In this document: positions 1 through 64,000 of the stretch, in pieces
How the letters are laid out: every line of letters starts with the position of its first letter
Position numbering within the stretch: position 1 is the first letter of the stretch
Assembly (NCBI GenBank): GCA_023666645.1
Contig: JAMPBP010000001.1
Location: forward strand, 799,169 to 863,168
Length of the DNA stretch: 64,000 bases
Origin: Clostridiales bacterium
GTDB lineage: Bacteria > Bacteroidota > Bacteroidia > Bacteroidales > Muribaculaceae
Direction of reading: 5' to 3'
Program-made: the position numbers and the translations under genes
Notes under the pieces: model-generated
What the model saw: the letters and a program-made list of their open reading frames with translations, nothing else
Told to the model about the DNA's origin: nothing
Databases searched by the model: none

Positions 1-2
1 AG

Positions 3-2021
3 TGGAAATACAACTATGGCGAGACCGACGAGCATGTGCTCTTCGGCGACTGGCAGATATGTTTCCAGACCTATGCCGACCTCTACAATCTCCTTCCCGA
101 CGACAAGCGCATAAAGCGCGCCCGCGAGGTCATGGAGTATGAGATGTCGACACCACGCAACGACTACTGGTGGTGGTCAGATGGCCTGTACATGGTGATG
201 CCTGTCATGACCAAGCTCTACAAGATTACCGACAATCCTCGTTATCTTGACAAATTATATGAATATATCCAGGTATCCGACAGCATAATGTATGACCCTG
301 AGACCGGACTATATTTCCGTGACGGCAAGTATGTATATCCCAAGCACAAAAGCGCCAACGGCAAGAAAGATTTCTGGGCCCGTGGTGACGGCTGGGTGCT
401 CGCCGGACTTGCCAAGGTGCTGGCCGACCTCCCCTCTGATTACAAACACCGACAATTTTTCGAGGACAAATACCGAAAGATGGCCGATGCCGTGGTGGCA
501 TGCCAGCAACCCGGCGGCTACTGGTCACGCTCCATGCTCGACGAGGCCCATGCCCCCGGTCCGGAGACTTCCGGCACCGCCTTCTTCACCTATGGACTGC
601 TATGGGGCATCAACAACGGCTACCTCAATGATACCAAATACCTCGACGCTGCCCTCAAAGGATGGAATTATCTCAAGACAACTGCCCTGCAGAAGGATGG
701 CCGCATAGGCTACGTGCAACCTATCGGTGAAAAGGCCATACCGGGCCAGGTGGTCGACTCACGGTCTACCTCCAACTTTGGCGTCGGAGCCTTCCTACTC
801 GCAGCCTGTGAGTACACCCGCTTTCTTGAGGCCCAACACAACAATGACCGCGCCTACTGGGTCGACTTGCTCTACAAGATAGCCTATCCGGTGCTCAGCA
901 ATATGTCAAAGGGTGAGCTACAGCAGAACATGCTCGTCGAGGTAAGCCCCAACTGGGACGGCCGCAACAAAAAGGTGACATACATGGAAACATTCGGCCG
1001 CCTCATGGCCGGTATAGCTCCCTGGCTCGCTCTTCCTGATGATGACACCCCCGAGGGCATAAAGCGCAAGGAATTGCGCGACATGGCCCTGGCAAGCTAC
1101 AAAAACGCCGTAGACCCCGACAGCCCCGACTACCTGCTGTGGCAAGGTCAGGGACAGGCTCTTGTCGATGCCGCCTATGTTGCCGAGAGCTTCCTGCGCG
1201 CCTGGGATACTTTGTGGGTACCGCTCGATGATATCACCAAACAACGTTACATCAAGGAATTCACACAACTGAGACATGTCGACCCGCCCTACACCAACTG
1301 GTTACTCTTCTCCTCAACAATAGAGGGACTCCTGGCCAAGGCCGGCGCCGACTGTGACGAATATCGCGTCAACTCGGCCATACGCAAGGTCGAGGAATGG
1401 TATGTGGGCGACGGATGGTATGCCGACGGCCCATCGTTTGCCTACGACTACTACAGCAGCTATGTGTTCCACCCCATGTATCTCGAAACACTCCAGGCCA
1501 TGAAAGATGCCGGCAAGCGCACACGCATCCACTACCCCAAGTATTATGACCGTGCACTTAAACGTGCACAGAAATATGCCATCGTGCTCGAACGCCAGAT
1601 CTCGCCCGAAGGAACATTCCCCGTTTTCGGCCGCTCCATCCCCTACCGCATGGCCACAATGCAGCCCTTGGCTCTGATGGCATGGTACGAGAAACTTCCG
1701 GCCGGACTCACCAACGGCCAGGTACGCGCGGCCCTCACCGCCGTGATGCACCGCATGTTTGACGACAAAGAGAACTTCAACGAGAAAGGGTTCCTCACCA
1801 TAGGCTTCGCCGGACGGCAACCCAACATAGCCGACTGGTACACCAACAACGGGTCGCTCTACATGACCTCCCTGTCGTTCCTCCCCTTAGGACTGCCGGC
1901 CACCCACCCCTTCTGGACCGACGCGCCCCTCCCCTGGACCAACCGGAAAGCCTGGGGCGGCCAGCCATTCCCCAAAGACCACCACTGGAACGACGGCCAG
2001 TCCATCAAGGACCTGTTCTAA
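3..2021 (+). CDS. GH105 (unsaturated rhamnogalacturonyl hydrolase)-DUF2264 fusion, 5' partial
   Basis: The reading frame is open from the window edge (first full codon at 3), so the start lies upstream. The GTG at 36 is not a credible start because the residues before it continue the GH105 fold. Visible residues 1 to about 270 match GH105 (YteR-type): a run of alpha/alpha-barrel helices, WWWSDGLYM, and a FWARGDGWVLAGLAKVL segment typical of the active-site wall. Family members remove the unsaturated galacturonate left at the non-reducing end by pectin lyases. From about residue 280 to 640 a DUF2264 domain follows (LLWQGQGQALVDAAYVAESFLRA, PPYTNWLLFSS, DGWYADGPSFAYDYYSSYVFHPMY), whose function is unknown. 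Being secreted or periplasmic is likely but the N-terminus is missing. A rhamnogalacturonan locus lies 36 kb away, so this gene may belong to another locus to the left. Confidence 0.85.
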   Translation, partial: WKYNYGETDEHVLFGDWQICFQTYADLYNLLPDDKRIKRAREVMEYEMSTPRNDYWWWSDGLYMVMPVMTKLYKITDNPRYLDKLYEYIQVSDSIMYDPETGLYFRDGKYVYPKHKSANGKKDFWARGDGWVLAGLAKVLADLPSDYKHRQFFEDKYRKMADAVVACQQPGGYWSRSMLDEAHAPGPETSGTAFFTYGLLWGINNGYLNDTKYLDAALKGWNYLKTTALQKDGRIGYVQPIGEKAIPGQVVDSRSTSNFGVGAFLLAACEYTRFLEAQHNNDRAYWVDLLYKIAYPVLSNMSKGELQQNMLVEVSPNWDGRNKKVTYMETFGRLMAGIAPWLALPDDDTPEGIKRKELRDMALASYKNAVDPDSPDYLLWQGQGQALVDAAYVAESFLRAWDTLWVPLDDITKQRYIKEFTQLRHVDPPYTNWLLFSSTIEGLLAKAGADCDEYRVNSAIRKVEEWYVGDGWYADGPSFAYDYYSSYVFHPMYLETLQAMKDAGKRTRIHYPKYYDRALKRAQKYAIVLERQISPEGTFPVFGRSIPYRMATMQPLALMAWYEKLPAGLTNGQVRAALTAVMHRMFDDKENFNEKGFLTIGFAGRQPNIADWYTNNGSLYMTSLSFLPLGLPATHPFWTDAPLPWTNRKAWGGQPFPKDHHWNDGQSIKDLF

Positions 2022-2036
2022 GAGCCCATTCGATAA
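2021..2036 (+). repeat. Copy 1 of the AGAGCCCATTCGATAA dispersed repeat
   Basis: AGAGCCCATTCGATAA begins on the last base of the preceding stop codon. The same 16 bases occur in inverted orientation inside the 3' end of ispF (12044 down to 12029), and a one-mismatch copy starts at 11938. An exact 16-mer pair alone could be chance in 64 kb. Three copies at gene ends make an element more plausible. Confidence 0.4.
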
Positions 2037-2135
2037 AGAGCCAACCTCCAATCGACCGACATTTATACAGGGGCCGGCCAAGATTGTCATGCCCGTTTTT
2101 TTTAGTTATCCCTGCCATTCTCACGGAAAAATTAG

Positions 2136-2143
2136 TACCTTTG
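2136..2143 (+). promoter_or_regulatory. Promoter -7 element for lgt
   Basis: TACCTTTG matches the Bacteroidota -7 consensus TAnnTTTG. It lies 40 bases before the lgt start. No convincing -33 TTG is present at the expected distance. Confidence 0.6.
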
Positions 2144-2183
2144 CATTCCTCACTCCCCTTTACACCCTCTTAAAAAGAACCGT

Positions 2184-3053
2184 ATGCTTAGTTTCATAAC
2201 GTGGTCGGTCGATCCACGACTCATCGACTCCTTTGTTACCGTGAGATGGTATGGACTGATGTTTGCCATCGGGTTTCTGGTAGGCTACAAGATTGTGGAG
2301 CGCATGTTCAAGCATGAAGGCGCGCCCGAGAAATGGCTCGGCACCCTGTTGCTATGGGTTATTGCCGGAACAATAGTAGGGGCTCGCCTGGGACATGTCT
2401 TCTTCTATGAATGGGACCTTTATTCCCAGCACCCCATGCGCATATTCTACATATGGGAAGGTGGACTGGCAAGCCATGGAGGCACCATAGGCGTGATTCT
2501 CGGTGTGTTGTGTTTCTCATGGATCACGACCAGGAGGTCACCGCTGTGGACATTTGACCGCCTTGTAATACCCATCGCCCTGGTGGGGGCACTCATACGC
2601 ATGGGCAATCTCATGAACCATGAGATCTATGGCCATGTCACCGATGTGCCATGGGCATTCCGATTCATCGACAATATCAACGCCTGGATGGCAGGCGCTC
2701 CGGCCATCTACACCGAGCCCTCCCACCCCACTCAAATCTACGAGGCATTGTGGTATCTGGCCTTGTTTGGACTGCTTATGTGGATGTACTGGAAACGCAA
2801 CGACGAGGCGCGTCCCGGCCTCATATTCGGCACCTTCCTTACCTTGCTTTTCCTGGGGCGCTTCCTTCTCGAGTATCTGAAAAATGTACAGGTGGGATTC
2901 GAGACTGAGATGATCGCAACATATGGCATCAACATGGGGCAGCTGCTGAGCATACCTTTCATTCTCATAGGAATCTTCTTTGTAATCAGAGCCTACTGCC
3001 GGCCTAAGGTGGAGCTGTCGTTCCCCAACAAATTTGCCGATGCCAGGAACTGA
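2184..3053 (+). CDS. lgt: Prolipoprotein diacylglyceryl transferase Lgt
   Basis: Inner-membrane enzyme that transfers diacylglycerol from phosphatidylglycerol to the lipobox cysteine of prelipoproteins, the first step of lipoprotein maturation. At 289 residues it has the normal family length and about seven hydrophobic segments. Y23 in the RWYG motif, H98 in the SHGG motif and the Lgt signature R139-x-x-N142-x-x-N145-x-E147 (RMGNLMNHEIYG) correspond to the essential Tyr26, His103, Arg143 and Asn146 of the E. coli enzyme. The ATG at 2184 gives an N-terminus that runs straight into the first membrane helix. It is followed by a bidirectional hairpin terminator, so it appears to be a single-gene unit. 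Many lipoproteins encoded in this window would be its substrates. Confidence 0.97.
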   Translation: MLSFITWSVDPRLIDSFVTVRWYGLMFAIGFLVGYKIVERMFKHEGAPEKWLGTLLLWVIAGTIVGARLGHVFFYEWDLYSQHPMRIFYIWEGGLASHGGTIGVILGVLCFSWITTRRSPLWTFDRLVIPIALVGALIRMGNLMNHEIYGHVTDVPWAFRFIDNINAWMAGAPAIYTEPSHPTQIYEALWYLALFGLLMWMYWKRNDEARPGLIFGTFLTLLFLGRFLLEYLKNVQVGFETEMIATYGINMGQLLSIPFILIGIFFVIRAYCRPKVELSFPNKFADARN

Positions 3054-3077
3054 CGATAACATGATAAATAGATAAAC

Positions 3078-3120
3078 AAACGGGGCCTGTTCACCATTAA
3101 GAAGTGAACAGGCCCCGTTA
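3078..3120. terminator. Bidirectional hairpin terminator between lgt and the small membrane protein gene
   Basis: A perfect 15-base inverted repeat (3080-3094 with 3104-3118, core GGGGCCTGTTCAC) with a 9-base loop lies between two convergent genes. On the minus strand it is followed by a T-rich tract, so termination of the minus-strand gene looks strongest. Confidence 0.85.
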
Positions 3121-3142
3121 AGTTATAGGCTATGCAGGTATT

Positions 3143-3409
3143 TTACATAGAAGCAAAGACTGCTCCTAAAAACGCTACGACAACAATAATGTAAATGAAC
3201 GAGATGATGAGACCGGCGATAGCAAGACCTTTCTTAGGCTTGAACATACCGATGATTGAAAAGATGAGTCCGAGGAGCCAAAGAATCCAGTCAAGGACAG
3301 GCACCCAGCAGAAAATGAGGCCCAGGAGTGCAAGAACAAAACCTGCTGTACCCATTCCGTTGCCTTTCTTCTCGACAACAACGACCTGAGGTTGTACGTT
3401 TTCTTCCAT
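3143..3409 (-). CDS. Small DUF4190-like inner-membrane protein
   Basis: An 88-residue protein. A short hydrophilic N-terminus containing VVVVEKK is followed by two long hydrophobic stretches: about residues 20-54, which may form a helical hairpin, and about 62-86. They are separated by the basic turn FKPKKG. This arrangement matches small DUF4190-type membrane proteins common in Bacteroidota. The function is unknown. Its own promoter at 3532-3561 and the hairpin terminator at 3078-3120 bracket it, which supports a real monocistronic gene despite its size. Confidence 0.75.
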   Translation of the reverse strand: MEENVQPQVVVVEKKGNGMGTAGFVLALLGLIFCWVPVLDWILWLLGLIFSIIGMFKPKKGLAIAGLIISFIYIIVVVAFLGAVFASM

Positions 3410-3531
3410 TGTAAAATAGTTTTGATGTGAATAATTAAATTACTGACTTAAAATCCATCGACCATTACTTTGGAATGTGATGCGACATACAATCAAGCAA
3501 AAGGTCAGAGTGAGATATGTGACAGTTTCGG

Positions 3532-3561
3532 CAAATATACAATTTTTTTGATTCACCTCAA
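3532..3561 (-). promoter_or_regulatory. Promoter for the small membrane protein gene
   Basis: Read on the minus strand: TTG (3561-3559), 19 bases, then TATATTTG (3539-3532). This is a textbook Bacteroidota promoter. It implies a 5' UTR of about 115 bases before the start at 3409. Confidence 0.75.
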
Positions 3562-3668
3562 AATTCTACAAAATAATATACAAACTTTTCGGTATTTCAA
3601 TCAAAATCAGCGTCATTTGTTATCAAAACCGTTTTTTAACCTATGTTATTCAATAGTTATTAACAACA

Positions 3669-3694
3669 TTGAGCGATTTTGTATAGTATATTTG
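3669..3694 (+). promoter_or_regulatory. Orphan plus-strand promoter
   Basis: TTG at 3669-3671 and TATATTTG at 3687-3694 form a promoter pointing right. The spacer is 15 bases, shorter than the ideal 19. No protein gene on the plus strand follows before 10954; the next gene (lpxA-like) is on the minus strand. Confidence 0.55.
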
Positions 3695-3698
3695 CAAC

Positions 3699-3785
3699 GT
3701 AGAAACTTTGTTAGACAATAATATACTTGAATTTTGGTTATGAGGAAGGTGGAGCTACTGTGAAGAAGCCCCACCTTTAAATTTC
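3699..3785 (+). ncRNA. Candidate small RNA in the 3410-3888 gene-free gap
   Basis: Transcription from the orphan promoter would start near 3698-3700. A hairpin with arms 3746-3755 and 3768-3777 (AAGGTGGAGC / GCCCCACCTT, one mismatch, 12-base loop) is followed by a short A/T-rich stretch, giving a possible transcript of about 80-90 bases. A 7-codon frame (ATG 3740 to TGA 3763) overlaps the hairpin and could be a mini-peptide or chance. I recognise no known RNA family. The rest of the gap holds the minus-strand promoter at 3532-3561 and the terminator at 3811-3847. Confidence 0.35.
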
Positions 3786-3810
3786 ATATAATAGCCTCTA
3801 ACATATCAAG

Positions 3811-3847
3811 CGGGGGACAGCATGCCTTGTCAGCTTGCTGTCCCCCG
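3811..3847 (-). terminator. Hairpin terminator after the lpxA-like gene
   Basis: A 12-base perfect stem (CGGGGGACAGCA at 3811-3822 with TGCTGTCCCCCG at 3836-3847) and a 13-base loop lie 42 bases past the lpxA-like stop. No strong T-run follows on either strand. It could also stop rightward transcripts from the orphan promoter. Confidence 0.7.
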
Positions 3848-3888
3848 TAAAATCGGGAACCGGTTTTCAGCGGCTCTTATAATTACAA

Positions 3889-4674
3889 TCACTCGAGATC
3901 GACAGGAACCGCCACGATGCGCAGGTTGTTCTCCCTTATGAAATTGAGAATGTTGCTGCGTATTGGAGAGTCATCGATATCGGCCTCAATTCGCTTCAGG
4001 GCATTGAATACCGAGGTACCACACTGATAGATGTGACGGTAGGCCTTGGCCACATCGTCAATCTGGTCGTCGGTAAACTGTCCATTACGCATAATGTGGG
4101 CATTGATACCGAAATATGTGGCAGGGTTGTGGGCAATGATCACATAGGGAGGCACATTGCCACTGATGCGGCATCCACCCTTGATGAGCACCCATTCTCC
4201 TATCTTGGACCCCTCATGAATGATACAATTGGACGAGAGGATCGAGCACTTGCCCACCTGAATGCTGCCGGCCATAGTCACACCGTTGCCTATGACTGTC
4301 TTGCCCACGATATCGCAGTCATGACCTATATGGGCCTTGGCCATGATGAAAGTGCCATCGCCTATGAAGGTGCCGCGCTCGTTGACAAAGCCACGGTTGA
4401 TGATGACATTCTCGCGTATCACACAGTCAGCGCCTATCGTGCATGTGCTTTTCTCCCCTTTCCAGCGGAAGTCCTGAGGATCAGCACCCACAATGGCTCC
4501 GTTATATATCTTGGTACGTGCTCCTACAGTAGTGCCCGCCATGACACTGGCATAGGGCATGATGACTGCACCGTCGCCAATCACGACATTCGCGTCGACA
4601 TAGGCAAATGGATAGATGGTCACATCCTTGCCAATGACGGCTGTAGGATCGATGTGTGCTAATGAACTGATCAT
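3889..4674 (-). CDS. LpxA-family acyl-ACP:UDP-GlcNAc O-acyltransferase (paralogue-like)
   Basis: A 261-residue left-handed beta-helix protein: hexapeptide repeats over about residues 5-185, then the alpha-helical C-terminal domain typical of LpxA. LpxA adds a hydroxyacyl chain to UDP-GlcNAc at the start of lipid A synthesis in the cytosol. H115 and H118 (AHIGHDC) match E. coli His122 and the catalytic His125, and H153 matches His160. The residue equivalent to His144 is S137 (MAGSIQV), unlike canonical LpxA (LAGHV). lpxC-fabZ and lpxD are not adjacent, so this may be a second, divergent copy. It starts 23 bases after the outer-membrane channel gene and is probably the last gene of the efflux operon. 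Acyl chain and acceptor cannot be read from the sequence. Confidence 0.85.
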   Translation of the reverse strand: MISSLAHIDPTAVIGKDVTIYPFAYVDANVVIGDGAVIMPYASVMAGTTVGARTKIYNGAIVGADPQDFRWKGEKSTCTIGADCVIRENVIINRGFVNERGTFIGDGTFIMAKAHIGHDCDIVGKTVIGNGVTMAGSIQVGKCSILSSNCIIHEGSKIGEWVLIKGGCRISGNVPPYVIIAHNPATYFGINAHIMRNGQFTDDQIDDVAKAYRHIYQCGTSVFNALKRIEADIDDSPIRSNILNFIRENNLRIVAVPVDLE

Positions 4675-4697
4675 GGTTATATAGTTTAAGTTAATTA

Positions 4698-6080
4698 TTA
4701 GCGACCGCCTCCAAGCGATTGATAGAGATTGATGACAGCCTGGGCGCGTGCGAGCTCACATGACAGCTGCGACATCTGGGCCGACAGGAGGCTCGACTGG
4801 GCTGTCAGCACCTCGAGATATGTAGCACCGTCAGTTTTGAAGAGCTCACCGGTATAGTCGGTGGCCTTGATGAGGTCGTCGACCTGAACGGCAAGTATGG
4901 CCGCCTTCTCACAGTAGTTATCATAAGTTGTGAGGGCAGTGCTCACCTCTGCCGAAGCCGACAGCAAAGCATATTCGAAATTGTTCATGGCCTGCTGCTG
5001 CTGAGCCTTGGTAGCTTTGAGACGAGCTATGTTCTGTCCGCGCATGAAGATTGGAGCGGTCAGAGAGCCGGCAAGCGAGGCAATCCAGTCACCGGGGTTC
5101 TTGATAAATGAACCGAAAGAGTTGGTAAACCCATAGTTGGCAGTGATTGTAAGTCCCGGATAGAATGCGGCACGGGCCGAGTTGGTGTTATAATAAGCCA
5201 CTGCAACTGCGAGCTCCGAGGCCTTGATGTCGGGACGGGCGGCAAGCTGGCTCATAGGCACGCCCGATTCAAAGGCACGTGGCAACTCAAGCGATGGAGC
5301 CGCAGTGACAGCCCACTCGGCAGGCTTGCTCTTGAGCAACAGCGACATTGTGTTATTGGCATGATGGAGCGATGTCTCCAGGTCGGTGATTGATGCCAGG
5401 ACACTGCGATAATTAGCATCAGCCTGCATTACAGCAGCCTCATTGGTGCGTCCTGCCTCCTTATACTCCTTCATCACCTGCACGTTACGTTCCCATATCT
5501 GGGCCGTAGTGCGGTTGAGCTCAAGTTGCGCTTTAAGAACTGCAATGCTGTAATAGCAGTTGGCCACTCCTCCTATTATCTGGGAGCGCACAGCCTGTTC
5601 ATAGGCCAATGCCTGTGAGTGGGAAGCCTCGGCGGCACGCTTGCTGTTGAGAGTCTTGGCAAAGATATCAACCTCCCAAGATGCGCTCAGGGGTATGGTA
5701 TAGTTCCAGTTGGTGAGTTTACCGTTGGATACCGACGATGCGCCTCCCGAAGGTGCGAGCATCAATGAGGGTAGATATGCAAGACGGGCACCCTGCATGT
5801 TGGCATGGGCTATCTCGACATTGAGACGCGCATTATCGAGGTCGACATTGACAGCAAGCGCCTGGTTGATAAGATCCTGCAACATGGGGTCGGTGAAGAC
5901 TTCCTGCCAGGGAAGATTTCCGAAGTTATCATTGTCAAGCTCGGCCTGGCGTGCCTGTACATACTCGGCCTGAAGCTCGTCGTCGCTCGGCATTGAGAAT
6001 TTTTTATAGATGTGACAGCTCGAGAGTGTCGACACCAAGAGTGCCGACACTGCCAAGCGTGTGATAGTTGTCTGTTTCAT
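4698..6080 (-). CDS. RND efflux outer-membrane channel lipoprotein (OprM/TolC family)
   Basis: A 460-residue trimeric outer-membrane factor that would form the exit duct of the pump encoded just upstream. The signal peptide ends in a lipobox, LSSC, with lipidated C22. Two OEP repeats follow, rich in long heptad-like helices (for example SAEVSTALTTYDNYCEKAAILAVQVDDLIKAT shortened here to its start SAEVSTALTTY), with the ARPDIKASELAVA motif typical of NodT-type OMFs near the middle. It is the third gene of the adaptor-pump-channel operon, with a 17-base gap after the pump gene, and is followed by the lpxA-like gene. Confidence 0.93.
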   Translation of the reverse strand: MKQTTITRLAVSALLVSTLSSCHIYKKFSMPSDDELQAEYVQARQAELDNDNFGNLPWQEVFTDPMLQDLINQALAVNVDLDNARLNVEIAHANMQGARLAYLPSLMLAPSGGASSVSNGKLTNWNYTIPLSASWEVDIFAKTLNSKRAAEASHSQALAYEQAVRSQIIGGVANCYYSIAVLKAQLELNRTTAQIWERNVQVMKEYKEAGRTNEAAVMQADANYRSVLASITDLETSLHHANNTMSLLLKSKPAEWAVTAAPSLELPRAFESGVPMSQLAARPDIKASELAVAVAYYNTNSARAAFYPGLTITANYGFTNSFGSFIKNPGDWIASLAGSLTAPIFMRGQNIARLKATKAQQQQAMNNFEYALLSASAEVSTALTTYDNYCEKAAILAVQVDDLIKATDYTGELFKTDGATYLEVLTAQSSLLSAQMSQLSCELARAQAVINLYQSLGGGR

Positions 6081-6097
6081 TTACAAGTGGAATGTAA

Positions 6098-9000
6098 TTA
6101 ATTGTCTAACTTGGAATACTGCTCGATCTCACTCTCTATGCCCGAGTTGTCGGTATCCTTGAATTTAAGCGGCGAGAACTTCTCCTGAATAATCTGGAAG
6201 GTGACAAAGAGAGCCGGCACGATGAAAATCTGGAATATCATACCAATCAACATACCACCAATCGAACCGGTACCCAGAGCCTTGTTACCATTGGCGCCCA
6301 CACCGTGGGAGAACATCATTGGTAACAGACCTATGATAAGCGCCAACGAGGTCATCAAGATAGGACGTAGACGCGCCGCGGCACCGGCAATAGCTGCATT
6401 GAGGATTGACATACCCGTGCGGCGACGCTCAAGGGCAAACTCAACGATAAGAATGGCATTCTTGGCCAACAGACCGATAAGCATGATCAATGCAATCTGC
6501 AGGTATATACTGTTGGCTATGCCAAATACCTGGGCAAATATGAATGTGCCCATCAAGCCGAACGGAACCGAGAACAGCACGGCGAACGGCAGTATGTAGC
6601 TCTCGTACTGAGCTGAAAGCAACAGGTAAACGAAGAGCAGACACAGAGCGAAGATGATTGCGGTAGCGTTGCCTGACTGACCGGCCTCCTCACGTGTCAT
6701 GCCGGCATACTCATATCCATAGCCTTGAGGCAGGGTTTGTGCGGCTACGCGTGCCACAGCCTCAAGTGCCTGGCCTGAAGAGTAGCCCGGAGCCGGGGTA
6801 CCGGTAACCGATATTGACTGGAACATGTTGAAACGGTTCAACAGGTCGGGGCCATATATCTTGGTAAGGGTGACGAAGTTCTCGAGCGAAGCCATCTCCT
6901 GGCCGTTGCGTATCTTGATCGTCGAGAGTGTCTCGGGTGATACGCGCGACTCGGGCGCGGCCTGCATCATCACGCGGTAAATCTTACCGAAACGGTTGAA
7001 GTTGGACACATACATGCCACCGTAGTAACCCTGAAGTGTCGACAATATTGTCGAGGGGCTTATGCCGGCCTGCTTACATTTGGCGGCGTCGATGTCGATG
7101 AGGTACTGGGGGAAGGTGGGGTTGAAGGTTGAGTAGGCCACCTGGATTTCGGGCTGCTGGTTGAGCTGTCCGAGGAATCCCTGTACCAGACCGAAGAACT
7201 TGTTGATGTCGCCACCGGTGCGGTCAAGCATCTTGAGCTCGAAACCGTTGGTGACCGAGTAACCTGTGATCATGGGCGGTGCGAATGCTACGACGCGGCC
7301 GTCCTTGATGCCTGCCGCTATGCCGAAGATGCGTTTCACTATTGCATCTGAGCTCATTGACGGGTCCTGACGGTTGTCCCAGTGGTCAAGTTTTACCATG
7401 AATGTACCGTAGGTGGCACCCTCGCCGGCTATGAACGAGTAGCCGAGAATCTTCTGGCAATATTTCACACCGGGTATATCCTTGATTTGTGCTGCGACCT
7501 TGTCAACAACCTCTTCGGTGCGCTCCTGTGAGGTTCCCGGAGGCATGTCGACCATCGCGAACAGGAAGCCGGTGTCCTCGTTGGGCACGAGGGTTGATGG
7601 CGTACGGCCCATGAGCCATACAAGGGCGAGTATCGAGACTATCACGAGACCGAATGTCGACACCTTGTGACGTGCAAAGAAGGTTGTTATTCTCTTGTAA
7701 CCGGCAATTGAGCCATCGAACACTTTGTTGAATGATTTCTGGAAGCGTTTACCGAAGATGCCTATGATGGTAATTAGGGCGACGATCCATGCCATGATGC
7801 TCAGCGCGACATTGTCAAAGCTGAACCAGCCGAGCACCATGAATGTCACGGTGGCAATGAGGAATATCATTGTGATCATGGGGTGCATGGACAGCTTGCT
7901 CTTGGCAACCTCACCGGCTGCCTTGTAGGCGGTGCCCATACGTTCCTTGAGAGATGCGTCGCTGTTGTGGGGTTTCAGGAACACTGCACAGAGAGCGGGT
8001 GACAGGGTCAGGGCGTTCAGAGCCGAGATACCGATGGCTATTGCCATTGTAAGACCGAACTGCTGGTAGAACACACCGCTTGTTCCCGACATGAACGATA
8101 CCGGGATGAACACGAGCATCATGACGAGTGTGATCGAGATGATGGCACCGCCTATCTCGTTCATGGCGTCGATCGATGCCTTGCGGGCGCTCTTGTAACC
8201 GACATCGAGTTTGGCGTGCACCGCCTCCACGACCACAATGGCGTCATCGACCACGATGGCGATGGCAAGCACGAGAGCCGACAGGGTGATGAGGTTGAGC
8301 GAGAAGCCTATGAGGCTCATGCCGAAGAATGTACCGATCAATGCTACCGGTATGGCGATTGCGGGGATGATGGTCGAGCGGAAGTCCTGCAGGAAGACGT
8401 ATGTCACGAGGAACACAAGGATGAATGCCTCGATAAGGGTCTGTATGACGTGGTGGATTGACGCGTAAAGGAACTCGTTGTTGTCCATGAGGACAGCGAA
8501 CTCCAGTCCCTCGGGCAGTTCCAGTCCCAGTTTGTCGATTGTAGCCTTACAGTCGTTGATAATCTGTGTAGCGTTTGTTCCGGCGGTCTGGAACACCATA
8601 CATGTTGATGACGGGCGGCCGTTGAGATCGTTGGCGAAACCGTATGTGAGTTTTCCGAGTTCCACATCGGCCACATCTTTCAGGTAAAGTACCGAGCCGT
8701 CGCTGTTGGCGCGTACCACAATGTTCTCGAACTCCTCGGGGGTTACGAGACGGCCACGGTAACGCATGGTGTACTGGAATGTCTGGTCACCCTGTTCACC
8801 GAATGCACCGGGAGCTGCCTCGACGTTCTGTTCGGCCAGCGTGGCGGCTATATCGCTCGGTATAAGGCCATACTGAGCCATTACATCAGGTTTGAGCCAT
8901 ATACGCATCGAGTAGTCGGCACCGAATGACATAACGTCGCCCACACCGTTAACACGTTGCAACAGTGGGATAACGTTGATCTTCATATAGTTGTCGATAA

Positions 9001-9460
9001 ACAACCCATCATATGAAGCATCGGGGCTATAGAGCGAGAAGCCCACGAGCATCGAAGTCTGGCGCTTCTGAGTGAGCACACCCACCTGGTTTACCTCCGA
9101 GGGAAGAAGGTTGGCCGCCTTGGCTACACGGTTCTGCACGTCGACGGCAGCCATATCGGGGTTGAAGCCCTGCTTGAAGTAAACCGAAATACGGGCCGAA
9201 CCGGTGTTGGTGGCGGTCGACTCCATATAGGTCATACCCTCGGCACCGTTGATCGACTCCTCGAGGGGAGCGATAACCGAGTTGAGCACCGCCTGGGCAT
9301 TCGCACCGCTATAGGTCGTCGAGACCGAGATGGTGGGGGGCGCTATATCGGGGAACTGGGTGATAGGCAACGATGCGAGGCCAATGAGACCTAACAGCAC
9401 GATGAATATCGAAATCACAGTCGATAGCACCGGGCGATTAATAAATGTATCTAATTTCAT
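6098..9460 (-). CDS. RND (AcrB/HAE1) efflux pump with an extra transmembrane hairpin
   Basis: Proton-driven inner-membrane pump for hydrophobic or amphiphilic compounds. At 1120 residues it is about 70 longer than AcrB. The N-terminus (FINRPVLSTVISIFIVLLG), the proton-relay aspartates in VVDDAIVVVEA and the TM10 lysine in GLLAKNAILIVEFA are present, so it should be active. The extra length is an insertion at about residues 500-580, between the SPALCAVFLKP motif after TM6 and the normal TM7 region. It carries two added hydrophobic segments (MITMIFLIATVTFMVLGWF and ALSIMAWIVALITIIGIFG). Substrates cannot be predicted. It is the middle gene of the adaptor-pump-channel operon. No TetR or MarR gene is adjacent. 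Confidence 0.96.
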   Translation of the reverse strand: MKLDTFINRPVLSTVISIFIVLLGLIGLASLPITQFPDIAPPTISVSTTYSGANAQAVLNSVIAPLEESINGAEGMTYMESTATNTGSARISVYFKQGFNPDMAAVDVQNRVAKAANLLPSEVNQVGVLTQKRQTSMLVGFSLYSPDASYDGLFIDNYMKINVIPLLQRVNGVGDVMSFGADYSMRIWLKPDVMAQYGLIPSDIAATLAEQNVEAAPGAFGEQGDQTFQYTMRYRGRLVTPEEFENIVVRANSDGSVLYLKDVADVELGKLTYGFANDLNGRPSSTCMVFQTAGTNATQIINDCKATIDKLGLELPEGLEFAVLMDNNEFLYASIHHVIQTLIEAFILVFLVTYVFLQDFRSTIIPAIAIPVALIGTFFGMSLIGFSLNLITLSALVLAIAIVVDDAIVVVEAVHAKLDVGYKSARKASIDAMNEIGGAIISITLVMMLVFIPVSFMSGTSGVFYQQFGLTMAIAIGISALNALTLSPALCAVFLKPHNSDASLKERMGTAYKAAGEVAKSKLSMHPMITMIFLIATVTFMVLGWFSFDNVALSIMAWIVALITIIGIFGKRFQKSFNKVFDGSIAGYKRITTFFARHKVSTFGLVIVSILALVWLMGRTPSTLVPNEDTGFLFAMVDMPPGTSQERTEEVVDKVAAQIKDIPGVKYCQKILGYSFIAGEGATYGTFMVKLDHWDNRQDPSMSSDAIVKRIFGIAAGIKDGRVVAFAPPMITGYSVTNGFELKMLDRTGGDINKFFGLVQGFLGQLNQQPEIQVAYSTFNPTFPQYLIDIDAAKCKQAGISPSTILSTLQGYYGGMYVSNFNRFGKIYRVMMQAAPESRVSPETLSTIKIRNGQEMASLENFVTLTKIYGPDLLNRFNMFQSISVTGTPAPGYSSGQALEAVARVAAQTLPQGYGYEYAGMTREEAGQSGNATAIIFALCLLFVYLLLSAQYESYILPFAVLFSVPFGLMGTFIFAQVFGIANSIYLQIALIMLIGLLAKNAILIVEFALERRRTGMSILNAAIAGAAARLRPILMTSLALIIGLLPMMFSHGVGANGNKALGTGSIGGMLIGMIFQIFIVPALFVTFQIIQEKFSPLKFKDTDNSGIESEIEQYSKLDN

Positions 9461-9520
9461 TGGATCTTATCTTGTAAACTTATGTGTGTGATACATGATG
9501 TGAATAACCACTCATGGCGA

Positions 9521-10696
9521 TTACTGAGCCTGGGTAGCTTGAGCCTGGGCAGCCTTGGCTGCTGCATCAACAGGCTGTATGGTCATGCCCTCGCGCAAGG
9601 TTGAACCCACACCCTCGACTGCGATAGTCTGGCCGTCGCTCAGTCCCGAGGTTACTACAAATACCTGGCCGTCGCTCTGCGGGGCTACGGTGATGGGAGT
9701 AGAAACCACCTTGTTGCTATCGTTGACAACAAAGACGAAGCGGCGGTCCTGAATCTCAAAAGTGGCACGCTGGGGAATCAGCAAAACTGTCTCCTCGGTA
9801 GCGGGAATGAGAATCTGACCGGTCGAACCGCTGCGAAGCATTCCGGTAGGATTGGGGAAGAGAGCACGCACGGTTGCTGTTCCGGTGTTGGCATCGATGA
9901 CACCCGACACGGTGGCAACCTTACCCTTTGAGGGATATTCGGTACCATCGGCAAGACGCAGTGTAACCTCGGGCATTGACTTGATGCGCTCGTTGAGCGT
10001 TACAGCGCCATTGTCGGTAAGCGATAACATGTCTTTCTCATTGAGCGAGAAATAGGCATAGACCTCGTTGTTGTCGCTCACTGTTGTGAGAGGTTGCATC
10101 ATCGAGGGCGAGGCGAGCGAACCCTCACGATTTGGAATCGAACCTACGACACCATCGCTGGGAGCCACAACCTCAGTATAAGCAAGATTCTTGCGGGCCG
10201 ATACCAGTGCGGCCTGGGATGTGGCAAGCTGAGCCTGGGCCTGGGCCAGTGAGTTCTTTGCAAGCTGGTTCTCATACTCGCTTATGATGTTGCGGTCAAA
10301 AAGATGCTGTTTGGAATCGGCAGTGAGCTGGGCGGTCTGCAAGGCGGTTGTTGCTGAATTTACCGCAGCCTGGGCCTGATCAACGGCGGCCTGGTATTGC
10401 ACCTGGTCGATAGTGAACAGTAGCTGACCTTTGCGCACATGCTGACCCTCGTCGACATGAACCTTTGTGATGAAGCCCGATACCTGAGGGCGTATCTCAA
10501 TGTCGGTCTTACCCTTGATAGTGGCGGGGTAAGTGTTGTTGAAATCGATATTGCCGGTTGTAACTTTCTGAGTGGCGATAGCCGGCGCCTGCTGTGTCAT
10601 AGCTTGTTGATTTTCTCCTCCGCTACACGATGCAAGTGCTATCGACGCGGTAACGGCCACGATGGCCGAAGTTGCATGCATGAATTTCATTTTCAT
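9521..10696 (-). CDS. RND efflux periplasmic adaptor lipoprotein (AcrA family)
   Basis: A 391-residue membrane-fusion protein linking the pump to the outer-membrane channel. Lipobox LASC gives lipidated C24 after the signal peptide. The domain order is clear: lipoyl half (RPQVSGFITKVHVDEGQHVRKGQLLF), a helical hairpin rich in Gln and Ala (QAQAAVNSATTALQTAQ), the second lipoyl half (VVAPSDGVVGSIPNREGSLAS), beta-barrel and membrane-proximal domains. A Gln/Ala-rich tail ends the protein. The ATG at 10696 gives a normal signal peptide; an in-frame ATG two codons later is equally possible. It is the first gene of the operon. Confidence 0.95.
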   Translation of the reverse strand: MKMKFMHATSAIVAVTASIALASCSGGENQQAMTQQAPAIATQKVTTGNIDFNNTYPATIKGKTDIEIRPQVSGFITKVHVDEGQHVRKGQLLFTIDQVQYQAAVDQAQAAVNSATTALQTAQLTADSKQHLFDRNIISEYENQLAKNSLAQAQAQLATSQAALVSARKNLAYTEVVAPSDGVVGSIPNREGSLASPSMMQPLTTVSDNNEVYAYFSLNEKDMLSLTDNGAVTLNERIKSMPEVTLRLADGTEYPSKGKVATVSGVIDANTGTATVRALFPNPTGMLRSGSTGQILIPATEETVLLIPQRATFEIQDRRFVFVVNDSNKVVSTPITVAPQSDGQVFVVTSGLSDGQTIAVEGVGSTLREGMTIQPVDAAAKAAQAQATQAQ

Positions 10697-10781
10697 CTTT
10701 GTTTGTTCTGTCGTTTATATCTCTTGTTTTATTTTTCCTTTACAAATATTTAAATTGTAGCCATATAGCACAAATTTGCCG

Positions 10782-10789
10782 CAAAATTA
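10782..10789 (-). promoter_or_regulatory. Candidate -7 element for the efflux operon
   Basis: On the minus strand this reads TAATTTTG, fitting TAnnTTTG, about 85 bases before the adaptor start. No clear -33 TTG is seen. The surrounding 257-base intergenic region is strongly A/T-rich and shows no obvious operator palindrome. Confidence 0.4.
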
Positions 10790-10940
10790 CTAAATGTTAA
10801 TCTATTAAAAAAGTGTGGAATTTTCACTTTTTACTTTTTTAACCCAAAAATGGCCATAAAGGACAATATATTCTCTTAAATGCCCATTTTTCATTTTGTG
10901 GATGTCGCAGGATTTCTATTAATTTAACGCATGTTTTTAC

Positions 10941-10948
10941 TACCTTTG
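10941..10948 (+). promoter_or_regulatory. -7 element immediately before gluQ
   Basis: TACCTTTG followed by C ends only five bases before the gluQ ATG. Expected transcription start is at or beside the start codon, so the mRNA would be leaderless or nearly so. Confidence 0.6.
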
Positions 10949-10953
10949 CACTC

Positions 10954-11868
10954 ATGAATGAGGAGCATAACACAATCGTCGGGCGCTTTGCCCCGTCGCC
11001 TACCGGACGCATGCACTTAGGCAACATATACACAGCCGTGATGTCGTGGCTGTCGGTCAAGAGCGCCGGGGGACGCTGGATTCTGCGTATTGAGGATCTC
11101 GACCCTCAACGCTCCAAGCTCCAATGGGCACGCCTTATAGAGGACGACCTCACATGGCTCGGACTGGAATGGGACGAAGGTGGACTCGATGACAAGGGAC
11201 CTCACGGTCCTTACAGCCAGAGCCGACGCCACGAATTCTATAACCAAGCGCTGTCCCGATTGATTGACAAAGGCATCGTATACAAATGTCACTGTACCCG
11301 AGCCGACATCATGGCTACACAAGCTCCTCATCAAAGCGATGGCCGCATCATATACGCCGGCACCTGCCGCCCGCCCCACATGCCATGCTACGACATCGAC
11401 CCGGCAGCCCACGGAGCCATGAGGCTCTACGTCCCCGACCGCATGATATGCTTCAACGACCGTATCGCCGGACCGCAGCAATACAACCTGGCCCACGACT
11501 GCGGTGACTTCATCCTGCAACGTGCCGATGGAGCCTGGAGCTACCAACTGGCCGTTGTGGTTGACGACGCCCTCATGGGAGTCAACGAAGTGATGAGAGG
11601 GGAAGACCTGTTGCTCTCGGCAGCCCAGCAAATCTATCTCTACGAACTGTTAGGGTGGCAACCACCGCGATATGCCCACTTGCCACTGATAAAAAACGAA
11701 GCCGGAGTGAGGCTTAGCAAGCGCGACGCCTCGCTGAGCATGGAAGCCATGCGCCACGACCACACCCCCGCCCAGATTCTCGGGCGCATAGCCGGCATGG
11801 CAGGCCTCCAACCCACCGCCTCACCCATCACCCTACCCCAACTCCTTGACCTCACAAGAGCCAATTGA
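10954..11868 (+). CDS. gluQ: Glutamyl-Q tRNA(Asp) synthetase
   Basis: A truncated class I glutamyl-tRNA synthetase-like enzyme. It activates glutamate and transfers it to queuosine at the wobble position of tRNA(Asp). The 304-residue length fits GluQ/YadB, which lacks the anticodon-binding domain of GltX. The HIGH-type motif is H21-L-G-N24 and the KMSKS-type motif is L254-S-K-R-D258. Zinc ligands are C112, C114, Y134 and C138, with a longer Cys-Tyr spacing than in E. coli. FAPSPTGRMHLGN requires a start no later than 10954, so the promoter overlap implies a leaderless message. It converges on ispF. Confidence 0.92.
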   Translation: MNEEHNTIVGRFAPSPTGRMHLGNIYTAVMSWLSVKSAGGRWILRIEDLDPQRSKLQWARLIEDDLTWLGLEWDEGGLDDKGPHGPYSQSRRHEFYNQALSRLIDKGIVYKCHCTRADIMATQAPHQSDGRIIYAGTCRPPHMPCYDIDPAAHGAMRLYVPDRMICFNDRIAGPQQYNLAHDCGDFILQRADGAWSYQLAVVVDDALMGVNEVMRGEDLLLSAAQQIYLYELLGWQPPRYAHLPLIKNEAGVRLSKRDASLSMEAMRHDHTPAQILGRIAGMAGLQPTASPITLPQLLDLTRAN

Positions 11869-11919
11869 GACCGTAACCAACTGGAACCAAAGCCGACTGG
11901 AACCGTAATCGTATACGCT

Positions 11920-12044
11920 GTATCGAATCAGCGATTGAGAGCCAATTCGATAAGATTACCATCGCCTCGGCCTCTCATTGGCATATTTATCCTTGCTCAT
12001 TAATAGTCCGCCCCAGCTTTAACATTCCTTATCGAATGGGCTCT
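11920..12044. repeat. Inverted repeat between gluQ and ispF, reaching into ispF
   Basis: Arms 11938-11954 (AGAGCCAATTCGATAAG) and 12028-12044 (CTTATCGAATGGGCTCT) are 17-base inverted repeats with one mismatch, 73 bases apart. A shorter nested repeat pairs TATCGAAT at 11921-11928 with ATTCGATA at 11945-11952. The right arm is coding sequence for the last residues of ispF. The region shares its core with the repeat at 2021-2036. It may act as a convergent terminator or be a small dispersed element. Confidence 0.5.
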
Positions 12045-12521
12045 GAAAATCAGAGCAGTGGCTTGGGCTGCTATTCCCTCGCCGCGGCCTGTGAAACCGA
12101 GTTTCTCGGTCGTGGTGGCCTTGACCGACACATCTTCTATGGTGAGCCCGAGATCAGCGGCAACATTGGCCCGCATCTGCTCTATATAAGGGAGCATCTT
12201 GGGACGCTGGGCTATGATGGTGACATCGACATTTCCGGGCTTATAACCTTTTTCAGCAATTATTTCCACGACACGACGCAAAAGCCGGCGTGAATCGGCA
12301 CCTGCATAGGCGGGGTCGTTGTCGGGAAAATGATAGCCTATATCGTGCATGGCAGCAGCCCCCAACAATGCATCGGCGAGTGCATGCAGAGCAACGTCGG
12401 CATCGCTATGCCCGAGGAGCCCGAGCTCATAGGGTATCTCCACTCCACATACAACAAGCCGACGCCCCTCAACGAGGCGGTGTACATCATATCCGTTTCC
12501 TATTCTTATTCCAAGTTCCAT
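12000..12521 (-). CDS. ispF: 2-C-methyl-D-erythritol 2,4-cyclodiphosphate synthase
   Basis: Trimeric cytosolic enzyme of the non-mevalonate isoprenoid pathway that cyclises CDP-methylerythritol 2-phosphate, releasing CMP. Metal ligands D12, H14 and H46 (YDVH and DVALHALAD) match E. coli Asp8, His10 and His42. The C-terminal [19 protein letters not shown] motif is intact. The protein is 173 residues against the usual 157-160. The excess is a tail, [13 protein letters not shown], after the normal end near ALIF, and it is encoded by the dispersed repeat, so an element seems to have replaced the original stop. It is the last gene after the rml genes and the GHL10 lipoprotein gene (24-base gap). 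Confidence 0.95.
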
Positions 12522-12545
12522 ACTGTCGTTTTTTCGTGTGCGAGG

Positions 12546-13835
12546 TTATTCATTGGCTTCCCGGTGCTGTCCACGATAGTCGTCGATGGCCCGCTTTATT
12601 GGCTCCCAAAGACCAAGTTTCTGAATCTGAGATATATCGAAAACCCTAAGGTTGCCGGTTTTCTCGAGCGACATCATCGCGGCGTTGTACATATTATCAG
12701 GGTTCTCGGGGTCGTTGTCATGGTTCACCACATAGAGCGATCCCACAAGCCGGCAATCTCCTTTGATAAGCGTATCTGCACGGTTGAAAGCATATTCTAT
12801 CGATTCGTTGTCATCGGCTCCGGCCACCTTCTCCAGGTAAGCTCCTGCGGCAAAGACATCGATATAGGGAGCAAATCCCGTTGCCTGATATTCATCACTA
12901 CCGTATCCATATGCCTTGCACCACCCTGAGCGTGGCGAGGCCCAGTTTTGGCCGCTGCGGTTCAGGGCATGAATCCATGTAGCGGCCCAGTATTCCACAT
13001 CAACGTGGGGTTTGGCGGCATGAATCGCCTCGGAAGCCCGTTTTACAAAGTCGGAAATCACACCTGCCCGCCAAGCCCACCACTGGACCGACAGCGGTCC
13101 TTCCATCATATTGCCAGACTCGTCATAGCTTATGACATCCCCGGGCCAATCGGTAACCTTTGCGCCTAAATATTCCTCGAAGGCCATGCGCGAGAAGTCG
13201 GAGAAATCACTCTCGGCATCGGGATAACGGCAGTAGTCGAGCGAGAACCCGTCGATATCATATTTGTTGACCAGCTCCATAATGAGATTCAGGGCATACT
13301 CCTGCACCTCAGGCAATGCCGGATTGAGGAAAGCAGCCGCTTTACGTCCGGGACGCATGTCGCCAAAGGTACCGTCGGGATGATACTCGGTAGTGAGCCA
13401 CTTGTCATAGATGGTGTCGCTGTAGCACATGCCGCGTTGCCAGTAGGGGGAGCCACAAGGCATAACCGAAAATGACGCCGACACACGCATATCAAGCCGG
13501 TGACATTCATCAATGAAATATTGCAGATAATCCCAATCGCGACCGAGTGGCTGTGGGGTAACCCCCTCTATAAAATCGAGATAGGGAAGACACTCGCTAC
13601 GATACAACACCTTGCCATAGTTGGGCTTGACGTCAACAACCACATGGTTGATTCCTGCCTCATGGCATTTTTCAAGATACCATGTGATGCTGTCCCTATC
13701 GCCAAAACGATTGAAATTGGCATCGGCGGCAATCGTGACATAAACCTCGGGGGCCGACACAGCCGGCCGGCGGCCACAGGCACCCAGCATTAATGCAAAC
13801 AGCAGTATGATATAACCGTACTTCATCATCGACAA
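12546..13835 (-). CDS. GHL10-type (DUF187-like) putative glycoside hydrolase lipoprotein
   Basis: A 429-residue lipoprotein: hydrophobic signal then LGAC with C20 as lipidation site. The body resembles the hypothetical glycosyl hydrolase-like TIM barrel of the GHL10/DUF187 group: INHVVVDVKPNYGKVLY near the N-terminus, then YDIDGFSLDYCRYP, whose Asp lies where a catalytic acid is expected, and VEYWAATWIHALN. The substrate is unknown. It starts 4 bases after the rmlB stop, and ispF follows 24 bases downstream, so it is probably cotranscribed with dTDP-rhamnose synthesis. That suggests, without proving, a role on a rhamnose-containing surface glycan. Confidence 0.7.
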   Translation of the reverse strand: MSMMKYGYIILLFALMLGACGRRPAVSAPEVYVTIAADANFNRFGDRDSITWYLEKCHEAGINHVVVDVKPNYGKVLYRSECLPYLDFIEGVTPQPLGRDWDYLQYFIDECHRLDMRVSASFSVMPCGSPYWQRGMCYSDTIYDKWLTTEYHPDGTFGDMRPGRKAAAFLNPALPEVQEYALNLIMELVNKYDIDGFSLDYCRYPDAESDFSDFSRMAFEEYLGAKVTDWPGDVISYDESGNMMEGPLSVQWWAWRAGVISDFVKRASEAIHAAKPHVDVEYWAATWIHALNRSGQNWASPRSGWCKAYGYGSDEYQATGFAPYIDVFAAGAYLEKVAGADDNESIEYAFNRADTLIKGDCRLVGSLYVVNHDNDPENPDNMYNAAMMSLEKTGNLRVFDISQIQKLGLWEPIKRAIDDYRGQHREANE

Positions 13836-13838
13836 TCT

Positions 13839-14972
13839 TCAGCGGTTCTTATACATATCGTCGTAGTAGCGCTCGTAGTCGCCCGAGGTGATGTTGTCCA
13901 TCCATTCCTGGTTGTCGAGATACCACCTTACGGTCTTTTCGATGCCCTCCTCAAACTGCAGGCTCGGTTCCCAGCCGAGCTCGTTCTGGAGCTTGCGGCT
14001 GTCGATGGCGTAGCGCATGTCGTGCCCCAGGCGGTCGGTCACGAAGGTGATCAATTGGTCACTGTATCCTTCGGGGTTGCCCAGCAGGCGGTCCACTGTC
14101 CTTATGATGACCTTGATGAGGTCGATGTTCTTCCACTCGTTGAAGCCGCCTATGTTGTAGGTTTCGGCTATCTTCCCTTCATGGAATATGAGGTCGATGG
14201 CACGGGCGTGGTCCTCGACATAGAGCCAGTCCCTGACATTTTCGCCCTTGCCGTAGACGGGGAGTGGTTTATGATGGCGTATATTGTTTATGAACAGCGG
14301 TATCAGTTTCTCTGGGAACTGGTAGGGGCCGTAGTTGTTGGAGCAGTTGGTCACGATGGTGGGCATGCCGTAGGTGTCGTGGTAGGCTCTCACGAAATGG
14401 TCGCTCGAGGCTTTGGAGGCTGAGTAGGGAGAATGGGGGTTGTAGTTGGTGGTCTCCAGGAAGAACTCGATGCCGTAGGCCATGTCCTCCTTGCTCGATG
14501 CCTTGGTTGTGAAGGGCGCGGGTACTCCCTCGGGGTGGGTCAACTCGAGAGCGCCATACACCTCGTCGGTCGAGATGTGGTAGAACCGTTTCCCTTCATA
14601 CCTCCCGGGCAGCGACTCCCAGTATTCCTTAGCGGCCTGCAGCAGGGCGAGGGTGCCCATCACATTGGTGCGGGCAAAGGTGAAGGGATCTTTTATGGAG
14701 CGGTCCACATGGCTCTCTGCTGCCAGGTGGATTATGCCGTCGATATTGTATTCCATGACGATGCGGCGCACGGTGTCGAGATCGGCAATGTCGGCCTTGA
14801 CGAAGGTATAGTTGGGCTTAGTCTCTATATCCTTGAGATTGGCCAGATTGCCGGCATAGGTGAGCTTGTCGAGGTTGACGATGTGGTAGTCGGGGTATTT
14901 GTTGACTAAGAGTCTGACTACATGGGAGCCGATGAATCCAGCGCCTCCCGTGACGAGTATGTTACGCTTCAT
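13839..14972 (-). CDS. rmlB: dTDP-glucose 4,6-dehydratase
   Basis: Second enzyme of dTDP-L-rhamnose synthesis: an NAD-dependent dehydratase converting dTDP-glucose to the 4-keto-6-deoxy sugar. The N-terminal Rossmann motif TGGAGFIGSHV, the catalytic region ISTDEVYG and the SDR pair Y-x-x-x-K in YSASKASSDHFV are present. The length of 377 fits the family, with a slightly long central insertion (VPAPFTTKASSKEDMAYGIEFFLETTNYN reduced here to SSKEDMAYGI). Its start overlaps the end of rmlD by 11 bases. Confidence 0.96.
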   Translation of the reverse strand: MKRNILVTGGAGFIGSHVVRLLVNKYPDYHIVNLDKLTYAGNLANLKDIETKPNYTFVKADIADLDTVRRIVMEYNIDGIIHLAAESHVDRSIKDPFTFARTNVMGTLALLQAAKEYWESLPGRYEGKRFYHISTDEVYGALELTHPEGVPAPFTTKASSKEDMAYGIEFFLETTNYNPHSPYSASKASSDHFVRAYHDTYGMPTIVTNCSNNYGPYQFPEKLIPLFINNIRHHKPLPVYGKGENVRDWLYVEDHARAIDLIFHEGKIAETYNIGGFNEWKNIDLIKVIIRTVDRLLGNPEGYSDQLITFVTDRLGHDMRYAIDSRKLQNELGWEPSLQFEEGIEKTVRWYLDNQEWMDNITSGDYERYYDDMYKNR

Positions 14973-15834
14973 TTTCTTTAAGGTTTTTGATGCAGGTTCT
15001 CAGCGAGTCGGTCCAGTAGGGGACTGTACGGCCAAACACCTGCTTGTACTTGGTCTTGTCGAGAACTGAGTAGGAGGGGCGCACTACGGGCGAAGGGAAT
15101 TCATCGGAGTGACAAGGCTGTATGTCACACTCTGTGTGGCCGGCATATAGGGCTATCATCTTGGTGAAGTCATACCATGAGCACACACCCTCGTTGGAAT
15201 AGTGGTACACTCCCCGGTTGTCCTCATAGCGGCGGTTGGCGATGATGTCATGGATGGCATCGGCAAGGTCCTGGGCATAGGTGGGGGTGCCGCATTGGTC
15301 GAAGACCACATTGAGCCGCGGCTTGGTGGCTGTGAGAGTGAGCATGGTCTTGACAAAGTTCCTGCCATACTCGGAGTACAGCCATGCCGTGCGGAATATC
15401 AGGTACCTGCACCCCGAGGCCTCGATTGCCTGCTCTCCATGCAGTTTTGTGAGCCCGTACACTCCGGTGGGGCTGGCGGGCTCGGTCTCGGTGCGTGGGG
15501 TGTTGCCGAGGGACCCCCCGAACACATAATCGGTCGAGATGTGAATCAAGGTTCCGTCGTTGGCCTTGACAGCCTGAGCGAGGTTGTCGACGGCTATGGC
15601 GTTGAGCAGTTCGGCCAGCGCCACGTCGTCCTCGGCCTTGTCAACATTGGTATAGGCCGCGCAGTTGACGATTACCTTGACATCATTTTCCTTCACCACA
15701 CGCATCACAGCGGCGGCATCGGTGATATCGAGCTCGGCCACATCGGTGAAGATGTAATTATCCTTGGAGCCGCGGGAGGCATTGCGCATGCACTGCCCCA
15801 GCTGGCCGTTGGCTCCGGTGACGAGTATATTCAT
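14962..15834 (-). CDS. rmlD: dTDP-4-dehydrorhamnose reductase
   Basis: Last step of dTDP-L-rhamnose synthesis: NAD(P)H-dependent reduction of the 4-keto group. The 290-residue SDR protein has GANGQLGQ near the N-terminus, the active-site region HISTDYVFGG and Y-x-x-x-K in YGLTKLHGE. It overlaps rmlC by four bases (ATGA) and rmlB by 11 bases, indicating translational coupling within the rml operon. Confidence 0.95.
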   Translation of the reverse strand: MNILVTGANGQLGQCMRNASRGSKDNYIFTDVAELDITDAAAVMRVVKENDVKVIVNCAAYTNVDKAEDDVALAELLNAIAVDNLAQAVKANDGTLIHISTDYVFGGSLGNTPRTETEPASPTGVYGLTKLHGEQAIEASGCRYLIFRTAWLYSEYGRNFVKTMLTLTATKPRLNVVFDQCGTPTYAQDLADAIHDIIANRRYEDNRGVYHYSNEGVCSWYDFTKMIALYAGHTECDIQPCHSDEFPSPVVRPSYSVLDKTKYKQVFGRTVPYWTDSLRTCIKNLKENEA

Positions 15835-16406
15835 TTTGAGTACAGATCGATGTTCATATCAAATGGTGAGTCGAAATCGCTGAGCAGCGGGTGGCGGGTG
15901 TCCTTGTCGCTGAGCAAGGCCTCCGACGGGTCAATGTGCCAGTCGATGCCGAGCGAGGTGTCGGCGATGGAGATACCACCATCGGCCTCGGGGTGGTAGA
16001 ATTCGTCACACTTGTACTGGAACACTGCCGTGTCGCTCAGCACGGCAAATCCGTGAGCGAACCCCCTGGGCACGAAAAACTGGCGGTGGTTATCCTCTGT
16101 GAGCTCCACTGCCACATGACGCCCATAGGTGGGCGAACCCTTGCGTATATCCACGGCCACATCGAGCACCCGCCCCTTGACACACCTCACGAGCTTGCTC
16201 TGGGTGTAGGGCGGCCGTTGGAAATGCAACCCCCGCATCACACCGCGCGTTGACATCGACTCGTTGTCCTGGACAAAGTCCACCGGACGCACTTTCTCAT
16301 CAAATTCCCGCTTGGAATAGCTCTCGAAGAAGTAGCCGCGGGAATCCTTGAACACCTTAGGCTCAAGGATCACCACTCCTTCTATATCGGTCTTGATCAC
16401 TTCCAT
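15831..16406 (-). CDS. rmlC: dTDP-4-dehydrorhamnose 3,5-epimerase
   Basis: Cupin epimerase acting between RmlB and RmlD. At 191 residues it has the family length. Hallmarks are DSRGYFFESYSKREF near the N-terminus, MRGLHFQ with the catalytic His region, KLVRCVKGRVLDVAVDIRKGSPTYG (given here by its ends KLVRCV and SPTYG) and FVPRGFAHGF. Three bases separate it from rmlA, and it overlaps rmlD by four bases. Confidence 0.96.
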   Translation of the reverse strand: MEVIKTDIEGVVILEPKVFKDSRGYFFESYSKREFDEKVRPVDFVQDNESMSTRGVMRGLHFQRPPYTQSKLVRCVKGRVLDVAVDIRKGSPTYGRHVAVELTEDNHRQFFVPRGFAHGFAVLSDTAVFQYKCDEFYHPEADGGISIADTSLGIDWHIDPSEALLSDKDTRHPLLSDFDSPFDMNIDLYSK

Positions 16407-16409
16407 TGT

Positions 16410-17315
16410 TCAGTCAAGATAACATTCGCCCGTGCGGTCCATCTCCTCGACCACTTTCATAAGATACTGTCCATACTGGTTCTTGAGCATGGGCCGCGCC
16501 AGCTCAATCATCTTCTCGCGTGAAATCCACCCCTGACGGTAGGCTATACCCTCGAGACAGGCAATCTTGAGCCCCTGGCGCTTCTCGAGCACCTCGACAT
16601 AGATCGAAGCCTCGGCGAGCGAATCGTGGGTGCCGGTGTCGAGCCAGGCGAATCCCCGGGGAAGAGTCTGCACCTTGAGCTCCCCATCATTGAGGAACTC
16701 CTGGTTGACGGTCGTGATCTCCAGCTCACCGCGGGCCGACGGCTTGATACGGGCGGCGACATCGACCACCTTGTTGGGGTAGAAATAGAGACCCACCACG
16801 GCATAGTTGGACTTGGGGTGCTCCGGCTTCTCCTCGATGGAGATGCAGTTGCCCTCACGGTCAAACTCGGCCACGCCATACCGCTCAGGGTCGTTGACCC
16901 AGTAGCCGAATACCGTCGCCTTATTGTTATTCAAGACATTATCCACTGCACTATCGAGCACATCGGTAAATCCCGCACCATGAAAAATATTATCACCCAG
17001 CACGAGACACACTGAGTCGTCACCTATAAACTCCCTGCCTATGATGAAAGCCTGGGCGAGGCCATCGGGCGAGGGCTGTTCGGCATATCTGAACTCCACA
17101 CCATAATCCGATCCGTCACCAAGAAGACGCTTGAACGCAGGCAAATCCTGAGGCGTGGAAATTATAAGAATTTCCCTTATACCGGCTTGCATCAAAGTCG
17201 ATATAGGATAATATATCATCGGTTTATCGAAAATAGGAAGAAGCTGCTTGCTCACTCCTTTTGTTATTGGGTAGAGACGGGTACCTGAACCGCCAGCTAA
17301 AACTATACCTTTCAT
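16410..17315 (-). CDS. rmlA: Glucose-1-phosphate thymidylyltransferase
   Basis: First enzyme of dTDP-L-rhamnose synthesis: joins dTTP and glucose-1-phosphate. It has the nucleotidyltransferase signature [28 protein letters not shown] with the metal-binding Asp, and [19 protein letters not shown]. At 301 residues it is full length. It is the first gene of rmlA-rmlC-rmlD-rmlB-GHL10-ispF. dTDP-L-rhamnose is an activated sugar for surface glycans; this pathway builds rhamnose, while the rha genes at 40-45 kb degrade it. Confidence 0.97.
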
Positions 17316-17349
17316 GCTGATTCAAGATTGATTGTGGTGAGTTACTCCG

Positions 17350-17380
17350 TAAAGGTATGGAATAATTATCAAACCAACAA
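17350..17380 (-). promoter_or_regulatory. Candidate promoter of the rml operon
   Basis: On the minus strand TTG (17380-17378), 20 bases, then TACCTTTA (17357-17350), one base off the TAnnTTTG consensus. It lies 34 bases before the rmlA start. Confidence 0.5.
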
Positions 17381-17405
17381 GAGAAACGCAAATTTGGCCG
17401 GAGAA

Positions 17406-17744
17406 TCAAATCGTGATACGACGTGTTTGGGTTCCTACCTTCAGGATATATATCCCACGGGCTGTTATGCGTGTGCGTGAAGTCCCGGGGTGCAATTTCT
17501 TTTCTGAAATCAGTTGTCCGAGTATCGAGAATATCTTTACTGTCACAGTCTTGGAAGTAGTCACATAGACATAGCCGTCCCTCACGGTTACATCAAGCAC
17601 CTCGGCCGTCGATGGCTCCCGGTCACTGCTCGCCGCTACCAACTCGCTCTCCATTTCCTCCCAATGGCGCTGGGCCACAAGGTTGACAGGCATCCAGAAT
17701 AAGAGGATAACCAAAAAGGATAATATGACTGGACGTATTTTCAT
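17406..17744 (-). CDS. Small secreted protein with type IX sorting-like C-terminal domain
   Basis: Starting at the ATG at 17744 the product is 112 residues: signal peptide (MKIRPVILSFLVILLFWMP...VAQ), about 25 polar residues, then a beta-rich C-terminal region (VKIFSILGQLISEKKL, ARGIYILKVG) that resembles the type A sorting domain recognised by the type IX secretion system. Longer upstream readings exist, but the promoter at 17752-17759 rules them out. There is almost no cargo domain, so it may be a remnant, a small surface protein or a decoy. A PorU-like type IX protease is encoded at 27155. Confidence 0.65.
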   Translation of the reverse strand: MKIRPVILSFLVILLFWMPVNLVAQRHWEEMESELVAASSDREPSTAEVLDVTVRDGYVYVTTSKTVTVKIFSILGQLISEKKLHPGTSRTRITARGIYILKVGTQTRRITI

Positions 17745-17751
17745 CAATTGG

Positions 17752-17759
17752 CAAAGGTA
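17752..17759 (-). promoter_or_regulatory. -7 element just before the small type IX-tail gene
   Basis: TACCTTTG on the minus strand ends seven bases before the ATG at 17744, predicting a leaderless or near-leaderless transcript. Confidence 0.55.
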
Positions 17760-17889
17760 CACATTTTTCGACAGCCAGCATGCATGCATGGCGTTAAAAA
17801 TTAAAACCGATTCCGCATTTTTTTCGCAGCATAATGCATGCCACCACATTTTCCCAGGAAAACATAGCCATATGAATTACTAATTTTAT

Positions 17890-17897
17890 TACCTTTG
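17890..17897 (+). promoter_or_regulatory. -7 element for the rel operon
   Basis: TACCTTTG followed by C lies 57 bases before the rel start. A -33 TTG is not evident. Confidence 0.6.
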
Positions 17898-17954
17898 CAT
17901 TTTAGAGGCCGTCAATAACACGCCCTGCAACTCTCCATAAATATTAAGACACTG

Positions 17955-20219
17955 ATGAGCGACAAAAGTTTCACAACTCCCGAGGAAGACCGTATCATCG
18001 AGGCCGCCTTTCAAGATTTGCTCGACGGTTATCTTGCAAGTAACCACCGCAAAAAGGTCGAGATAATAAAACGGGCCTATAAGTTTGCCAAGGAAGCGCA
18101 CAGCGGTATACGCCGGCGCTCCGGTGAACCATACATACTCCACCCTATCGCGGTAGCACGCATCGCCAGTCGTGAGATAGGCCTTGGGTCAACGTCAATA
18201 TGCGCCGCTCTGCTACATGATGTGGTAGAGGACACCGATTATACCGTCGAGGATATAGAGCAGCACTTTGGTCCCAAAATAGCTCAGTTGGTAGGCGGAT
18301 TGACCAAGATTTCAGGAGGAATCTTCGGCGACAAAGCTTCACTACAGGCCGAGAATTTCAGAAAGCTCCTTCTCACAATGAGCGAGGACATCAGAGTTGT
18401 GCTCATAAAGATGGCCGACCGCCTGCACAACATGCGCACTCTCGGCTCCATGGCTCCCAGCAAGCAATATAAAATAGCCGGTGAGACACTGTACATCTAC
18501 GCCCCACTGGCCCACCGCCTCGGCTTATTCTCAATCAAGACCGAGCTGGAGGACCTCAGCTTCAAATACGAACACCCCGATGCCTATGCCCGTATCACCC
18601 GACAGATAGCCGAGAGCGAGTCAAAGCGCACAAGCGTATACAAAGACTTCTCGGCTCCCATCACCAGGCGACTCACCGACATGGGACTGAAATTCGAAGC
18701 CAAGGCACGCATAAAATCGGTCTACTCCATATGGAACAAGATGGAGACAAAACATGTGCCGTTTGACGAGGTCTATGACCTGTATGCCATGCGCATAATT
18801 TTCGAATGTGACGATCCCACCCGAGAGAAAGCGATATGCTGGGAAATTTACTCGGCCATTACCGACCTTTACCGACTGCATCCCGACCGCACCCGCGACT
18901 GGATAAGCAGTCCTAAGGCCAACGGTTACCAAGCATTGCACCTCACCGTAATGGGGCCCGACGGCAACTGGATTGAAGTACAGATACGCTCCCGGCGCAT
19001 GGACGAAATTGCCGAGAAAGGATTTGCAGCCCACTGGAAATATAAAATCGGAGACAGCGATGAAGAATCAGAGCTCAACGCGTGGCTCCACACCATCAAG
19101 GATATACTCGACAACCCCGAGCCTAATGCCATTGACTTTCTTGACACACTTAAACTCAATCTCTTCTCGAGCGAGATTGTCGTATTCACCCCCAAGGGAG
19201 AGCTCATCACTCTCCCCAAGGAAGCCACTGTGCTTGATGTGGCATTCTCCCTGCACAGCCAGATAGGTTGCCATTGCATCGCCGGAAAAGTAAACCACCG
19301 ACTCGTACCGCTGAGTCAGAAGCTTAAAAGCGGTGATCAGGTTGAAGTCCTCACATCCCAATCTCAGACCCCAAAAGCTGAATGGAACAATTTCCTCGCC
19401 ACCGCCAAGGCCAAGACCGCTCTACGACAGGCTCTGCGACGAGAACAACAGCCGGTCATGAGCCGAGGCCGCGAAATTTTCACGCAATTCCTGGCAAAAC
19501 ACGACATTCCGGACAATAACAATGTGATTACAAAGGCCATGGGTATATACCAGGCCGAAAACCGCGACCAGCTATATCTCATGCTCGGCAACGGTGACAT
19601 TGTGCTTGACGACCAGATGGCAAAAAGTCTGCGCCGACAAAGCGAGAACAAGGAGAAAGGATTGTTTACCAAGATATTCCGCATTCCCGGATTATCAAAA
19701 CCTGCAGTCGCCGACAAAAAAGAGAACGAGACACCGTCAAATACTACCGATGCCAAGCGTCCACCGATCAACATGAAGGAGACCTATGTGCTGAAATATG
19801 ATGACAAAGGCGCCAACTTCAAGTTCTCTGGCTGTTGCTGCCCTATACCCGGTGACAATGTCATAGGATTTGTCGATGACGACAACGAGGTGACCATACA
19901 CGCCCTCGATTGTCCCAGAGCCCTTGCCATGAAGGCAAGCTTTGGTCCCCGCATCGTAGCAACCCAATGGAGCAAATCGGAGGGAAAATTCCTCGCCTCC
20001 GTTCATATCGAGGGCATCGACCGATTTGGCATCCTGCAAGAACTCACACAACTCATATCCAATCATTTGAATATCGACATACGCCGCCTCAACATTGAAG
20101 CACATGATGAGGTATTCGAAGCCGACCTCAATGTTCTTGTCGAAGACTCCAATGTAGTCAATGACCTGTGTCATAAAATCAAACTCGTTCAAGGTGTAAC
20201 AAAAGCGTCACGCACATGA
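17955..20219 (+). CDS. rel: Bifunctional (p)ppGpp synthetase/hydrolase (RelA/SpoT)
   Basis: Cytosolic enzyme that makes and degrades the stringent-response alarmone (p)ppGpp. At 754 residues all domains are present: HD hydrolase with H88-D89 (LLHDVVEDTDYTVED), synthetase at about 240-360 with SPKANGYQALH and the EVQIR motif containing the catalytic Glu, TGS (VFTPKGELITLPKEATVLDVAFSLH given by its start VFTPKGELITLP), a conserved Cys-rich turn FSGCCCPIPGD, and a C-terminal ACT domain. Intact HD and EVQIR motifs suggest both activities. The stop overlaps the start of pgpH (ATGA), so the two are translationally coupled. Confidence 0.96.
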   Translation: MSDKSFTTPEEDRIIEAAFQDLLDGYLASNHRKKVEIIKRAYKFAKEAHSGIRRRSGEPYILHPIAVARIASREIGLGSTSICAALLHDVVEDTDYTVEDIEQHFGPKIAQLVGGLTKISGGIFGDKASLQAENFRKLLLTMSEDIRVVLIKMADRLHNMRTLGSMAPSKQYKIAGETLYIYAPLAHRLGLFSIKTELEDLSFKYEHPDAYARITRQIAESESKRTSVYKDFSAPITRRLTDMGLKFEAKARIKSVYSIWNKMETKHVPFDEVYDLYAMRIIFECDDPTREKAICWEIYSAITDLYRLHPDRTRDWISSPKANGYQALHLTVMGPDGNWIEVQIRSRRMDEIAEKGFAAHWKYKIGDSDEESELNAWLHTIKDILDNPEPNAIDFLDTLKLNLFSSEIVVFTPKGELITLPKEATVLDVAFSLHSQIGCHCIAGKVNHRLVPLSQKLKSGDQVEVLTSQSQTPKAEWNNFLATAKAKTALRQALRREQQPVMSRGREIFTQFLAKHDIPDNNNVITKAMGIYQAENRDQLYLMLGNGDIVLDDQMAKSLRRQSENKEKGLFTKIFRIPGLSKPAVADKKENETPSNTTDAKRPPINMKETYVLKYDDKGANFKFSGCCCPIPGDNVIGFVDDDNEVTIHALDCPRALAMKASFGPRIVATQWSKSEGKFLASVHIEGIDRFGILQELTQLISNHLNIDIRRLNIEAHDEVFEADLNVLVEDSNVVNDLCHKIKLVQGVTKASRT

Positions 20220-22255
20220 AATTCCCGTCAAAACTGAACACAGCCCGCAGCATTCTGTTCATTGCCGCGGTCGCCATCGTAGTATACTTCATGCCACGTA
20301 CCGACCGCATGCAATACAACTACGAAACCGGACGACCTTGGATTCACCCGCTTCTTACAGCACCGTTTGACATTCCCGTATACCGCGACTCAATCTCCAC
20401 CCACGCCCTCATTGACTCAATAGCACAAACATTCGAGCCCATATACCGATATGACCTGTCTCCACGCGACTCACTGCTGCATCGAATAAAATCATTGCGC
20501 TCCCTCACCCCCTACCAACGCGCCCTACTCGCCACCACCGTCGACACGCTTTACACCCACGGTGTCGTTGACATTGCCACCATGAGACAACTTGCCGGGA
20601 AAAAATCCATTCTTGTCATCAATGGCAACTCGATTACACGTCACCCATCAGCCCAGATACGGTCGCAACGCCAGGCCTATGCATGGCTTGACAGCATAGT
20701 GCGCGATAAGGCAAGCCGCCAGGCACTACAGTCGATGCAATTGTCACAATTGCTCATGCCCAATCTGCGACTGGACACGATAGAAAATAACCGACTCTTC
20801 AACGAGCGCATACAACCCATCACAGCAGCCTACTCTGTAATTCAACAAGGAGAGCGCATCATTGACCGCGGTGACATAGTCACCCCCCAGCTCGACATGA
20901 TTCTCTCCACCTACGAGTCAATGGCCGCCGACCGTTACAGCTTTACCTCAACCCAGAGACTCTACACCTTGCTTGGACAGGTGCTCATGGGAATAATAGT
21001 AATGGCACTTATATATATGTATCTATATACATATCGTCGCGACATCTTTGACAACATCAGGTCTCTGTCGGCCCTGGCCTCACTCCTGACAGGTTTCTAC
21101 ATCCTTGGCGTCATTGCTTCCAACACCCTCTCCATGGGAGCCTTCCTGGTCCCATTTGCAATGATTGTCATCCTGATAGTGGTATTCTTCGATCCCCACA
21201 CAGCGCTGTTTCTATATCTGATCGAAATTCTCATATGCTCAAGCATAACCACATATCCCCTTGAATTTTTCTTCATAGAGACAACAGTGGGAATTGTAGC
21301 CCTGTTTTCCCTCAGGGAGCTGTCGCGACGTTCCCAGTTGCTAAGAACGGCTGTTGTGGTGTTCATAGCCTACATCATCTCATATACCGCCATAGAACTG
21401 ATGGCCACCGCTACCATAAACACATTCTCATGGCGTATTGTAGGTTACTTTGCCATAAACATGGTGCTGATCACATTTGCCTACATCCTCATTTTCATAT
21501 TTGAAAAACTCTTTGGCCTCATATCATCGGTCACCCTGGTGGAACTCACCGACATAAATACCGGAGTCCTCAAGCAACTCTCGGAACAATGTCCCGGCAC
21601 ATTCCAGCATTCCATGGCCGTGAGCAACCTGGCCTCTAACGCTGCAGCCCGCATCGGAGCCAATGTACAACTCGTCAGAGCCGGCGCACTGTATCACGAC
21701 ATCGGAAAAATCAACAACCCCGCCTTTTTCACAGAAAACCAATATGGTGTCAATCCTCACGATGCGCTCAGTCCTGAACAGAGCGCACGAGTGCTCCACA
21801 ACCATATCAACGACGGGCTACGCATGGCCGACAAAGAGAAACTTCCACAGGTGCTCAAAGACCTTATAGCACAACACCATGGCAAAGGGAAAGCCAAGTA
21901 TTTCTATACAAAATACCAGCAACAGCACCCCGATGAAGTGATTGACGACACACTGTTCACTTATCCAGGGCCCAACCCCCAAACCCGTGAAGCGTCACTG
22001 CTCATGATGGCCGATTCAGTAGAAGCAGCATCCCGCTCCATGACCGACCATTCACCAGAGGCCATAGCAGCCCTCGTAAACCGCATCATCGACAGCCAAG
22101 TCGATGACGGGCTGCACAGGGAAAGCCCATTGTCATTCCGCGACATACAGCAGGCCAAGGAGTCATTCATAACACGCCTCCGCACAATGTATCACTCACG
22201 CATAGCCTATCCCCCTTCAAAGCCCACGACAAGTCAATCAAAGAATATGAAATGA
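20216..22255 (+). CDS. pgpH: 7TMR-HD cyclic-di-AMP phosphodiesterase-like protein (PgpH family)
   Basis: A 679-residue membrane protein: N-terminal membrane anchor, a periplasmic 7TMR-HDED region (about 40-250), seven transmembrane helices (about 258-445), then a cytosolic HD domain. The HD pair is H494-D495 (LYHDIGK), with further ligands in QHSMAVSNLA, HNHINDGLRMA and AQHHGKGKAKYF, so all metal ligands appear present. Characterised relatives hydrolyse cyclic di-AMP. It overlaps rel upstream and brkB downstream by four bases each. The three-gene arrangement suggests joint control of (p)ppGpp and c-di-AMP, which is an inference from context. Confidence 0.9.
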   Translation: MKFPSKLNTARSILFIAAVAIVVYFMPRTDRMQYNYETGRPWIHPLLTAPFDIPVYRDSISTHALIDSIAQTFEPIYRYDLSPRDSLLHRIKSLRSLTPYQRALLATTVDTLYTHGVVDIATMRQLAGKKSILVINGNSITRHPSAQIRSQRQAYAWLDSIVRDKASRQALQSMQLSQLLMPNLRLDTIENNRLFNERIQPITAAYSVIQQGERIIDRGDIVTPQLDMILSTYESMAADRYSFTSTQRLYTLLGQVLMGIIVMALIYMYLYTYRRDIFDNIRSLSALASLLTGFYILGVIASNTLSMGAFLVPFAMIVILIVVFFDPHTALFLYLIEILICSSITTYPLEFFFIETTVGIVALFSLRELSRRSQLLRTAVVVFIAYIISYTAIELMATATINTFSWRIVGYFAINMVLITFAYILIFIFEKLFGLISSVTLVELTDINTGVLKQLSEQCPGTFQHSMAVSNLASNAAARIGANVQLVRAGALYHDIGKINNPAFFTENQYGVNPHDALSPEQSARVLHNHINDGLRMADKEKLPQVLKDLIAQHHGKGKAKYFYTKYQQQHPDEVIDDTLFTYPGPNPQTREASLLMMADSVEAASRSMTDHSPEAIAALVNRIIDSQVDDGLHRESPLSFRDIQQAKESFITRLRTMYHSRIAYPPSKPTTSQSKNMK

Positions 22256-23634
22256 AAAATACTGACAAACAGTCACAAAACAACCGTCCAGGCCTCATAA
22301 GCCGACTCATAGGCTGGGGGCAACGCTTCTGGGCCTACTGCTCTGAGGGAGTGTGGAGCGATACGCGCCGCGATTGGCGCATCAGTATCATAAAGACACT
22401 GAATCTCTCGGTGCGTTCATTTCTTGACCGTGACCTGCAATCACAGGCCGCGGCAATGACCTACAAGACCGTACTCGCCATAGTACCCGCCCTCGCTCTC
22501 TTCTTTGCAATTGGCAAGGGATTTGGCATCCAGGAAAACATAAACGTTGAACTGCACCACTACTTCCCGGCCCAAACTGAAGCTATCGACAAGTGCATGA
22601 CATTCATCGACCATTACCTCGAGGCCTCGACCGAAGGGCTTTTTGTAGGCATAGGTATCGTTTTCCTCCTGTATACACTCATCTCTTTGTTAGGTTCGGT
22701 CGAAGACTCATTCAATCTCATATGGGGACTGAAAGAGGGGCGCAGTTGGGGTCGCAAAATCACCGATTACACCGCCATACTGCTTATTCTGCCTCTATTA
22801 CTGATTCTCTCAAGCGGTATCACGGTATTCGTAACCACCCTGCTGCAGTCAGCGCTGCCATTTCCATTTCTATCGCCTGTAATAACATATGCCGTGGACT
22901 TCCTTGGTATATTGCTCGGTTGGCTTTTCTTTGCCGGCTCATATATGCTGATTCCCAACACACGCGTGAAATTCAAGAATGCCTTCATAGCAGGTGCCAT
23001 AGCCGGGACAGGATACTTCATTCTTCAATGGCTTTTCGTAAGCGGCCAGTTGTATGTGACCCGCTACAACGCCATCTATGGCAGCTTTGCATTCCTACCA
23101 TTGTTGCTCATATGGCTTCAGCTGGTATGGCTCATAACACTTGCCGGCGGAGTCCTGTGCTACGCTTCACAGAGCATCTTTGAGTTCAGTTTCAGCAACG
23201 AAATCAACCGTATATCATTCGACTACCGGCGCAAGATCCTGGTAGGAGTACTGCTCATAACAGTGAAGCGGCGTGAACAAGGGCTTCCTCCTATCAACGA
23301 GCAGCAGATATCGCTTACCTATGGCCTACCCATATCACTGGTCACAAAGGCTGCCAATGACCTCATCGAAGTGGGGCTCATCGACAAAGTACTTCTCAAA
23401 GGGAAAAACGAGCAGGAGACCTATGGCATCTCACCAGCCATTGACACCGAGGACATAACGCTCGGACTGGTCATCAAGAGACTGCGCAAACACGGCTCCA
23501 CCGACTTTATCCCCGACTTCAACAACCGCTTCAAAGGAGTTGTCGATGCCATCGACTCAATAGAAGACATCACATGTCAGGAAGCCGATAAATACCTTCT
23601 GCGCGACCTGCCATTCTCCGACCCCAATCAATGA
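22252..23634 (+). CDS. YihY/BrkB-family inner-membrane protein
   Basis: A 460-residue protein with a YihY/virulence-factor BrkB domain at about 55-310: six hydrophobic segments, the early motif SQAAAMTYKTVLAIVPALALFF, and YNAIYGSFAFLPLLLIWLQLVWLITLAGG (given by its core YGSFAFLPLLLIWLQL). A cytosolic C-terminal part of about 140 residues resembles a winged helix (INEQQISLTYGLPISLVTKAANDLIEVG shortened to LTYGLPISLVTKAANDL). Function is unsettled; it was once misassigned as RNase BN. The four-base overlap with pgpH makes it the third gene of the rel operon. Confidence 0.9.
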   Translation: MKNTDKQSQNNRPGLISRLIGWGQRFWAYCSEGVWSDTRRDWRISIIKTLNLSVRSFLDRDLQSQAAAMTYKTVLAIVPALALFFAIGKGFGIQENINVELHHYFPAQTEAIDKCMTFIDHYLEASTEGLFVGIGIVFLLYTLISLLGSVEDSFNLIWGLKEGRSWGRKITDYTAILLILPLLLILSSGITVFVTTLLQSALPFPFLSPVITYAVDFLGILLGWLFFAGSYMLIPNTRVKFKNAFIAGAIAGTGYFILQWLFVSGQLYVTRYNAIYGSFAFLPLLLIWLQLVWLITLAGGVLCYASQSIFEFSFSNEINRISFDYRRKILVGVLLITVKRREQGLPPINEQQISLTYGLPISLVTKAANDLIEVGLIDKVLLKGKNEQETYGISPAIDTEDITLGLVIKRLRKHGSTDFIPDFNNRFKGVVDAIDSIEDITCQEADKYLLRDLPFSDPNQ

Positions 23635-23686
23635 ATTTACTTAAAATCAATGAATTAGTTGAAATACTAACGAAATTATTTAAGTT

Positions 23687-23736
23687 GCTCGGGTCGCCGC
23701 AAGCCGTAAGGCTTACGGTCCCGATCAGCTCGGGTC
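23687..23736. repeat. Two small palindromes framed by a 9-base direct repeat
   Basis: CCGTAAG-G-CTTACGG (23704-23718) and CCCGA-TCAGC-TCGGG (23720-23734) sit side by side, framed by GCTCGGGTC at 23687-23695 and 23728-23736. The stretch is G/C-rich in an A/T-rich spacer 50 bases after the brkB stop. It may act as a terminator without a T-run, or be the scar of an inserted element. Confidence 0.4.
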
Positions 23737-23792
23737 CCTGTTCGTTCCGGTGTCTCAGCGCATTCAAAGCCACCAGTTGGCAAAAAAAATTA

Positions 23793-23821
23793 TTGTATAT
23801 CACAGATTTTTACTACCTTTG
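23793..23821 (+). promoter_or_regulatory. Promoter of rpsA
   Basis: TTG at 23793-23795, an 18-base spacer and TACCTTTG at 23814-23821, followed by C: a near-perfect housekeeping promoter. Confidence 0.8.
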
Positions 23822-23826
23822 CACCG

Positions 23827-23911
23827 CCTTGTGTACAGAAAGCCGGCAACCGGCATTCGATGCCATAGGCATGAGACTTTAATCAACTTAATTTATTAAC
23901 CATTTTTTAAA
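23827..23911 (+). promoter_or_regulatory. 5' leader of rpsA with two small hairpins
   Basis: The roughly 85-base leader contains GCCGG-CAA-CCGGC (23842-23854) and ATGCC-ATA-GGCAT (23860-23872), followed by an unstructured A/T-rich stretch up to the ATG. In E. coli S1 represses its own mRNA through leader structure; a similar role here is inference. Confidence 0.4.
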
Positions 23912-25696
23912 ATGACTGAAGAAGTAAAAACTTCCCCAATCGCCGATTTTGACTGGGATGCCTATGAAAAGGGCGAGACCCAGGGCGAAAAAACCCGTGA
24001 GGAGCTCACCAAAACCTATGATGAGTCACTCAACACCGTCAAGGACAAGGATGTAATCGAAGGTACCATCATCGCCCTCAACAAGCGTGAGGCCGTGGTT
24101 AACATCGGCTACAAGAGCGACGGTATTATCCCCATGAACGAGTTCCGCTACAACCCCGAAATCAAGGTAGGTGACGTAGTAGAAGTGTTCATCGAAAATC
24201 AAGAGGACAAGAAAGGCCAGCTCATCCTCTCTCACCGCAAGGCCCGCGCATCTCGCTCATGGGAGCGCGTGAACGAAGCCCTCAACAACGACGAGATTAT
24301 CAAGGGCTACATAAAGTGCCGCACAAAAGGTGGCATGATCGTCGACATCTTCGGCATCGAGGCATTCCTCCCCGGCTCGCAGATTGACGTTAAACCCATT
24401 CGCGACTACGATATCTTCGTAGGCAAGACCATGGAATTCAAAGTTGTCAAAATCAACGAAGAATTCAAAAATGTGGTTGTATCACACAAAGCTCTCATTG
24501 AGGCTGAACTCGAGCAGCAGAAGCGCGAGATCATCGCCAAACTCGAAAAAGGTCAGGTTCTTGAGGGTACCGTTAAGAACATCACAACCTACGGTGTATT
24601 CATCGACCTGGGCGGTGTTGACGGTCTTATCCACATCACCGACCTCTCTTGGGGCCGCGTAAGCCATCCAGAGGAAGTTGTACAGCTCGACCAGAAGCTC
24701 AACGTAGTCATCCTCGACTTTGACGACGAGAAGAAGCGTATCGCTCTCGGTCTGAAGCAGCTCCAGCCCCACCCATGGGACGCCCTGAGCGCTGAGCTCA
24801 AGGTAGGCGACAAGGTCAAGGGCAAAGTAGTTGTCATGGCCGACTATGGCGCATTTGTAGAAATCGCCCCCGGTGTCGAGGGTCTCATCCACGTGAGCGA
24901 GATGTCTTGGAGCCAGCACCTGCGTTCGGCTCAGGACTTCATGAAGGTTGGCGACGAGATCGAGGCTGTAGTGCTTACACTCGACCGCGAGGACCGCAAG
25001 ATGAGCCTCGGTATCAAGCAGCTTAAAGCCGATCCCTGGGAGGACATCGAGGAGAAGTATCCCATCGGCAGCAAGCACACTGCCAAGGTGCGCAACTTCA
25101 CCAACTTTGGTGTATTCGTTGAACTCGAGGAAGGTGTTGACGGCCTGATCCACATCAGCGACCTCTCTTGGACAAAGAAAATCAAGCACCCCAGCGAGTT
25201 CACTCAGATCGGTGCCGATATCGATGTTCAGGTTCTCGAAATCGACAAGAACAACCGTCGTCTTTCTCTTGGCCACAAGCAGCTCGAAGAGAATCCTTGG
25301 GAAGTATTCGAGACAATCTTCACCGTTGGCAGCATCCACGAGGGTACTATCATCGAGATGCTCGACAAGGGTGCCGTCATCGCTCTCCCCTACGGTGTTG
25401 AGGGCTTTGCAACTCCCAAGCACCTCGTCAAGGAGGATGGTTCACAGGCCAAAATCGACGAGAAGCTCCAATTCAAGGTTATCGAGTTCAACAAGGACAG
25501 CAAGCGCATTATTCTGAGCCACAGCCGCATCTTTGAGGATGAGGCAAAAGCTGAGAAGGCCGAGGCCAAGAAAGCAGCCCGCCGCACCAACAAGCGCCCC
25601 GAGGAGACTCCGATGATCTCTACACCTGTTGAGAAAACCACTCTTGGTGACATCGAGGCTCTCGCAGCCCTCAAGGAGCAGCTCTCTAAAAAATAA
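23912..25696 (+). CDS. rpsA: 30S ribosomal protein S1
   Basis: RNA-binding ribosomal protein of 594 residues built from six S1 (OB-fold) repeats. Diagnostic repeats of the type VDGLIHITDLSWGRVSHPEE, VEGLIHVSEMSWSQ and VDGLIHISDLSWTKKIKHP occupy about residues 200-450. The first two repeats are more divergent (VIEGTIIALNKREAVVNIGYKS). The C-terminus is a charged Lys/Ala/Glu tail (DEAKAEKAEAKKAARRTNK). It helps load mRNAs on the 30S subunit, which is relevant in Bacteroidota because their genes rarely use Shine-Dalgarno pairing. It has its own promoter and terminator. Confidence 0.97.
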   Translation: MTEEVKTSPIADFDWDAYEKGETQGEKTREELTKTYDESLNTVKDKDVIEGTIIALNKREAVVNIGYKSDGIIPMNEFRYNPEIKVGDVVEVFIENQEDKKGQLILSHRKARASRSWERVNEALNNDEIIKGYIKCRTKGGMIVDIFGIEAFLPGSQIDVKPIRDYDIFVGKTMEFKVVKINEEFKNVVVSHKALIEAELEQQKREIIAKLEKGQVLEGTVKNITTYGVFIDLGGVDGLIHITDLSWGRVSHPEEVVQLDQKLNVVILDFDDEKKRIALGLKQLQPHPWDALSAELKVGDKVKGKVVVMADYGAFVEIAPGVEGLIHVSEMSWSQHLRSAQDFMKVGDEIEAVVLTLDREDRKMSLGIKQLKADPWEDIEEKYPIGSKHTAKVRNFTNFGVFVELEEGVDGLIHISDLSWTKKIKHPSEFTQIGADIDVQVLEIDKNNRRLSLGHKQLEENPWEVFETIFTVGSIHEGTIIEMLDKGAVIALPYGVEGFATPKHLVKEDGSQAKIDEKLQFKVIEFNKDSKRIILSHSRIFEDEAKAEKAEAKKAARRTNKRPEETPMISTPVEKTTLGDIEALAALKEQLSKK

Positions 25697-25722
25697 GCCC
25701 TGAGCTGACAATATTCAAAAGG

Positions 25723-25757
25723 CGGCTCCTGCATGTGCATGCAGGAGCCGTTCTTTT
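25723..25757 (+). terminator. Rho-independent terminator of rpsA
   Basis: A 13-base stem (CGGCTCCTGCATG at 25723-25735 with CATGCAGGAGCCG at 25738-25750) is followed by TTCTTTT. It lies 27 bases past the rpsA stop. Confidence 0.9.
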
Positions 25758-25824
25758 ATTGCCTATTTTTGTCAAGAGCCCTCCAAGTTTGAATCAGGGC
25801 ATCGTTTTCTGCATAATTTTATGT

Positions 25825-25832
25825 ACTTTTGC
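25825..25832 (+). promoter_or_regulatory. -7 element of rex
   Basis: TACTTTTG followed by C. Because it lies downstream of an in-frame ATG at 25821, it decides that the true rex start is at 25866 or 25869. Confidence 0.6.
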
Positions 25833-25865
25833 AATTGGCTGGAATATAGTTCCACCACTATTGCA

Positions 25866-26519
25866 ATGATGAAAGAAAACAACCCACGAGAATTCATTCC
25901 CGAACCTGTGCTCAGACGCCTTCCATGGTACCTGGCATATGTGAGCATGCTGCGCGACAAAAATGTCGAGAATGTCTCGTCGACCAATATCTCCCGCGAA
26001 CTCAATGTCGATGCCTCCCAGATAGCCAAGGATCTTTCCTACCTCAATATCAAAGGAAAAACACGCATTGGCTATGACGTATCGAACCTCGAAAATGAAC
26101 TTCGTGACTTCCTCGGTTTTGCCAGTTGCCACAATGCCGTGATATTTGGAGTGGGCAGTCTTGGGGCAGCCCTCATGCAGGACTCCGGCCTGTCACGCTA
26201 CGGACTTAACATCGTAGCCGGTTTTGACATCAACCCCAAACTAATAGGGTCGGCCATTGGCGGAGTACCGGTATTCAGCATTGATGAGCTCGACCAACGT
26301 TGCCGACGGCTCAAGGCCGAGATCGGCATCATCACCGTACCCGTGGACCATGCACAGGACGCCGCTGACATGCTCATATCGGCCGGTGTCAAAGGATTAT
26401 GGAACTTTACCCCCGTGCGCATACGCGTAGCCGATGGTATTGTCATCGCCAATACCTCAATCTATGCCCATCTCGCCCTGATGTACAACAGACTCGAAAA
26501 CCTCTCACCCTCGTTATGA
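25866..26519 (+). CDS. rex: Redox-sensing transcriptional repressor Rex
   Basis: DNA-binding repressor that senses the NADH/NAD+ ratio and controls fermentation and respiration genes. With the ATG at 25866 it has 217 residues, the family size. The N-terminal winged helix (VLRRLPWYLAYVSML, VSSTNISRELNVDASQIAKDLSYL) is followed by a Rossmann domain with GVGSLG and FDINPKLIG, and a domain-swap helix at the C-terminus. The start was moved because the promoter lies within the longer reading. The stop overlaps the next gene by four bases. Rex operators were not searched exhaustively. Confidence 0.94.
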   Translation: MMKENNPREFIPEPVLRRLPWYLAYVSMLRDKNVENVSSTNISRELNVDASQIAKDLSYLNIKGKTRIGYDVSNLENELRDFLGFASCHNAVIFGVGSLGAALMQDSGLSRYGLNIVAGFDINPKLIGSAIGGVPVFSIDELDQRCRRLKAEIGIITVPVDHAQDAADMLISAGVKGLWNFTPVRIRVADGIVIANTSIYAHLALMYNRLENLSPSL

Positions 26520-27136
26520 AGATTCTATATTGCGAACAGGAAATACCTCTCAATGGAATGGATTCAGAGGGTAGCACAGGCTCCCGGGTGACATTGCTCA
26601 CCGATTCCTCCATGTCTCGTAACCACAGGCCGCTGTTCATTCCGCCTCATCACGAGAAATGGACCATGACATTGGCACCGGCATTCCGTATATCCCGATT
26701 GGGGAAATGCATTGCACCCAGATTTGCCCACCGTTACTACGATGCAGTGTCGCTTATAGCCCGTCTAAGGCCTGCCGACATCCCCTCCACAGGATTGCTA
26801 TCGTCGGCCATTGACTCAGCCTTTGACTCAGCCACAGTCGTAGGAGAATGGATCCGACTCCCGGGACGCACCAACGACCATCTTCCCCACCCCGAGAACG
26901 ATATCACCGCCACTCTCATGGAATTGAAGCTGCAACTTTCGGGCAATGTCAACATATCAGTGACAATCGACATGTCACAACTGGACTCCACGATCGCATG
27001 GCTGTCATCCTATTTCATGGTGAAACATGGCGACATCATCGTGCCAGGCGACTTCTCATCAATACCCGTTGAAATGGACACGACTGTGGAAATCAACGTC
27101 AACACCCTCCCATGCCTCGACTTCAAGTTTAAATGA
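26516..27136 (+). CDS. Degenerate fumarylacetoacetate hydrolase (FAH)-fold protein
   Basis: A 206-residue protein starting MKILYCEQEIPLNG at an ATG overlapping the rex stop. The C-terminal half (LKLQLSGNVNISVTIDMSQLD, FMVKHGDIIVPGDFS, VEINVNTLPCLDFKFK) follows the FAH-fold pattern, including the segment equivalent to L-x-PGD-hydrophobic-TG. The middle (RFAHRYYDAVSLIARLRP) fits the fold loosely, but the E-x-E metal ligands of active enzymes are not visible. It may be non-catalytic. Coupling to rex and its position before porU are the main clues. Family assignment is by eye. Confidence 0.5.
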   Translation: MKILYCEQEIPLNGMDSEGSTGSRVTLLTDSSMSRNHRPLFIPPHHEKWTMTLAPAFRISRLGKCIAPRFAHRYYDAVSLIARLRPADIPSTGLLSSAIDSAFDSATVVGEWIRLPGRTNDHLPHPENDITATLMELKLQLSGNVNISVTIDMSQLDSTIAWLSSYFMVKHGDIIVPGDFSSIPVEMDTTVEINVNTLPCLDFKFK

Positions 27137-27154
27137 GATTATATTGTTTTTTAC

Positions 27155-30100
27155 ATGAAATTTATCGATTCAGCGTTCATAATCATTCTTGTTGCACTGG
27201 CGGCCTTTACTCCTGACTCACTCTCAGGTGCGGAGTCACGCGTCATGGTGAAAATCGCTGTCGAGCACTCCGGAATACATATCATCTCCCACGAACAGCT
27301 GCAAGCCTGCGGACTGAACCAGGCCGACCGTCTTGCTGTGTACGGATATGGTGGCATCATCCCGCCATCACCCGATGATGATAATGACCGATTACCCGAA
27401 GTGCCGACGATGGTTACCCAAGATGGATCGCTAATTTTCTATGCCGTGGGACCCGAACAATACCACATCGAGGCCAATTCCACCACAAGTCAGGTATATA
27501 CCCACATCAAGTGCAACAGCTGTACCCGATATGGCTACTATTTCATTGCCCCGGCCGATGCACCGCTACGCATCAGGCATCATGATGGCGTGACACCTTC
27601 AGGCAAAATCATCAACGATCATTTTTCAAGCGCAGTCTACCACCCACAGCTCAGTAACCCGGCCCGTGCCGGTGTGACATTCCTTGGCGATGACTTCTCT
27701 AAAACAGCCGATAAATCACTGACAATCAACTTTGAGACGCCCGGCATTACCACCAGTTCAAACCTATGGCTGCGGCTGCGCGGTGGCATCAAGGCCACCT
27801 CACCGCGCATCAACTACAGTTTCAATACATCATCAAAACTCCTCCCTTGCACAAGTTCCCAACCATCATTCTATGAAATTGAAAAATACTACTCACCCAC
27901 CGATTTCATGCAGAGCGCGTTCCGGCAACTCAACAGCCACCCACAGGTACAGATCCTGAAAGCCTCACTGCCACTTTCGGGAAAGGTGTCATATGCCGCT
28001 ATCGAATCGGCCACCCTCACCTATAAACGCTACAATGAGATGCCCGCCGACGGCCACCAGCTGTCCATGCTGGAATGGGACATTGCAAGCGGTGACGCGC
28101 TTATGTTCAATCGTTCTCACAGTAATGTTACCGTATGGGACGTCACCGACCCCGGGAATCCTGTCTCACTTCCCATTACCGACAGTTCCACCGATAACTC
28201 GACAATGGCACTCGTCACCGACAGCCATTCAGGATCATCACATTTCATAGCCTTCGAAACCGACAGCGACAAATTGCCATCAGTGAAGATCGTCTCAACG
28301 GTCTCGATAGGCCATCTGTATGGAATGCCCGTTCCCGACATGGTTATAGTTTCTGCTCCCGACTTTATAAACCAAGCACTCAGGCTCGCCGCGCTGCACA
28401 ACCGATACCAACAATATGATGTCACGGTAGTGGCTACCGATGATATTTATGACCATTATGGCTCCGGAGCCCATTCCCCCTATGCCATAAAGCACTTCAT
28501 CACCGACCTTTATTTCCGGGATTCTGAAAAATTTGGCAACCTGCTGATTTTCGGGACTGCCACATGGGACCCGCGTCACATCATTGCCGGAAATTCCAAC
28601 GATGCCAACAGCGTTGTGACATGGCAAACCGAAGATTTCGAAGCACAGAGCGATGCCTCGCTATGCTATGCCTCCGATGCCTTTTACGGCATACTGAATG
28701 AAGACGGCATGCCATTTGAACTGATGCACCGGCTCCCCATGTCAATCAACGTGGGGCGTATCCCGGCAATCTCAGTTTCACAGGCCAAAGCATACATCGA
28801 CAAAGTGGAGCAATATCTTGCCTCTCCACCGGCAACCGACATTCACTCTCACGCATTGGTCATAGGCGACCATGGCGATGACAATCTCCACCTGCGTCAA
28901 GCCATGCTGCTATGCGACTCCATAGAGTTACGATGGGCACCCAACACCATAGTGACGCGAGCCCTATCGGCACTCTACGAGAAAAAGAATTCCTCAACAC
29001 CCCTGCTACTTGACAAAGTTGAGAGATCACTCGACAGCGGTGTCGGCTTTGTGTCGTATATAGGTCACAGCAACATACAGAACATGCTGTCTGACGAGAC
29101 CCTCACCGGATCCTTCATGGCCGCTCTCACCAACGAGGTACACCCCCTCGCCATGCTATCCACATGCTATGCCACCGGCTTTGACCGTCAGGAGAACACC
29201 ATAGGAGAACGCATGCTTTTCAATCCACAGGGTGGAGCCATCGCAATCATTGGAGCATCGAGAGCGGTAAAATCCACACACAACCACACCCTCAACATGT
29301 CCATAGGGAGGGAATACTTTACAGCCACCGGGCATGTCACCATGGGCGATATTTTCAGGAAAGCCCGCAACAGCGTCGTTACATCGGGCACAAATGCCAA
29401 CCTCTCGCTCAACACTGCCAGCTATAACCTATTGGGCGACCCACTCTTACCATTATATCTTCCCACTCACTCCATCAAACCCGACAACGATGGAGAGCCG
29501 ACTATAACACCACTGGGCGAAAATTACCTTAGAGGCAGTATCATGGATAGCAAAGGCAATATCGATACATCGTTCAACGGAAAGATAATAGCCAACCTGT
29601 ATAATCCGGCAACGACGGCCGAAACCATCTACGATCCTACGGTTGTAAAAAGCGAGACCATCACACTGCGTGATAAACTTGCAGCCACTGCATCAGGCAT
29701 CGTCAAGGAGGGTCGCTACGAACTGAATCTTGATTGTCCCGAAGTGACATGGGACGGCAACGGGCACCGTCTCTCGCTACTGGCCATTTCAACGACCGAT
29801 GCGTCCCGGGCTTCAATACTTTTCGATAATGTCACCGTCAAGGCCCTGGAGTCAAATGATGATTCTGACGGCTCCATGCATATTCAGGAGCTGTATATAG
29901 GCAATCCTGATTTTACCGATGGCGACCCTGTAGAGTCACCAATCGCTGTACATGCCTCGATTGAAACGACTGCCACACAGCTAAGCCGGGTCAACATTCT
30001 CGGACGCACATGCTATCTTAGCATCGATGGGAAGCGATACAACGACATAGCCAATCATTTCATTGACAACGGTGACGGCATCACGACGATGGACTATACA

Positions 30101-30523
30101 GTTGGTCCGATCGACAACGGGCGTCACTCCCTGACACTTCATCTGAGTGACAATGCCGGCCAACATGTCGCCAAGACATTAAGCTTCCAGACACTCGACA
30201 ATCTTCAACCGCTCTCATTGAAAGTTGAGGAAGAGACCGCTACCACCTCGGCGACTATTGCCCTTGAACATAATCTTGACATCGAGCCCACAGGACGCCT
30301 GCTCATAGAAAATGCTTTCGGGACAACGATTCTGTCGATTCCCGATACAACCTTTCCCTACACATGGAACCTTCGGGACACCACAGGAGCATATGTCCCC
30401 GACGGCCGCTACACAGCCCGGGCCATTGTAAAATCCCCTCACCCCGCTCCGGCAACCACCCCGGCAGTCATAACTGTTATCATAGATGACGACAATAAAA
30501 TCAATACCCACATAAAGGATTAA
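27155..30523 (+). CDS. porU: PorU-like type IX secretion C-terminal signal peptidase (C25 family)
   Basis: A 1122-residue secreted protein with a signal peptide (residues 1-26). Cysteine peptidase family C25 (gingipain-like) spans about 390-790: H638 in SYIGHSN and C671 in LSTCYATG match the catalytic His and Cys. PorU in Porphyromonas gingivalis removes the C-terminal sorting domain of type IX cargo at the cell surface and attaches it to lipopolysaccharide. The region before the peptidase is beta-rich, as in PorU. The C-terminus ends in an Ig/FlgD-like domain (YTWNLRDTTGAYVPDGRYTARA, listed by its core DTTGAYVPDGRY) instead of a sorting signal. The gene is third in a rex-led unit, 18 bases after the FAH-fold gene. 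No other por/spr genes are in the window. Confidence 0.85.
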   Translation: MKFIDSAFIIILVALAAFTPDSLSGAESRVMVKIAVEHSGIHIISHEQLQACGLNQADRLAVYGYGGIIPPSPDDDNDRLPEVPTMVTQDGSLIFYAVGPEQYHIEANSTTSQVYTHIKCNSCTRYGYYFIAPADAPLRIRHHDGVTPSGKIINDHFSSAVYHPQLSNPARAGVTFLGDDFSKTADKSLTINFETPGITTSSNLWLRLRGGIKATSPRINYSFNTSSKLLPCTSSQPSFYEIEKYYSPTDFMQSAFRQLNSHPQVQILKASLPLSGKVSYAAIESATLTYKRYNEMPADGHQLSMLEWDIASGDALMFNRSHSNVTVWDVTDPGNPVSLPITDSSTDNSTMALVTDSHSGSSHFIAFETDSDKLPSVKIVSTVSIGHLYGMPVPDMVIVSAPDFINQALRLAALHNRYQQYDVTVVATDDIYDHYGSGAHSPYAIKHFITDLYFRDSEKFGNLLIFGTATWDPRHIIAGNSNDANSVVTWQTEDFEAQSDASLCYASDAFYGILNEDGMPFELMHRLPMSINVGRIPAISVSQAKAYIDKVEQYLASPPATDIHSHALVIGDHGDDNLHLRQAMLLCDSIELRWAPNTIVTRALSALYEKKNSSTPLLLDKVERSLDSGVGFVSYIGHSNIQNMLSDETLTGSFMAALTNEVHPLAMLSTCYATGFDRQENTIGERMLFNPQGGAIAIIGASRAVKSTHNHTLNMSIGREYFTATGHVTMGDIFRKARNSVVTSGTNANLSLNTASYNLLGDPLLPLYLPTHSIKPDNDGEPTITPLGENYLRGSIMDSKGNIDTSFNGKIIANLYNPATTAETIYDPTVVKSETITLRDKLAATASGIVKEGRYELNLDCPEVTWDGNGHRLSLLAISTTDASRASILFDNVTVKALESNDDSDGSMHIQELYIGNPDFTDGDPVESPIAVHASIETTATQLSRVNILGRTCYLSIDGKRYNDIANHFIDNGDGITTMDYTVGPIDNGRHSLTLHLSDNAGQHVAKTLSFQTLDNLQPLSLKVEEETATTSATIALEHNLDIEPTGRLLIENAFGTTILSIPDTTFPYTWNLRDTTGAYVPDGRYTARAIVKSPHPAPATTPAVITVIIDDDNKINTHIKD

Positions 30524-30538
30524 AGAATTCAGACCACA

Positions 30539-31618
30539 ATGAAATTAACCGAAACACGTTCAAGTATGTTGCACGGAGTCCTGCTCATCGGACTCTTCGC
30601 CTGCGCTGCCTTCTACATAGGGAGCGCACGCATATTCATCGACCTGTCACTCAGTCCTATGATCATAGGTATCGTATTAGGAATGATTTATGCCAATTCA
30701 CTGCGTAATCACCTGCCTGAGACATGGGTGCCGGGTATACAATTCTGCTCCAAGAGACTACTTCGCGTAGGCATTATCTTCTATGGCTTCCGTCTCACAT
30801 TCCAGGACATAGCCGCTGTAGGTATCCCGGGAATCACTATCGATGCCATCATAGTCACAGTCACTGTGATAGGAGGATATTTCATAGGAAGCCGACTGCT
30901 CAAGATGGACCGGGATACAGCGATGCTCACCTCCATAGGCAGCGGCATATGTGGCGCGGCCGCTGTGCTGGGAGCTGAAGCCACAATGCGCACAAAGCCT
31001 TACAAAACTGCCGTATCAGTGGCCACGGTTGTAATCTTCGGAACGCTGTCTATGTTTATCTATCCCTTAGCCTACCGCACGGGGTTGCTTGACCTCTCGC
31101 CCCAACAGATGGGAATCTATGGAGGCTCGACGCTTCACGAAGTGGCCCACGCGGTAGGCGCAGGCAATGCCATGGGCGAAGAGATAGCCGCCACTACTGT
31201 AATTGTCAAGATGATACGAGTCATGATGCTCGTACCCGTATTGCTATTGCTGGGCATATGGGTGGCACGGCGCGCCAAAACATCAGGCAATGCCGGTGCC
31301 GAGGGAAAAGGACGTGTCACGATTCCATGGTTTGCTTTCGGATTCCTACTTATCATCGCTCTTAACTCCTTGTCGGTATGGCTCAACACCGCTTTTGAAT
31401 CACCCATGGGAATACCCCAGGCTGCAGTCGATGTAATCAACTATATCGACACCTTCCTGCTCACAATGGCCATGGTGGCCCTCGGTGCCGAGACCTCAAT
31501 CGACAAATTCAAAAAGGCCGGAGCAAAACCTTTTGTGCTCGCAATCATTATATATGTATGGTTGCTTGGCGGCGGCTATCTTCTGGCCCGCTACCTGGCT
31601 CCGGTGCTCATATTCTAA
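30539..31618 (+). CDS. YeiH/YadS-type putative sulfate exporter
   Basis: A 359-residue integral membrane protein with about ten hydrophobic helices, matching the conserved hypothetical 698 (PF03601) family. Characteristic stretches are GIVLGMIYANSL, LLRVGIIFYGFRLTFQDI, the GSGICGAAAVLGAEA loop and GGSTLHEVAHAVGAG. Members are annotated as sulfate exporters on limited evidence, so the substrate is uncertain. It lies 15 bases after porU and 33 bases before the GT2 gene, probably in the same transcript. Confidence 0.88.
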   Translation: MKLTETRSSMLHGVLLIGLFACAAFYIGSARIFIDLSLSPMIIGIVLGMIYANSLRNHLPETWVPGIQFCSKRLLRVGIIFYGFRLTFQDIAAVGIPGITIDAIIVTVTVIGGYFIGSRLLKMDRDTAMLTSIGSGICGAAAVLGAEATMRTKPYKTAVSVATVVIFGTLSMFIYPLAYRTGLLDLSPQQMGIYGGSTLHEVAHAVGAGNAMGEEIAATTVIVKMIRVMMLVPVLLLLGIWVARRAKTSGNAGAEGKGRVTIPWFAFGFLLIIALNSLSVWLNTAFESPMGIPQAAVDVINYIDTFLLTMAMVALGAETSIDKFKKAGAKPFVLAIIIYVWLLGGGYLLARYLAPVLIF

Positions 31619-31651
31619 TTCCATTCCAAAATTCCATTCCCCATAAAGCCC

Positions 31652-32431
31652 ATGGATAAATCAAAGGCAACTACCGAGTCTACCGCTACAACCGACAGCG
31701 TAGTTATAATACCGATGTACAACGAACGCGAGAATGCAGCGGCCATCATCGATGCTGTGATGACGCGGCCCCACGCTATGGACGTTCTCGTTATCGACGA
31801 CGGGTCGCCCGACGGTACCGCCGATATCGTCAAAGAAAAGATGAGGCAATACCCCGGCCGTGTCAAGATTATAGAGCGCCAGGGAAAACAGGGATTAGGC
31901 ACAGCCTATATAACAGGATTCAAGCGTGCGCTCGCCGATGGCTATGAATATATCTTTGAAATGGACGCTGACTTTTCCCACAATCCCGAGGACCTGATGG
32001 CTCTATACGACGCCTGCGCCAACAAGGGAGCCGATGTGGCTATAGGCTCACGCTACATTACCGGAGTCAACGTAGTCAACTGGCCCATGGGGCGCGTGCT
32101 CATGAGTTATTATGCCTCGGCCTACGTGAGGCTCGTGACCCGCCTTAAAGTGCGTGACACGACAGCCGGATTCGTGTGCTACCGTCGTCGGGTGCTTGAG
32201 ACAATCGAGCTCGACAAGATACGCTTCAAAGGATATGCTTTCCAGATTGAGATGAAATTCACAGCCCATAAGTGTGGTTTCAAGATTGTCGAAGTACCTA
32301 TCATATTTGTCAACCGTGTGCTCGGCACCAGCAAGATGTCAAGCGGCATATTCGGAGAGGCAGTTTTCGGAGTGATACGTTTGAAAGTTTCAAGCTGGTT
32401 TCGCAAATATCCCGGGATAGGCCATAAATAA
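31652..32431 (+). CDS. Polyprenol-phosphate mannosyltransferase-like GT2
   Basis: A 259-residue GT-A glycosyltransferase of the dolichol-phosphate mannose synthase group. It would transfer a sugar from a nucleotide sugar to a polyprenyl phosphate on the cytosolic face of the membrane. Motifs are IIPMYNERENA, LVIDDGSPDGTADI, QGLGTAYITGF, the D-x-D site EMDADFSHNPED and GSRYITG. No C-terminal membrane helices are seen, as in the short soluble subtype. The sugar could be mannose or another hexose. It is the last gene of the rex-led unit; pyrC has its own promoter. Confidence 0.9.
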   Translation: MDKSKATTESTATTDSVVIIPMYNERENAAAIIDAVMTRPHAMDVLVIDDGSPDGTADIVKEKMRQYPGRVKIIERQGKQGLGTAYITGFKRALADGYEYIFEMDADFSHNPEDLMALYDACANKGADVAIGSRYITGVNVVNWPMGRVLMSYYASAYVRLVTRLKVRDTTAGFVCYRRRVLETIELDKIRFKGYAFQIEMKFTAHKCGFKIVEVPIIFVNRVLGTSKMSSGIFGEAVFGVIRLKVSSWFRKYPGIGHK

Positions 32432-32466
32432 GTCAGCGACCCTCTATGTGGTTGTAAAATATGCGC

Positions 32467-32474
32467 TATATTTG
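32467..32474 (+). promoter_or_regulatory. -7 element of pyrC
   Basis: TATATTTG, 29 bases before the ATG at 32504. A TTG at 32452 is too close for ideal spacing. Confidence 0.55.
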
Positions 32475-32503
32475 TACAAATTGACCGATTGTTATCAATT
32501 ATT

Positions 32504-33853
32504 ATGAAAACGTTACTTTATAATGCCTTAATAGTCAACGAAGGGGAATCGTTCAATGGCTTCCTTGTCATTGATGGTGAAAATATCGCGACCGTGGGTC
32601 ATGGCGATGCGCCCGGAACAGAGACCTTTGACGATAATGTAGTGGCAGTTGACTGCAAGGGCGATATGTTGCTGCCCGGTGCAATCGACTCGCATGTGCA
32701 TTTCCGTGACCCGGGACTCACCGTCAAGGGAGATATAGAAAGCGAAAGCCGCGCAGCCATTGCCGGTGGCGTCACCTCCTATTTTGATATGCCCAATACC
32801 AAACCGGTCACAACCACAATAGAGGCCTGGAATGAAAAAATGGAGCGTGCCGCCAAAGCTTCGGTTGCCAATTATGCTTTTTTTCTGGGGGCCACCAACG
32901 ATAACCTCAACACATTGCTTGAAGCCGACTACAACCGTATACCGGGCATCAAGCTATTCATGGGATCATCAACGGGCAACATGCTTGTCGACAGCCAGGG
33001 GACACTCGACAATCTCTTTGCCCAGGCACCGGCATTGATTATGGTACATGCCGAGGATGAGCTCACCATCAATGAAGCCAAGGAAAAGCTCAAGGCTACC
33101 TATGGCGACAGCCCCATACCCGTAGAACTTCATAGCGTCATGAGACCTCGGGAAGCATGTCTCAAGTCAACACGTCATGCTATAGAGCTTGCCAAGCGTC
33201 ACGACGCGCGGCTTCATGTCGCCCACATATCCACTGCCGATGAGCTTACACTCTTCTCGCCTGTCGGGCTTGACGGGAAAAAGATAACAGCTGAGACATG
33301 CCCGCATTATCTCATCTACAGCAACGAGGATATGAAGGCACTCGGCAGCCGCATCAAGTGTAATCCGGCAATAAAAGAGCCGGCCGACCGTGACTCACTT
33401 TTACAGGCTGTAGAAAACGGTGTCATTGACACCATAGCCACCGATCACGCCCCCCACACACTGTCCGACAAGGAAGGCGACCTCTTTCACGCAGCATCGG
33501 GAATGCCAGGAGTGCAATTCTCACTTCCGCTCATGCTCAGCATAGGGCTCGACCCAGCACTGGTCGCGAAACTCATGTCACACAATGTGGCAAAGATATT
33601 CGGCATCGAGAAGCGAGGATTCCTACGCGAGGGGTACAAAGCCGACATCGTCAGAGTCAACAAGCTGCTGATACCCCACACTATCAGCGACACCGACGTG
33701 TTGTCTCGATGCGGGTGGACCCCCTATCGTGGACTGAAGTCGTCATATTCCATAGACTCAGTGTGGGTCAACGGTTGCCTGGCAGTCAAAGAGGGGAAAC
33801 TGACAGGCCGAAGCAATGCCCAACCGCTCACTTTCAAACAATCAAAACAATAA
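32504..33853 (+). CDS. pyrC: Dihydroorotase
   Basis: Zinc amidohydrolase of de novo pyrimidine synthesis, closing carbamoyl-aspartate to dihydroorotate. Metal-binding DSHVHFRDPG, the carboxylated-lysine segment GIKLFMGSSTGNML, ETCPHYL and the catalytic DTIATDHAPH are all present. I chose the ATG at 32504 (449 residues, MKTLLYNAL); a TTG five codons earlier would add MLSII and has no support. Type I dihydroorotases of this length are standard in Bacteroidota. Confidence 0.95.
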   Translation: MKTLLYNALIVNEGESFNGFLVIDGENIATVGHGDAPGTETFDDNVVAVDCKGDMLLPGAIDSHVHFRDPGLTVKGDIESESRAAIAGGVTSYFDMPNTKPVTTTIEAWNEKMERAAKASVANYAFFLGATNDNLNTLLEADYNRIPGIKLFMGSSTGNMLVDSQGTLDNLFAQAPALIMVHAEDELTINEAKEKLKATYGDSPIPVELHSVMRPREACLKSTRHAIELAKRHDARLHVAHISTADELTLFSPVGLDGKKITAETCPHYLIYSNEDMKALGSRIKCNPAIKEPADRDSLLQAVENGVIDTIATDHAPHTLSDKEGDLFHAASGMPGVQFSLPLMLSIGLDPALVAKLMSHNVAKIFGIEKRGFLREGYKADIVRVNKLLIPHTISDTDVLSRCGWTPYRGLKSSYSIDSVWVNGCLAVKEGKLTGRSNAQPLTFKQSKQ

Positions 33854-33982
33854 GCCCAAGTGTTATATCCTTGAGACCCGACACGAGGCGCGATATATTT
33901 TCGATGATAGTCAGCCGGCCATGAACATATCGCTGTTTAAGTTTCATGCCGACCAATATCAAAAAGTCTAAATGAATTCAAT

Positions 33983-35269
33983 ATGAAAGAATTTGTCATA
34001 AGTAAGGAAACCACCGAGAATGCCGTGCTTGTAGGCCTTGTCACCCGCGACCAGAGCGAGGAGAAGGTCAACGAGTATCTCGACGAACTGGAATTTCTGG
34101 CCGACACCGCCGGTGCCGTGACCGTGAAACGGTTTGTCCAAAAGCTTGACTTTCCCAACCCACGCACATTTGTGGGGAAAGGCAAACTCGACGAGATAAA
34201 ACAATATGTTGAGGATAATGAGGTGGGCATGGTAATCTTTGACGATGATTTGTCGACCAAGCAGGTCTCAAATATCGAGAAAGAGCTACAGATAAAGGTG
34301 CTTGACCGCACGAGCCTCATTCTTGACATCTTTGCCAAGCGCGCACAGACGGCCAATGCACGTGCACAAGTGGAACTTGCCCAATACCAGTATCTGTTGC
34401 CAAGGCTCACGCGCCTGTGGACCCACCTGGAGCGTCAGCGCGGTGGTATAGGTATGCGCGGTCCCGGTGAGACACAGATCGAGACCGACCGCCGTATCAT
34501 ACTCGACAAGATAGCCCGGCTCAAGGAAGAGCTGCGCTCCATCGACAAGCAAAAATCAATCCAGCGCAAGAACCGTGGAAAGCTTACCCGCGTAGCGCTT
34601 GTGGGATACACCAATGTAGGCAAGTCAACACTCATGAACCTACTGAGCAAAAGCGAAGTATTTGCCGAGAACAAACTGTTTGCCACACTCGACACCACTG
34701 TGCGCAAGGTAATCATCGACAACCTTCCGTTCCTGCTCACCGATACCGTAGGATTCATACGCAAACTACCCACCCATCTCGTCGATTCGTTCAAATCTAC
34801 CCTCGATGAGGTGCGTGACGCCGACCTTCTGGTGCATGTTGTCGACATAAGTCACCCTCAGTTTGAAGAGCAGATAGAAGTGGTCAACAAGACCCTGCGC
34901 GACATATGCGGTGACAGCGAGAAACCCATGATCATGGTGTTCAACAAAATCGACGCCTTCAGCTATAAGCCCAAAGATGCTGACGACCTCACTCCGCGCA
35001 AACGTGAGAATATCTCGCTCGATGAACTGAAAGCCACATGGATGAACAAACTTCACGACAACTGCGTGTTCATCTCGGCCAAAACAGGACGCAACATCGA
35101 CGAGCTGAAGAAACTGCTCTACGAGAAAGCCCGCGAGATACACTTGACCCGCTTCCCCTATAACGACTTCCTGTTCCAGAAATATGACGATATAGACACT
35201 GCCGATAACTCGGCTATAACCGAAATCGACGATTCCTCAACGCTTGAAACACCAGGAGCCGATGAATAG
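33983..35269 (+). CDS. hflX: Ribosome-associated GTPase HflX
   Basis: A 428-residue GTPase that binds the 50S subunit and can split stalled ribosomes. The N-terminal HflX domain (about 20-190) has the glycine-rich GGIGMRGPGETQIETDRR linker. The G domain carries G1 GYTNVGKST, G3 DTVGFIRKLP and G4 NKID. The C-terminal part is short. The start ATG follows an in-frame-unrelated 17-codon frame (33921-33971) that is probably chance. The stop overlaps the dgt start by eight bases. Confidence 0.95.
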   Translation: MKEFVISKETTENAVLVGLVTRDQSEEKVNEYLDELEFLADTAGAVTVKRFVQKLDFPNPRTFVGKGKLDEIKQYVEDNEVGMVIFDDDLSTKQVSNIEKELQIKVLDRTSLILDIFAKRAQTANARAQVELAQYQYLLPRLTRLWTHLERQRGGIGMRGPGETQIETDRRIILDKIARLKEELRSIDKQKSIQRKNRGKLTRVALVGYTNVGKSTLMNLLSKSEVFAENKLFATLDTTVRKVIIDNLPFLLTDTVGFIRKLPTHLVDSFKSTLDEVRDADLLVHVVDISHPQFEEQIEVVNKTLRDICGDSEKPMIMVFNKIDAFSYKPKDADDLTPRKRENISLDELKATWMNKLHDNCVFISAKTGRNIDELKKLLYEKAREIHLTRFPYNDFLFQKYDDIDTADNSAITEIDDSSTLETPGADE

Positions 35270-36632
35270 TGATACAACCGGCAACAACAGCAGCATGTCT
35301 TGGTCCCGGCTGGTAAGCGACAAGCGCTTCGGACTCGAGGAACATATTGACAACAAGGGAGGCACCAGGAGTGACTTCAGGCGCGACTATGACCGCATGG
35401 TCTTCTCCTCCCCTTTCAGACGATTGCAGAACAAGACACAGGTATTCCCCCTTCCAGGTGGAAGCATCTTTGTGCACAACCGACTCACTCACAGTCTGGA
35501 GGTATCATCGGTAGGGCGGTCAATAGCCACCGAGGTGATGACCTCCCTGATGCCCGGCTGCAACAATCCGGAGGAGGCCAAGGCTCTGGAATCGATAGGT
35601 GAGATAGTGGCAGCAGCCTGCCTGGCCCACGACCTTGGCAATCCCCCATTCGGCCACTCGGGAGAGAAAGCCATCTCCACTTTCTTTTCCGAGGGGAATG
35701 GCGCCGTGCTGCGGGGCGAACTGACCGATGCCCAGTGGAACGACCTTGTTCACTTCGAGGGAAATGCCAATGCACTCAGAGTGCTCACACACAACTTTGC
35801 CGGGCGCAGGCAAGGAGGATTCGGCATGACCTATGCCACACTGGCCTCTATAGTAAAATATCCCTTCGAGTCGTCGCTGGCCGGCGGCAACGGGAAATTT
35901 GGTTTCTTCACCACCGAGCGCGACTCATTTATCAAAATTGCCGACGAATTGGGCATGATACGGATTGAGCATGCCGACGCAGCCGTCGAGTATGCACGCC
36001 ACCCATTGGTCTACATCGTGGAAGCCGCCGACGACATATGCTATGAAATAATGGATATCGAAGATGCCCACAAACTGAAGATTCTCCCCACAACCCAAGT
36101 CCTCGCACTCCTTCTCAACTACTTTGAGGGAGAGCAACTCGCGAGACACACCGACTCCATCGATACCATAAGTGACCCCAACGAGAAGGTGGCCTATCTG
36201 AGGTCGGCTGTCATAAGCCGCCTTGTGAGCTGTTGTGCCGATTGCTTTGTCGAGAATCATGACGCCATAATGCAAGGGCGATTCACAAGGTCGCTGTTGC
36301 ACGCCTTGAAAGGTCCTGAGCGCGAAGCCTATGAAAAGTGCAACAGCGTGTCATGGGACAAAATCTACTGTGCCGGTGATGTCGTGGATATCGAGCTTGC
36401 CGGAAACCGCATCATAACCTTCCTGCTCGATAAATATATACACGCCGTGCGCTTTCCGGAGCTCAACTATTCACGCCTGCTGCTCGCCAAGGTTCCGGAG
36501 CAGTACAACGTGGCAGCCCCCAGCATATACGGACGCATACAAGCAGTGCTCGACCATGTTTCGGCCATGACCGATGTATACGCCCTCGACCTATACCGCA
36601 AACTCAACGGACAAACATTACCAGCTGTATGA
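35262..36632 (+). CDS. dgt: dGTP triphosphohydrolase-like HD protein
   Basis: A 456-residue HD-domain enzyme that hydrolyses dGTP (or related dNTPs) to the nucleoside and triphosphate. Family marks are SPFRRLQNKTQVFPL, HNRLTHSLEVSSVGRS and the HD motif AHDLGNPPFGHSGE, followed by EGNANALRVLT. The ATG at 35262, inside the end of hflX, gives the best N-terminus; an upstream TTG at 35244 would add six residues. The stop overlaps the TPM gene start by four bases, so hflX, dgt and the TPM gene form one coupled unit. Confidence 0.93.
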   Translation: MNSDTTGNNSSMSWSRLVSDKRFGLEEHIDNKGGTRSDFRRDYDRMVFSSPFRRLQNKTQVFPLPGGSIFVHNRLTHSLEVSSVGRSIATEVMTSLMPGCNNPEEAKALESIGEIVAAACLAHDLGNPPFGHSGEKAISTFFSEGNGAVLRGELTDAQWNDLVHFEGNANALRVLTHNFAGRRQGGFGMTYATLASIVKYPFESSLAGGNGKFGFFTTERDSFIKIADELGMIRIEHADAAVEYARHPLVYIVEAADDICYEIMDIEDAHKLKILPTTQVLALLLNYFEGEQLARHTDSIDTISDPNEKVAYLRSAVISRLVSCCADCFVENHDAIMQGRFTRSLLHALKGPEREAYEKCNSVSWDKIYCAGDVVDIELAGNRIITFLLDKYIHAVRFPELNYSRLLLAKVPEQYNVAAPSIYGRIQAVLDHVSAMTDVYALDLYRKLNGQTLPAV

Positions 36633-37885
36633 ACAGAACAATAGCACTTATAGTCATCTCCCTCATAGCCATTATGGCCTCATGGGGACGCACTCCGGCT
36701 GAAGTACCCAATGTACACCTTGCCCGCGCCACATCGTGGGTGAGCGATCCCGACCATATCATATCACCCCAAACTCTGGTACGTGCAGATGCTATGCTCG
36801 ACAGCCTGCACCACGTCTCGACAGCTGAGATTGCCGTGGCCATAGTTGCCGACCTCGACGGCCAGGACATCGATTCCTATGCCACTGAACTCTTCGAGCT
36901 ATGGGGGGTGGGTAAGAAAGACCGCGACAACGGTCTGCTTGTAGTGATTTCGCGTGATGACCGCCGCGCTGCCCTACGCACAGGCTACGGTATGGAAGGA
37001 GTCATAAACGACGCCCGTGCCGGCCGCATAATACGCTACGGCATAGCCCCCAACATGAAAGAGGGCAACGCCGACGCGGCCCTGATTGACGCAATATCAG
37101 CCATAGGTGAATATATAGCCGACCCCGAGGCCGCCGACTATCTCTACAGCAACCAACCCGACATCGCTTCGTCAAGCGGAGAAGAAGACTTCAAGGAATT
37201 CATAAAAGGATACATCGCGATTGCCGGCCTTGCGATAGCGGGACTGATTGTATGGATACTCGTAACCTACTTTACATCGGCAGGCAAACCCGACCAGGTG
37301 AGATACGAGCGGCTCGACCGCATCAAACTTGCCGCAATGATGATTACAGCACTGAGTCTTGGCATCGGTGCCATAGCATGGCTGTTGCTATGGCTGCTTA
37401 TGAGGCACACCAGGCTTCACCGCCATGACTGCCCAAACTGCGGCACACGCATGAAACGCGTGGATGAGGTTCATGACAATGACTACCTCACACCCGCACA
37501 GGACATGGAGGAGAAAATCAATTCGGTCGACTATGACGTGTGGCTTTGCCCCAAATGCAATGAGACCGACATCATACCCTATGAGAACAAACGCTCGGGC
37601 TACACCACGTGCCCCCATTGCGGAGCACGAGCCAATGCGCTGGTCGCCAACCGTATTCTCACCCAACCCACCACCCGTCATGAAGGCCGTGGACTACGCA
37701 TATACCGGTGCCGCAACTGTGGCAACTCTACCGATGTCCCCTATGCAATTGCAAAGGTAGTCGAGCCACCCATCGTGATAGTGGGAGGTGGCGGTGGCCG
37801 TGGATTCGGAGGAGGCGGAGGCTTCTCAGGAGGCAGCTTCGGCGGCGGTATGACCGGTGGCGGCGGAGCCAGCGGCGGCTGGTAA
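36629..37885 (+). CDS. TPM-domain membrane protein with zinc-ribbon-like repeats and Gly-rich tail
   Basis: A 418-residue envelope protein. Signal peptide, TPM domain at about 38-165 (VSTAEIAVAIVADLDGQDID, NGLLVVISRDDRRAALRTGYGMEGVI by its core RAALRTGYGMEGVI), a transmembrane helix near 200, a second near 245, then a stretch with three Cys-pair clusters (CPNCG, CPKCN, CPHCG) and one CRNCG near the C-terminus. The tail is a run of glycines broken by Phe and Ser, as in many TPM proteins. Relatives are linked to photosystem repair in plants and to envelope proteins in bacteria; its role here is unknown. Confidence 0.85.
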   Translation: MNRTIALIVISLIAIMASWGRTPAEVPNVHLARATSWVSDPDHIISPQTLVRADAMLDSLHHVSTAEIAVAIVADLDGQDIDSYATELFELWGVGKKDRDNGLLVVISRDDRRAALRTGYGMEGVINDARAGRIIRYGIAPNMKEGNADAALIDAISAIGEYIADPEAADYLYSNQPDIASSSGEEDFKEFIKGYIAIAGLAIAGLIVWILVTYFTSAGKPDQVRYERLDRIKLAAMMITALSLGIGAIAWLLLWLLMRHTRLHRHDCPNCGTRMKRVDEVHDNDYLTPAQDMEEKINSVDYDVWLCPKCNETDIIPYENKRSGYTTCPHCGARANALVANRILTQPTTRHEGRGLRIYRCRNCGNSTDVPYAIAKVVEPPIVIVGGGGGRGFGGGGGFSGGSFGGGMTGGGGASGGW

Positions 37886-37926
37886 AACCATGATTACATG
37901 AGCTTCACTTTGCAACAGCACACGAT

Positions 37927-37955
37927 AAAAGGCGCTCACAACCTGAGCGCCTTTT
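37927..37955. terminator. Bidirectional terminator between convergent operons
   Basis: Stem AAAAGGCGCTCA (37927-37938) with TGAGCGCCTTTT (37944-37955) and a 5-base loop. T-runs on both strands would stop the hflX-dgt-TPM transcript and the rhamnose operon. Confidence 0.9.
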
Positions 37956-38008
37956 ATTATGATTTTATGAGACAGGCTCTAAATGATTTATCTATATACG
38001 ACAGCTTC

Positions 38009-38914
38009 TTACCGGGCGATTGCAGCCTCTTTGCGGAATGCAGTGAACCACTCATCGGCAGCGAGGGGTGCGTCCTTAAGCCTGGTAGCAGTGGCATAGA
38101 CACGGTAACGTATCTTGCCCTGTGCATCGGGTTTGAGCAATACGAGATAATTGACATCGTCCTCCTTGGTCTCGATTATATTGGCAGGGTCAACGACTAT
38201 GCCCAACCCTACAGTCTCTACCAACTCGGGGTGGTTCTTATCGGGGATATTGCTGCCCCATGAGGCCGCTATACCGTTTGGCTCAATAAACCCACGGTTA
38301 TCCATCTCGAGCTTCTGGACCCCGGTACAGAAGATATCGTCGGGGCTATATCCATCAAGCTGAACCTCTACATTGAGAGCGAGATTATCTCCGCTCACCG
38401 AGTAGGTCTGGACCATATCGACAGGCTTGCCGTTGTATATCCACCCCTTGTCGACCACCTGAGCAGCACAGGGTGACAGCACAGTCTGGGTACGTGTCGC
38501 CACCGAATCGATTGTCACGGGAGAACCATTGACATAGCCGCGGAACGAACCGGCAGCTACCGATTTTCCGGCCCACAGGACATCACAACCATACCCCTGG
38601 GCAAGTTGCTCGGGAGTGGTATAGAAGCCGGTGATATCAAGTTCGAGCTGAGGTGTCTGCTTTACATACAGGTCGAGGCTCTGACGATTGTCCATGTATA
38701 CACGATAAGCTACCCACGGGTTCTCAATCACCACTCCATGACCATAAATGCTGTTATACATGTCGAGATTATTAGCATCACCGGGATAGGTTATGGAACA
38801 TATCCTGGGGTGCTTCCCATGGGAATCATGGAGCTTTATGTAGCAGTCGGTCTGGGCAACAGCAGCCATCGTGGTGACGGCTGCTATTCCCAGTGTTGAT
38901 ATAAACCTTTTCAT
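38009..38914 (-). CDS. DUF4861-family secreted protein
   Basis: A 301-residue protein with a signal peptide (MKRFISTLGIAAVTTMAAVAQ). The body matches the DUF4861 pattern: YGHGVVIENPWVAYRVYMDNRQSLDLYVK (core NPWVAYRVYMDNRQ), GYGCDVLWAGKSVAAGSFRGY and the late GLGIVVDP. DUF4861 proteins are often encoded beside pectin-degrading enzymes; no catalytic activity is assigned. It is the last gene of the rhamnogalacturonan/rhamnose run, and its start meets the stop of the GH88/105 gene. Confidence 0.8.
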   Translation of the reverse strand: MKRFISTLGIAAVTTMAAVAQTDCYIKLHDSHGKHPRICSITYPGDANNLDMYNSIYGHGVVIENPWVAYRVYMDNRQSLDLYVKQTPQLELDITGFYTTPEQLAQGYGCDVLWAGKSVAAGSFRGYVNGSPVTIDSVATRTQTVLSPCAAQVVDKGWIYNGKPVDMVQTYSVSGDNLALNVEVQLDGYSPDDIFCTGVQKLEMDNRGFIEPNGIAASWGSNIPDKNHPELVETVGLGIVVDPANIIETKEDDVNYLVLLKPDAQGKIRYRVYATATRLKDAPLAADEWFTAFRKEAAIAR

Positions 38915-40281
38915 CAGTGTTTGATTTCAAGAGCTTTACCATCGGGACCGAGCGAGAAGAGTGGTGTCTCAGGCTCGGGATCGATATCGTAATAGTGTAC
39001 AGCGCTGTCGTTGACATAGGGATGGGACGAACTGAGCATCTTTATGACCTCAGCACCGGCCCATATCGCGGGACCGTATCCATGGGCAGCTTTGACACTG
39101 ACCGGACGATAGGCATAATAGGCGGGATCAAAACCCATGCCGGTGCCTACACACACATCCTCTACTTCCCCCTTGTCATTGATCTTCGATGCCACAGCCG
39201 ACCATGCCAGTTGTGCAGCAGGACCATAGATACGGGCGTCGAGCCAGCCCTGGTTCACACCATGGGCAAGCGCGTAGGCAAATATGGCAGTGGCTGAGGT
39301 CTCCTCATATGTCTCAGGATGGTCGAGAAGCTGATGCCAGAATCCATCGATACCTTGCAGGGCCACGAGTCCTGAAGCATGCTTGCGGTAGATATCAAGA
39401 AGTTCAGCGCGACGGGGATGATTCTCGGGTAGGAAGTCAAGAAGCTGACAAAGGGTGAGTATAGCCCAGCCATTGGCACGCCCCCATGCCATTGAAGGCT
39501 GTTGGGGAGCATCCTCGAGATAGCCGTGTCGGAAAATATTCTTCTCGGGAATCCACATACGCTTTATGAAACCGGCAGCAATATCGGCGGCATCATTGAG
39601 CTGTTTGGGATCATTGGCATAGACGCTGCGCACGGCCATCGAGGGTAGAGCCATGAACATATCGTCGAGCCACACCGCGTTGTAATGAGGGCGGTTACGC
39701 GCTATCGTGCCGTCGGCAAGATGCACGGGCGAGGTCTCAACCACCTTCCAGTACTGCTCGATATAGGGCTTGATGGCCAGCGTAGTGTCGGCCATGCTGG
39801 CTCTCATCCAGGCTCCGGCCATAGCGCCGGCATCGTCCAATGTAAGGGGGTTTTTCACCTGACGCATCTGGCCATCCTCATTGACATCACCGGCATAGTT
39901 GTCGGCCTCGCGGGCAAGGAACCCGATGCGGTCGCTCACATAGTCGGCATAACGCGAGTCGCCTGTGATAGCGGCGGCATCAAGCAATGCATCATACATC
40001 ACGCCCCACTCATAGCTGGTGAGACGATAGGTGCCCTGGTTCACCTTGCCATCGGTCATGGCGGCCGGTGTCACACGGTCGATGTAATTGAACACACGGT
40101 CAATATCGGCTTTCACACCATCGACCGAAAGAGCCCCATAGGGGGTTGTATAATCGGGGGTGAGCAAATGGAGCGGAGTAGTCGAGTCATTGATTTCCTC
40201 GGCTTCATTATCAGTGACATTGCTGTTACTGCAGCCACACACGAGCATCGCACCGGCGATGAATATGAACGGTTGCTTCAT
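38914..40281 (-). CDS. GH88/GH105 unsaturated glycuronyl hydrolase lipoprotein
   Basis: About 455 residues. With the ATG at 40281 the lipobox is LVCGC, lipidated at C17; a GTG at 40290 overlapping the rhaD stop is the alternative. The alpha/alpha-barrel has YNAVWLDDMFMALPSMAVR with the catalytic-type Asp, AWGRANGWAILTLCQLL and YEETSATAIFAYALAHGVNQGW (core ETSATAIFAYAL), as in GH105. It should remove unsaturated galacturonate from rhamnogalacturonan oligomers made by the PL11 lyase, exposing rhamnose. The lipid anchor places it in the periplasm or at the cell surface. Confidence 0.88.
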   Translation of the reverse strand: MKQPFIFIAGAMLVCGCSNSNVTDNEAEEINDSTTPLHLLTPDYTTPYGALSVDGVKADIDRVFNYIDRVTPAAMTDGKVNQGTYRLTSYEWGVMYDALLDAAAITGDSRYADYVSDRIGFLAREADNYAGDVNEDGQMRQVKNPLTLDDAGAMAGAWMRASMADTTLAIKPYIEQYWKVVETSPVHLADGTIARNRPHYNAVWLDDMFMALPSMAVRSVYANDPKQLNDAADIAAGFIKRMWIPEKNIFRHGYLEDAPQQPSMAWGRANGWAILTLCQLLDFLPENHPRRAELLDIYRKHASGLVALQGIDGFWHQLLDHPETYEETSATAIFAYALAHGVNQGWLDARIYGPAAQLAWSAVASKINDKGEVEDVCVGTGMGFDPAYYAYRPVSVKAAHGYGPAIWAGAEVIKMLSSSHPYVNDSAVHYYDIDPEPETPLFSLGPDGKALEIKH

Positions 40282-40286
40282 GACAA

Positions 40287-41096
40287 TCACTTGGGAAGAT
40301 TGAACACTGTTGAAAGCTCGATCATCTGTTTCTCACTCATGCCGTCGGGAACAAATCCCATGGAGCGTGCACACATGTATATATTGGCGCTCTTGTTGAG
40401 CACATCAATCTGGTCAAAAGCCGACATGATATCATTGTCAACAGCAAAGACGCCGTGCTTTTCCCACATCACGACATCAAAGTTGCGCTCTATGGCGTTG
40501 ATGGTCTCCTCGGCAAGTTCGTTGGACGAGGGGAGCATGTAAGGCACGACACCGAGACCACGTGGTGCAAAAGCCTTTGTCTCGGGAATCATGGACCACA
40601 ACACCTTGCTCACGGTATCCTCATCGAGGAACTGGCTGTTGTGGCTCATGGCTACCAGCTCGATAGGGTGGGTGTGCAACGAGGCTTTGTAGGTCGAGCC
40701 CTTACCTATGAGATAGTTGTGTACCGAAAGATGGGAAGGAAGCTCGGAAGTAGGCTTTACAGGATTATCGGCGATGATTTCATAGTGGGCGCAGTCATCG
40801 AGAATACGTATCACTGAACCGTTCTCCATAGGACAACGGGCAAGATCGCGCATTCTCATCTGTGTGCCCTTGCAATAGAAGTAGCACCCCTTGAGGTTAG
40901 GGAGGGTGAGTCCAATGGCATAGGGCTCGCTGATGGCTGGCATGTTGCGTATAGCGTCGTCGACATGTTCAGTGATATTGACAGTGATATTTCCACCATT
41001 GCGCTCGGCCCACCCTTTTTGCCACAGGTAGCCGGCGGCTTCGGCAATCTGATTGATTTCATGGGCGAGAGCCGGTCTGTTATCTAAGATTGACAT
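40287..41096 (-). CDS. rhaD: Rhamnulose-1-phosphate aldolase
   Basis: Class II (zinc) aldolase that splits L-rhamnulose-1-phosphate into dihydroxyacetone phosphate and L-lactaldehyde. At 269 residues it has the family length. It carries WAERNGGNITVN, SLHTHPIELVAMSH with the zinc-binding His pair, and WEKHGVFAVDNDIMSAFD with the third His. It lies three bases after rhaT. No lactaldehyde reductase or dehydrogenase is encoded nearby, so the lactaldehyde must be handled by an enzyme elsewhere. Confidence 0.96.
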   Translation of the reverse strand: MSILDNRPALAHEINQIAEAAGYLWQKGWAERNGGNITVNITEHVDDAIRNMPAISEPYAIGLTLPNLKGCYFYCKGTQMRMRDLARCPMENGSVIRILDDCAHYEIIADNPVKPTSELPSHLSVHNYLIGKGSTYKASLHTHPIELVAMSHNSQFLDEDTVSKVLWSMIPETKAFAPRGLGVVPYMLPSSNELAEETINAIERNFDVVMWEKHGVFAVDNDIMSAFDQIDVLNKSANIYMCARSMGFVPDGMSEKQMIELSTVFNLPK

Positions 41097-41099
41097 GAT

Positions 41100-42131
41100 T
41101 TAAATTATTTGGGGTAAAAACGTTGATATAATGAGAATAATGATACCTACCACCAAAGTAGCGATAGTCTTGGAAGAGCATCCTTTCCATTCCTTGAGGA
41201 TAATGCCCCACAGGTTGGAGAACACGACATTGAGAGCCATGAGAATGCAGAATGAGAGCGTGGTGAGTGTCTCTGAACCGGTGAGGAATCCCTTGCCCAG
41301 AGCCAGGCCGAAGAACTGAGAGTACCACAACGCGCCGGCGAGGAGGCAGAATATGAGATTGTTGCCCCACACGCTGCTATTACGGTAGTCGCTCCAGGTC
41401 CCGTTTTTCTGATTCTGATAGAAGCAGTAGATAGCATTGGTGAAGAAGCCTCCGAGAGTCACCAGGAATGTAGCCGGAAGTGTACGGTACATCTCGGGGG
41501 TGAGTTCACCGAAGTTTATATCCTTGCCAAATTCAAGGCCCACATTGAAACAACCGCTCATGAAACCACAGAGCAGCGCGATGGCGAGACCTTTGGGGAA
41601 GTTGAAATCCTTGACAGCCTTCTTCTTCTCCTCCTCGCTGAGCGACGAGGCTTTCATGGCACCAGCTATGCCGATGACGGCTATACCGATGAGGGTAACC
41701 ACTACACCCGCGATCACTGAGAATGTCAACTGTGACAGCGGGTCATTCTCAGGGAAGAAGATATTCAGGAACACCGGGCCCATTATGGTGCCGAGACCGG
41801 CACATGTTCCCAGAGCGATCGACTGGCCGAGAGCCACACCAAGGTAGCGCATCGACAGGCCGAATGTAAGGCCACCCACACCCCACAGGACACCAAAGAG
41901 AATGGTCATCCATATGTTGAACGAGTCGGCGCGGCTGAACATATCCCCCAGCGAATAGCCTTGGGGAACAGCGAGTAGCATTCCAAGAAAAGGAAGCACC
42001 AGCCAGGCAAATACTCCCTGCACAATCCAGTAGCTTTCCCAGCTCCAGCCCTTGATCTTGTTGATGGGGACATAGCAGCTCGACTGGCAGAAAGCTCCAA
42101 TTGCTATGATTAATAATCCGAGTAAAATCAT
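41100..42131 (-). CDS. rhaT: L-rhamnose/proton symporter
   Basis: A 343-residue inner-membrane sugar importer with ten hydrophobic helices of the RhaT family. Motifs include KIKGWSWESYWIVQGVFAWLVLP (core KGWSWESYWIVQG), GVGGLTFGLSMRYLGVALGQ and GCFNVGLEFGKDI. It imports L-rhamnose driven by protons. It is separated from rhaA by 90 bases that contain a strong stem-loop, the largest gap inside the rha run. Confidence 0.95.
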   Translation of the reverse strand: MILLGLLIIAIGAFCQSSCYVPINKIKGWSWESYWIVQGVFAWLVLPFLGMLLAVPQGYSLGDMFSRADSFNIWMTILFGVLWGVGGLTFGLSMRYLGVALGQSIALGTCAGLGTIMGPVFLNIFFPENDPLSQLTFSVIAGVVVTLIGIAVIGIAGAMKASSLSEEEKKKAVKDFNFPKGLAIALLCGFMSGCFNVGLEFGKDINFGELTPEMYRTLPATFLVTLGGFFTNAIYCFYQNQKNGTWSDYRNSSVWGNNLIFCLLAGALWYSQFFGLALGKGFLTGSETLTTLSFCILMALNVVFSNLWGIILKEWKGCSSKTIATLVVGIIILIISTFLPQII

Positions 42132-42152
42132 GATGGTTCAAATGCAAGATAT

Positions 42153-42201
42153 CCCGTTACGGCAGACACCGCCTTCGAGGGCATGGTGTCGGCCGCACGG
42201 G
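42153..42201 (-). promoter_or_regulatory. Intra-operon stem-loop between rhaA and rhaT
   Basis: Nested complementary blocks: CCCGT (42153-42157)/ACGGG (42197-42201), CGG (42160-42162)/CCG (42193-42195), GACACC (42165-42170)/GGTGTC (42185-42190), GCC (42171-42173)/GGC (42180-42182) with a 6-base loop. No T-run follows on the minus strand, so it is better read as an mRNA processing or stability element, or a partial terminator, than a full terminator. Confidence 0.55.
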
Positions 42202-42221
42202 TATTTTCTCTATATGGCGAA

Positions 42222-43475
42222 TTAGCGCTTTGAGGTCACGTCGGCCTCATATTTTTCCACAGCCTGGATATATGTCTCGCCTACAGGCACGTTGTTGCGC
42301 AGGCAGAACATGTCGTAAACGGCGTTCCAGGGGAGGTTCTTGCACTCCTCGAGCAGAGCGAGGCGCTGGAACTTCTTATCGGCGAGCTCATACTGGCGCA
42401 GGGTCTCGGTGGGCTCAAGGAGAGCACGGAGCATGCACTTCTGAGCGGCACGGCTACCTATCACATAAGCACCTATACGGTTGAGAGTACCGTCGAAGTA
42501 GTCAAGGCCATAGTGTACACGGTTGAGGGCACCGGCACGTACAATCTCGCTGAAAAGATCCATGGTTGGGTCGTCCATGATGGTCACATGGTCAGAGTCC
42601 CAACGCACGGGGCGCGACACGTGAAGCATCAGCTCGGGAACAAACAGGAGCATTGCGCTCACCTTGTCGGCTACGCTCTCGGTGGGGTGGAAGTGGCCGG
42701 TGTCGAGAGTGATCATCATGTCGTTCTTGGCGGCATAAGCGGTGTAGAAATCGTTGGAACCTACAGTGTAGCTCTCAAGACCGATACCAAATACCTTTGA
42801 CTCAACACAGTCCTTCATCCAATCATACTTGTGCTCAAAGATCTGGTCGAGAGAATCCTTCAGGAGCTCTCGGTAGAGGTAGCGGTTGACTGTGAGGTCC
42901 TTTGAACCGTCGTGTACCCATGTGTTCATGATACAGGGATCCTGCTGGGCTTCACCTATGGCCTGGGAGATGGCACGGCAACGCTTTGAATGCTCGATCC
43001 AGAAATCACGTATTCCCTTGTCGGGATTGGCCAGCGAGAGATCACCGCTCTTAGGGTGAGAGAATGATGTCGAGTTGAAGTCGAGTTTGATATCGTTGGC
43101 TTTACCCCAGTCGATCCAGCTCTGGAAGTGCTCGGGAGTAACCTCGTCACGGTCGACAAACTTGCCCCCGAAGTCGCCATATATCTCATGAAGATTGAGA
43201 CGATGCTTACCGGGAATAAGGCTCATGGCATACAGGATGTCAGCACGAAGTTCTTCGATATTGCGGGCCTTACCGGGATAGTTGCCGTTGACCTGGATAC
43301 CACCGGTGAGTGAGCCGCCCTGGTTCTCAAAACCCGACACGTCGTCGGCTTGCCAACAGTGCATGCTCAGGTGGAAGTCCTGCATCTGTGCAAGCACTTT
43401 CTCTGTGTCCACTCCTACGGCAGCATAGCGCTCCGCAGCAATCTTGTAAGCTTGTTCAATCTGTTCTTTTTTCAT
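42222..43475 (-). CDS. rhaA: L-rhamnose isomerase
   Basis: Metal-dependent TIM-barrel isomerase converting L-rhamnose to L-rhamnulose in the cytosol. From the ATG at 43475 (MKKEQIEQAYKIA) it has 417 residues; an ATG three codons upstream is possible and would start one base after the rhaB stop. Family features are MHCWQADDVSGFE, GGIQVNGNYPGKARN, LDFNSTSFSHP, TLDTGHFHPTE and the C-terminal ETYIQAVEKYEADVTSKR. It sits between rhaB and rhaT. Confidence 0.97.
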   Translation of the reverse strand: MKKEQIEQAYKIAAERYAAVGVDTEKVLAQMQDFHLSMHCWQADDVSGFENQGGSLTGGIQVNGNYPGKARNIEELRADILYAMSLIPGKHRLNLHEIYGDFGGKFVDRDEVTPEHFQSWIDWGKANDIKLDFNSTSFSHPKSGDLSLANPDKGIRDFWIEHSKRCRAISQAIGEAQQDPCIMNTWVHDGSKDLTVNRYLYRELLKDSLDQIFEHKYDWMKDCVESKVFGIGLESYTVGSNDFYTAYAAKNDMMITLDTGHFHPTESVADKVSAMLLFVPELMLHVSRPVRWDSDHVTIMDDPTMDLFSEIVRAGALNRVHYGLDYFDGTLNRIGAYVIGSRAAQKCMLRALLEPTETLRQYELADKKFQRLALLEECKNLPWNAVYDMFCLRNNVPVGETYIQAVEKYEADVTSKR

Positions 43476-43485
43476 GATCTGCATT

Positions 43486-44913
43486 TTATTTAGGTAAATA
43501 TTGTTTTGTTTCGGTTGAATTAATCGCTATTTGACGCATAGCGTTAAGCGTGTCGACATGACCGGCGGCACGTAGCTGCACGAGGACATTTCCAAGAGCC
43601 GTGCACTCGGTGGGGCCTGCTATCACAGGCATCTGCAACTCGTCGGCGGTATACTGCATGAGGTACTTGTTGAGCGAGCCGCCTCCAATCACATGCAGTC
43701 GCTTTATATCTATATCGACCAGCTCGGTAAGCATTGACAGCACCTCTTTATAGCGCTTGGCAAGGCTGCGGAAGATGACACGCACAAAATCGGCCGGTGC
43801 CTCGGGAATTGCCTGTGAAGTAGCCTTGCAATAGTCTACAATCGCTGCAATCATGCTTGACGGGTTGGCAAACGAGGGGTCATCGGGGTTGATGATGCTT
43901 GCACAATCGCTCTCCTCACACAAAGAGCTGAGTTTACCCACATCGGGAGTGACTGTATCGCCCCATTCGCGACGGCACTGCTCGAAAATCCACATGCCGC
44001 AAATGTTTTTCAGGAAACGTATTGTGCGGTCGAGGCCACCCTCATTGGTAAAGTTATAGGCACGTGTCTTCTCGTTGATGACCGGGCGGTCAATTTCGAC
44101 ACCGAGAAGCGACCATGTACCGCAGCTCAGATAGGCATAGTCACGGTCGGGAGTGGGCACGGCAATCACAGCCGAGGCTGTGTCATGGCCGGCTACTGCC
44201 ACCACCGGAATAGCACCAAGGCCGGTGTAACGTTGCACCTCGGGGGTGAGGGTACCTATCACCTCACCCGGATTTACGAGCTTACCAAACTGGTCCACTT
44301 CCACACCGGCCGTAGCGAGCAGTTCGGCATCAAGTTCACCGGTATTGGGATCGAGGAATTGCGATGTTGAGGCGACGGTACGCTCTGTAACTGCATTGCC
44401 AGTGAGCATATAGCTCAAGGAGTCAGGTACGAAGAGAATCTTGTCGGCTCCCTTCACAATCTCGGGAGAGTGGCGGTGAATGGTATCAAGCTGGAACAAG
44501 GTGTTGAAATCCATAAACTGAATGCCGGTCTTGGCATATACAGTCTCCCGTGGCATTGACTCACAGAAGCGGTCAATGGCACCAATCGTGTGTGTGTCAC
44601 GGTAACAGAAGGGGAGCCCGGCAATAGCACCATTGGGATGGAAATAGGCCACGTCACAACCCCATGTATCGATACCTATGGTTTCAATTGAGGCATTACG
44701 CTCCTTCATTATGGCAGCCGCCTTCTTCAAGCCATCGAGAATCTCGCTGTACAGACCGGGAAGATTCCAGAATATATGACCTCCGACAGGAAGCATCGGA
44801 TTGGCGAAACGCGACACTTGCTCAAGCTCGACCTTTGCCCCGTCAAACGAGGCCAGAATCGTACGGCCGCTTGTCGCGCCAAGATCCACAGCAAAATGAT
44901 ATGTAGTAGCCAT
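43486..44913 (-). CDS. rhaB: Rhamnulokinase
   Basis: FGGY-family kinase that phosphorylates L-rhamnulose at C1. At 475 residues it is full length, with the N-terminal nucleotide-binding part FAVDLGATSGRTILASFDG, IGIDTWGCDVAYF carrying the catalytic-type Asp, VAVAGHDTASAVIAVP, YLSCGTWSLLGVE, and HVIGGGSLNKYLMQYTAD in the C-terminal ATP site. It lies 18 bases after rhaM and directly before rhaA. Confidence 0.97.
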   Translation of the reverse strand: MATTYHFAVDLGATSGRTILASFDGAKVELEQVSRFANPMLPVGGHIFWNLPGLYSEILDGLKKAAAIMKERNASIETIGIDTWGCDVAYFHPNGAIAGLPFCYRDTHTIGAIDRFCESMPRETVYAKTGIQFMDFNTLFQLDTIHRHSPEIVKGADKILFVPDSLSYMLTGNAVTERTVASTSQFLDPNTGELDAELLATAGVEVDQFGKLVNPGEVIGTLTPEVQRYTGLGAIPVVAVAGHDTASAVIAVPTPDRDYAYLSCGTWSLLGVEIDRPVINEKTRAYNFTNEGGLDRTIRFLKNICGMWIFEQCRREWGDTVTPDVGKLSSLCEESDCASIINPDDPSFANPSSMIAAIVDYCKATSQAIPEAPADFVRVIFRSLAKRYKEVLSMLTELVDIDIKRLHVIGGGSLNKYLMQYTADELQMPVIAGPTECTALGNVLVQLRAAGHVDTLNAMRQIAINSTETKQYLPK

Positions 44914-44931
44914 ATGGGTGTATTCTATGAA

Positions 44932-45249
44932 TCAATCGAGGTGGAACACTTCTTTGATAGGAACAGAGACCGGAGAGTTGTCGGGGTTCACCTCCATGAG
45001 GGGAGCCATATAGTCCCACCACTTGCGTGTTATCTCATCGGCTGCCTCAGCGTCCTGAGAGTTGCTGTCACCCTCCACTTCCTGATATCCGAAGAGGATA
45101 TTGGTATCTTTGTCCCAGAAAATCGAGTAGTTCTTCACACCCGACTCGGCTATCTGTTTTTTCAGCTCGGGCCACAGCTCGGCATGACGTTTGGCATACT
45201 CTTCCTCCATTCCTGGTTTGAGGAACATCTTGAAAGCAAATCTTTTCAT
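44932..45249 (-). CDS. rhaM: L-rhamnose mutarotase
   Basis: A 105-residue protein of the RhaM/YiiL family that interconverts alpha and beta anomers of L-rhamnose so that the isomerase receives its preferred form. The catalytic region is LKPGMEEEYAKRHAELWPEL with the conserved Tyr and His, followed by NYSIFWDKDTNILFGYQEVEG and the tryptophan pair RKWWDYMAPLME. It sits between the triple esterase and rhaB. Confidence 0.95.
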   Translation of the reverse strand: MKRFAFKMFLKPGMEEEYAKRHAELWPELKKQIAESGVKNYSIFWDKDTNILFGYQEVEGDSNSQDAEAADEITRKWWDYMAPLMEVNPDNSPVSVPIKEVFHLD

Positions 45250-45327
45250 GGTTGTATTGGTTTTAAGTGTAATGAAGATTTTCTTTGTTTGAAATGTGTG
45301 GTAATCTCAGTATAGATGAATTATTTC

Positions 45328-48132
45328 TTAGTTGCCATATGGTTTCTCGCTGTCATAGAAAGGCGCGAGAGGCCATACAAAGGTTTCAAAATCATCGGGG
45401 GTCGAGGGGTCGAAAGTCTCGGTCTCGACGAGGAGTTCAGAGAGCTGGGGCACACCGGCCTTGATGAGCTCTACAACACACTTGGCTACCTGTGTTGCCC
45501 CGAAAGGATTAAAATGGGTATTATCGGCAAGGGCTTTATCTTGTCCGGGGAAAGTGTTGGCCGGATAGTGTACCAGAGCATTCTTAGACCCCTCGACACC
45601 AAGGCTCTCAAAGAGGCGGGTCGACATGGCTGTAAGATCGAGCACGGGCACACCTTCACGCTCAGCTACCTGCTTTATGGCAGCGGGATATTCCCCATGG
45701 GTGTTTTCGATTTTGTCACCTTTGAAATGGCGACGTGCGGTGGGAGTGAGGAGTACAGGGTTCAAACCGGCCTGGCGGGCACGGTCTATAAAAATTTTAA
45801 GATTATGGGCAAAGTTATAATATGGACCTGTTCCGGGACCTTTGTCCTTTTCATCGTTATGACCAAATTCAATAAGAATCCAGTCACCGGGCTTGGCCAT
45901 CGAGAGCACCTTGTCGAGGCGTTTCGAAGCGAGGAATGAGGATGTGCGCTGGCCGCTCTCGGCATTATTGGACACTGCCACACCCGGCTTTACATAGTGT
46001 GTGAAAATCTGGCCCCAGCTGGCCCATGGTTCCTTGGTCTGGTCGACAACCGTGCTGTTGCCGCAGAGGAAAATTGTGGGTGCATCCTCCACCGGCTCTA
46101 TCCTGATGTGTGATACAGCAGGAGCCTCGCCGGTAAATTCCAGTGTGAGCTTATCGTCCCAAGTGGGAGTACCCACCTCACGCGGATTGATTATGACCGT
46201 ATTGTTGAGATCAATCATAGGATTGCGCTTGTTGACGATGAACGAACGCTCTTCACTCTTTCCCTTTTTTGTAGCCACATTCTCCATGATGAGACGTCGG
46301 CTCTCAGCGCGCACAGTAGTGTTGGCTGCGCGCTTTTTGTCACCGAGCGTCAGTGTTACCTTATAATTTCCATCGGGCACTCTCACCGAGAAAAAGAAAG
46401 GCTGAGAGTTTTTCTTTTTGTCGGGCATGGTGTTGAAGTCATAGCCGTAGCCACTCATCTCGTTATAAACCGGGATATCACCTGTGAGGTCAAAATCAAG
46501 TTCCATAGGCTTGAGGTAATTCTTGAGGTCACAGTTGGTGTCACGCAATCCCTGGGCTATACCGGCGGCATTGAGTCGGGCACCTGTCTTGGAGGTGTGA
46601 GTATGATCTTTCTTGAAATAGATATCAACATTCCCTTCACCGAGCGACTGTAATTTCTGGCCGGTGATGGTATTGAGGTCAATGAAGGGCACATTCATCT
46701 GCCGGGCCACTTGGAGAGCCCACAGACCGAAGCCTTCCTTGTTGCTCTCGATCTTACCCTTGGTCCACTTATTGCGGGGTGTATGGCTCACGATGATGGG
46801 AGTAGCTCCCTTCTCACGGGCGTCCATGATAAATTTGCGCAGATACCAGCCATAGGTATATACCACCTTGTTGCGGCCTGTAGCCTCCATCTTGAACACC
46901 TTGCTCTCGGGTCCGGCACCGTGGAGCTCGCCACGGGCCTTGCCCGTGTTGATCTCACCGCCATCGTTATGACCAAACTGGATCAGAACAAAATCACCCG
47001 GTTGCAAAGCGTTGTAAACCTTGTCCCAGCGCCCCTCGTCGAGATATGTACGGGCGCTACGACCTGCCATTGCATGATTCTCTACAGTCACACGGGTGGT
47101 GTCGAACTGCTCTGCGAGCACACTGCCCCACCCCCACATGGAATCCTCGTCCTTATCCTCGTTGCGCACAGTGCTGTCGCCAATGGTGAACACCATAGGA
47201 CGGCCAGCCTTACGTGTGCGCCCGGTGAATGTATCGACGGGCTGCGGGAGCAACCAATCCTTCAATGGTACATCCTTGAGGCCTTTGAGGCCTTCAACTG
47301 CAGAGCGGGCATTCTCCACAGCACCAAACTCGGAAGTGTGTATGCGGTCAATGTAGAACATGGTCTTCACCTTGTCCTTACCAAAACGCTCATACTTGGT
47401 AGCGGTAATGTCATTAAGGTCGACAAAGGGAACACCCTCAGCTTCGGCAACTTGTCGTGCCCACAGACCATGCTTCTTGTCGACGCGGGCTACGATAGTA
47501 CTGTCCTTGTCGACCCATGCACAACGCGGTGTAAGCGACATGAGTATTGGATTACCACCGCGTGCACGCACATCGTTGACATAGCGGCGCATGTACTCGC
47601 CATAGGTGTAGACAGTCTCCTTCTCGCCGGTTTCCTGTATGGTCACCTCAATGCTATCCTTCCCTATGCCGGGAATCGTGGCGCGCGCGCGTCCACTGTC
47701 AAACGGACCGTTGTCATTGTGACCGAGTTCGATAATCACCCAGTCACCCGGTTTGATGCCCTTCACGACATCGGCCCACAGTTTGGTATAGAAAGTGCGG
47801 CTGCTCATGCCTCCGAGCGCATGGTTCTCAACCGTAATCTTTGTCTTGTCAAAATATTCGGGCATGAAGTAACCCCAGCCCCATTGACCGTTGTCACCAT
47901 TTCCCATGGTACCGGTGCGCATGGTGGAGTTGCCCACAAGGAAGAGTACCGGATTGTTGCCCACGCGCGACGAGCCGGCGATTGGGCGTGCAGTGCGGGC
48001 CTTCTCAATACTGTCGGGCGTATTGTCTATTACCTTATTGATATCCTCAATAGGAGCAGGCACCTTATTCTGGGCCAGCATGACGGTGGTGAAACAGCAT
48101 ATTGCCGAAAACAGTGCGATAATGTGTCTCAT
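45328..48132 (-). CDS. Triple-SGNH rhamnogalacturonan acetylesterase (CE12-like)
   Basis: A 934-residue secreted esterase (signal peptide MRHIIALFSAICCFTTVMLA) with three SGNH hydrolase modules, each with an apparently intact triad. Module I: S69 (GNST), GHND 137-140, D262/H265. Module II: S320 (GDST), GHND 387-390, D509/H512. Module III: S693 (GNST), GHND 757-760, D870/H873. A beta-sandwich of about 130 residues (about 545-680) separates II and III, like the N-terminal domain of CE12 esterases. CE12 enzymes remove acetyl groups from rhamnogalacturonan-I. Most relatives have one module, sometimes two. It lies between the PL11 lyase and rhaM in the same run. Confidence 0.9.
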   Translation of the reverse strand: MRHIIALFSAICCFTTVMLAQNKVPAPIEDINKVIDNTPDSIEKARTARPIAGSSRVGNNPVLFLVGNSTMRTGTMGNGDNGQWGWGYFMPEYFDKTKITVENHALGGMSSRTFYTKLWADVVKGIKPGDWVIIELGHNDNGPFDSGRARATIPGIGKDSIEVTIQETGEKETVYTYGEYMRRYVNDVRARGGNPILMSLTPRCAWVDKDSTIVARVDKKHGLWARQVAEAEGVPFVDLNDITATKYERFGKDKVKTMFYIDRIHTSEFGAVENARSAVEGLKGLKDVPLKDWLLPQPVDTFTGRTRKAGRPMVFTIGDSTVRNEDKDEDSMWGWGSVLAEQFDTTRVTVENHAMAGRSARTYLDEGRWDKVYNALQPGDFVLIQFGHNDGGEINTGKARGELHGAGPESKVFKMEATGRNKVVYTYGWYLRKFIMDAREKGATPIIVSHTPRNKWTKGKIESNKEGFGLWALQVARQMNVPFIDLNTITGQKLQSLGEGNVDIYFKKDHTHTSKTGARLNAAGIAQGLRDTNCDLKNYLKPMELDFDLTGDIPVYNEMSGYGYDFNTMPDKKKNSQPFFFSVRVPDGNYKVTLTLGDKKRAANTTVRAESRRLIMENVATKKGKSEERSFIVNKRNPMIDLNNTVIINPREVGTPTWDDKLTLEFTGEAPAVSHIRIEPVEDAPTIFLCGNSTVVDQTKEPWASWGQIFTHYVKPGVAVSNNAESGQRTSSFLASKRLDKVLSMAKPGDWILIEFGHNDEKDKGPGTGPYYNFAHNLKIFIDRARQAGLNPVLLTPTARRHFKGDKIENTHGEYPAAIKQVAEREGVPVLDLTAMSTRLFESLGVEGSKNALVHYPANTFPGQDKALADNTHFNPFGATQVAKCVVELIKAGVPQLSELLVETETFDPSTPDDFETFVWPLAPFYDSEKPYGN

Positions 48133-48177
48133 GGTTCTTTAAGTTCTTTATGATATGATTTAACTCTTCTCTGATAT

Positions 48178-50046
48178 TTATTTCACGATAGTACCGCGGA
48201 ATTTACGTCCCTTCAAATCAGGTCCGAAGTAAAAACCGGGCTCGGCTGGCTGATTGTAGCCCACGTTCTGATTGGCTACACTCACTCGATAGGCAGGGTC
48301 CTGAAGGAATGTGTGGAAACGATAGCCGGTAGGAATTGTGGTGACATAAAGACGCAGGTTACGGTTGTCGGCTGTACGCATGAGCACCTCTTCACGCCAG
48401 TCACCTATGATATCACCCTGCAGACAAGGATTACCCTTTGTGCCGTTGTTCCACATGCAATCTTCGAAGACCACCATCTTGTCACAACGACCGGTGGCGG
48501 GGTTATACTTGCTCACCACGTTATGGTCGAGCATTTCACGCAGCAAATCACCGTCCCACCACACAGCCATGTTGACAGGCACGCCGGCCTTGATTTCGCT
48601 GATGAACTCAGAGGGTTTACTGATTTTTTCACCTGTGAACGAGAGCACACCACCGGTATTGGGCGACCATAATTCCACTCCGGGATAGTTAGGGTCAATA
48701 TCGGCAGCCATGCATCGGCCTATATCCTTGTTGCTGGGATAGCGCAGGATCACCTCACCGGTGGCGGCATCGCGTAATGTGCTGCCATCTATCTTGTTTT
48801 CGTGACAGCACCACACATAATATTTCTCATTATTTATGTCGGATATGAGATGGATTGCATCACCATGATACATACCTGTGGAGTAAAGACCCTCACCGTT
48901 GTGGTCGACAGCCATCTGGCCATAGATGATTTCGTCGCAACCATCGCCATCGACATCGGCTACACGCAGGTTATGATTACCTTGGCCGCCATACACCTCG
49001 TTGCCGGGTTCTGTTGAATCGAAGAACCAGCGCAACTTCAACTCCTTACCGTCCCAATCATAGGCAGCAAGTCCGGTCTTGGCATAATAACCGCGGCACA
49101 TAACAGCCGAGGGTTTCGTACCATCGAGGTAGGCAACGGCAGCGAGGTAACGCTCTGAGCGGTTGGCATAGCTGTCGCCCCAGTCCATCAATTCGCCACG
49201 TGCCGGCTGGTAGTCGACAGTAGCCATGGCCTCACCTGTGAGACCGTTGAACACAGTGAGATACTCAGGGCCGGCAATAACACGGCCTTTCATGTTGCGG
49301 AAATCGGCACGGCGGTCACCGATTACGCGGTTTGTACCGTCAAGGGTACCGTCGGCGGTCTTGCATATAAGCTCGGCACAACCATCGCCGTCAAAGTCAG
49401 CGACGAGGAAGGGGGTATAGTGAGCGCCCGATCGTATGTTCTCGCCCAGGTCAATGCGCCACAGGCGTGTACCGTCAAGACGATAACAATCTATGAGAGT
49501 AGGCCCCGTCATGCCGTCATGGGCATTGTCGTGGGAATTGGTGGGATCCCACTTGAGGAATATCTCATACTGTCCGTCACCGTCGACATCACCTATTGAG
49601 GCATCATTGGCAATATAAGTATACTCCTTTCCAAACACATCTACGCCACGCTCGGGGACATCGAGTGCTATGTTGATATATCCCAGAGGCGCATCGGCCG
49701 GAAGGGTGTAACTTCCCGATGGTTCTGCGATTTTGTTTTTGGAAGCTCTCACTTCATAGGTGGCCGGGGCTGTGCCATTGTAGCAGTCTTTGAAGAAAGT
49801 GGAATTGTCGATGGGCTTACGGTTGATTTTTTTACCGTCACGGTAGATGTCAAACGTGATACCCTCGGGGTCGGTTGTGAGGTAACGCCAAGAAACAGCA
49901 ACGCTGTCCTGCGACTCTCTGACAGCCACGACACCTCTATTAAGTTTTTCAGATTTAAGGTGGGAAAAGTCATACTTTGACTGGGCCACGGCATCTGAAC
50001 ATAATGCCGATGCTATCAAAGCAACAGGTATCAGATAATGTCTCAT
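48178..50046 (-). CDS. Rhamnogalacturonan lyase, PL11 family
   Basis: Secreted endo- or exo-lyase that cleaves the rhamnose-galacturonate backbone of rhamnogalacturonan-I by beta-elimination. The ATG at 50046 gives 622 residues with signal peptide MRHYLIPVALIASALCSDAVAQ (core LIPVALIASALC); longer readings would run into the promoter at 50079. The eight-bladed beta-propeller shows calcium-binding DxDxDG motifs (DVDGDGQYEI, DFDGDGCAEL, DVDGDGCDEI) and the C-terminal FHTFLQDPAYRVSVANQNVGYNQP (core FLQDPAYRVSVA), diagnostic for PL11. It is the first gene after the regulated promoter. Confidence 0.95.
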   Translation of the reverse strand: MRHYLIPVALIASALCSDAVAQSKYDFSHLKSEKLNRGVVAVRESQDSVAVSWRYLTTDPEGITFDIYRDGKKINRKPIDNSTFFKDCYNGTAPATYEVRASKNKIAEPSGSYTLPADAPLGYINIALDVPERGVDVFGKEYTYIANDASIGDVDGDGQYEIFLKWDPTNSHDNAHDGMTGPTLIDCYRLDGTRLWRIDLGENIRSGAHYTPFLVADFDGDGCAELICKTADGTLDGTNRVIGDRRADFRNMKGRVIAGPEYLTVFNGLTGEAMATVDYQPARGELMDWGDSYANRSERYLAAVAYLDGTKPSAVMCRGYYAKTGLAAYDWDGKELKLRWFFDSTEPGNEVYGGQGNHNLRVADVDGDGCDEIIYGQMAVDHNGEGLYSTGMYHGDAIHLISDINNEKYYVWCCHENKIDGSTLRDAATGEVILRYPSNKDIGRCMAADIDPNYPGVELWSPNTGGVLSFTGEKISKPSEFISEIKAGVPVNMAVWWDGDLLREMLDHNVVSKYNPATGRCDKMVVFEDCMWNNGTKGNPCLQGDIIGDWREEVLMRTADNRNLRLYVTTIPTGYRFHTFLQDPAYRVSVANQNVGYNQPAEPGFYFGPDLKGRKFRGTIVK

Positions 50047-50078
50047 GATGAATGATTTGGTTCTTTTGTTTAGTTTCG

Positions 50079-50109
50079 CAAATATAATTAAATTCAAATT
50101 TTCCTACAA
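50079..50109 (-). promoter_or_regulatory. Promoter of the rhamnogalacturonan/rhamnose operon
   Basis: Minus strand: TTG (50109-50107), 20 bases, TATATTTG (50086-50079). Transcription would start about 26 bases before the PL11 ATG and read nine genes. It lies in the 92-base gap just downstream of the regulator gene, so the regulator probably binds here. Confidence 0.7.
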
Positions 50110-50138
50110 TAATTAGACTGATTTGTCATGATTAAAAA

Positions 50139-52988
50139 TCAAGAATTGGCTCCAGGGTCGGCCGTAGGTGTATTCTGGGTCTGATAGTCGCGTGGAGTCA
50201 TACCCATCTCTTTCCTGAAACATGACGTGAAATAACGCCGGTCACTGAAGCCGAGCATCTCAGCCACCTGACTTATGGTGTAATTGCGGCTACGCAACAG
50301 ATTGCAGGCATGCTGCATCTTGATTTCGCGTATGAAGTCGAGAGGCGTTTTCCCGGTGATACTCTTGAGCTTGCGTGCCAGCGTCGAACGCGACATGTTG
50401 ACTGCCGAGGCGAGGGCATTGACGTCAAAATCGGGGTCGTCCATATTTGACTCCACGGCCTTGGTAGCCTTGTCGAGCAATATCTTGTCGAGTTTCTGAA
50501 ACTCCTCCTCGGGAAGAGTGACAGGACTCTGCAGGTAGGACCTCATCTTGATCATCTCTTGGCTATCTGACCACATAGCCTCATTACGGGCATTGACCCT
50601 ATGCAGATTATAATATATGATGGCACCCACCAAGGCGGCAAGCAACAGCAGGTAAAGAGTAAAGGCCCACCATGTCTCCCACCAGTGGGGCAAGCGGTCG
50701 ATGACCAAGAGCGTGGAATCGCTGCTCGTGCGGTTATACTCGTCGATATATTTCACTTCAAGATGATATTTCCCCTTGGGAAGGCTGGTGTACAAAGCTC
50801 GGTTCACACCTCGCTCAGTACATTGCCAATCGTTATCATATCCCTTGATTCGATACATAAACCGCGACTTGGATGGCTGGCGATAGTCGAGGGCAGAGAA
50901 ATAGATCTCGATATTGCGGGCATCAGGTTCAAGTGTCAGTGTGCCTGATTCGTATTTATTTCCACTCTCAACCGGCATTACCGACATCCCATCGACAATT
51001 ATATCTGTAACGACAGGGCGGTCATCAATCGAGGCGACATCGAGCATAGAACTTGATTTCAGGTCAACCACACCTCCGGCTCCATACACCACGACATCAC
51101 TCCTGCTTTCCGAGGGGAAAGCGACACCCTTGACACGGAACAAGGGCATGTCGGAACTTGACTTATAGATGTAGTTCTGACCGGTCGCCGGGTTGAATTC
51201 TATGAGCCGCGAGTCATTGACAATCCAGCCATGGCCGTCGACGCTGAAAAAGATCTGTTTCACACCACACTGAGGTTCCCCTCCCATGGGCACTACCGCG
51301 AAACCCGTCGGCACCGTGGGATCGTAGGTGACCACCTTACCATCGTCGGTGCCTATCCATATTAGCCCGTCGGGGGCGACAGCAAGGGTTGAGCCATTGA
51401 TGACCTGACTCTCGGGGGGCAGTTGACCGCATTTCTTATTTCCGGCGATTTCATACAGGCCTTGCTCTTTTGAGAGCACATACACTTTACGTCCGGGAGT
51501 CTCCACAATGCCTGAGATATATCCCATGCCGGGGAATGTTGCCATGAATTCGCGGGCAGTGAGGTCATAACCAAAGACACCATCGGTGGTACCTATCCAT
51601 ATAATCCCCCTGCTGCTTTCAAGAACATATGTAATCTCGGCCGTGGGGTCAACAAGATTGTCGGCCTTCACAGAATCGACAACCACCAGATTCATGTCAC
51701 GATTGGTAAAGCCATATAAAGTGAGACTCCTTTCCTGAGAGACCCACACACCGTTGTGCACACGTGAACGAGCCATCTGCTCAGCCATGCGCAATCTCAA
51801 TTTAAGGTAATCACTATACTCATCATGATATTTGGCGCGATTATTGTTGAAATCATAGAGCAGAAGCCCGATACGGTCCTGCAGCATCCAATACCTTCCA
51901 TCGACATCGGCCGGTATCATGGCACTTACAGTGGGGATCGCTCCCTCATTCAGCCTCATGCCTGAGAGCGACAGCCGCTGCATGTTCTTGTCATCGAGAT
52001 GCACTACCTCGCTTTCAGAATCGAGGCTGCCTATCCACATCGCCCCGGGAGTAGAGAGAAGAGTCGACATCATGCGGCCTGAGAAATGGCTGAGTATTGG
52101 ATTGTCGATTGGCGTCAACGTTCCATCGGATTCGGGGCGGAACAACATCAAGTTGTTACGGCTTATAGCCCAAATATAGCCATACCTGTCATCCTGGTCC
52201 ATGTCAAATAGATTTTCCCAGTAATTGACCGGAGAATTGTAGGGACGCGAATAACTTGCCACAAAGATGCTTCCCGACTCAGCATACGGGTCAAAGCGGT
52301 AGATTGCACCGCGGAAGTCACGAATCCAGAAATAATCACGTTGATAATCCTGAAATATCTCGCCCAGCGGCACATCGGCATCTATCACTCTGTACATAAG
52401 GAAAGCATCAGAGACATCGTCATATCGGTATACACCTCGGCTATAGGAGGTCATGTATATGTTGCCGTCACGGTCCTGGCAGAATCCGCTCACATATGTG
52501 GGCGCACCGCCACGGTCAACTACCGCATAATCCCTCTTCCAGTTCAGTTCCTTGTCATACCTGAGCAGCTTTCCCTGCTGGTTCACCCATGTATCTCCGT
52601 TGCGTGTCACATAGACCGACTGTACCGGGCGATCGCCCAAGCGCTCGGGATCAATGGTAATTGTGGAATAGTCTTTCTTGTCGATGGCCCACGCACCCTT
52701 GTCGGTGGCCACCCATATGCGGCCGACACTGTCCTCGGCAATGGCATTGACACTCTTGTAGGTCGTAGAGTGGAACACCGTGACCCGATAGCCGTCGTCA
52801 CGGCACAGTCCGTTGTCTGTACCATACCACATGAACCCCTCCGAGTCTCTTAGCATGCACTGGATTGCCTTTTCAGGCAACTGGTCCATGGTAGGGATCA
52901 CCGTTGTCGATACCTCAGCGGCAACCGACACGGTGCTTAGAAGCATCGACAACAGCACGACTTTTAACAGTGTCTTGAATCGCATCAT
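50139..52988 (-). CDS. Membrane-bound sensor regulator with AraC domain but no kinase (SusR-like)
   Basis: From the ATG at 52988 the product is 949 residues. Signal peptide (MMRFKTLLKVVLLSMLLSTVSVAA, core VVLLSMLLSTVS), a periplasmic two-propeller sensor with repeated short blades (SEGFMWYGTDNGLCRDDG, SVGRIWVATDKGAW, SRGIIWIGTTDGVFGYD), a Y_Y_Y domain near 700-760, one transmembrane helix at about 770-792 (WWAFTLYLLLLAALVGAIIYY shortened to FTLYLLLLAALVG), and a C-terminal AraC HTH (VNALASAVNMSRSTLARKL, ISQVAEMLGFSDRRYFTSCF). The linker of about 45 residues leaves no room for histidine kinase or receiver domains, unlike hybrid two-component regulators. It starts five bases after the GH2 stop, and is likely the activator of the PL11-rha operon. 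A longer upstream reading overlaps GH2 and is unlikely. Confidence 0.85.
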   Translation of the reverse strand: MMRFKTLLKVVLLSMLLSTVSVAAEVSTTVIPTMDQLPEKAIQCMLRDSEGFMWYGTDNGLCRDDGYRVTVFHSTTYKSVNAIAEDSVGRIWVATDKGAWAIDKKDYSTITIDPERLGDRPVQSVYVTRNGDTWVNQQGKLLRYDKELNWKRDYAVVDRGGAPTYVSGFCQDRDGNIYMTSYSRGVYRYDDVSDAFLMYRVIDADVPLGEIFQDYQRDYFWIRDFRGAIYRFDPYAESGSIFVASYSRPYNSPVNYWENLFDMDQDDRYGYIWAISRNNLMLFRPESDGTLTPIDNPILSHFSGRMMSTLLSTPGAMWIGSLDSESEVVHLDDKNMQRLSLSGMRLNEGAIPTVSAMIPADVDGRYWMLQDRIGLLLYDFNNNRAKYHDEYSDYLKLRLRMAEQMARSRVHNGVWVSQERSLTLYGFTNRDMNLVVVDSVKADNLVDPTAEITYVLESSRGIIWIGTTDGVFGYDLTAREFMATFPGMGYISGIVETPGRKVYVLSKEQGLYEIAGNKKCGQLPPESQVINGSTLAVAPDGLIWIGTDDGKVVTYDPTVPTGFAVVPMGGEPQCGVKQIFFSVDGHGWIVNDSRLIEFNPATGQNYIYKSSSDMPLFRVKGVAFPSESRSDVVVYGAGGVVDLKSSSMLDVASIDDRPVVTDIIVDGMSVMPVESGNKYESGTLTLEPDARNIEIYFSALDYRQPSKSRFMYRIKGYDNDWQCTERGVNRALYTSLPKGKYHLEVKYIDEYNRTSSDSTLLVIDRLPHWWETWWAFTLYLLLLAALVGAIIYYNLHRVNARNEAMWSDSQEMIKMRSYLQSPVTLPEEEFQKLDKILLDKATKAVESNMDDPDFDVNALASAVNMSRSTLARKLKSITGKTPLDFIREIKMQHACNLLRSRNYTISQVAEMLGFSDRRYFTSCFRKEMGMTPRDYQTQNTPTADPGANS

Positions 52989-52992
52989 GATA

Positions 52993-55434
52993 TCATTCAG
53001 GAAGTGGGGCGTTGACAGTTGACAGTTTACATTCCAGTTTCTTACCCTGGGCCGGGTTGATTGTGAGTTTGACATCACCACTCTCGCCGGTGGAGCGGAG
53101 TATAACCGATGCACGTCCATTGTAGAGGCTGCGCTTATTGCCGGTGGTGTTCTCATTGCTGTAGTTGTCACCATTGATTACACCCACAATCTGGGCCGGT
53201 CCCTCGACACTGAATTCAAGTTCATAATCGGCACCTGGCACAACGCGCGACTTACTGTCGACTGCACTGATGCTTACATGTTGCAAATCCATACCGTCGG
53301 CTTTCCACGACATATTGTCGGGCTCAGCCACAAGCTTGGCAACTTTGCCGGCTGTCTCTATGCGATGTGAGGCAATCTTTTTCCCATCTTTATAGGCCAC
53401 GGCCTCGAGAGATCCGGGCTTGTAGGGCACGTTTTTCCACATCATACGGTTGCGGGCCTTGGAGTTGGCGCGGTCATTGGGTTTGCGACCCAGGCTTTTG
53501 CCATTGAGCAGGAGTTCCACCTCGTCACCATTGGTGTAGGTATAGAGGTCGACCGAACACCCCGGCATGCGGTTCCAGTGGTCAGAGAGTTGCTTGGTGC
53601 CGACTTTGACATCGTTCCATACAACATTGTTTTCACCATCTATGATTCCAATATGCACGATGGGCTCCTCGGGTTTGAAGAAAGTGCGCAGGAACCAGGC
53701 ATTGGGCTTGGGGTTGAGAGCAATATCAAAGACACCCTCTGTCCACCCCTTGGCAGGCCACCCTTTCGACTCCCCAAGATAGTCAATCATGCCCCAATAG
53801 GCCAGACCAATCACCTTATCAAGGTCCATTTCAAAGAAGTTGGGTCCCATATTGGAGGTATTGGCCTCACTCTGATAGAACATCATCCAGGGGAAACGAC
53901 GGCTGTCGCCGGGGAAATACATGTAGCGGTAGTTGTAGGCAGCGATATCAGTCTCGAGTGCCAGCGGTGCAGGCAGTGAATCGGTTAATTGATTACGGCC
54001 ACGCGGGTGCATGGCAACTGTTACCGGACGTGTAGTGTCATAGCGGTCAAGGAGCGCCTTCTGCATGCGATAGGGTGTCACGCCCCAGTCACCGTAGGGG
54101 AGTTCCCAGAGGGTCTGGAGCTCGTTGCCAAGGCTCCACATGATGACCGACGGGTGGTTGCGGTCACGCTTTGACCACTCCACAACATCATCTTGCCATT
54201 GTTCAGTCCACTCGCGGCGTCCACCGGCATATTGCTTGAGCCACTTGTCATATAGCTCATCGACAACAAGAATTCCATAGCGGTCACACAAGTCCATGAA
54301 ATCCTCGCTATAAGGATTATGTGAAGTACGTATATGATTGAAGCCAAAGTCCTTGAGCATCCTGATGCGTTTCTCTATGGCAGCCGGGTAAGCAGCGGCA
54401 CCAAGCGCACCGAGGGTATGATGATTGGCTATACCCTTAAGCAATAACTTCTTACCATTAAGCTTAAAGCCATACTCAGGTGAATATTCTATGGAACGTA
54501 TACCGAATGTTTCGCTTGTAGTGTCGAGCACATTACCATCGTTATCGAGAATGGCCATCTCGACCGTATACAAATGTGGGGTGTCGCAGTCCCAGAGTCG
54601 AGGATTGTCAATTGTAAGGCTGTCGACGAGATACTCGCGTGTATATTGTTTGGCATTGTACGGCAGTTTGACCGTGCGGTCATAGACTGTCTCACCGTCA
54701 GCGTCCTTGATGCGGGCGTTGACTATAATCTGTTTTTCCTTGTTATTAAGAGATGTTATACCGGCAAGAAGTTTGACCGATGCTTTCTCATCACTTACCA
54801 CTGGCGTGGTTATATACAGAGGGTGGCGTGTGAAGTAATTGTCACGGTCGGTCACTACGATGTTGACATCGCGATACAGCCCGCCTCCGGTATACCAGCG
54901 CGAATTCTCAGGCTTTCCGGTATCGGCTCTCACCGCCACGACATTAAGTTTGTCATAATTGAGCTTATCTGTCACATCGATTTCAAAGCCCAGGTAGCCA
55001 TAGTCGGTTCCGCCTACCTTCTCACCATTGAGGTAGACATCTCCCACAAGCATAATTCCGCCGAAGTCGAGAAGAACACGCTTCCCTTTCCACTCGGGCT
55101 TGGCTACGAGTTCATACCGATACCAGGCCGGACCAAGTTCCTTGAAAGCACGTGAGCTGAGTTTCGAGGCAACGTTGGCCACAGGATTGTCCATATCGGC
55201 CTTCTCGTCGGCACCGGGCTCGACCCATGGCTGGGCGATCAGGTAGTCATGAGGAAGATTCACTTCCTGCCAGTCACTGTCGTCAAATGCCGCACCGTGG
55301 GCACCCTCCGCGTCACCGCGCGCGAATGTCCAGCCACGGTTAATGTTTTCCACATGGCGTGGAGCTGCATTAGAAACAAAAGGGGTAAAAAACATCACCC
55401 CGAGCGTAAGTAGTTGGTTAATTCCGAATTTCAT
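52993..55434 (-). CDS. GH2 beta-galactosidase-like glycoside hydrolase
   Basis: An 813-residue secreted GH2 enzyme: signal peptide, sugar-binding jelly roll (WYRYELVAKPEWKGKRVLLDF, core WYRYELVAKPEW), Ig-like domain, TIM barrel, then DUF4982 and a C-terminal Ig-like domain (VVPGADYELEFSVEGPAQIVG by its core DYELEFSVEGPAQI). The acid/base is E438 in SLGNE and the nucleophile is E523 in YQSEAN. Beta-galactosidase activity on galactan side chains of rhamnogalacturonan-I is the most likely role given the neighbours; beta-glucuronidase cannot be excluded. It starts the two-gene unit with the regulator. Confidence 0.92.
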   Translation of the reverse strand: MKFGINQLLTLGVMFFTPFVSNAAPRHVENINRGWTFARGDAEGAHGAAFDDSDWQEVNLPHDYLIAQPWVEPGADEKADMDNPVANVASKLSSRAFKELGPAWYRYELVAKPEWKGKRVLLDFGGIMLVGDVYLNGEKVGGTDYGYLGFEIDVTDKLNYDKLNVVAVRADTGKPENSRWYTGGGLYRDVNIVVTDRDNYFTRHPLYITTPVVSDEKASVKLLAGITSLNNKEKQIIVNARIKDADGETVYDRTVKLPYNAKQYTREYLVDSLTIDNPRLWDCDTPHLYTVEMAILDNDGNVLDTTSETFGIRSIEYSPEYGFKLNGKKLLLKGIANHHTLGALGAAAYPAAIEKRIRMLKDFGFNHIRTSHNPYSEDFMDLCDRYGILVVDELYDKWLKQYAGGRREWTEQWQDDVVEWSKRDRNHPSVIMWSLGNELQTLWELPYGDWGVTPYRMQKALLDRYDTTRPVTVAMHPRGRNQLTDSLPAPLALETDIAAYNYRYMYFPGDSRRFPWMMFYQSEANTSNMGPNFFEMDLDKVIGLAYWGMIDYLGESKGWPAKGWTEGVFDIALNPKPNAWFLRTFFKPEEPIVHIGIIDGENNVVWNDVKVGTKQLSDHWNRMPGCSVDLYTYTNGDEVELLLNGKSLGRKPNDRANSKARNRMMWKNVPYKPGSLEAVAYKDGKKIASHRIETAGKVAKLVAEPDNMSWKADGMDLQHVSISAVDSKSRVVPGADYELEFSVEGPAQIVGVINGDNYSNENTTGNKRSLYNGRASVILRSTGESGDVKLTINPAQGKKLECKLSTVNAPLPE

Positions 55435-55469
55435 GGTTTGTGATTGCTGGTGGTTGATTTATTTTTCAG

Positions 55470-55496
55470 CAAAAATACAATTTTTATACATTTCAA
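55470..55496 (-). promoter_or_regulatory. Promoter of GH2 and the regulator gene
   Basis: Minus strand: TTG (55496-55494), 16 bases, TATTTTTG (55477-55470), 36 bases before the GH2 start. Confidence 0.55.
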
Positions 55497-55617
55497 ACAC
55501 CTCCTTATGAGTCATTTTTAGCTTCTATTTTATCAAACTCTATATTTATGACCTATTTTTCACCCCTTGCAATCGCAAATTTCCCCTAAGCTATTTCCGG
55601 GAATATGCGTTTTTATA

Positions 55618-55625
55618 TATCTTTG
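55618..55625 (+). promoter_or_regulatory. -7 element of the Asp-rich secreted protein gene
   Basis: TATCTTTG, about 60 bases before the ATG at 55686. No clear -33 element. Confidence 0.5.
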
Positions 55626-55685
55626 TCTTCGGTGAGCATTGCACCAATCTATTATCATATTCACATCAACTCAACACACAGAAAA

Positions 55686-56198
55686 ATGAACAGGCTATTT
55701 TTATTATTCGCATTCACTCTTCTGGCAATACCCGCATTTGCCGGCACAAAGATTGTCAGTGGCTCACTCTCTGAACTGAAAGGCGTCAAGACAATTCCTA
55801 TAACAGTGAAATGGGACAATGCTCTCTACGGGAAATCCGGGACCCTCGATGACTTTCTTGCCAAAGCTGAAAGGAACAAAGATTGGGAATCGGAATCACT
55901 TGATTACCTCTACCGCAAAACCAATTACTACACCGGTGAATACGGAATACGTCTCGTAGGTGACTACACGACCCTCATCAATTCTGAATATTACTTTGAG
56001 ATGGAAGTGGCCACTATTTCAAAAGGTGGTGAAATAACAGGCGAGATTCTATTGAAGAAAAAGGGACAGGAAGAACCTGTGGCTACAATCGCCTATAAAT
56101 CGGATGATGATGACGACGACGACAAGATTGCCTTCCGTGACCAATTCAAAAGTATCGGAGAGAATCTTGGCAAGCTCATAGTCAAGCAAATCAAGTAA
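55686..56198 (+). CDS. Secreted protein with seven-aspartate run, unknown function
   Basis: Starting at the ATG at 55686 it has 170 residues with a clear signal peptide (MNRLFLLFAFTLLAIPAFAG, cleaved after AFA). The rest is predicted alternately beta-rich and helical: a region with WDNALYGKSGTLDDFL, then YGIRLVGDYTTLINSEYYFEMEV, then seven consecutive Asp (about residues 139-145) before a final amphipathic helix (FKSIGENLGKLIVKQ). The acidic run could bind calcium. I recognise no family. The upstream promoter rules out the longer frame beginning at 55605. It may be functionally linked to the LolA operon that follows in the same direction, but that operon has its own promoter. Confidence 0.7.
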   Translation: MNRLFLLFAFTLLAIPAFAGTKIVSGSLSELKGVKTIPITVKWDNALYGKSGTLDDFLAKAERNKDWESESLDYLYRKTNYYTGEYGIRLVGDYTTLINSEYYFEMEVATISKGGEITGEILLKKKGQEEPVATIAYKSDDDDDDDKIAFRDQFKSIGENLGKLIVKQIK

Positions 56199-56242
56199 TC
56201 GCTGCTCCATCATCTGAACATTGACATGTACTCATTTCCAAT

Positions 56243-56273
56243 TTGGTTATTTGCATGACAATCTCTAATTTTG
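56243..56273 (+). promoter_or_regulatory. Promoter of the LolA-MMPL operon
   Basis: TTG at 56243-56245, 20 bases, TAATTTTG at 56266-56273, followed by C. It implies a leader of about 165 bases before the LolA-like start at 56444. Confidence 0.65.
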
Positions 56274-56301
56274 CCACTGGAACAAGCAACTAATAAGGTT
56301 G

Positions 56302-56373
56302 CGCATAGTGGAACTGAGACTGAACCGGATATGATGAACCCGCCACCGGGTTCACTGTCAGCCACTTTCTGCG
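56302..56373 (+). promoter_or_regulatory. Candidate structured RNA leader of the LolA-MMPL operon
   Basis: Nested pairs within the long leader: CGCA (56302-56305)/TGCG (56370-56373), AGTGG (56307-56311)/CCACT (56362-56366), CTGA (56314-56317)/TCAG (56358-56361), and a perfect hairpin TGAACCC (56335-56341)/GGGTTCA (56348-56354) with a 6-base loop. The closed architecture resembles a small regulatory RNA element. No known riboswitch class is recognised. Confidence 0.35.
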
Positions 56374-56443
56374 AGAAGGTTTGAACCTGTCAAAATGCAA
56401 TCGCTTGACACTTGACTCCTTCCCAAACCGCATCGTAACAGAT

Positions 56444-57082
56444 ATGAGAAAACTGATATGTAAAATAATAACAGGTCTATGGCTATGCTGTGAGATAGCT
56501 ATTCCGGCCTATTCATTGACACCCGGGCAAGAGCAGGAGGTCATTGATCAAATAAACACATCGGCATCAGAACTCAAGTCCTTGAGCTGCACATTCGTTC
56601 AAACTAAATATATCTCTTTACTGAGCGACAAAATGGTCGCCAACGGCAGCATGTGCTATTCCCAACCAAACAAGTTGAGGTGGGAATACAGAGCGCCTTA
56701 TGAGTATATCTTCATTCTGAATGGAACCAAGGTCTACGTCGGCAACAATTCAAGAAAGGATGTGATTGACACCGGCTCCAACAAGGTTTTCAAAGAGATA
56801 GCGCGCATAATGATGAGCACTGTGACAGGTAAAGCATTGTCAAACACCGCCGATTTCTCCGTGAATGTCAAAGATAGCCAGACGGCATGGAAAATCATAC
56901 TCGTGCCGAAGAAAAAAGAATTGAGACAGATGTTCTCAAAAATCGAAATGTTATTCAGCAAGAATGACAACGTTATTTCAGAGTTGAACATTGTCGAGAA
57001 AAACAGCGACAGGACAAATATCAAATTCTCAAATATCAACTTCAATAAAGCTCTCGATGAGAATCTGTTTACTATTCCTTAG
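56444..57082 (+). CDS. LolA-like outer-membrane lipoprotein/lipid carrier
   Basis: A 212-residue periplasmic carrier: signal peptide (ICKIITGLWLCCEIAIPAYS), then a LolA/LolB-type half-barrel with the characteristic ELKSLSCTFVQTKYISLLSDKM opening (core LSCTFVQTKY), GSMCYSQPNKLRWEYRAPYEYIFILNG (core PNKLRWEYRAPYEY) and the C-terminal INFNKALDENLFTIP. It would shuttle an acylated molecule between membranes. In aryl-polyene and flexirubin loci a LolA-like gene accompanies an MMPL exporter, as here. The ATG at 56444 was chosen because it begins the signal peptide; a TTG 21 codons upstream has no support. The next gene overlaps its end by 26 bases. Confidence 0.85.
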   Translation: MRKLICKIITGLWLCCEIAIPAYSLTPGQEQEVIDQINTSASELKSLSCTFVQTKYISLLSDKMVANGSMCYSQPNKLRWEYRAPYEYIFILNGTKVYVGNNSRKDVIDTGSNKVFKEIARIMMSTVTGKALSNTADFSVNVKDSQTAWKIILVPKKKELRQMFSKIEMLFSKNDNVISELNIVEKNSDRTNIKFSNINFNKALDENLFTIP

Positions 57083-57587
57083 CATCTTCCTGCCGTTGAT
57101 AGTCGTCAACGCCCAAATCGGAATACCGGCCGAGCAATCGGCCATGACAAGTAGATTCACTCTTGACATTTCGATGTCCAAAGGTCATCTCTCGGGCATC
57201 CTCATCGCAAAAAACCAGGAAGACACGATCATCGGGACAATGGTCAATGAATTTGGAGTTACCGCCTTATCGTTTGTCTATGAGAAGAAATCCCATAGAA
57301 TCAAGCTTCATGATGTGATTGGATTCTTAAACAAGTGGTACATCAAAAGGGTATTGAGGAGCGACATTAAGTATTGCCTGCATATCTTATATGGGACACC
57401 GGCAAAGGAAAAACGATATTACATTGTAAGCAGGAATGACAATGAGATAATCCTCACAAATACCAAGAGACAGATAACCTACACATTTTCCCCTATACAG
57501 GAGCAAAATGTGAATGACCAACAGCACGTAGGGAGATGTTGTGAAAATAATAGTATAACCCCAAAAATCCAGGAATGCTCAGATTGA
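57057..57587 (+). CDS. Small secreted protein, possibly LolB/DUF3261-like
   Basis: A 176-residue protein with a strong signal peptide (MRICLLFLSIFLPLIVVNAQ). The body is beta-rich: FTLDISMSKGHLSGILIAKNQ, IIGTMVNEFGVTALSFVYE, then a helix-like IGFLNKWYIKRVL. Position and pattern recall DUF3261/LolB-like outer-membrane acceptor proteins that follow LolA genes in aryl-polyene clusters, but no lipobox Cys is present and the match is weak. The last 30 residues are polar and Cys-containing (HVGRCCENN). It overlaps LolA by 26 bases, and the hydrolase gene starts on its stop codon, so it is coupled to both. Codon use appears more A/T-rich than in the flanking operons. Confidence 0.65.
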   Translation: MRICLLFLSIFLPLIVVNAQIGIPAEQSAMTSRFTLDISMSKGHLSGILIAKNQEDTIIGTMVNEFGVTALSFVYEKKSHRIKLHDVIGFLNKWYIKRVLRSDIKYCLHILYGTPAKEKRYYIVSRNDNEIILTNTKRQITYTFSPIQEQNVNDQQHVGRCCENNSITPKIQECSD

Positions 57588-58486
57588 TGCTTATAAGACT
57601 GAATAAAATACTGCCATTCTCGTTACTCGCACTAATAGGCTTCAGTGCATCGGCTCAGGGGTCAGTGAACATATGGGCGGGCACTGGAGTTGACAAAAAT
57701 GTAAGACTCACGCCCTACCTTGCTGAAGGTGAAGACAATATTGCTGTCATCGTGTGCCCCGGCGGCAGTTATTTCTGGCTGGACCGCAAGACCGAGGGCG
57801 CTGATGTAGCTAAGTGGCTTCAGTCAAATGGCATCTCAGCATTTGTCCTTGAGTACAGGGTGGGCGGAATACCGGCTTTCATAACACGTTACCGTTTACT
57901 GTCACGAGGAAATCGTTACCCCGACATGCTACAGGATGTGCAACGCGCTATCCAGCTGGTCAGAGAAAAAGGCGCAGAATATGGCATAAATCCCGACAAG
58001 ACCGGTATAATGGGATTTTCGGCCGGTGGTCATCTTGCAGGAATGTCGGGTGAGTTCTTTGATACAGACTTCCTATCTTCAGCAGGGGTTTCCCCGACGG
58101 TGTCGCTCCGGCCCGACTTCATTGCGCAAATATACCCGGTTGTTTCTTTTGTGGACCAATCCACTCATAAACGGTCACTCAGGGGCTTGTTAGGAGAAGG
58201 TAAATCAATAAGTGGTGAAATGAAAGACTCACTCTCGCTTGAAAAGCACGTAAGGACCGATATGCCACCTGTCTTCTTGATAAACTGCATCGATGACCCT
58301 ATAGTAAAATATCGCAATTCGGAGCTGATGGATTCGGCATTGACGGCAAAGGGTGTGCCACATAGATATACCCAGTACAAAACCGGAGGACACGGATTTG
58401 GCGCGACCCCGAGCAAAACGACCGAAGAAGCGATAGGTTGGCGCGAAGAATTCATCAATTGGGTCAACTCTTTATTCTCGGAATAA
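57587..58486 (+). CDS. Secreted alpha/beta hydrolase (acetyl-xylan esterase-like)
   Basis: About 299 residues from the ATG at 57587, which overlaps the previous stop (TGATG); an ATG at 57575 is the alternative. Signal peptide MLIRLNKILPFSLLALIGFS, then an alpha/beta hydrolase with oxyanion motif CPGGSYFWL, nucleophile elbow GFSAGGHLAGM, the Asp in NCIDDPIVKY and the catalytic His in GGHGFG. It resembles secreted BD-FAE/Axe-type esterases. In this operon it may deacylate the exported molecule rather than plant xylan; the sequence cannot decide. Confidence 0.85.
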   Translation: MLIRLNKILPFSLLALIGFSASAQGSVNIWAGTGVDKNVRLTPYLAEGEDNIAVIVCPGGSYFWLDRKTEGADVAKWLQSNGISAFVLEYRVGGIPAFITRYRLLSRGNRYPDMLQDVQRAIQLVREKGAEYGINPDKTGIMGFSAGGHLAGMSGEFFDTDFLSSAGVSPTVSLRPDFIAQIYPVVSFVDQSTHKRSLRGLLGEGKSISGEMKDSLSLEKHVRTDMPPVFLINCIDDPIVKYRNSELMDSALTAKGVPHRYTQYKTGGHGFGATPSKTTEEAIGWREEFINWVNSLFSE

Positions 58487-58534
58487 TCAAGAATCCCGAT
58501 TAGATTTCACGGGCCTCTATCTCAAAGAATCAGC

Positions 58535-61500
58535 ATGACAAAGACTATACTCACACTGTATGATTATTTCAGGAAACACCCTGCCATAGCCTGGGGGTCA
58601 TTTCTTGTTCTGACCGGTGTGCTTGTGATATCAGTGCTGAATCTTCAATACAAGGAAGATATATCTGATTTTCTTCCTCTTGACAACACTAATCACACAG
58701 CGCTGACCGTGTATCAGGATGTTTCGGGAGCAAACAATATCATCGCTACCGTAGAGGCCAAGGATTCGACAACTTTTGACCCACAGATTTTAGTTGACGG
58801 AGTCGATACTTTTGTCGGTATAATCGAGGAATATGATACCCTTTCGTTCGTCAGCAATATCACCAAGGAGATTGATGTCGACAAAATTCTCGACTTAATG
58901 TCAGATATATATATGGATATTCCATATTTTCTGACAGAAGATGACTATGCCAGGATTGATACCCTATTGACCGACCCCAATTATATAGCACAACAACTTG
59001 ACAACGACAAGCAAATGCTGCTGTTCCCCTCATCATCATTGCTGACATCCAATATACCCCGAGACCCACTGAATTTATTCACACCGGTCCTTACCCGTAT
59101 CAGACAGGGTGCGCTCGACATTGATTATGAGACACACGACAGTTACATTTTATCGCCCGATTCAAAAAAGGCAATCATAATCATAACCTCATCATTCGGT
59201 GCCAATGAATCGGAACACAATGCATCACTGGTCAATCTGCTCAACAAAGCCAAAGAAAAAGTTGAAACTGACAACCCCAATCTCGATATCCATATCATCG
59301 GAGGCCCTGCCATTGCCGTCACAAACGCCACGCAGATAAAGAATGACAGTGTCCTTGCCATCGCAATCGCTGCAATTCTCATATTGTGTCTCTTGATATA
59401 TGCATTCAAAAGCGCCCGTAATATAGCGCTGATCCTGATTTCAGCCGGCTGGGGGTGGCTATTTGCCATGGGAGGAATAGCCCTGTTCTACAATTCCATA
59501 TCGATCATCGTGATAGGAATCGCATCAGTAATCCTGGGTATCGCAGTTAACTATCCTCTACACCTTATCGACCATCTTCAAAACAGCTCCCGGACACGCC
59601 GGGCACTGAGAGAGATAATTTCGCCGTTGGTCGTAGGCAATATCACAACAGTAGGGGCTTTCCTGTGCCTTGTCCCGTTGAACTCTGTCGCCCTCCACGA
59701 CCTGGGTCTGTTCAGTTCCTTACTGCTGGCAGGAACTATCCTGTTTGTCCTGATATACCTGCCTCATGCCGTCAAAATCAACAAACCAACCGACGGTTTA
59801 CACAAGACCACAGTTATATCAAGATTGGCCGGCATATCGGTCGAGAAAAACAAATGGGTCGTTTACACTGTCATCGCGCTGACCCTGCTGTTTGCAGCAT
59901 TCAGTTTCAGGACCGAATTTGATGCCGACTTAAGGAACATAAACTACATGACACCTGAACAACGCGCCGACCTTGAATATTTCTCAAAATTGCAGGCTAT
60001 CGATAATGACAGCGAGAACCTATACATAGTGTCAAGTGGACAGGAATGGGACGAAGCATTGACTCAGAACGAAATCATAGACCGACACATATCTCTCCTC
60101 GAGACCCGAGGCTTCGTAACACGCAAAAAAGAAGTCACGCCCTTCCTTCCTTCTATGCAACAACAGGAGCGGAGTCTTTCAAGATGGCAGGAGTTTATAG
60201 ATAAACATAAGGAAAAGCTGACAGCCGGAACTAAATCAGTAGGAGCGTCACTCGGATTCAGTGAAGAAGCATTTGCTGATTTTTATGATATTCTTGATAA
60301 GAATTACGATGTAAGGTCCCATGACTATTTTGAGAGCCTGAACAAATCACTACTTTTAGGAAACCTCAGTGAAGACAGCGTGGCCCAAAGACGGTCGGTA
60401 GTCCAGATTGTTGAAGTAAAACCTGAAGATGTGGAGCGTGTCAAAAAAGAGCTCAATTCTATCGAAGGATTCTATGGTATGGCCTTCGATATAAAGAGCA
60501 TGAACAGCTCGATTACCAATACGCTCACTGCCGACTTCAACTACATAGGCATAGCATGTGGTTTCATAGTGTTTGTATTTCTGTGGATTTCCCTGGGAAG
60601 TATAGAATTGGCGACAGTATCATTCCTTCCCATGGCTGTAAGCTGGATATGGATTCTTGGATTAATGGGATTACTTGGAATCCGGTTCAATATAGTCAAC
60701 ATCATTCTGGCTACATTCATATTCGGTCAAGGCGATGACTATACCATTTTCATGACCGAGGGTCTTTCTTTCGAATTTGCCTACAGGAAGAAACTGCTCG
60801 CCTCATACAAAAACAGCATTATCATCTCGGCACTTATAATGTTCATTGGCATCGGGACACTGGTTTTTGCCAAACACCCGGCGATGCGTTCACTCGGAGA
60901 AGTGACAATTACAGGAATGCTATCGGTCGTGATTATGGCCTATTTATTCCCTCCATTGATATTCAATTGGTTAGTGAAGAAAAATGGCGTGGTGAGATAC
61001 CGCCCTGTTACATTGAAAAAAGTTCTAAGCACCATACTCAGCTCGTCTGTGCTGTTTATCCAGTTGAATGTCGCTTACATCATAGGAATCCTTATGATGG
61101 AATTGACAAAGCCAACTCCAAAGAAGAAACTGATGCTGCACCGTCTATGCTGTTCCATGTTCCGATGGGACGTAAATAGGATGCCGGGAATCAAATACCG
61201 GTTTGAGAATCCCGATGGTATCGATTTCAGCACCCCATTGATTATGACAACTGATCATCAGTCATTTCTTTCATGCATTTACCTGATGACCTTGACGCCA
61301 AAAATTATCCTCATAACCAATGACCACACCAGGCAAAAACCTATAACAGGCCGACTGTCAGACTGGCTTGACTTTATAACCGTAGACCACGTGACCGGGA
61401 ATATGATTGAAATGTTGCGCCCATACGTGTCGCAAGGCTATAGCATATGCTCTTCCCCGACTGAAGCCATAGAGCTTTCCAATTCCCTTGGACTTGATTT

Positions 61501-62086
61501 ACTGCCTGTCCATATTCATGGCCTTGGTCAAATCATGCCTGAAGGCTCTTCTCTGCTCCATGGCGGAACAGTCATCATGACAGCAGGACGGCTTATAGCC
61601 CGGGATAAACCCGATTCGGCGGGTAGTTCCATCACGGCGCAAATCAAGACACTGACACAGCAACTCCAAATGGAGCAAGTCAGGATATGCCGGGCAGAGA
61701 ATACCGTTGCAATGTTCGCCCCTACAGTTTATGACAAATACCGCTACAAGGGAGCCGATGTAGAGCGCAAGGCGAGAAAAGCATTGAAAACCTATTCTAC
61801 AATAGCATGCAATATTGAACACATACCCGGCGACTCACCATTATTGGTAATCGATGAAGACGGGCAGGGCGAACTTCCGCTTCTCCTCGCCATGATGTAT
61901 CCCTCACGGGTAATAAACAGCTATATCGGCAACAACGATGGTCACCGTCTGCTTTCATGCATCATTCCCGGGTTTGTGGACAACATAACTGTTATATCGC
62001 GAGAGGAATGCGACGCCGAGGCATCACAGTTTCATACGACTGTTCAGATAGCGCCTCACCGGCGTGTCGTAGTATTTGGCCAATAA
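58535..62086 (+). CDS. MMPL exporter fused to acyltransferase-like and methyltransferase-like domains
   Basis: A 1183-residue protein in the architecture annotated in Bacteroidota as a trifunctional MMPL transporter/lysophospholipid acyltransferase/SAM methyltransferase. Residues 1-870 form the RND/MMPL pump: two halves each with a periplasmic loop and membrane helices, with GIAVNYPLHLIDHL and FGQGDDYTIFMTEGL in the helices where MMPL proton-relay residues sit. Residues about 885-1055 resemble a PlsC-type acyltransferase, but the HX4D motif reads H908-QSFL-S913 and the usual FPEGTR reads SSPTEA (973-978), so it looks inactive. The last 120 residues suggest a decayed methyltransferase Rossmann core (LLVIDEDGQGELPLLLAMMYP shortened to VIDEDGQGELP). 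Its 3' end overlaps the convergent acyltransferase gene by 63 bases. Likely exports a lipid across the inner membrane to the LolA-like carrier. Confidence 0.88.
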   Translation: MTKTILTLYDYFRKHPAIAWGSFLVLTGVLVISVLNLQYKEDISDFLPLDNTNHTALTVYQDVSGANNIIATVEAKDSTTFDPQILVDGVDTFVGIIEEYDTLSFVSNITKEIDVDKILDLMSDIYMDIPYFLTEDDYARIDTLLTDPNYIAQQLDNDKQMLLFPSSSLLTSNIPRDPLNLFTPVLTRIRQGALDIDYETHDSYILSPDSKKAIIIITSSFGANESEHNASLVNLLNKAKEKVETDNPNLDIHIIGGPAIAVTNATQIKNDSVLAIAIAAILILCLLIYAFKSARNIALILISAGWGWLFAMGGIALFYNSISIIVIGIASVILGIAVNYPLHLIDHLQNSSRTRRALREIISPLVVGNITTVGAFLCLVPLNSVALHDLGLFSSLLLAGTILFVLIYLPHAVKINKPTDGLHKTTVISRLAGISVEKNKWVVYTVIALTLLFAAFSFRTEFDADLRNINYMTPEQRADLEYFSKLQAIDNDSENLYIVSSGQEWDEALTQNEIIDRHISLLETRGFVTRKKEVTPFLPSMQQQERSLSRWQEFIDKHKEKLTAGTKSVGASLGFSEEAFADFYDILDKNYDVRSHDYFESLNKSLLLGNLSEDSVAQRRSVVQIVEVKPEDVERVKKELNSIEGFYGMAFDIKSMNSSITNTLTADFNYIGIACGFIVFVFLWISLGSIELATVSFLPMAVSWIWILGLMGLLGIRFNIVNIILATFIFGQGDDYTIFMTEGLSFEFAYRKKLLASYKNSIIISALIMFIGIGTLVFAKHPAMRSLGEVTITGMLSVVIMAYLFPPLIFNWLVKKNGVVRYRPVTLKKVLSTILSSSVLFIQLNVAYIIGILMMELTKPTPKKKLMLHRLCCSMFRWDVNRMPGIKYRFENPDGIDFSTPLIMTTDHQSFLSCIYLMTLTPKIILITNDHTRQKPITGRLSDWLDFITVDHVTGNMIEMLRPYVSQGYSICSSPTEAIELSNSLGLDLLPVHIHGLGQIMPEGSSLLHGGTVIMTAGRLIARDKPDSAGSSITAQIKTLTQQLQMEQVRICRAENTVAMFAPTVYDKYRYKGADVERKARKALKTYSTIACNIEHIPGDSPLLVIDEDGQGELPLLLAMMYPSRVINSYIGNNDGHRLLSCIIPGFVDNITVISREECDAEASQFHTTVQIAPHRRVVVFGQ

Positions 62087-63169
62087 CCACGCCAGCAACG
62101 GAGCAACAATCACTATCGTCACGGCTACGGGAAGTACCTGAGTGACCGAAAGTCCATTGGACCAAGCCCACGAATACATCAGATACATGAAAGGGTAATG
62201 TATAATGTACACCGGATAAGATAATACCCCAAGTGTCGAACATATCGACTGAGACCGGCTGTCAGTACACCGTCCCGATGCACCTATATATACAATAAGA
62301 GGGAACAACACCAGGGTACACACAGTATCATAAATACCATTGATTATCGACACCCGGGTTGCTGAACCCGCATAAGGCGCAGCAAGCAAAACAACAATGA
62401 GTGCAGAGCATATCCAGAAAGCGCCTCTTATATGCACAGGCTTGAAACAACGCGAGAGTAGCATGCCGGCTGAGAATGAGAAGGTCATGCGCACCAATCC
62501 CATCCACCAGCCGCCATCGGCAGCTGTCCAACCCACGCCGAGATGATAGGCCCCCGAACAGTTGAACAAGGCAATGCCGGCGAGCAAACACCCCGACAGA
62601 GCAGTGAAAACAGCGAGCGCCCTCGTGGAAAACCTGTGGAGAAAAAGCGCATAGAATATACTCCCCATATACTCAAAAAAGAGCGACCAGGAAGGGCCGT
62701 TGAGCGGGAACATCTCCCCATTGCCCCTTATCTCGGGTAGCGTGCCAGGCAACGATGGAATCATGAAAAGTCCGAGCAAAAGCGATAACATAACGGCCGG
62801 AACTGAGACAGAAGAGCCGTCCCATTTTTCACAACCTTGGATCATGAATGCAATTACACCGAGCACTACACCCGCAACCACCATAGGTTGCAATCTCACA
62901 ACACGTTTCATAAGGAACTGCCTTGCAGTCATTCCACGCTTCCAACTGTCATCATATGCATAGCCTATGACAAAGCCCGAGAGAACAAAGAAGAAATCGA
63001 CAGCCAGATACCCGTGGTTGAAAATCTGATCGACAGGCGAAGAAGCAAAACACTCCCCCACATGATAAAGAATCACCATAAAGGCAGCGACACCACGCAA
63101 ACCGTCAAGCAGGTCGTAACGCGGCTTAGAGCCTGCTCTACAAAAATTGTTATCAACTGTACTAATCAT
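62024..63169 (-). CDS. OafA/AT3-family membrane acyltransferase
   Basis: An integral membrane O-acyltransferase (Acyl_transf_3) of 381 residues from the ATG at 63169. It acetylates or acylates sugars and lipids in the envelope. The hallmark R/H segments are YDLLDGLRGVAAFMVILYHV near the N-terminus and HGYLAVDFFFVLSGFVIGY, followed by FLMKRVVRLQP; about ten hydrophobic helices follow. A TTG two codons upstream would overlap the promoter. The substrate is unknown; its position against the MMPL operon suggests, without proof, a product of that system. Confidence 0.9.
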   Translation of the reverse strand: MISTVDNNFCRAGSKPRYDLLDGLRGVAAFMVILYHVGECFASSPVDQIFNHGYLAVDFFFVLSGFVIGYAYDDSWKRGMTARQFLMKRVVRLQPMVVAGVVLGVIAFMIQGCEKWDGSSVSVPAVMLSLLLGLFMIPSLPGTLPEIRGNGEMFPLNGPSWSLFFEYMGSIFYALFLHRFSTRALAVFTALSGCLLAGIALFNCSGAYHLGVGWTAADGGWWMGLVRMTFSFSAGMLLSRCFKPVHIRGAFWICSALIVVLLAAPYAGSATRVSIINGIYDTVCTLVLFPLIVYIGASGRCTDSRSQSICSTLGVLSYPVYIIHYPFMYLMYSWAWSNGLSVTQVLPVAVTIVIVAPLLAWLLAKYYDTPVRRYLNSRMKL

Positions 63170-63172
63170 ACA

Positions 63173-63180
63173 CAAAAGTA
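63173..63180 (-). promoter_or_regulatory. -7 element of the AT3 gene
   Basis: TACTTTTG on the minus strand ends three bases before the ATG at 63169, so transcription would start at about the A of ATG: a leaderless candidate. A -33 TTG at the ideal spacing is absent. Confidence 0.5.
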
Positions 63181-63199
63181 GTAATTCAGGCTCAAAATT

Positions 63200-63229
63200 T
63201 TGAATTTTAAGTTAAAGAAATTAACTTTG
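63200..63229 (+). promoter_or_regulatory. Promoter of the beta-barrel protein gene
   Basis: TTG at 63200-63202, exactly 19 bases, TAACTTTG at 63222-63229. Strong consensus promoter, about 27 bases of 5' UTR. Confidence 0.75.
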
Positions 63230-63259
63230 TGGTTGAGAAAAAGTGAGCAAAAGTAAAAA

Positions 63260-64000
63260 ATGAGACGCATATATATTATTATTACATTAATAACCAGCCT
63301 ATTGCAAGCTTCAGCGGTGACTACAGTCAAAGGAAGCAAATTTTCCGACAACTGGTCGATAGGCTACACAGCAGGTGTCACATCTCCGTTCAACGGGGGG
63401 CCATTCTGGCACCGTGCACGTGGCATCATGGGCATAGACCTGCGCAAACAGGTCACTCCTGTATTGGGACTCGGAATCGACGGAACATGGTCGTTCAACA
63501 CTTCGCGATGGATGCGTCACATAAGCCCCAACACATTTGACGGCCAGTATCTCGGTGTATATGGTGCCGTAAATTTCATGAACGCCTTTGCCGGATACAA
63601 GGGCACACCCCGCACATTCGAGCTTGAAGGTGTAGCCGGTGTAGGCTGGCTCCACAGCTACTACCCCAAAAGCATTGACAGCGACGGCAATACCTGGGGG
63701 ACAAAAGCCGGACTCAACTTCAACATCAACCTTGGCAAACAGAAACAGTGGACCTTGTCGTTCAAACCCCGCATGTTATGGAACATGGGAGGACACACCA
63801 AGATGACCAACATAGGAGCATCGGCAATCTACGACTCCAATCATGCCGCGGTAGAACTCTCGGCAGGTATCACCTACCACTTTGGCAACAGCTACGGCGG
63901 CCATTCATTTGTCATCATCAAACCCTACGACCAGAGCGAAATCGATGCCCTCAATGCCGAAATCAACATATTGCGGGCCCGCCTGGCCGAATCGGAGAGC
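63260..64000 (+). CDS. Outer-membrane beta-barrel protein (OmpA-like), 3' partial
   Basis: The frame is open from the ATG at 63260 to the window end (247 codons). Signal peptide MRRIYIIITLITSLLQASA, then alternating aromatic/glycine beta-strands of an 8-stranded-type barrel: SIGYTAGVTSPFNGG, GLGIDGTWSFNTSR, GQYLGVYGAVNFMNAFAGY, TFELEGVAGVGWLHSYY, LNFNINLGKQKQWTLSFKP, ending in AVELSAGITYHFGNS. After the barrel comes a helical coiled-coil-like stretch (IDALNAEINILRARLAESES). In Bacteroidales such barrels are often followed by a peptidoglycan-binding OmpA domain, which would lie outside the window. Confidence 0.82.
   Translation, partial: MRRIYIIITLITSLLQASAVTTVKGSKFSDNWSIGYTAGVTSPFNGGPFWHRARGIMGIDLRKQVTPVLGLGIDGTWSFNTSRWMRHISPNTFDGQYLGVYGAVNFMNAFAGYKGTPRTFELEGVAGVGWLHSYYPKSIDSDGNTWGTKAGLNFNINLGKQKQWTLSFKPRMLWNMGGHTKMTNIGASAIYDSNHAAVELSAGITYHFGNSYGGHSFVIIKPYDQSEIDALNAEINILRARLAESES

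Follow-up and report, generated by a model that had tools for sequence, protein, structure and literature searches.

Genes of the export run and its surroundings

The window, the whole 64,000-nucleotide stretch of DNA that was analyzed, contains on its forward strand a tight run of four genes encoding a LolA-like carrier, a small secreted protein, a hydrolase and an MMPL fusion. A preliminary description of this DNA had reported these four as an overlapping run; the run is present as described, with overlaps among its first three open reading frames only. The LolA-like protein (likely start 56444, stop 57082) is a periplasmic lipid carrier of the flexirubin/aryl-polyene type, and scores 203.3 bits against LolA2_flexi (NF053544), for which the curated cut-off is 125. 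The next gene (57057-57587) encodes a LolB2-like receiver with a C-terminal tail of its own that is non-homologous in the alignment of relatives. Its score of 26.6 bits against LolB2_flexi (NF053540) is below the curated cut-off of 60, and the best solved-structure matches of its predicted model are LolB, so that the earlier suggestion of a LolB-like product gains support from both a weak family match and a LolB-like fold. No lipobox cysteine was seen near the likely cleavage site when the alignment was read by eye, in contrast to the LolB2 of Flavobacterium johnsoniae. The hydrolase (57575-58486) is a secreted alpha/beta hydrolase (PF20434, 4e-22) resembling BD-FAE/PaeX esterases, with a GFSAG serine motif.

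The fourth gene (58535-62086) encodes an MMPL/RND inner-membrane pump (PF03176) that scores 97 bits against a cut-off of 751.85 for HpnN-type hopanoid exporters. At its C-terminus are acyltransferase and methyltransferase-like domains, the naming of which follows from alignment with relatives bearing PF01553, with the methyltransferase part judged by eye. The fusion noted earlier is therefore real, but its acyltransferase domain (pump residues 880-1050; 61172..61684, forward strand) has decayed. Upstream of the LolA2 gene we found a further forward-strand gene (likely start 55686, stop 56198) that the preliminary description had missed and that travels with the cassette. It encodes a secreted protein, not assigned to a family, for which a PelC/PqiC-like fold is weakly predicted (model pLDDT 86; the top Foldseek matches are PelC, E 6e-5, TM 0.37-0.56). 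All five frames of the cassette, from the 55686 gene to the MMPL gene, are intact.

An OafA-type acyltransferase gene on the reverse strand (62024-63175) converges on the run and had been counted as its fifth member. From sequence comparison it probably is not part of the export unit. No match to the gene turned up in the stretches of relatives that were compared, and a related OafA (48% identity) adjoins GAPDH in a genome without a LolA2 match (G121, 56% complete), and we therefore consider membership unlikely. Its GC content is 49.3%, slightly under the minimum of the 30 upstream genes.

The nearly 9 kb read beyond the window contain OmpA-like, GAPDH and other unrelated genes, so the aryl-polyene synthesis genes that might have flanked the run just outside the window do not do so over that distance. 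There is no tRNA gene in the window, and no convincing repeats were found around the cassette. Next to OmpA or GAPDH, where a clean empty insertion site was sought, the congeners read are rearranged, and none shows one. A plasmid search with the hydrolase returned 154 records, all distant hydrolases below 60% identity. A DH2-like stretch seen by eye in the gap between the LolB2 and hydrolase genes was discarded, since 128 of 300 shuffles scored equally well.

The distant synthase cluster and the usual arrangement

The run had been described as an export locus without a synthase, which is true of the window but not of the genome. A ketosynthase search of the window genome, a single 91%-complete assembly, gave five matches: one on contig C1, presumably FabF, one on C18, and three at C11:1146882-1150369. 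These three mark a synthase locus on the same contig as the window, approximately 280 kb downstream of the export run. FlxA (805 bits, cut-off 700), FlxB (392.8, cut-off 340) and FlxJ (587.5, cut-off 560) all exceed their curated cut-offs there, and the locus further encodes two ACPs, two KS, a CLF, two dehydratases, a thioesterase, LpxL-like, PlsC-like, GT2 and CrtI-like proteins, with a ligase gene a few kb past it. The genome thus contains tyrosine ammonia-lyase, KS, CLF, ACP, reductase and dehydratase genes, in a locus separate from the export genes; no LolA, LolB or MMPL match occurs in the synthase locus. Its own PlsC-like protein carries NHQGHLD and FPEGTR. Only one KAS III C-terminal domain, presumably FabH, was found in the 91%-complete genome, leaving no DarB candidate, so a full flexirubin (a dialkylresorcinol ester) is a less likely product than an aryl-polyene lipid. 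The idea that the locus might borrow a product made elsewhere is supported by these genes.

We searched 247 genomes of the family, drawn evenly from a larger group, and found LolA2 over the cut-off in 26, FlxA in 20 and both in 17. Of these 26 genomes, 19 have LolA2 next to KS2/CLF in the stretches read; the remaining seven are five genomes of the window's genus (g1) and two of g13 (G056 and G012). The common gene order is FlxA-FlxB-KSx-FlxJ-ACP-LpxL-FabZ-TE-KS1-unknown-ACP-KS2-CLF-LolA2-LolB2-DH2-GT2/PlsC-CrtI-hydrolase-(ligase)-MMPL, with variations, and in most of the single clusters read the export and synthase genes are interleaved in one run. In three of the single clusters a homologue of the 55686 gene lies between KSx and FlxJ (G115, 68-72% identity; G182, 48%; G013, 70%), and in G115 and G182 the synthase block stands between it and the export genes. 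We compared the best 80 of 144 exporter loci in named public genomes. At least one synthase-side gene adjoins the exporter in 69 of them (counting GT2 or DH2 as synthase-side, which places G056 among the 69), 10 are cut by contig ends, and one is export-only. The last belongs to a congener, G078 (L230); the export loci of the other three congeners fall outside the best 80.

The split is not unique to the window genome, given that LolA2 also lies apart from KS2/CLF in the two g13 genomes. Separation of export and synthase genes is seen elsewhere in the order too: they are on separate stretches in G473 and G557, and on separate stretches of mixed content in G610 and G455, while G613 has an export-side locus of the G473 type. 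Five other candidates (G526, G490, G430, G400 and G589) were rejected, because LolA2 adjoins KS genes in each and a distant FlxJ match therefore does not amount to a split; in the first four, where the FlxJ stretch was read, the match stands alone. In G147 the synthase half is present, and the genome gave no LolA2 match. The loci of G025 and G087 end at contig edges.

All eight sampled genomes of the genus were searched. LolA2, FlxA over the cut-off and the ligase occur in the same five, all of which keep the two halves apart, and the other three (97, 85 and 56% complete) have no LolA2, ligase or any FlxA match. The four genes are accordingly not a rare combination in relatives, the outcome that would have spoken against an export unit: LolA2 is usually beside KS2/CLF, and within the genus the halves co-occur. 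This joint presence or absence (8/8) argues against a cassette unconnected with the distant synthase that exports some other lipid or a lipoprotein, as do the LolA2 score above a flexirubin-specific cut-off, a synthase cluster devoid of its own LolA, LolB and MMPL genes, and the orthologues inside relatives' polyene clusters. Another cargo would fit the lack of physical linkage between cassette and synthase, the low LolB2 score and the decay of the fused acyltransferase, but we regard it as improbable. The inner-to-outer-membrane route, and its link to aryl polyenes and flexirubins, both proposed from the gene content, are supported.

Ancestry of the two halves

The export genes resemble those of another genus more than those of congeners. 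Identity to G115 (g4), the closest genome compared, is 73% for LolA2, 62% for LolB2, 78-79% for the hydrolase and 70-73% for MMPL, versus 38-42%, 29-37%, 57-63% and 40-47% to congeners. In the trees the window genome groups with G115 for LolA2 (support 96/99), MMPL (100/100) and the hydrolase (100/99), and the other four genomes of the genus form a clade of their own (100/99, 100/100 and 90/95). The synthase genes unite the genus: FlxJ with 100/100 (five genomes), LpxL with 100/100 (four genomes) and FlxB with 100/98. KSx does so weakly when all rows are included (85/65), and with 98/99 in four genomes after removal of G213 and the short G094 row. AU tests on alignments from which G112 and G213, where present, had been removed reject monophyly of the genus for MMPL (1.0e-7), LolA2 (0.0023) and the hydrolase (0.0019). 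The grouping with G115 is rejected for FlxJ, LpxL and KSx (each <1e-4; G095 and G213 dropped for LpxL); the groups tested follow the genus labels, but the identity pattern was known beforehand. Members of g4, g14, g17 and g30 are scattered in the trees, for export and synthase genes alike, which suggests frequent movement of the clusters and makes the donor lineage uncertain.

The genus retains a different export locus. In four congeners it reads KSx-LolA2-LolB2-hydrolase-MMPL, away from the other synthase genes, with both flanks available in G038 and G078, the upstream flank in G059, and the downstream flank in G094, where the contig ends within KSx; in G059, G078 and G094 the synthase locus is divided among contigs. 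In G078 a SlyD-type gene follows, placing the four export genes between KSx and SlyD. In the window genome KSx (contig C18; 84-87% identical to those of G038, G059 and G078) lies 186 bases from the SlyD-type gene. Both sides of this junction align to G078 DNA at about 80%, and blastn detected no significant trace of the four export genes between them. A search of the window genome gave no second LolA2_flexi match. A native export arm could lie in the missing part of the assembly, and an assembly chimera is unlikely.

A native export arm that had merely been relocated within the genome and had diverged quickly would require no horizontal transfer. Export and synthase genes are already apart in the four other genomes, and gene order is fluid in the genus, as such a relocation would have it. 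We nevertheless consider it very improbable, given the grouping of three export genes with G115 and the rejected monophyly of the genus, the higher identities to G115, and the 55686 gene, which has no match in the other seven congeners. The tree conflict, together with the G078 arrangement set against the 186-base KSx-SlyD gap, indicates instead that a foreign arm likely replaced the native one.

The same trees support the transfer that had been hinted at from A/T-rich coding. The compositional difference itself is real, as the five export genes have GC contents of 40.8-48.7%, all below the minimum of 49.9% among the 30 upstream genes (mean 52.8, sd 2.1). Because the synthase locus is also A/T-rich (46-47% GC), composition by itself cannot distinguish the cassette, and we set it aside as proof of transfer. 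Taken together, positions 55,686-62,086 quite probably represent an export arm, foreign to the genus and from within the same family, which serves a tyrosine-primed, flexirubin-type aryl-polyene lipid predicted for the distant synthase and has displaced the genus's own.

Proposed pathway and the acyltransferase of the pump

In the pathway that we propose, tyrosine ammonia-lyase and the ligase would supply a coumaroyl starter, from which KS/CLF, FlxB and the dehydratases would build the polyene, and enzymes of the LpxL, PlsC and GT2 types would join it to a lipid. The MMPL pump would then translocate the polyene lipid across the inner membrane or extract it from that membrane, with possible trimming by the secreted hydrolase, and LolA2 would hand it over to LolB2 at the outer membrane. 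The likely route to this state is that a complete cluster arrived, after which losses were complementary, of synthase genes in the newcomer and of export genes in the resident. Arrival as a complete cluster is deduced from gene order only, as no remnant of synthase genes was found at the cassette junctions: the best of 40 junction/gene pairs was matched by 11 of 300 shuffles, the level of chance. The cassette may instead have moved as a ready-made export-only unit, a route that would account for the missing remnants and has a model in the export-only set of the four congeners. We think it rather unlikely, as no export-only locus of the G115 type is present among the best 80 of 144 exporter loci, and the 55686 gene lies across the synthase block in G115 and G182. 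Tentatively, the surface-pigment pathway might be a hybrid formed by complementary loss between a complete cluster from another genus and the resident one, with the acyltransferase of the new pump switched off so that the pump only exports, and does so for a lipid foreign to it. If so, lipid export modules of this kind could stand in for one another across lineages.

Known systems are similar in content. The flexirubin clusters of F. johnsoniae and Chitinophaga pinensis (flxA-flxY) have in common with this genome the FlxA tyrosine ammonia-lyase, FlxB and FlxJ families, a KS/ACP/dehydratase set, LolA2 and a predicted exporter; here the export genes lie outside the synthase locus, and no DarB candidate was found in the 91%-complete genome. 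The locus numbers of darA/darB in C. pinensis are far from flxA-flxY, so part of its flexirubin pathway is separate and a split as such has precedent. In E. coli CFT073, ApeL (LolA-like), ApeM (RND) and ApeN (LolB-like) are proposed to move the APE lipid to the outer membrane, a likeness in RND and LolA/LolB-homologue transport; that pathway is one cluster primed with 4-hydroxybenzoate, while the present one is split, is predicted to be primed through tyrosine ammonia-lyase, and has a decayed acyltransferase domain on its pump. Single clusters in other genomes of the family, such as those of G115 and G143, agree in most genes and in their relative order, but interleave synthase and export genes in one run; in G115 and G143 the MMPL acyltransferase motifs are intact. 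In several Bacteroidota species, according to a 2025 study (PMC11885536), lolA2 and lolB2 are always in flexirubin-like pigment loci, in contrast to the separate loci and separate ancestries observed here. No split or swapped export arm was found in the accessible portions of the literature, nor was an export arm of its own foreign ancestry that serves a resident synthase. Genome mining that treats each locus separately would list an orphan exporter in one place and a synthase lacking its exporter in the other. The split also offers a natural test of whether LolA2, LolB2 and MMPL recognize the polyene lipid specifically.

The coding sequences appear to be under purifying selection, as dN/dS (NG86) relative to G115 is 0.04-0.14 for the five genes, at dS values of 1.7-3.3 that are near saturation. 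That the cassette is a dying, nonfunctional remnant of an acquired cluster, with the pigment not exported, is a slim possibility to which the decayed acyltransferase and the non-homologous LolB2 tail would belong; the dN/dS values, the five intact frames, the GDDYT stretch retained in the pump and the lack of any other LolA2_flexi match all weigh against it.

By its motifs, the acyltransferase domain fused to MMPL is inactivated. The motifs NHQSxLD and FPEGER..RFHKGA are intact in seven homologues retrieved by search; the window pump reads DHQSFLS, with loss of the HX4D aspartate, and is missing the 16-residue FPEGER..RFHK block, and thus lacks the HX4D and FPEG motifs of an active PlsC-type enzyme. 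The decay would have followed arrival in the resident genome, presumably because the resident pathway acylates its own product. Among 24 untruncated pumps (G112 left out), 12 have both motifs, six lack the region and six are degenerate, the last being all five of the genus (G078 retains HX4D) and G095. Loss of the acyltransferase is not special to hybrids, since the fused domain is absent or decayed in seven single-cluster genomes (G007, G181, G138, G213, G232, G241 and G095). With G182 as the outgroup, private changes in the window pump versus that of G115 number 40 versus 4 in the acyltransferase, 63 versus 36 in the MMPL part and 7 versus 6 in the C-terminal part, and the excess in the acyltransferase over the MMPL part is significant (Fisher, p 0.0006).

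Split clusters outside the genus

Separation of synthase and export genes is also seen beyond g1, the genus of the window's own genome. On contig C3 of genome G147, a member of another genus, the synthase half (loci L079 and L090) has no adjoining match to LolA2, LolB2, the hydrolase or the MMPL pump, and a search of the whole genome returned no LolA2 match; by its gene content, G147 is a putative case of a synthase lacking an exporter. Genus g13 carries the run LolA2-LolB2-DH2-GT2-PlsC-CrtI in two genomes, G056 (L076), where hydrolase-MMPL is additionally present, and G012 (L087). The KS/ACP half was not found in the 9–10 kb upstream of these LolA2 runs, and the predicted arrangement is again a split, with a different breakpoint. 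The two gene sets are likewise divided between different stretches in three genomes from other families of the same order, G473 (L134/L135), G557 (L136/L137) and G610 (L138/L139). In G473 and G557 the export stretch includes GT2; the G610 stretches are of mixed content.

The region between the window genes and GAPDH

At the GAPDH loci compared (L152 and L153), orthologues of the window genes at 17406–23634 lie near GAPDH in the congener G078, as do those of the first two in the congener G038. About 40 kb, including the export cassette, separates the same genes from GAPDH in the window's own genome, and this stretch may therefore be lineage-specific or rearranged.

Individual gene features

The 22–26-residue C-terminal tail of the window's LolB2 (57511–57587) resembles none of 39 aligned homologues; in G115, a genome of genus g4, the following synthase gene begins at this position. 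LolA2 matches in two genomes (G529:C1:927752-928348 and G346:C13:30665-31261) contain an apparent in-frame TGA. The TGA falls near the end of the profile and is most likely an ordinary gene stop rather than a case of recoding. In the g1 synthase locus (L128:774-2548; L130), the CrtI-like gene is separated from the ligase by genes for a protein of ∼120 residues and a B12-type radical SAM-like protein, a family name assigned by eye.
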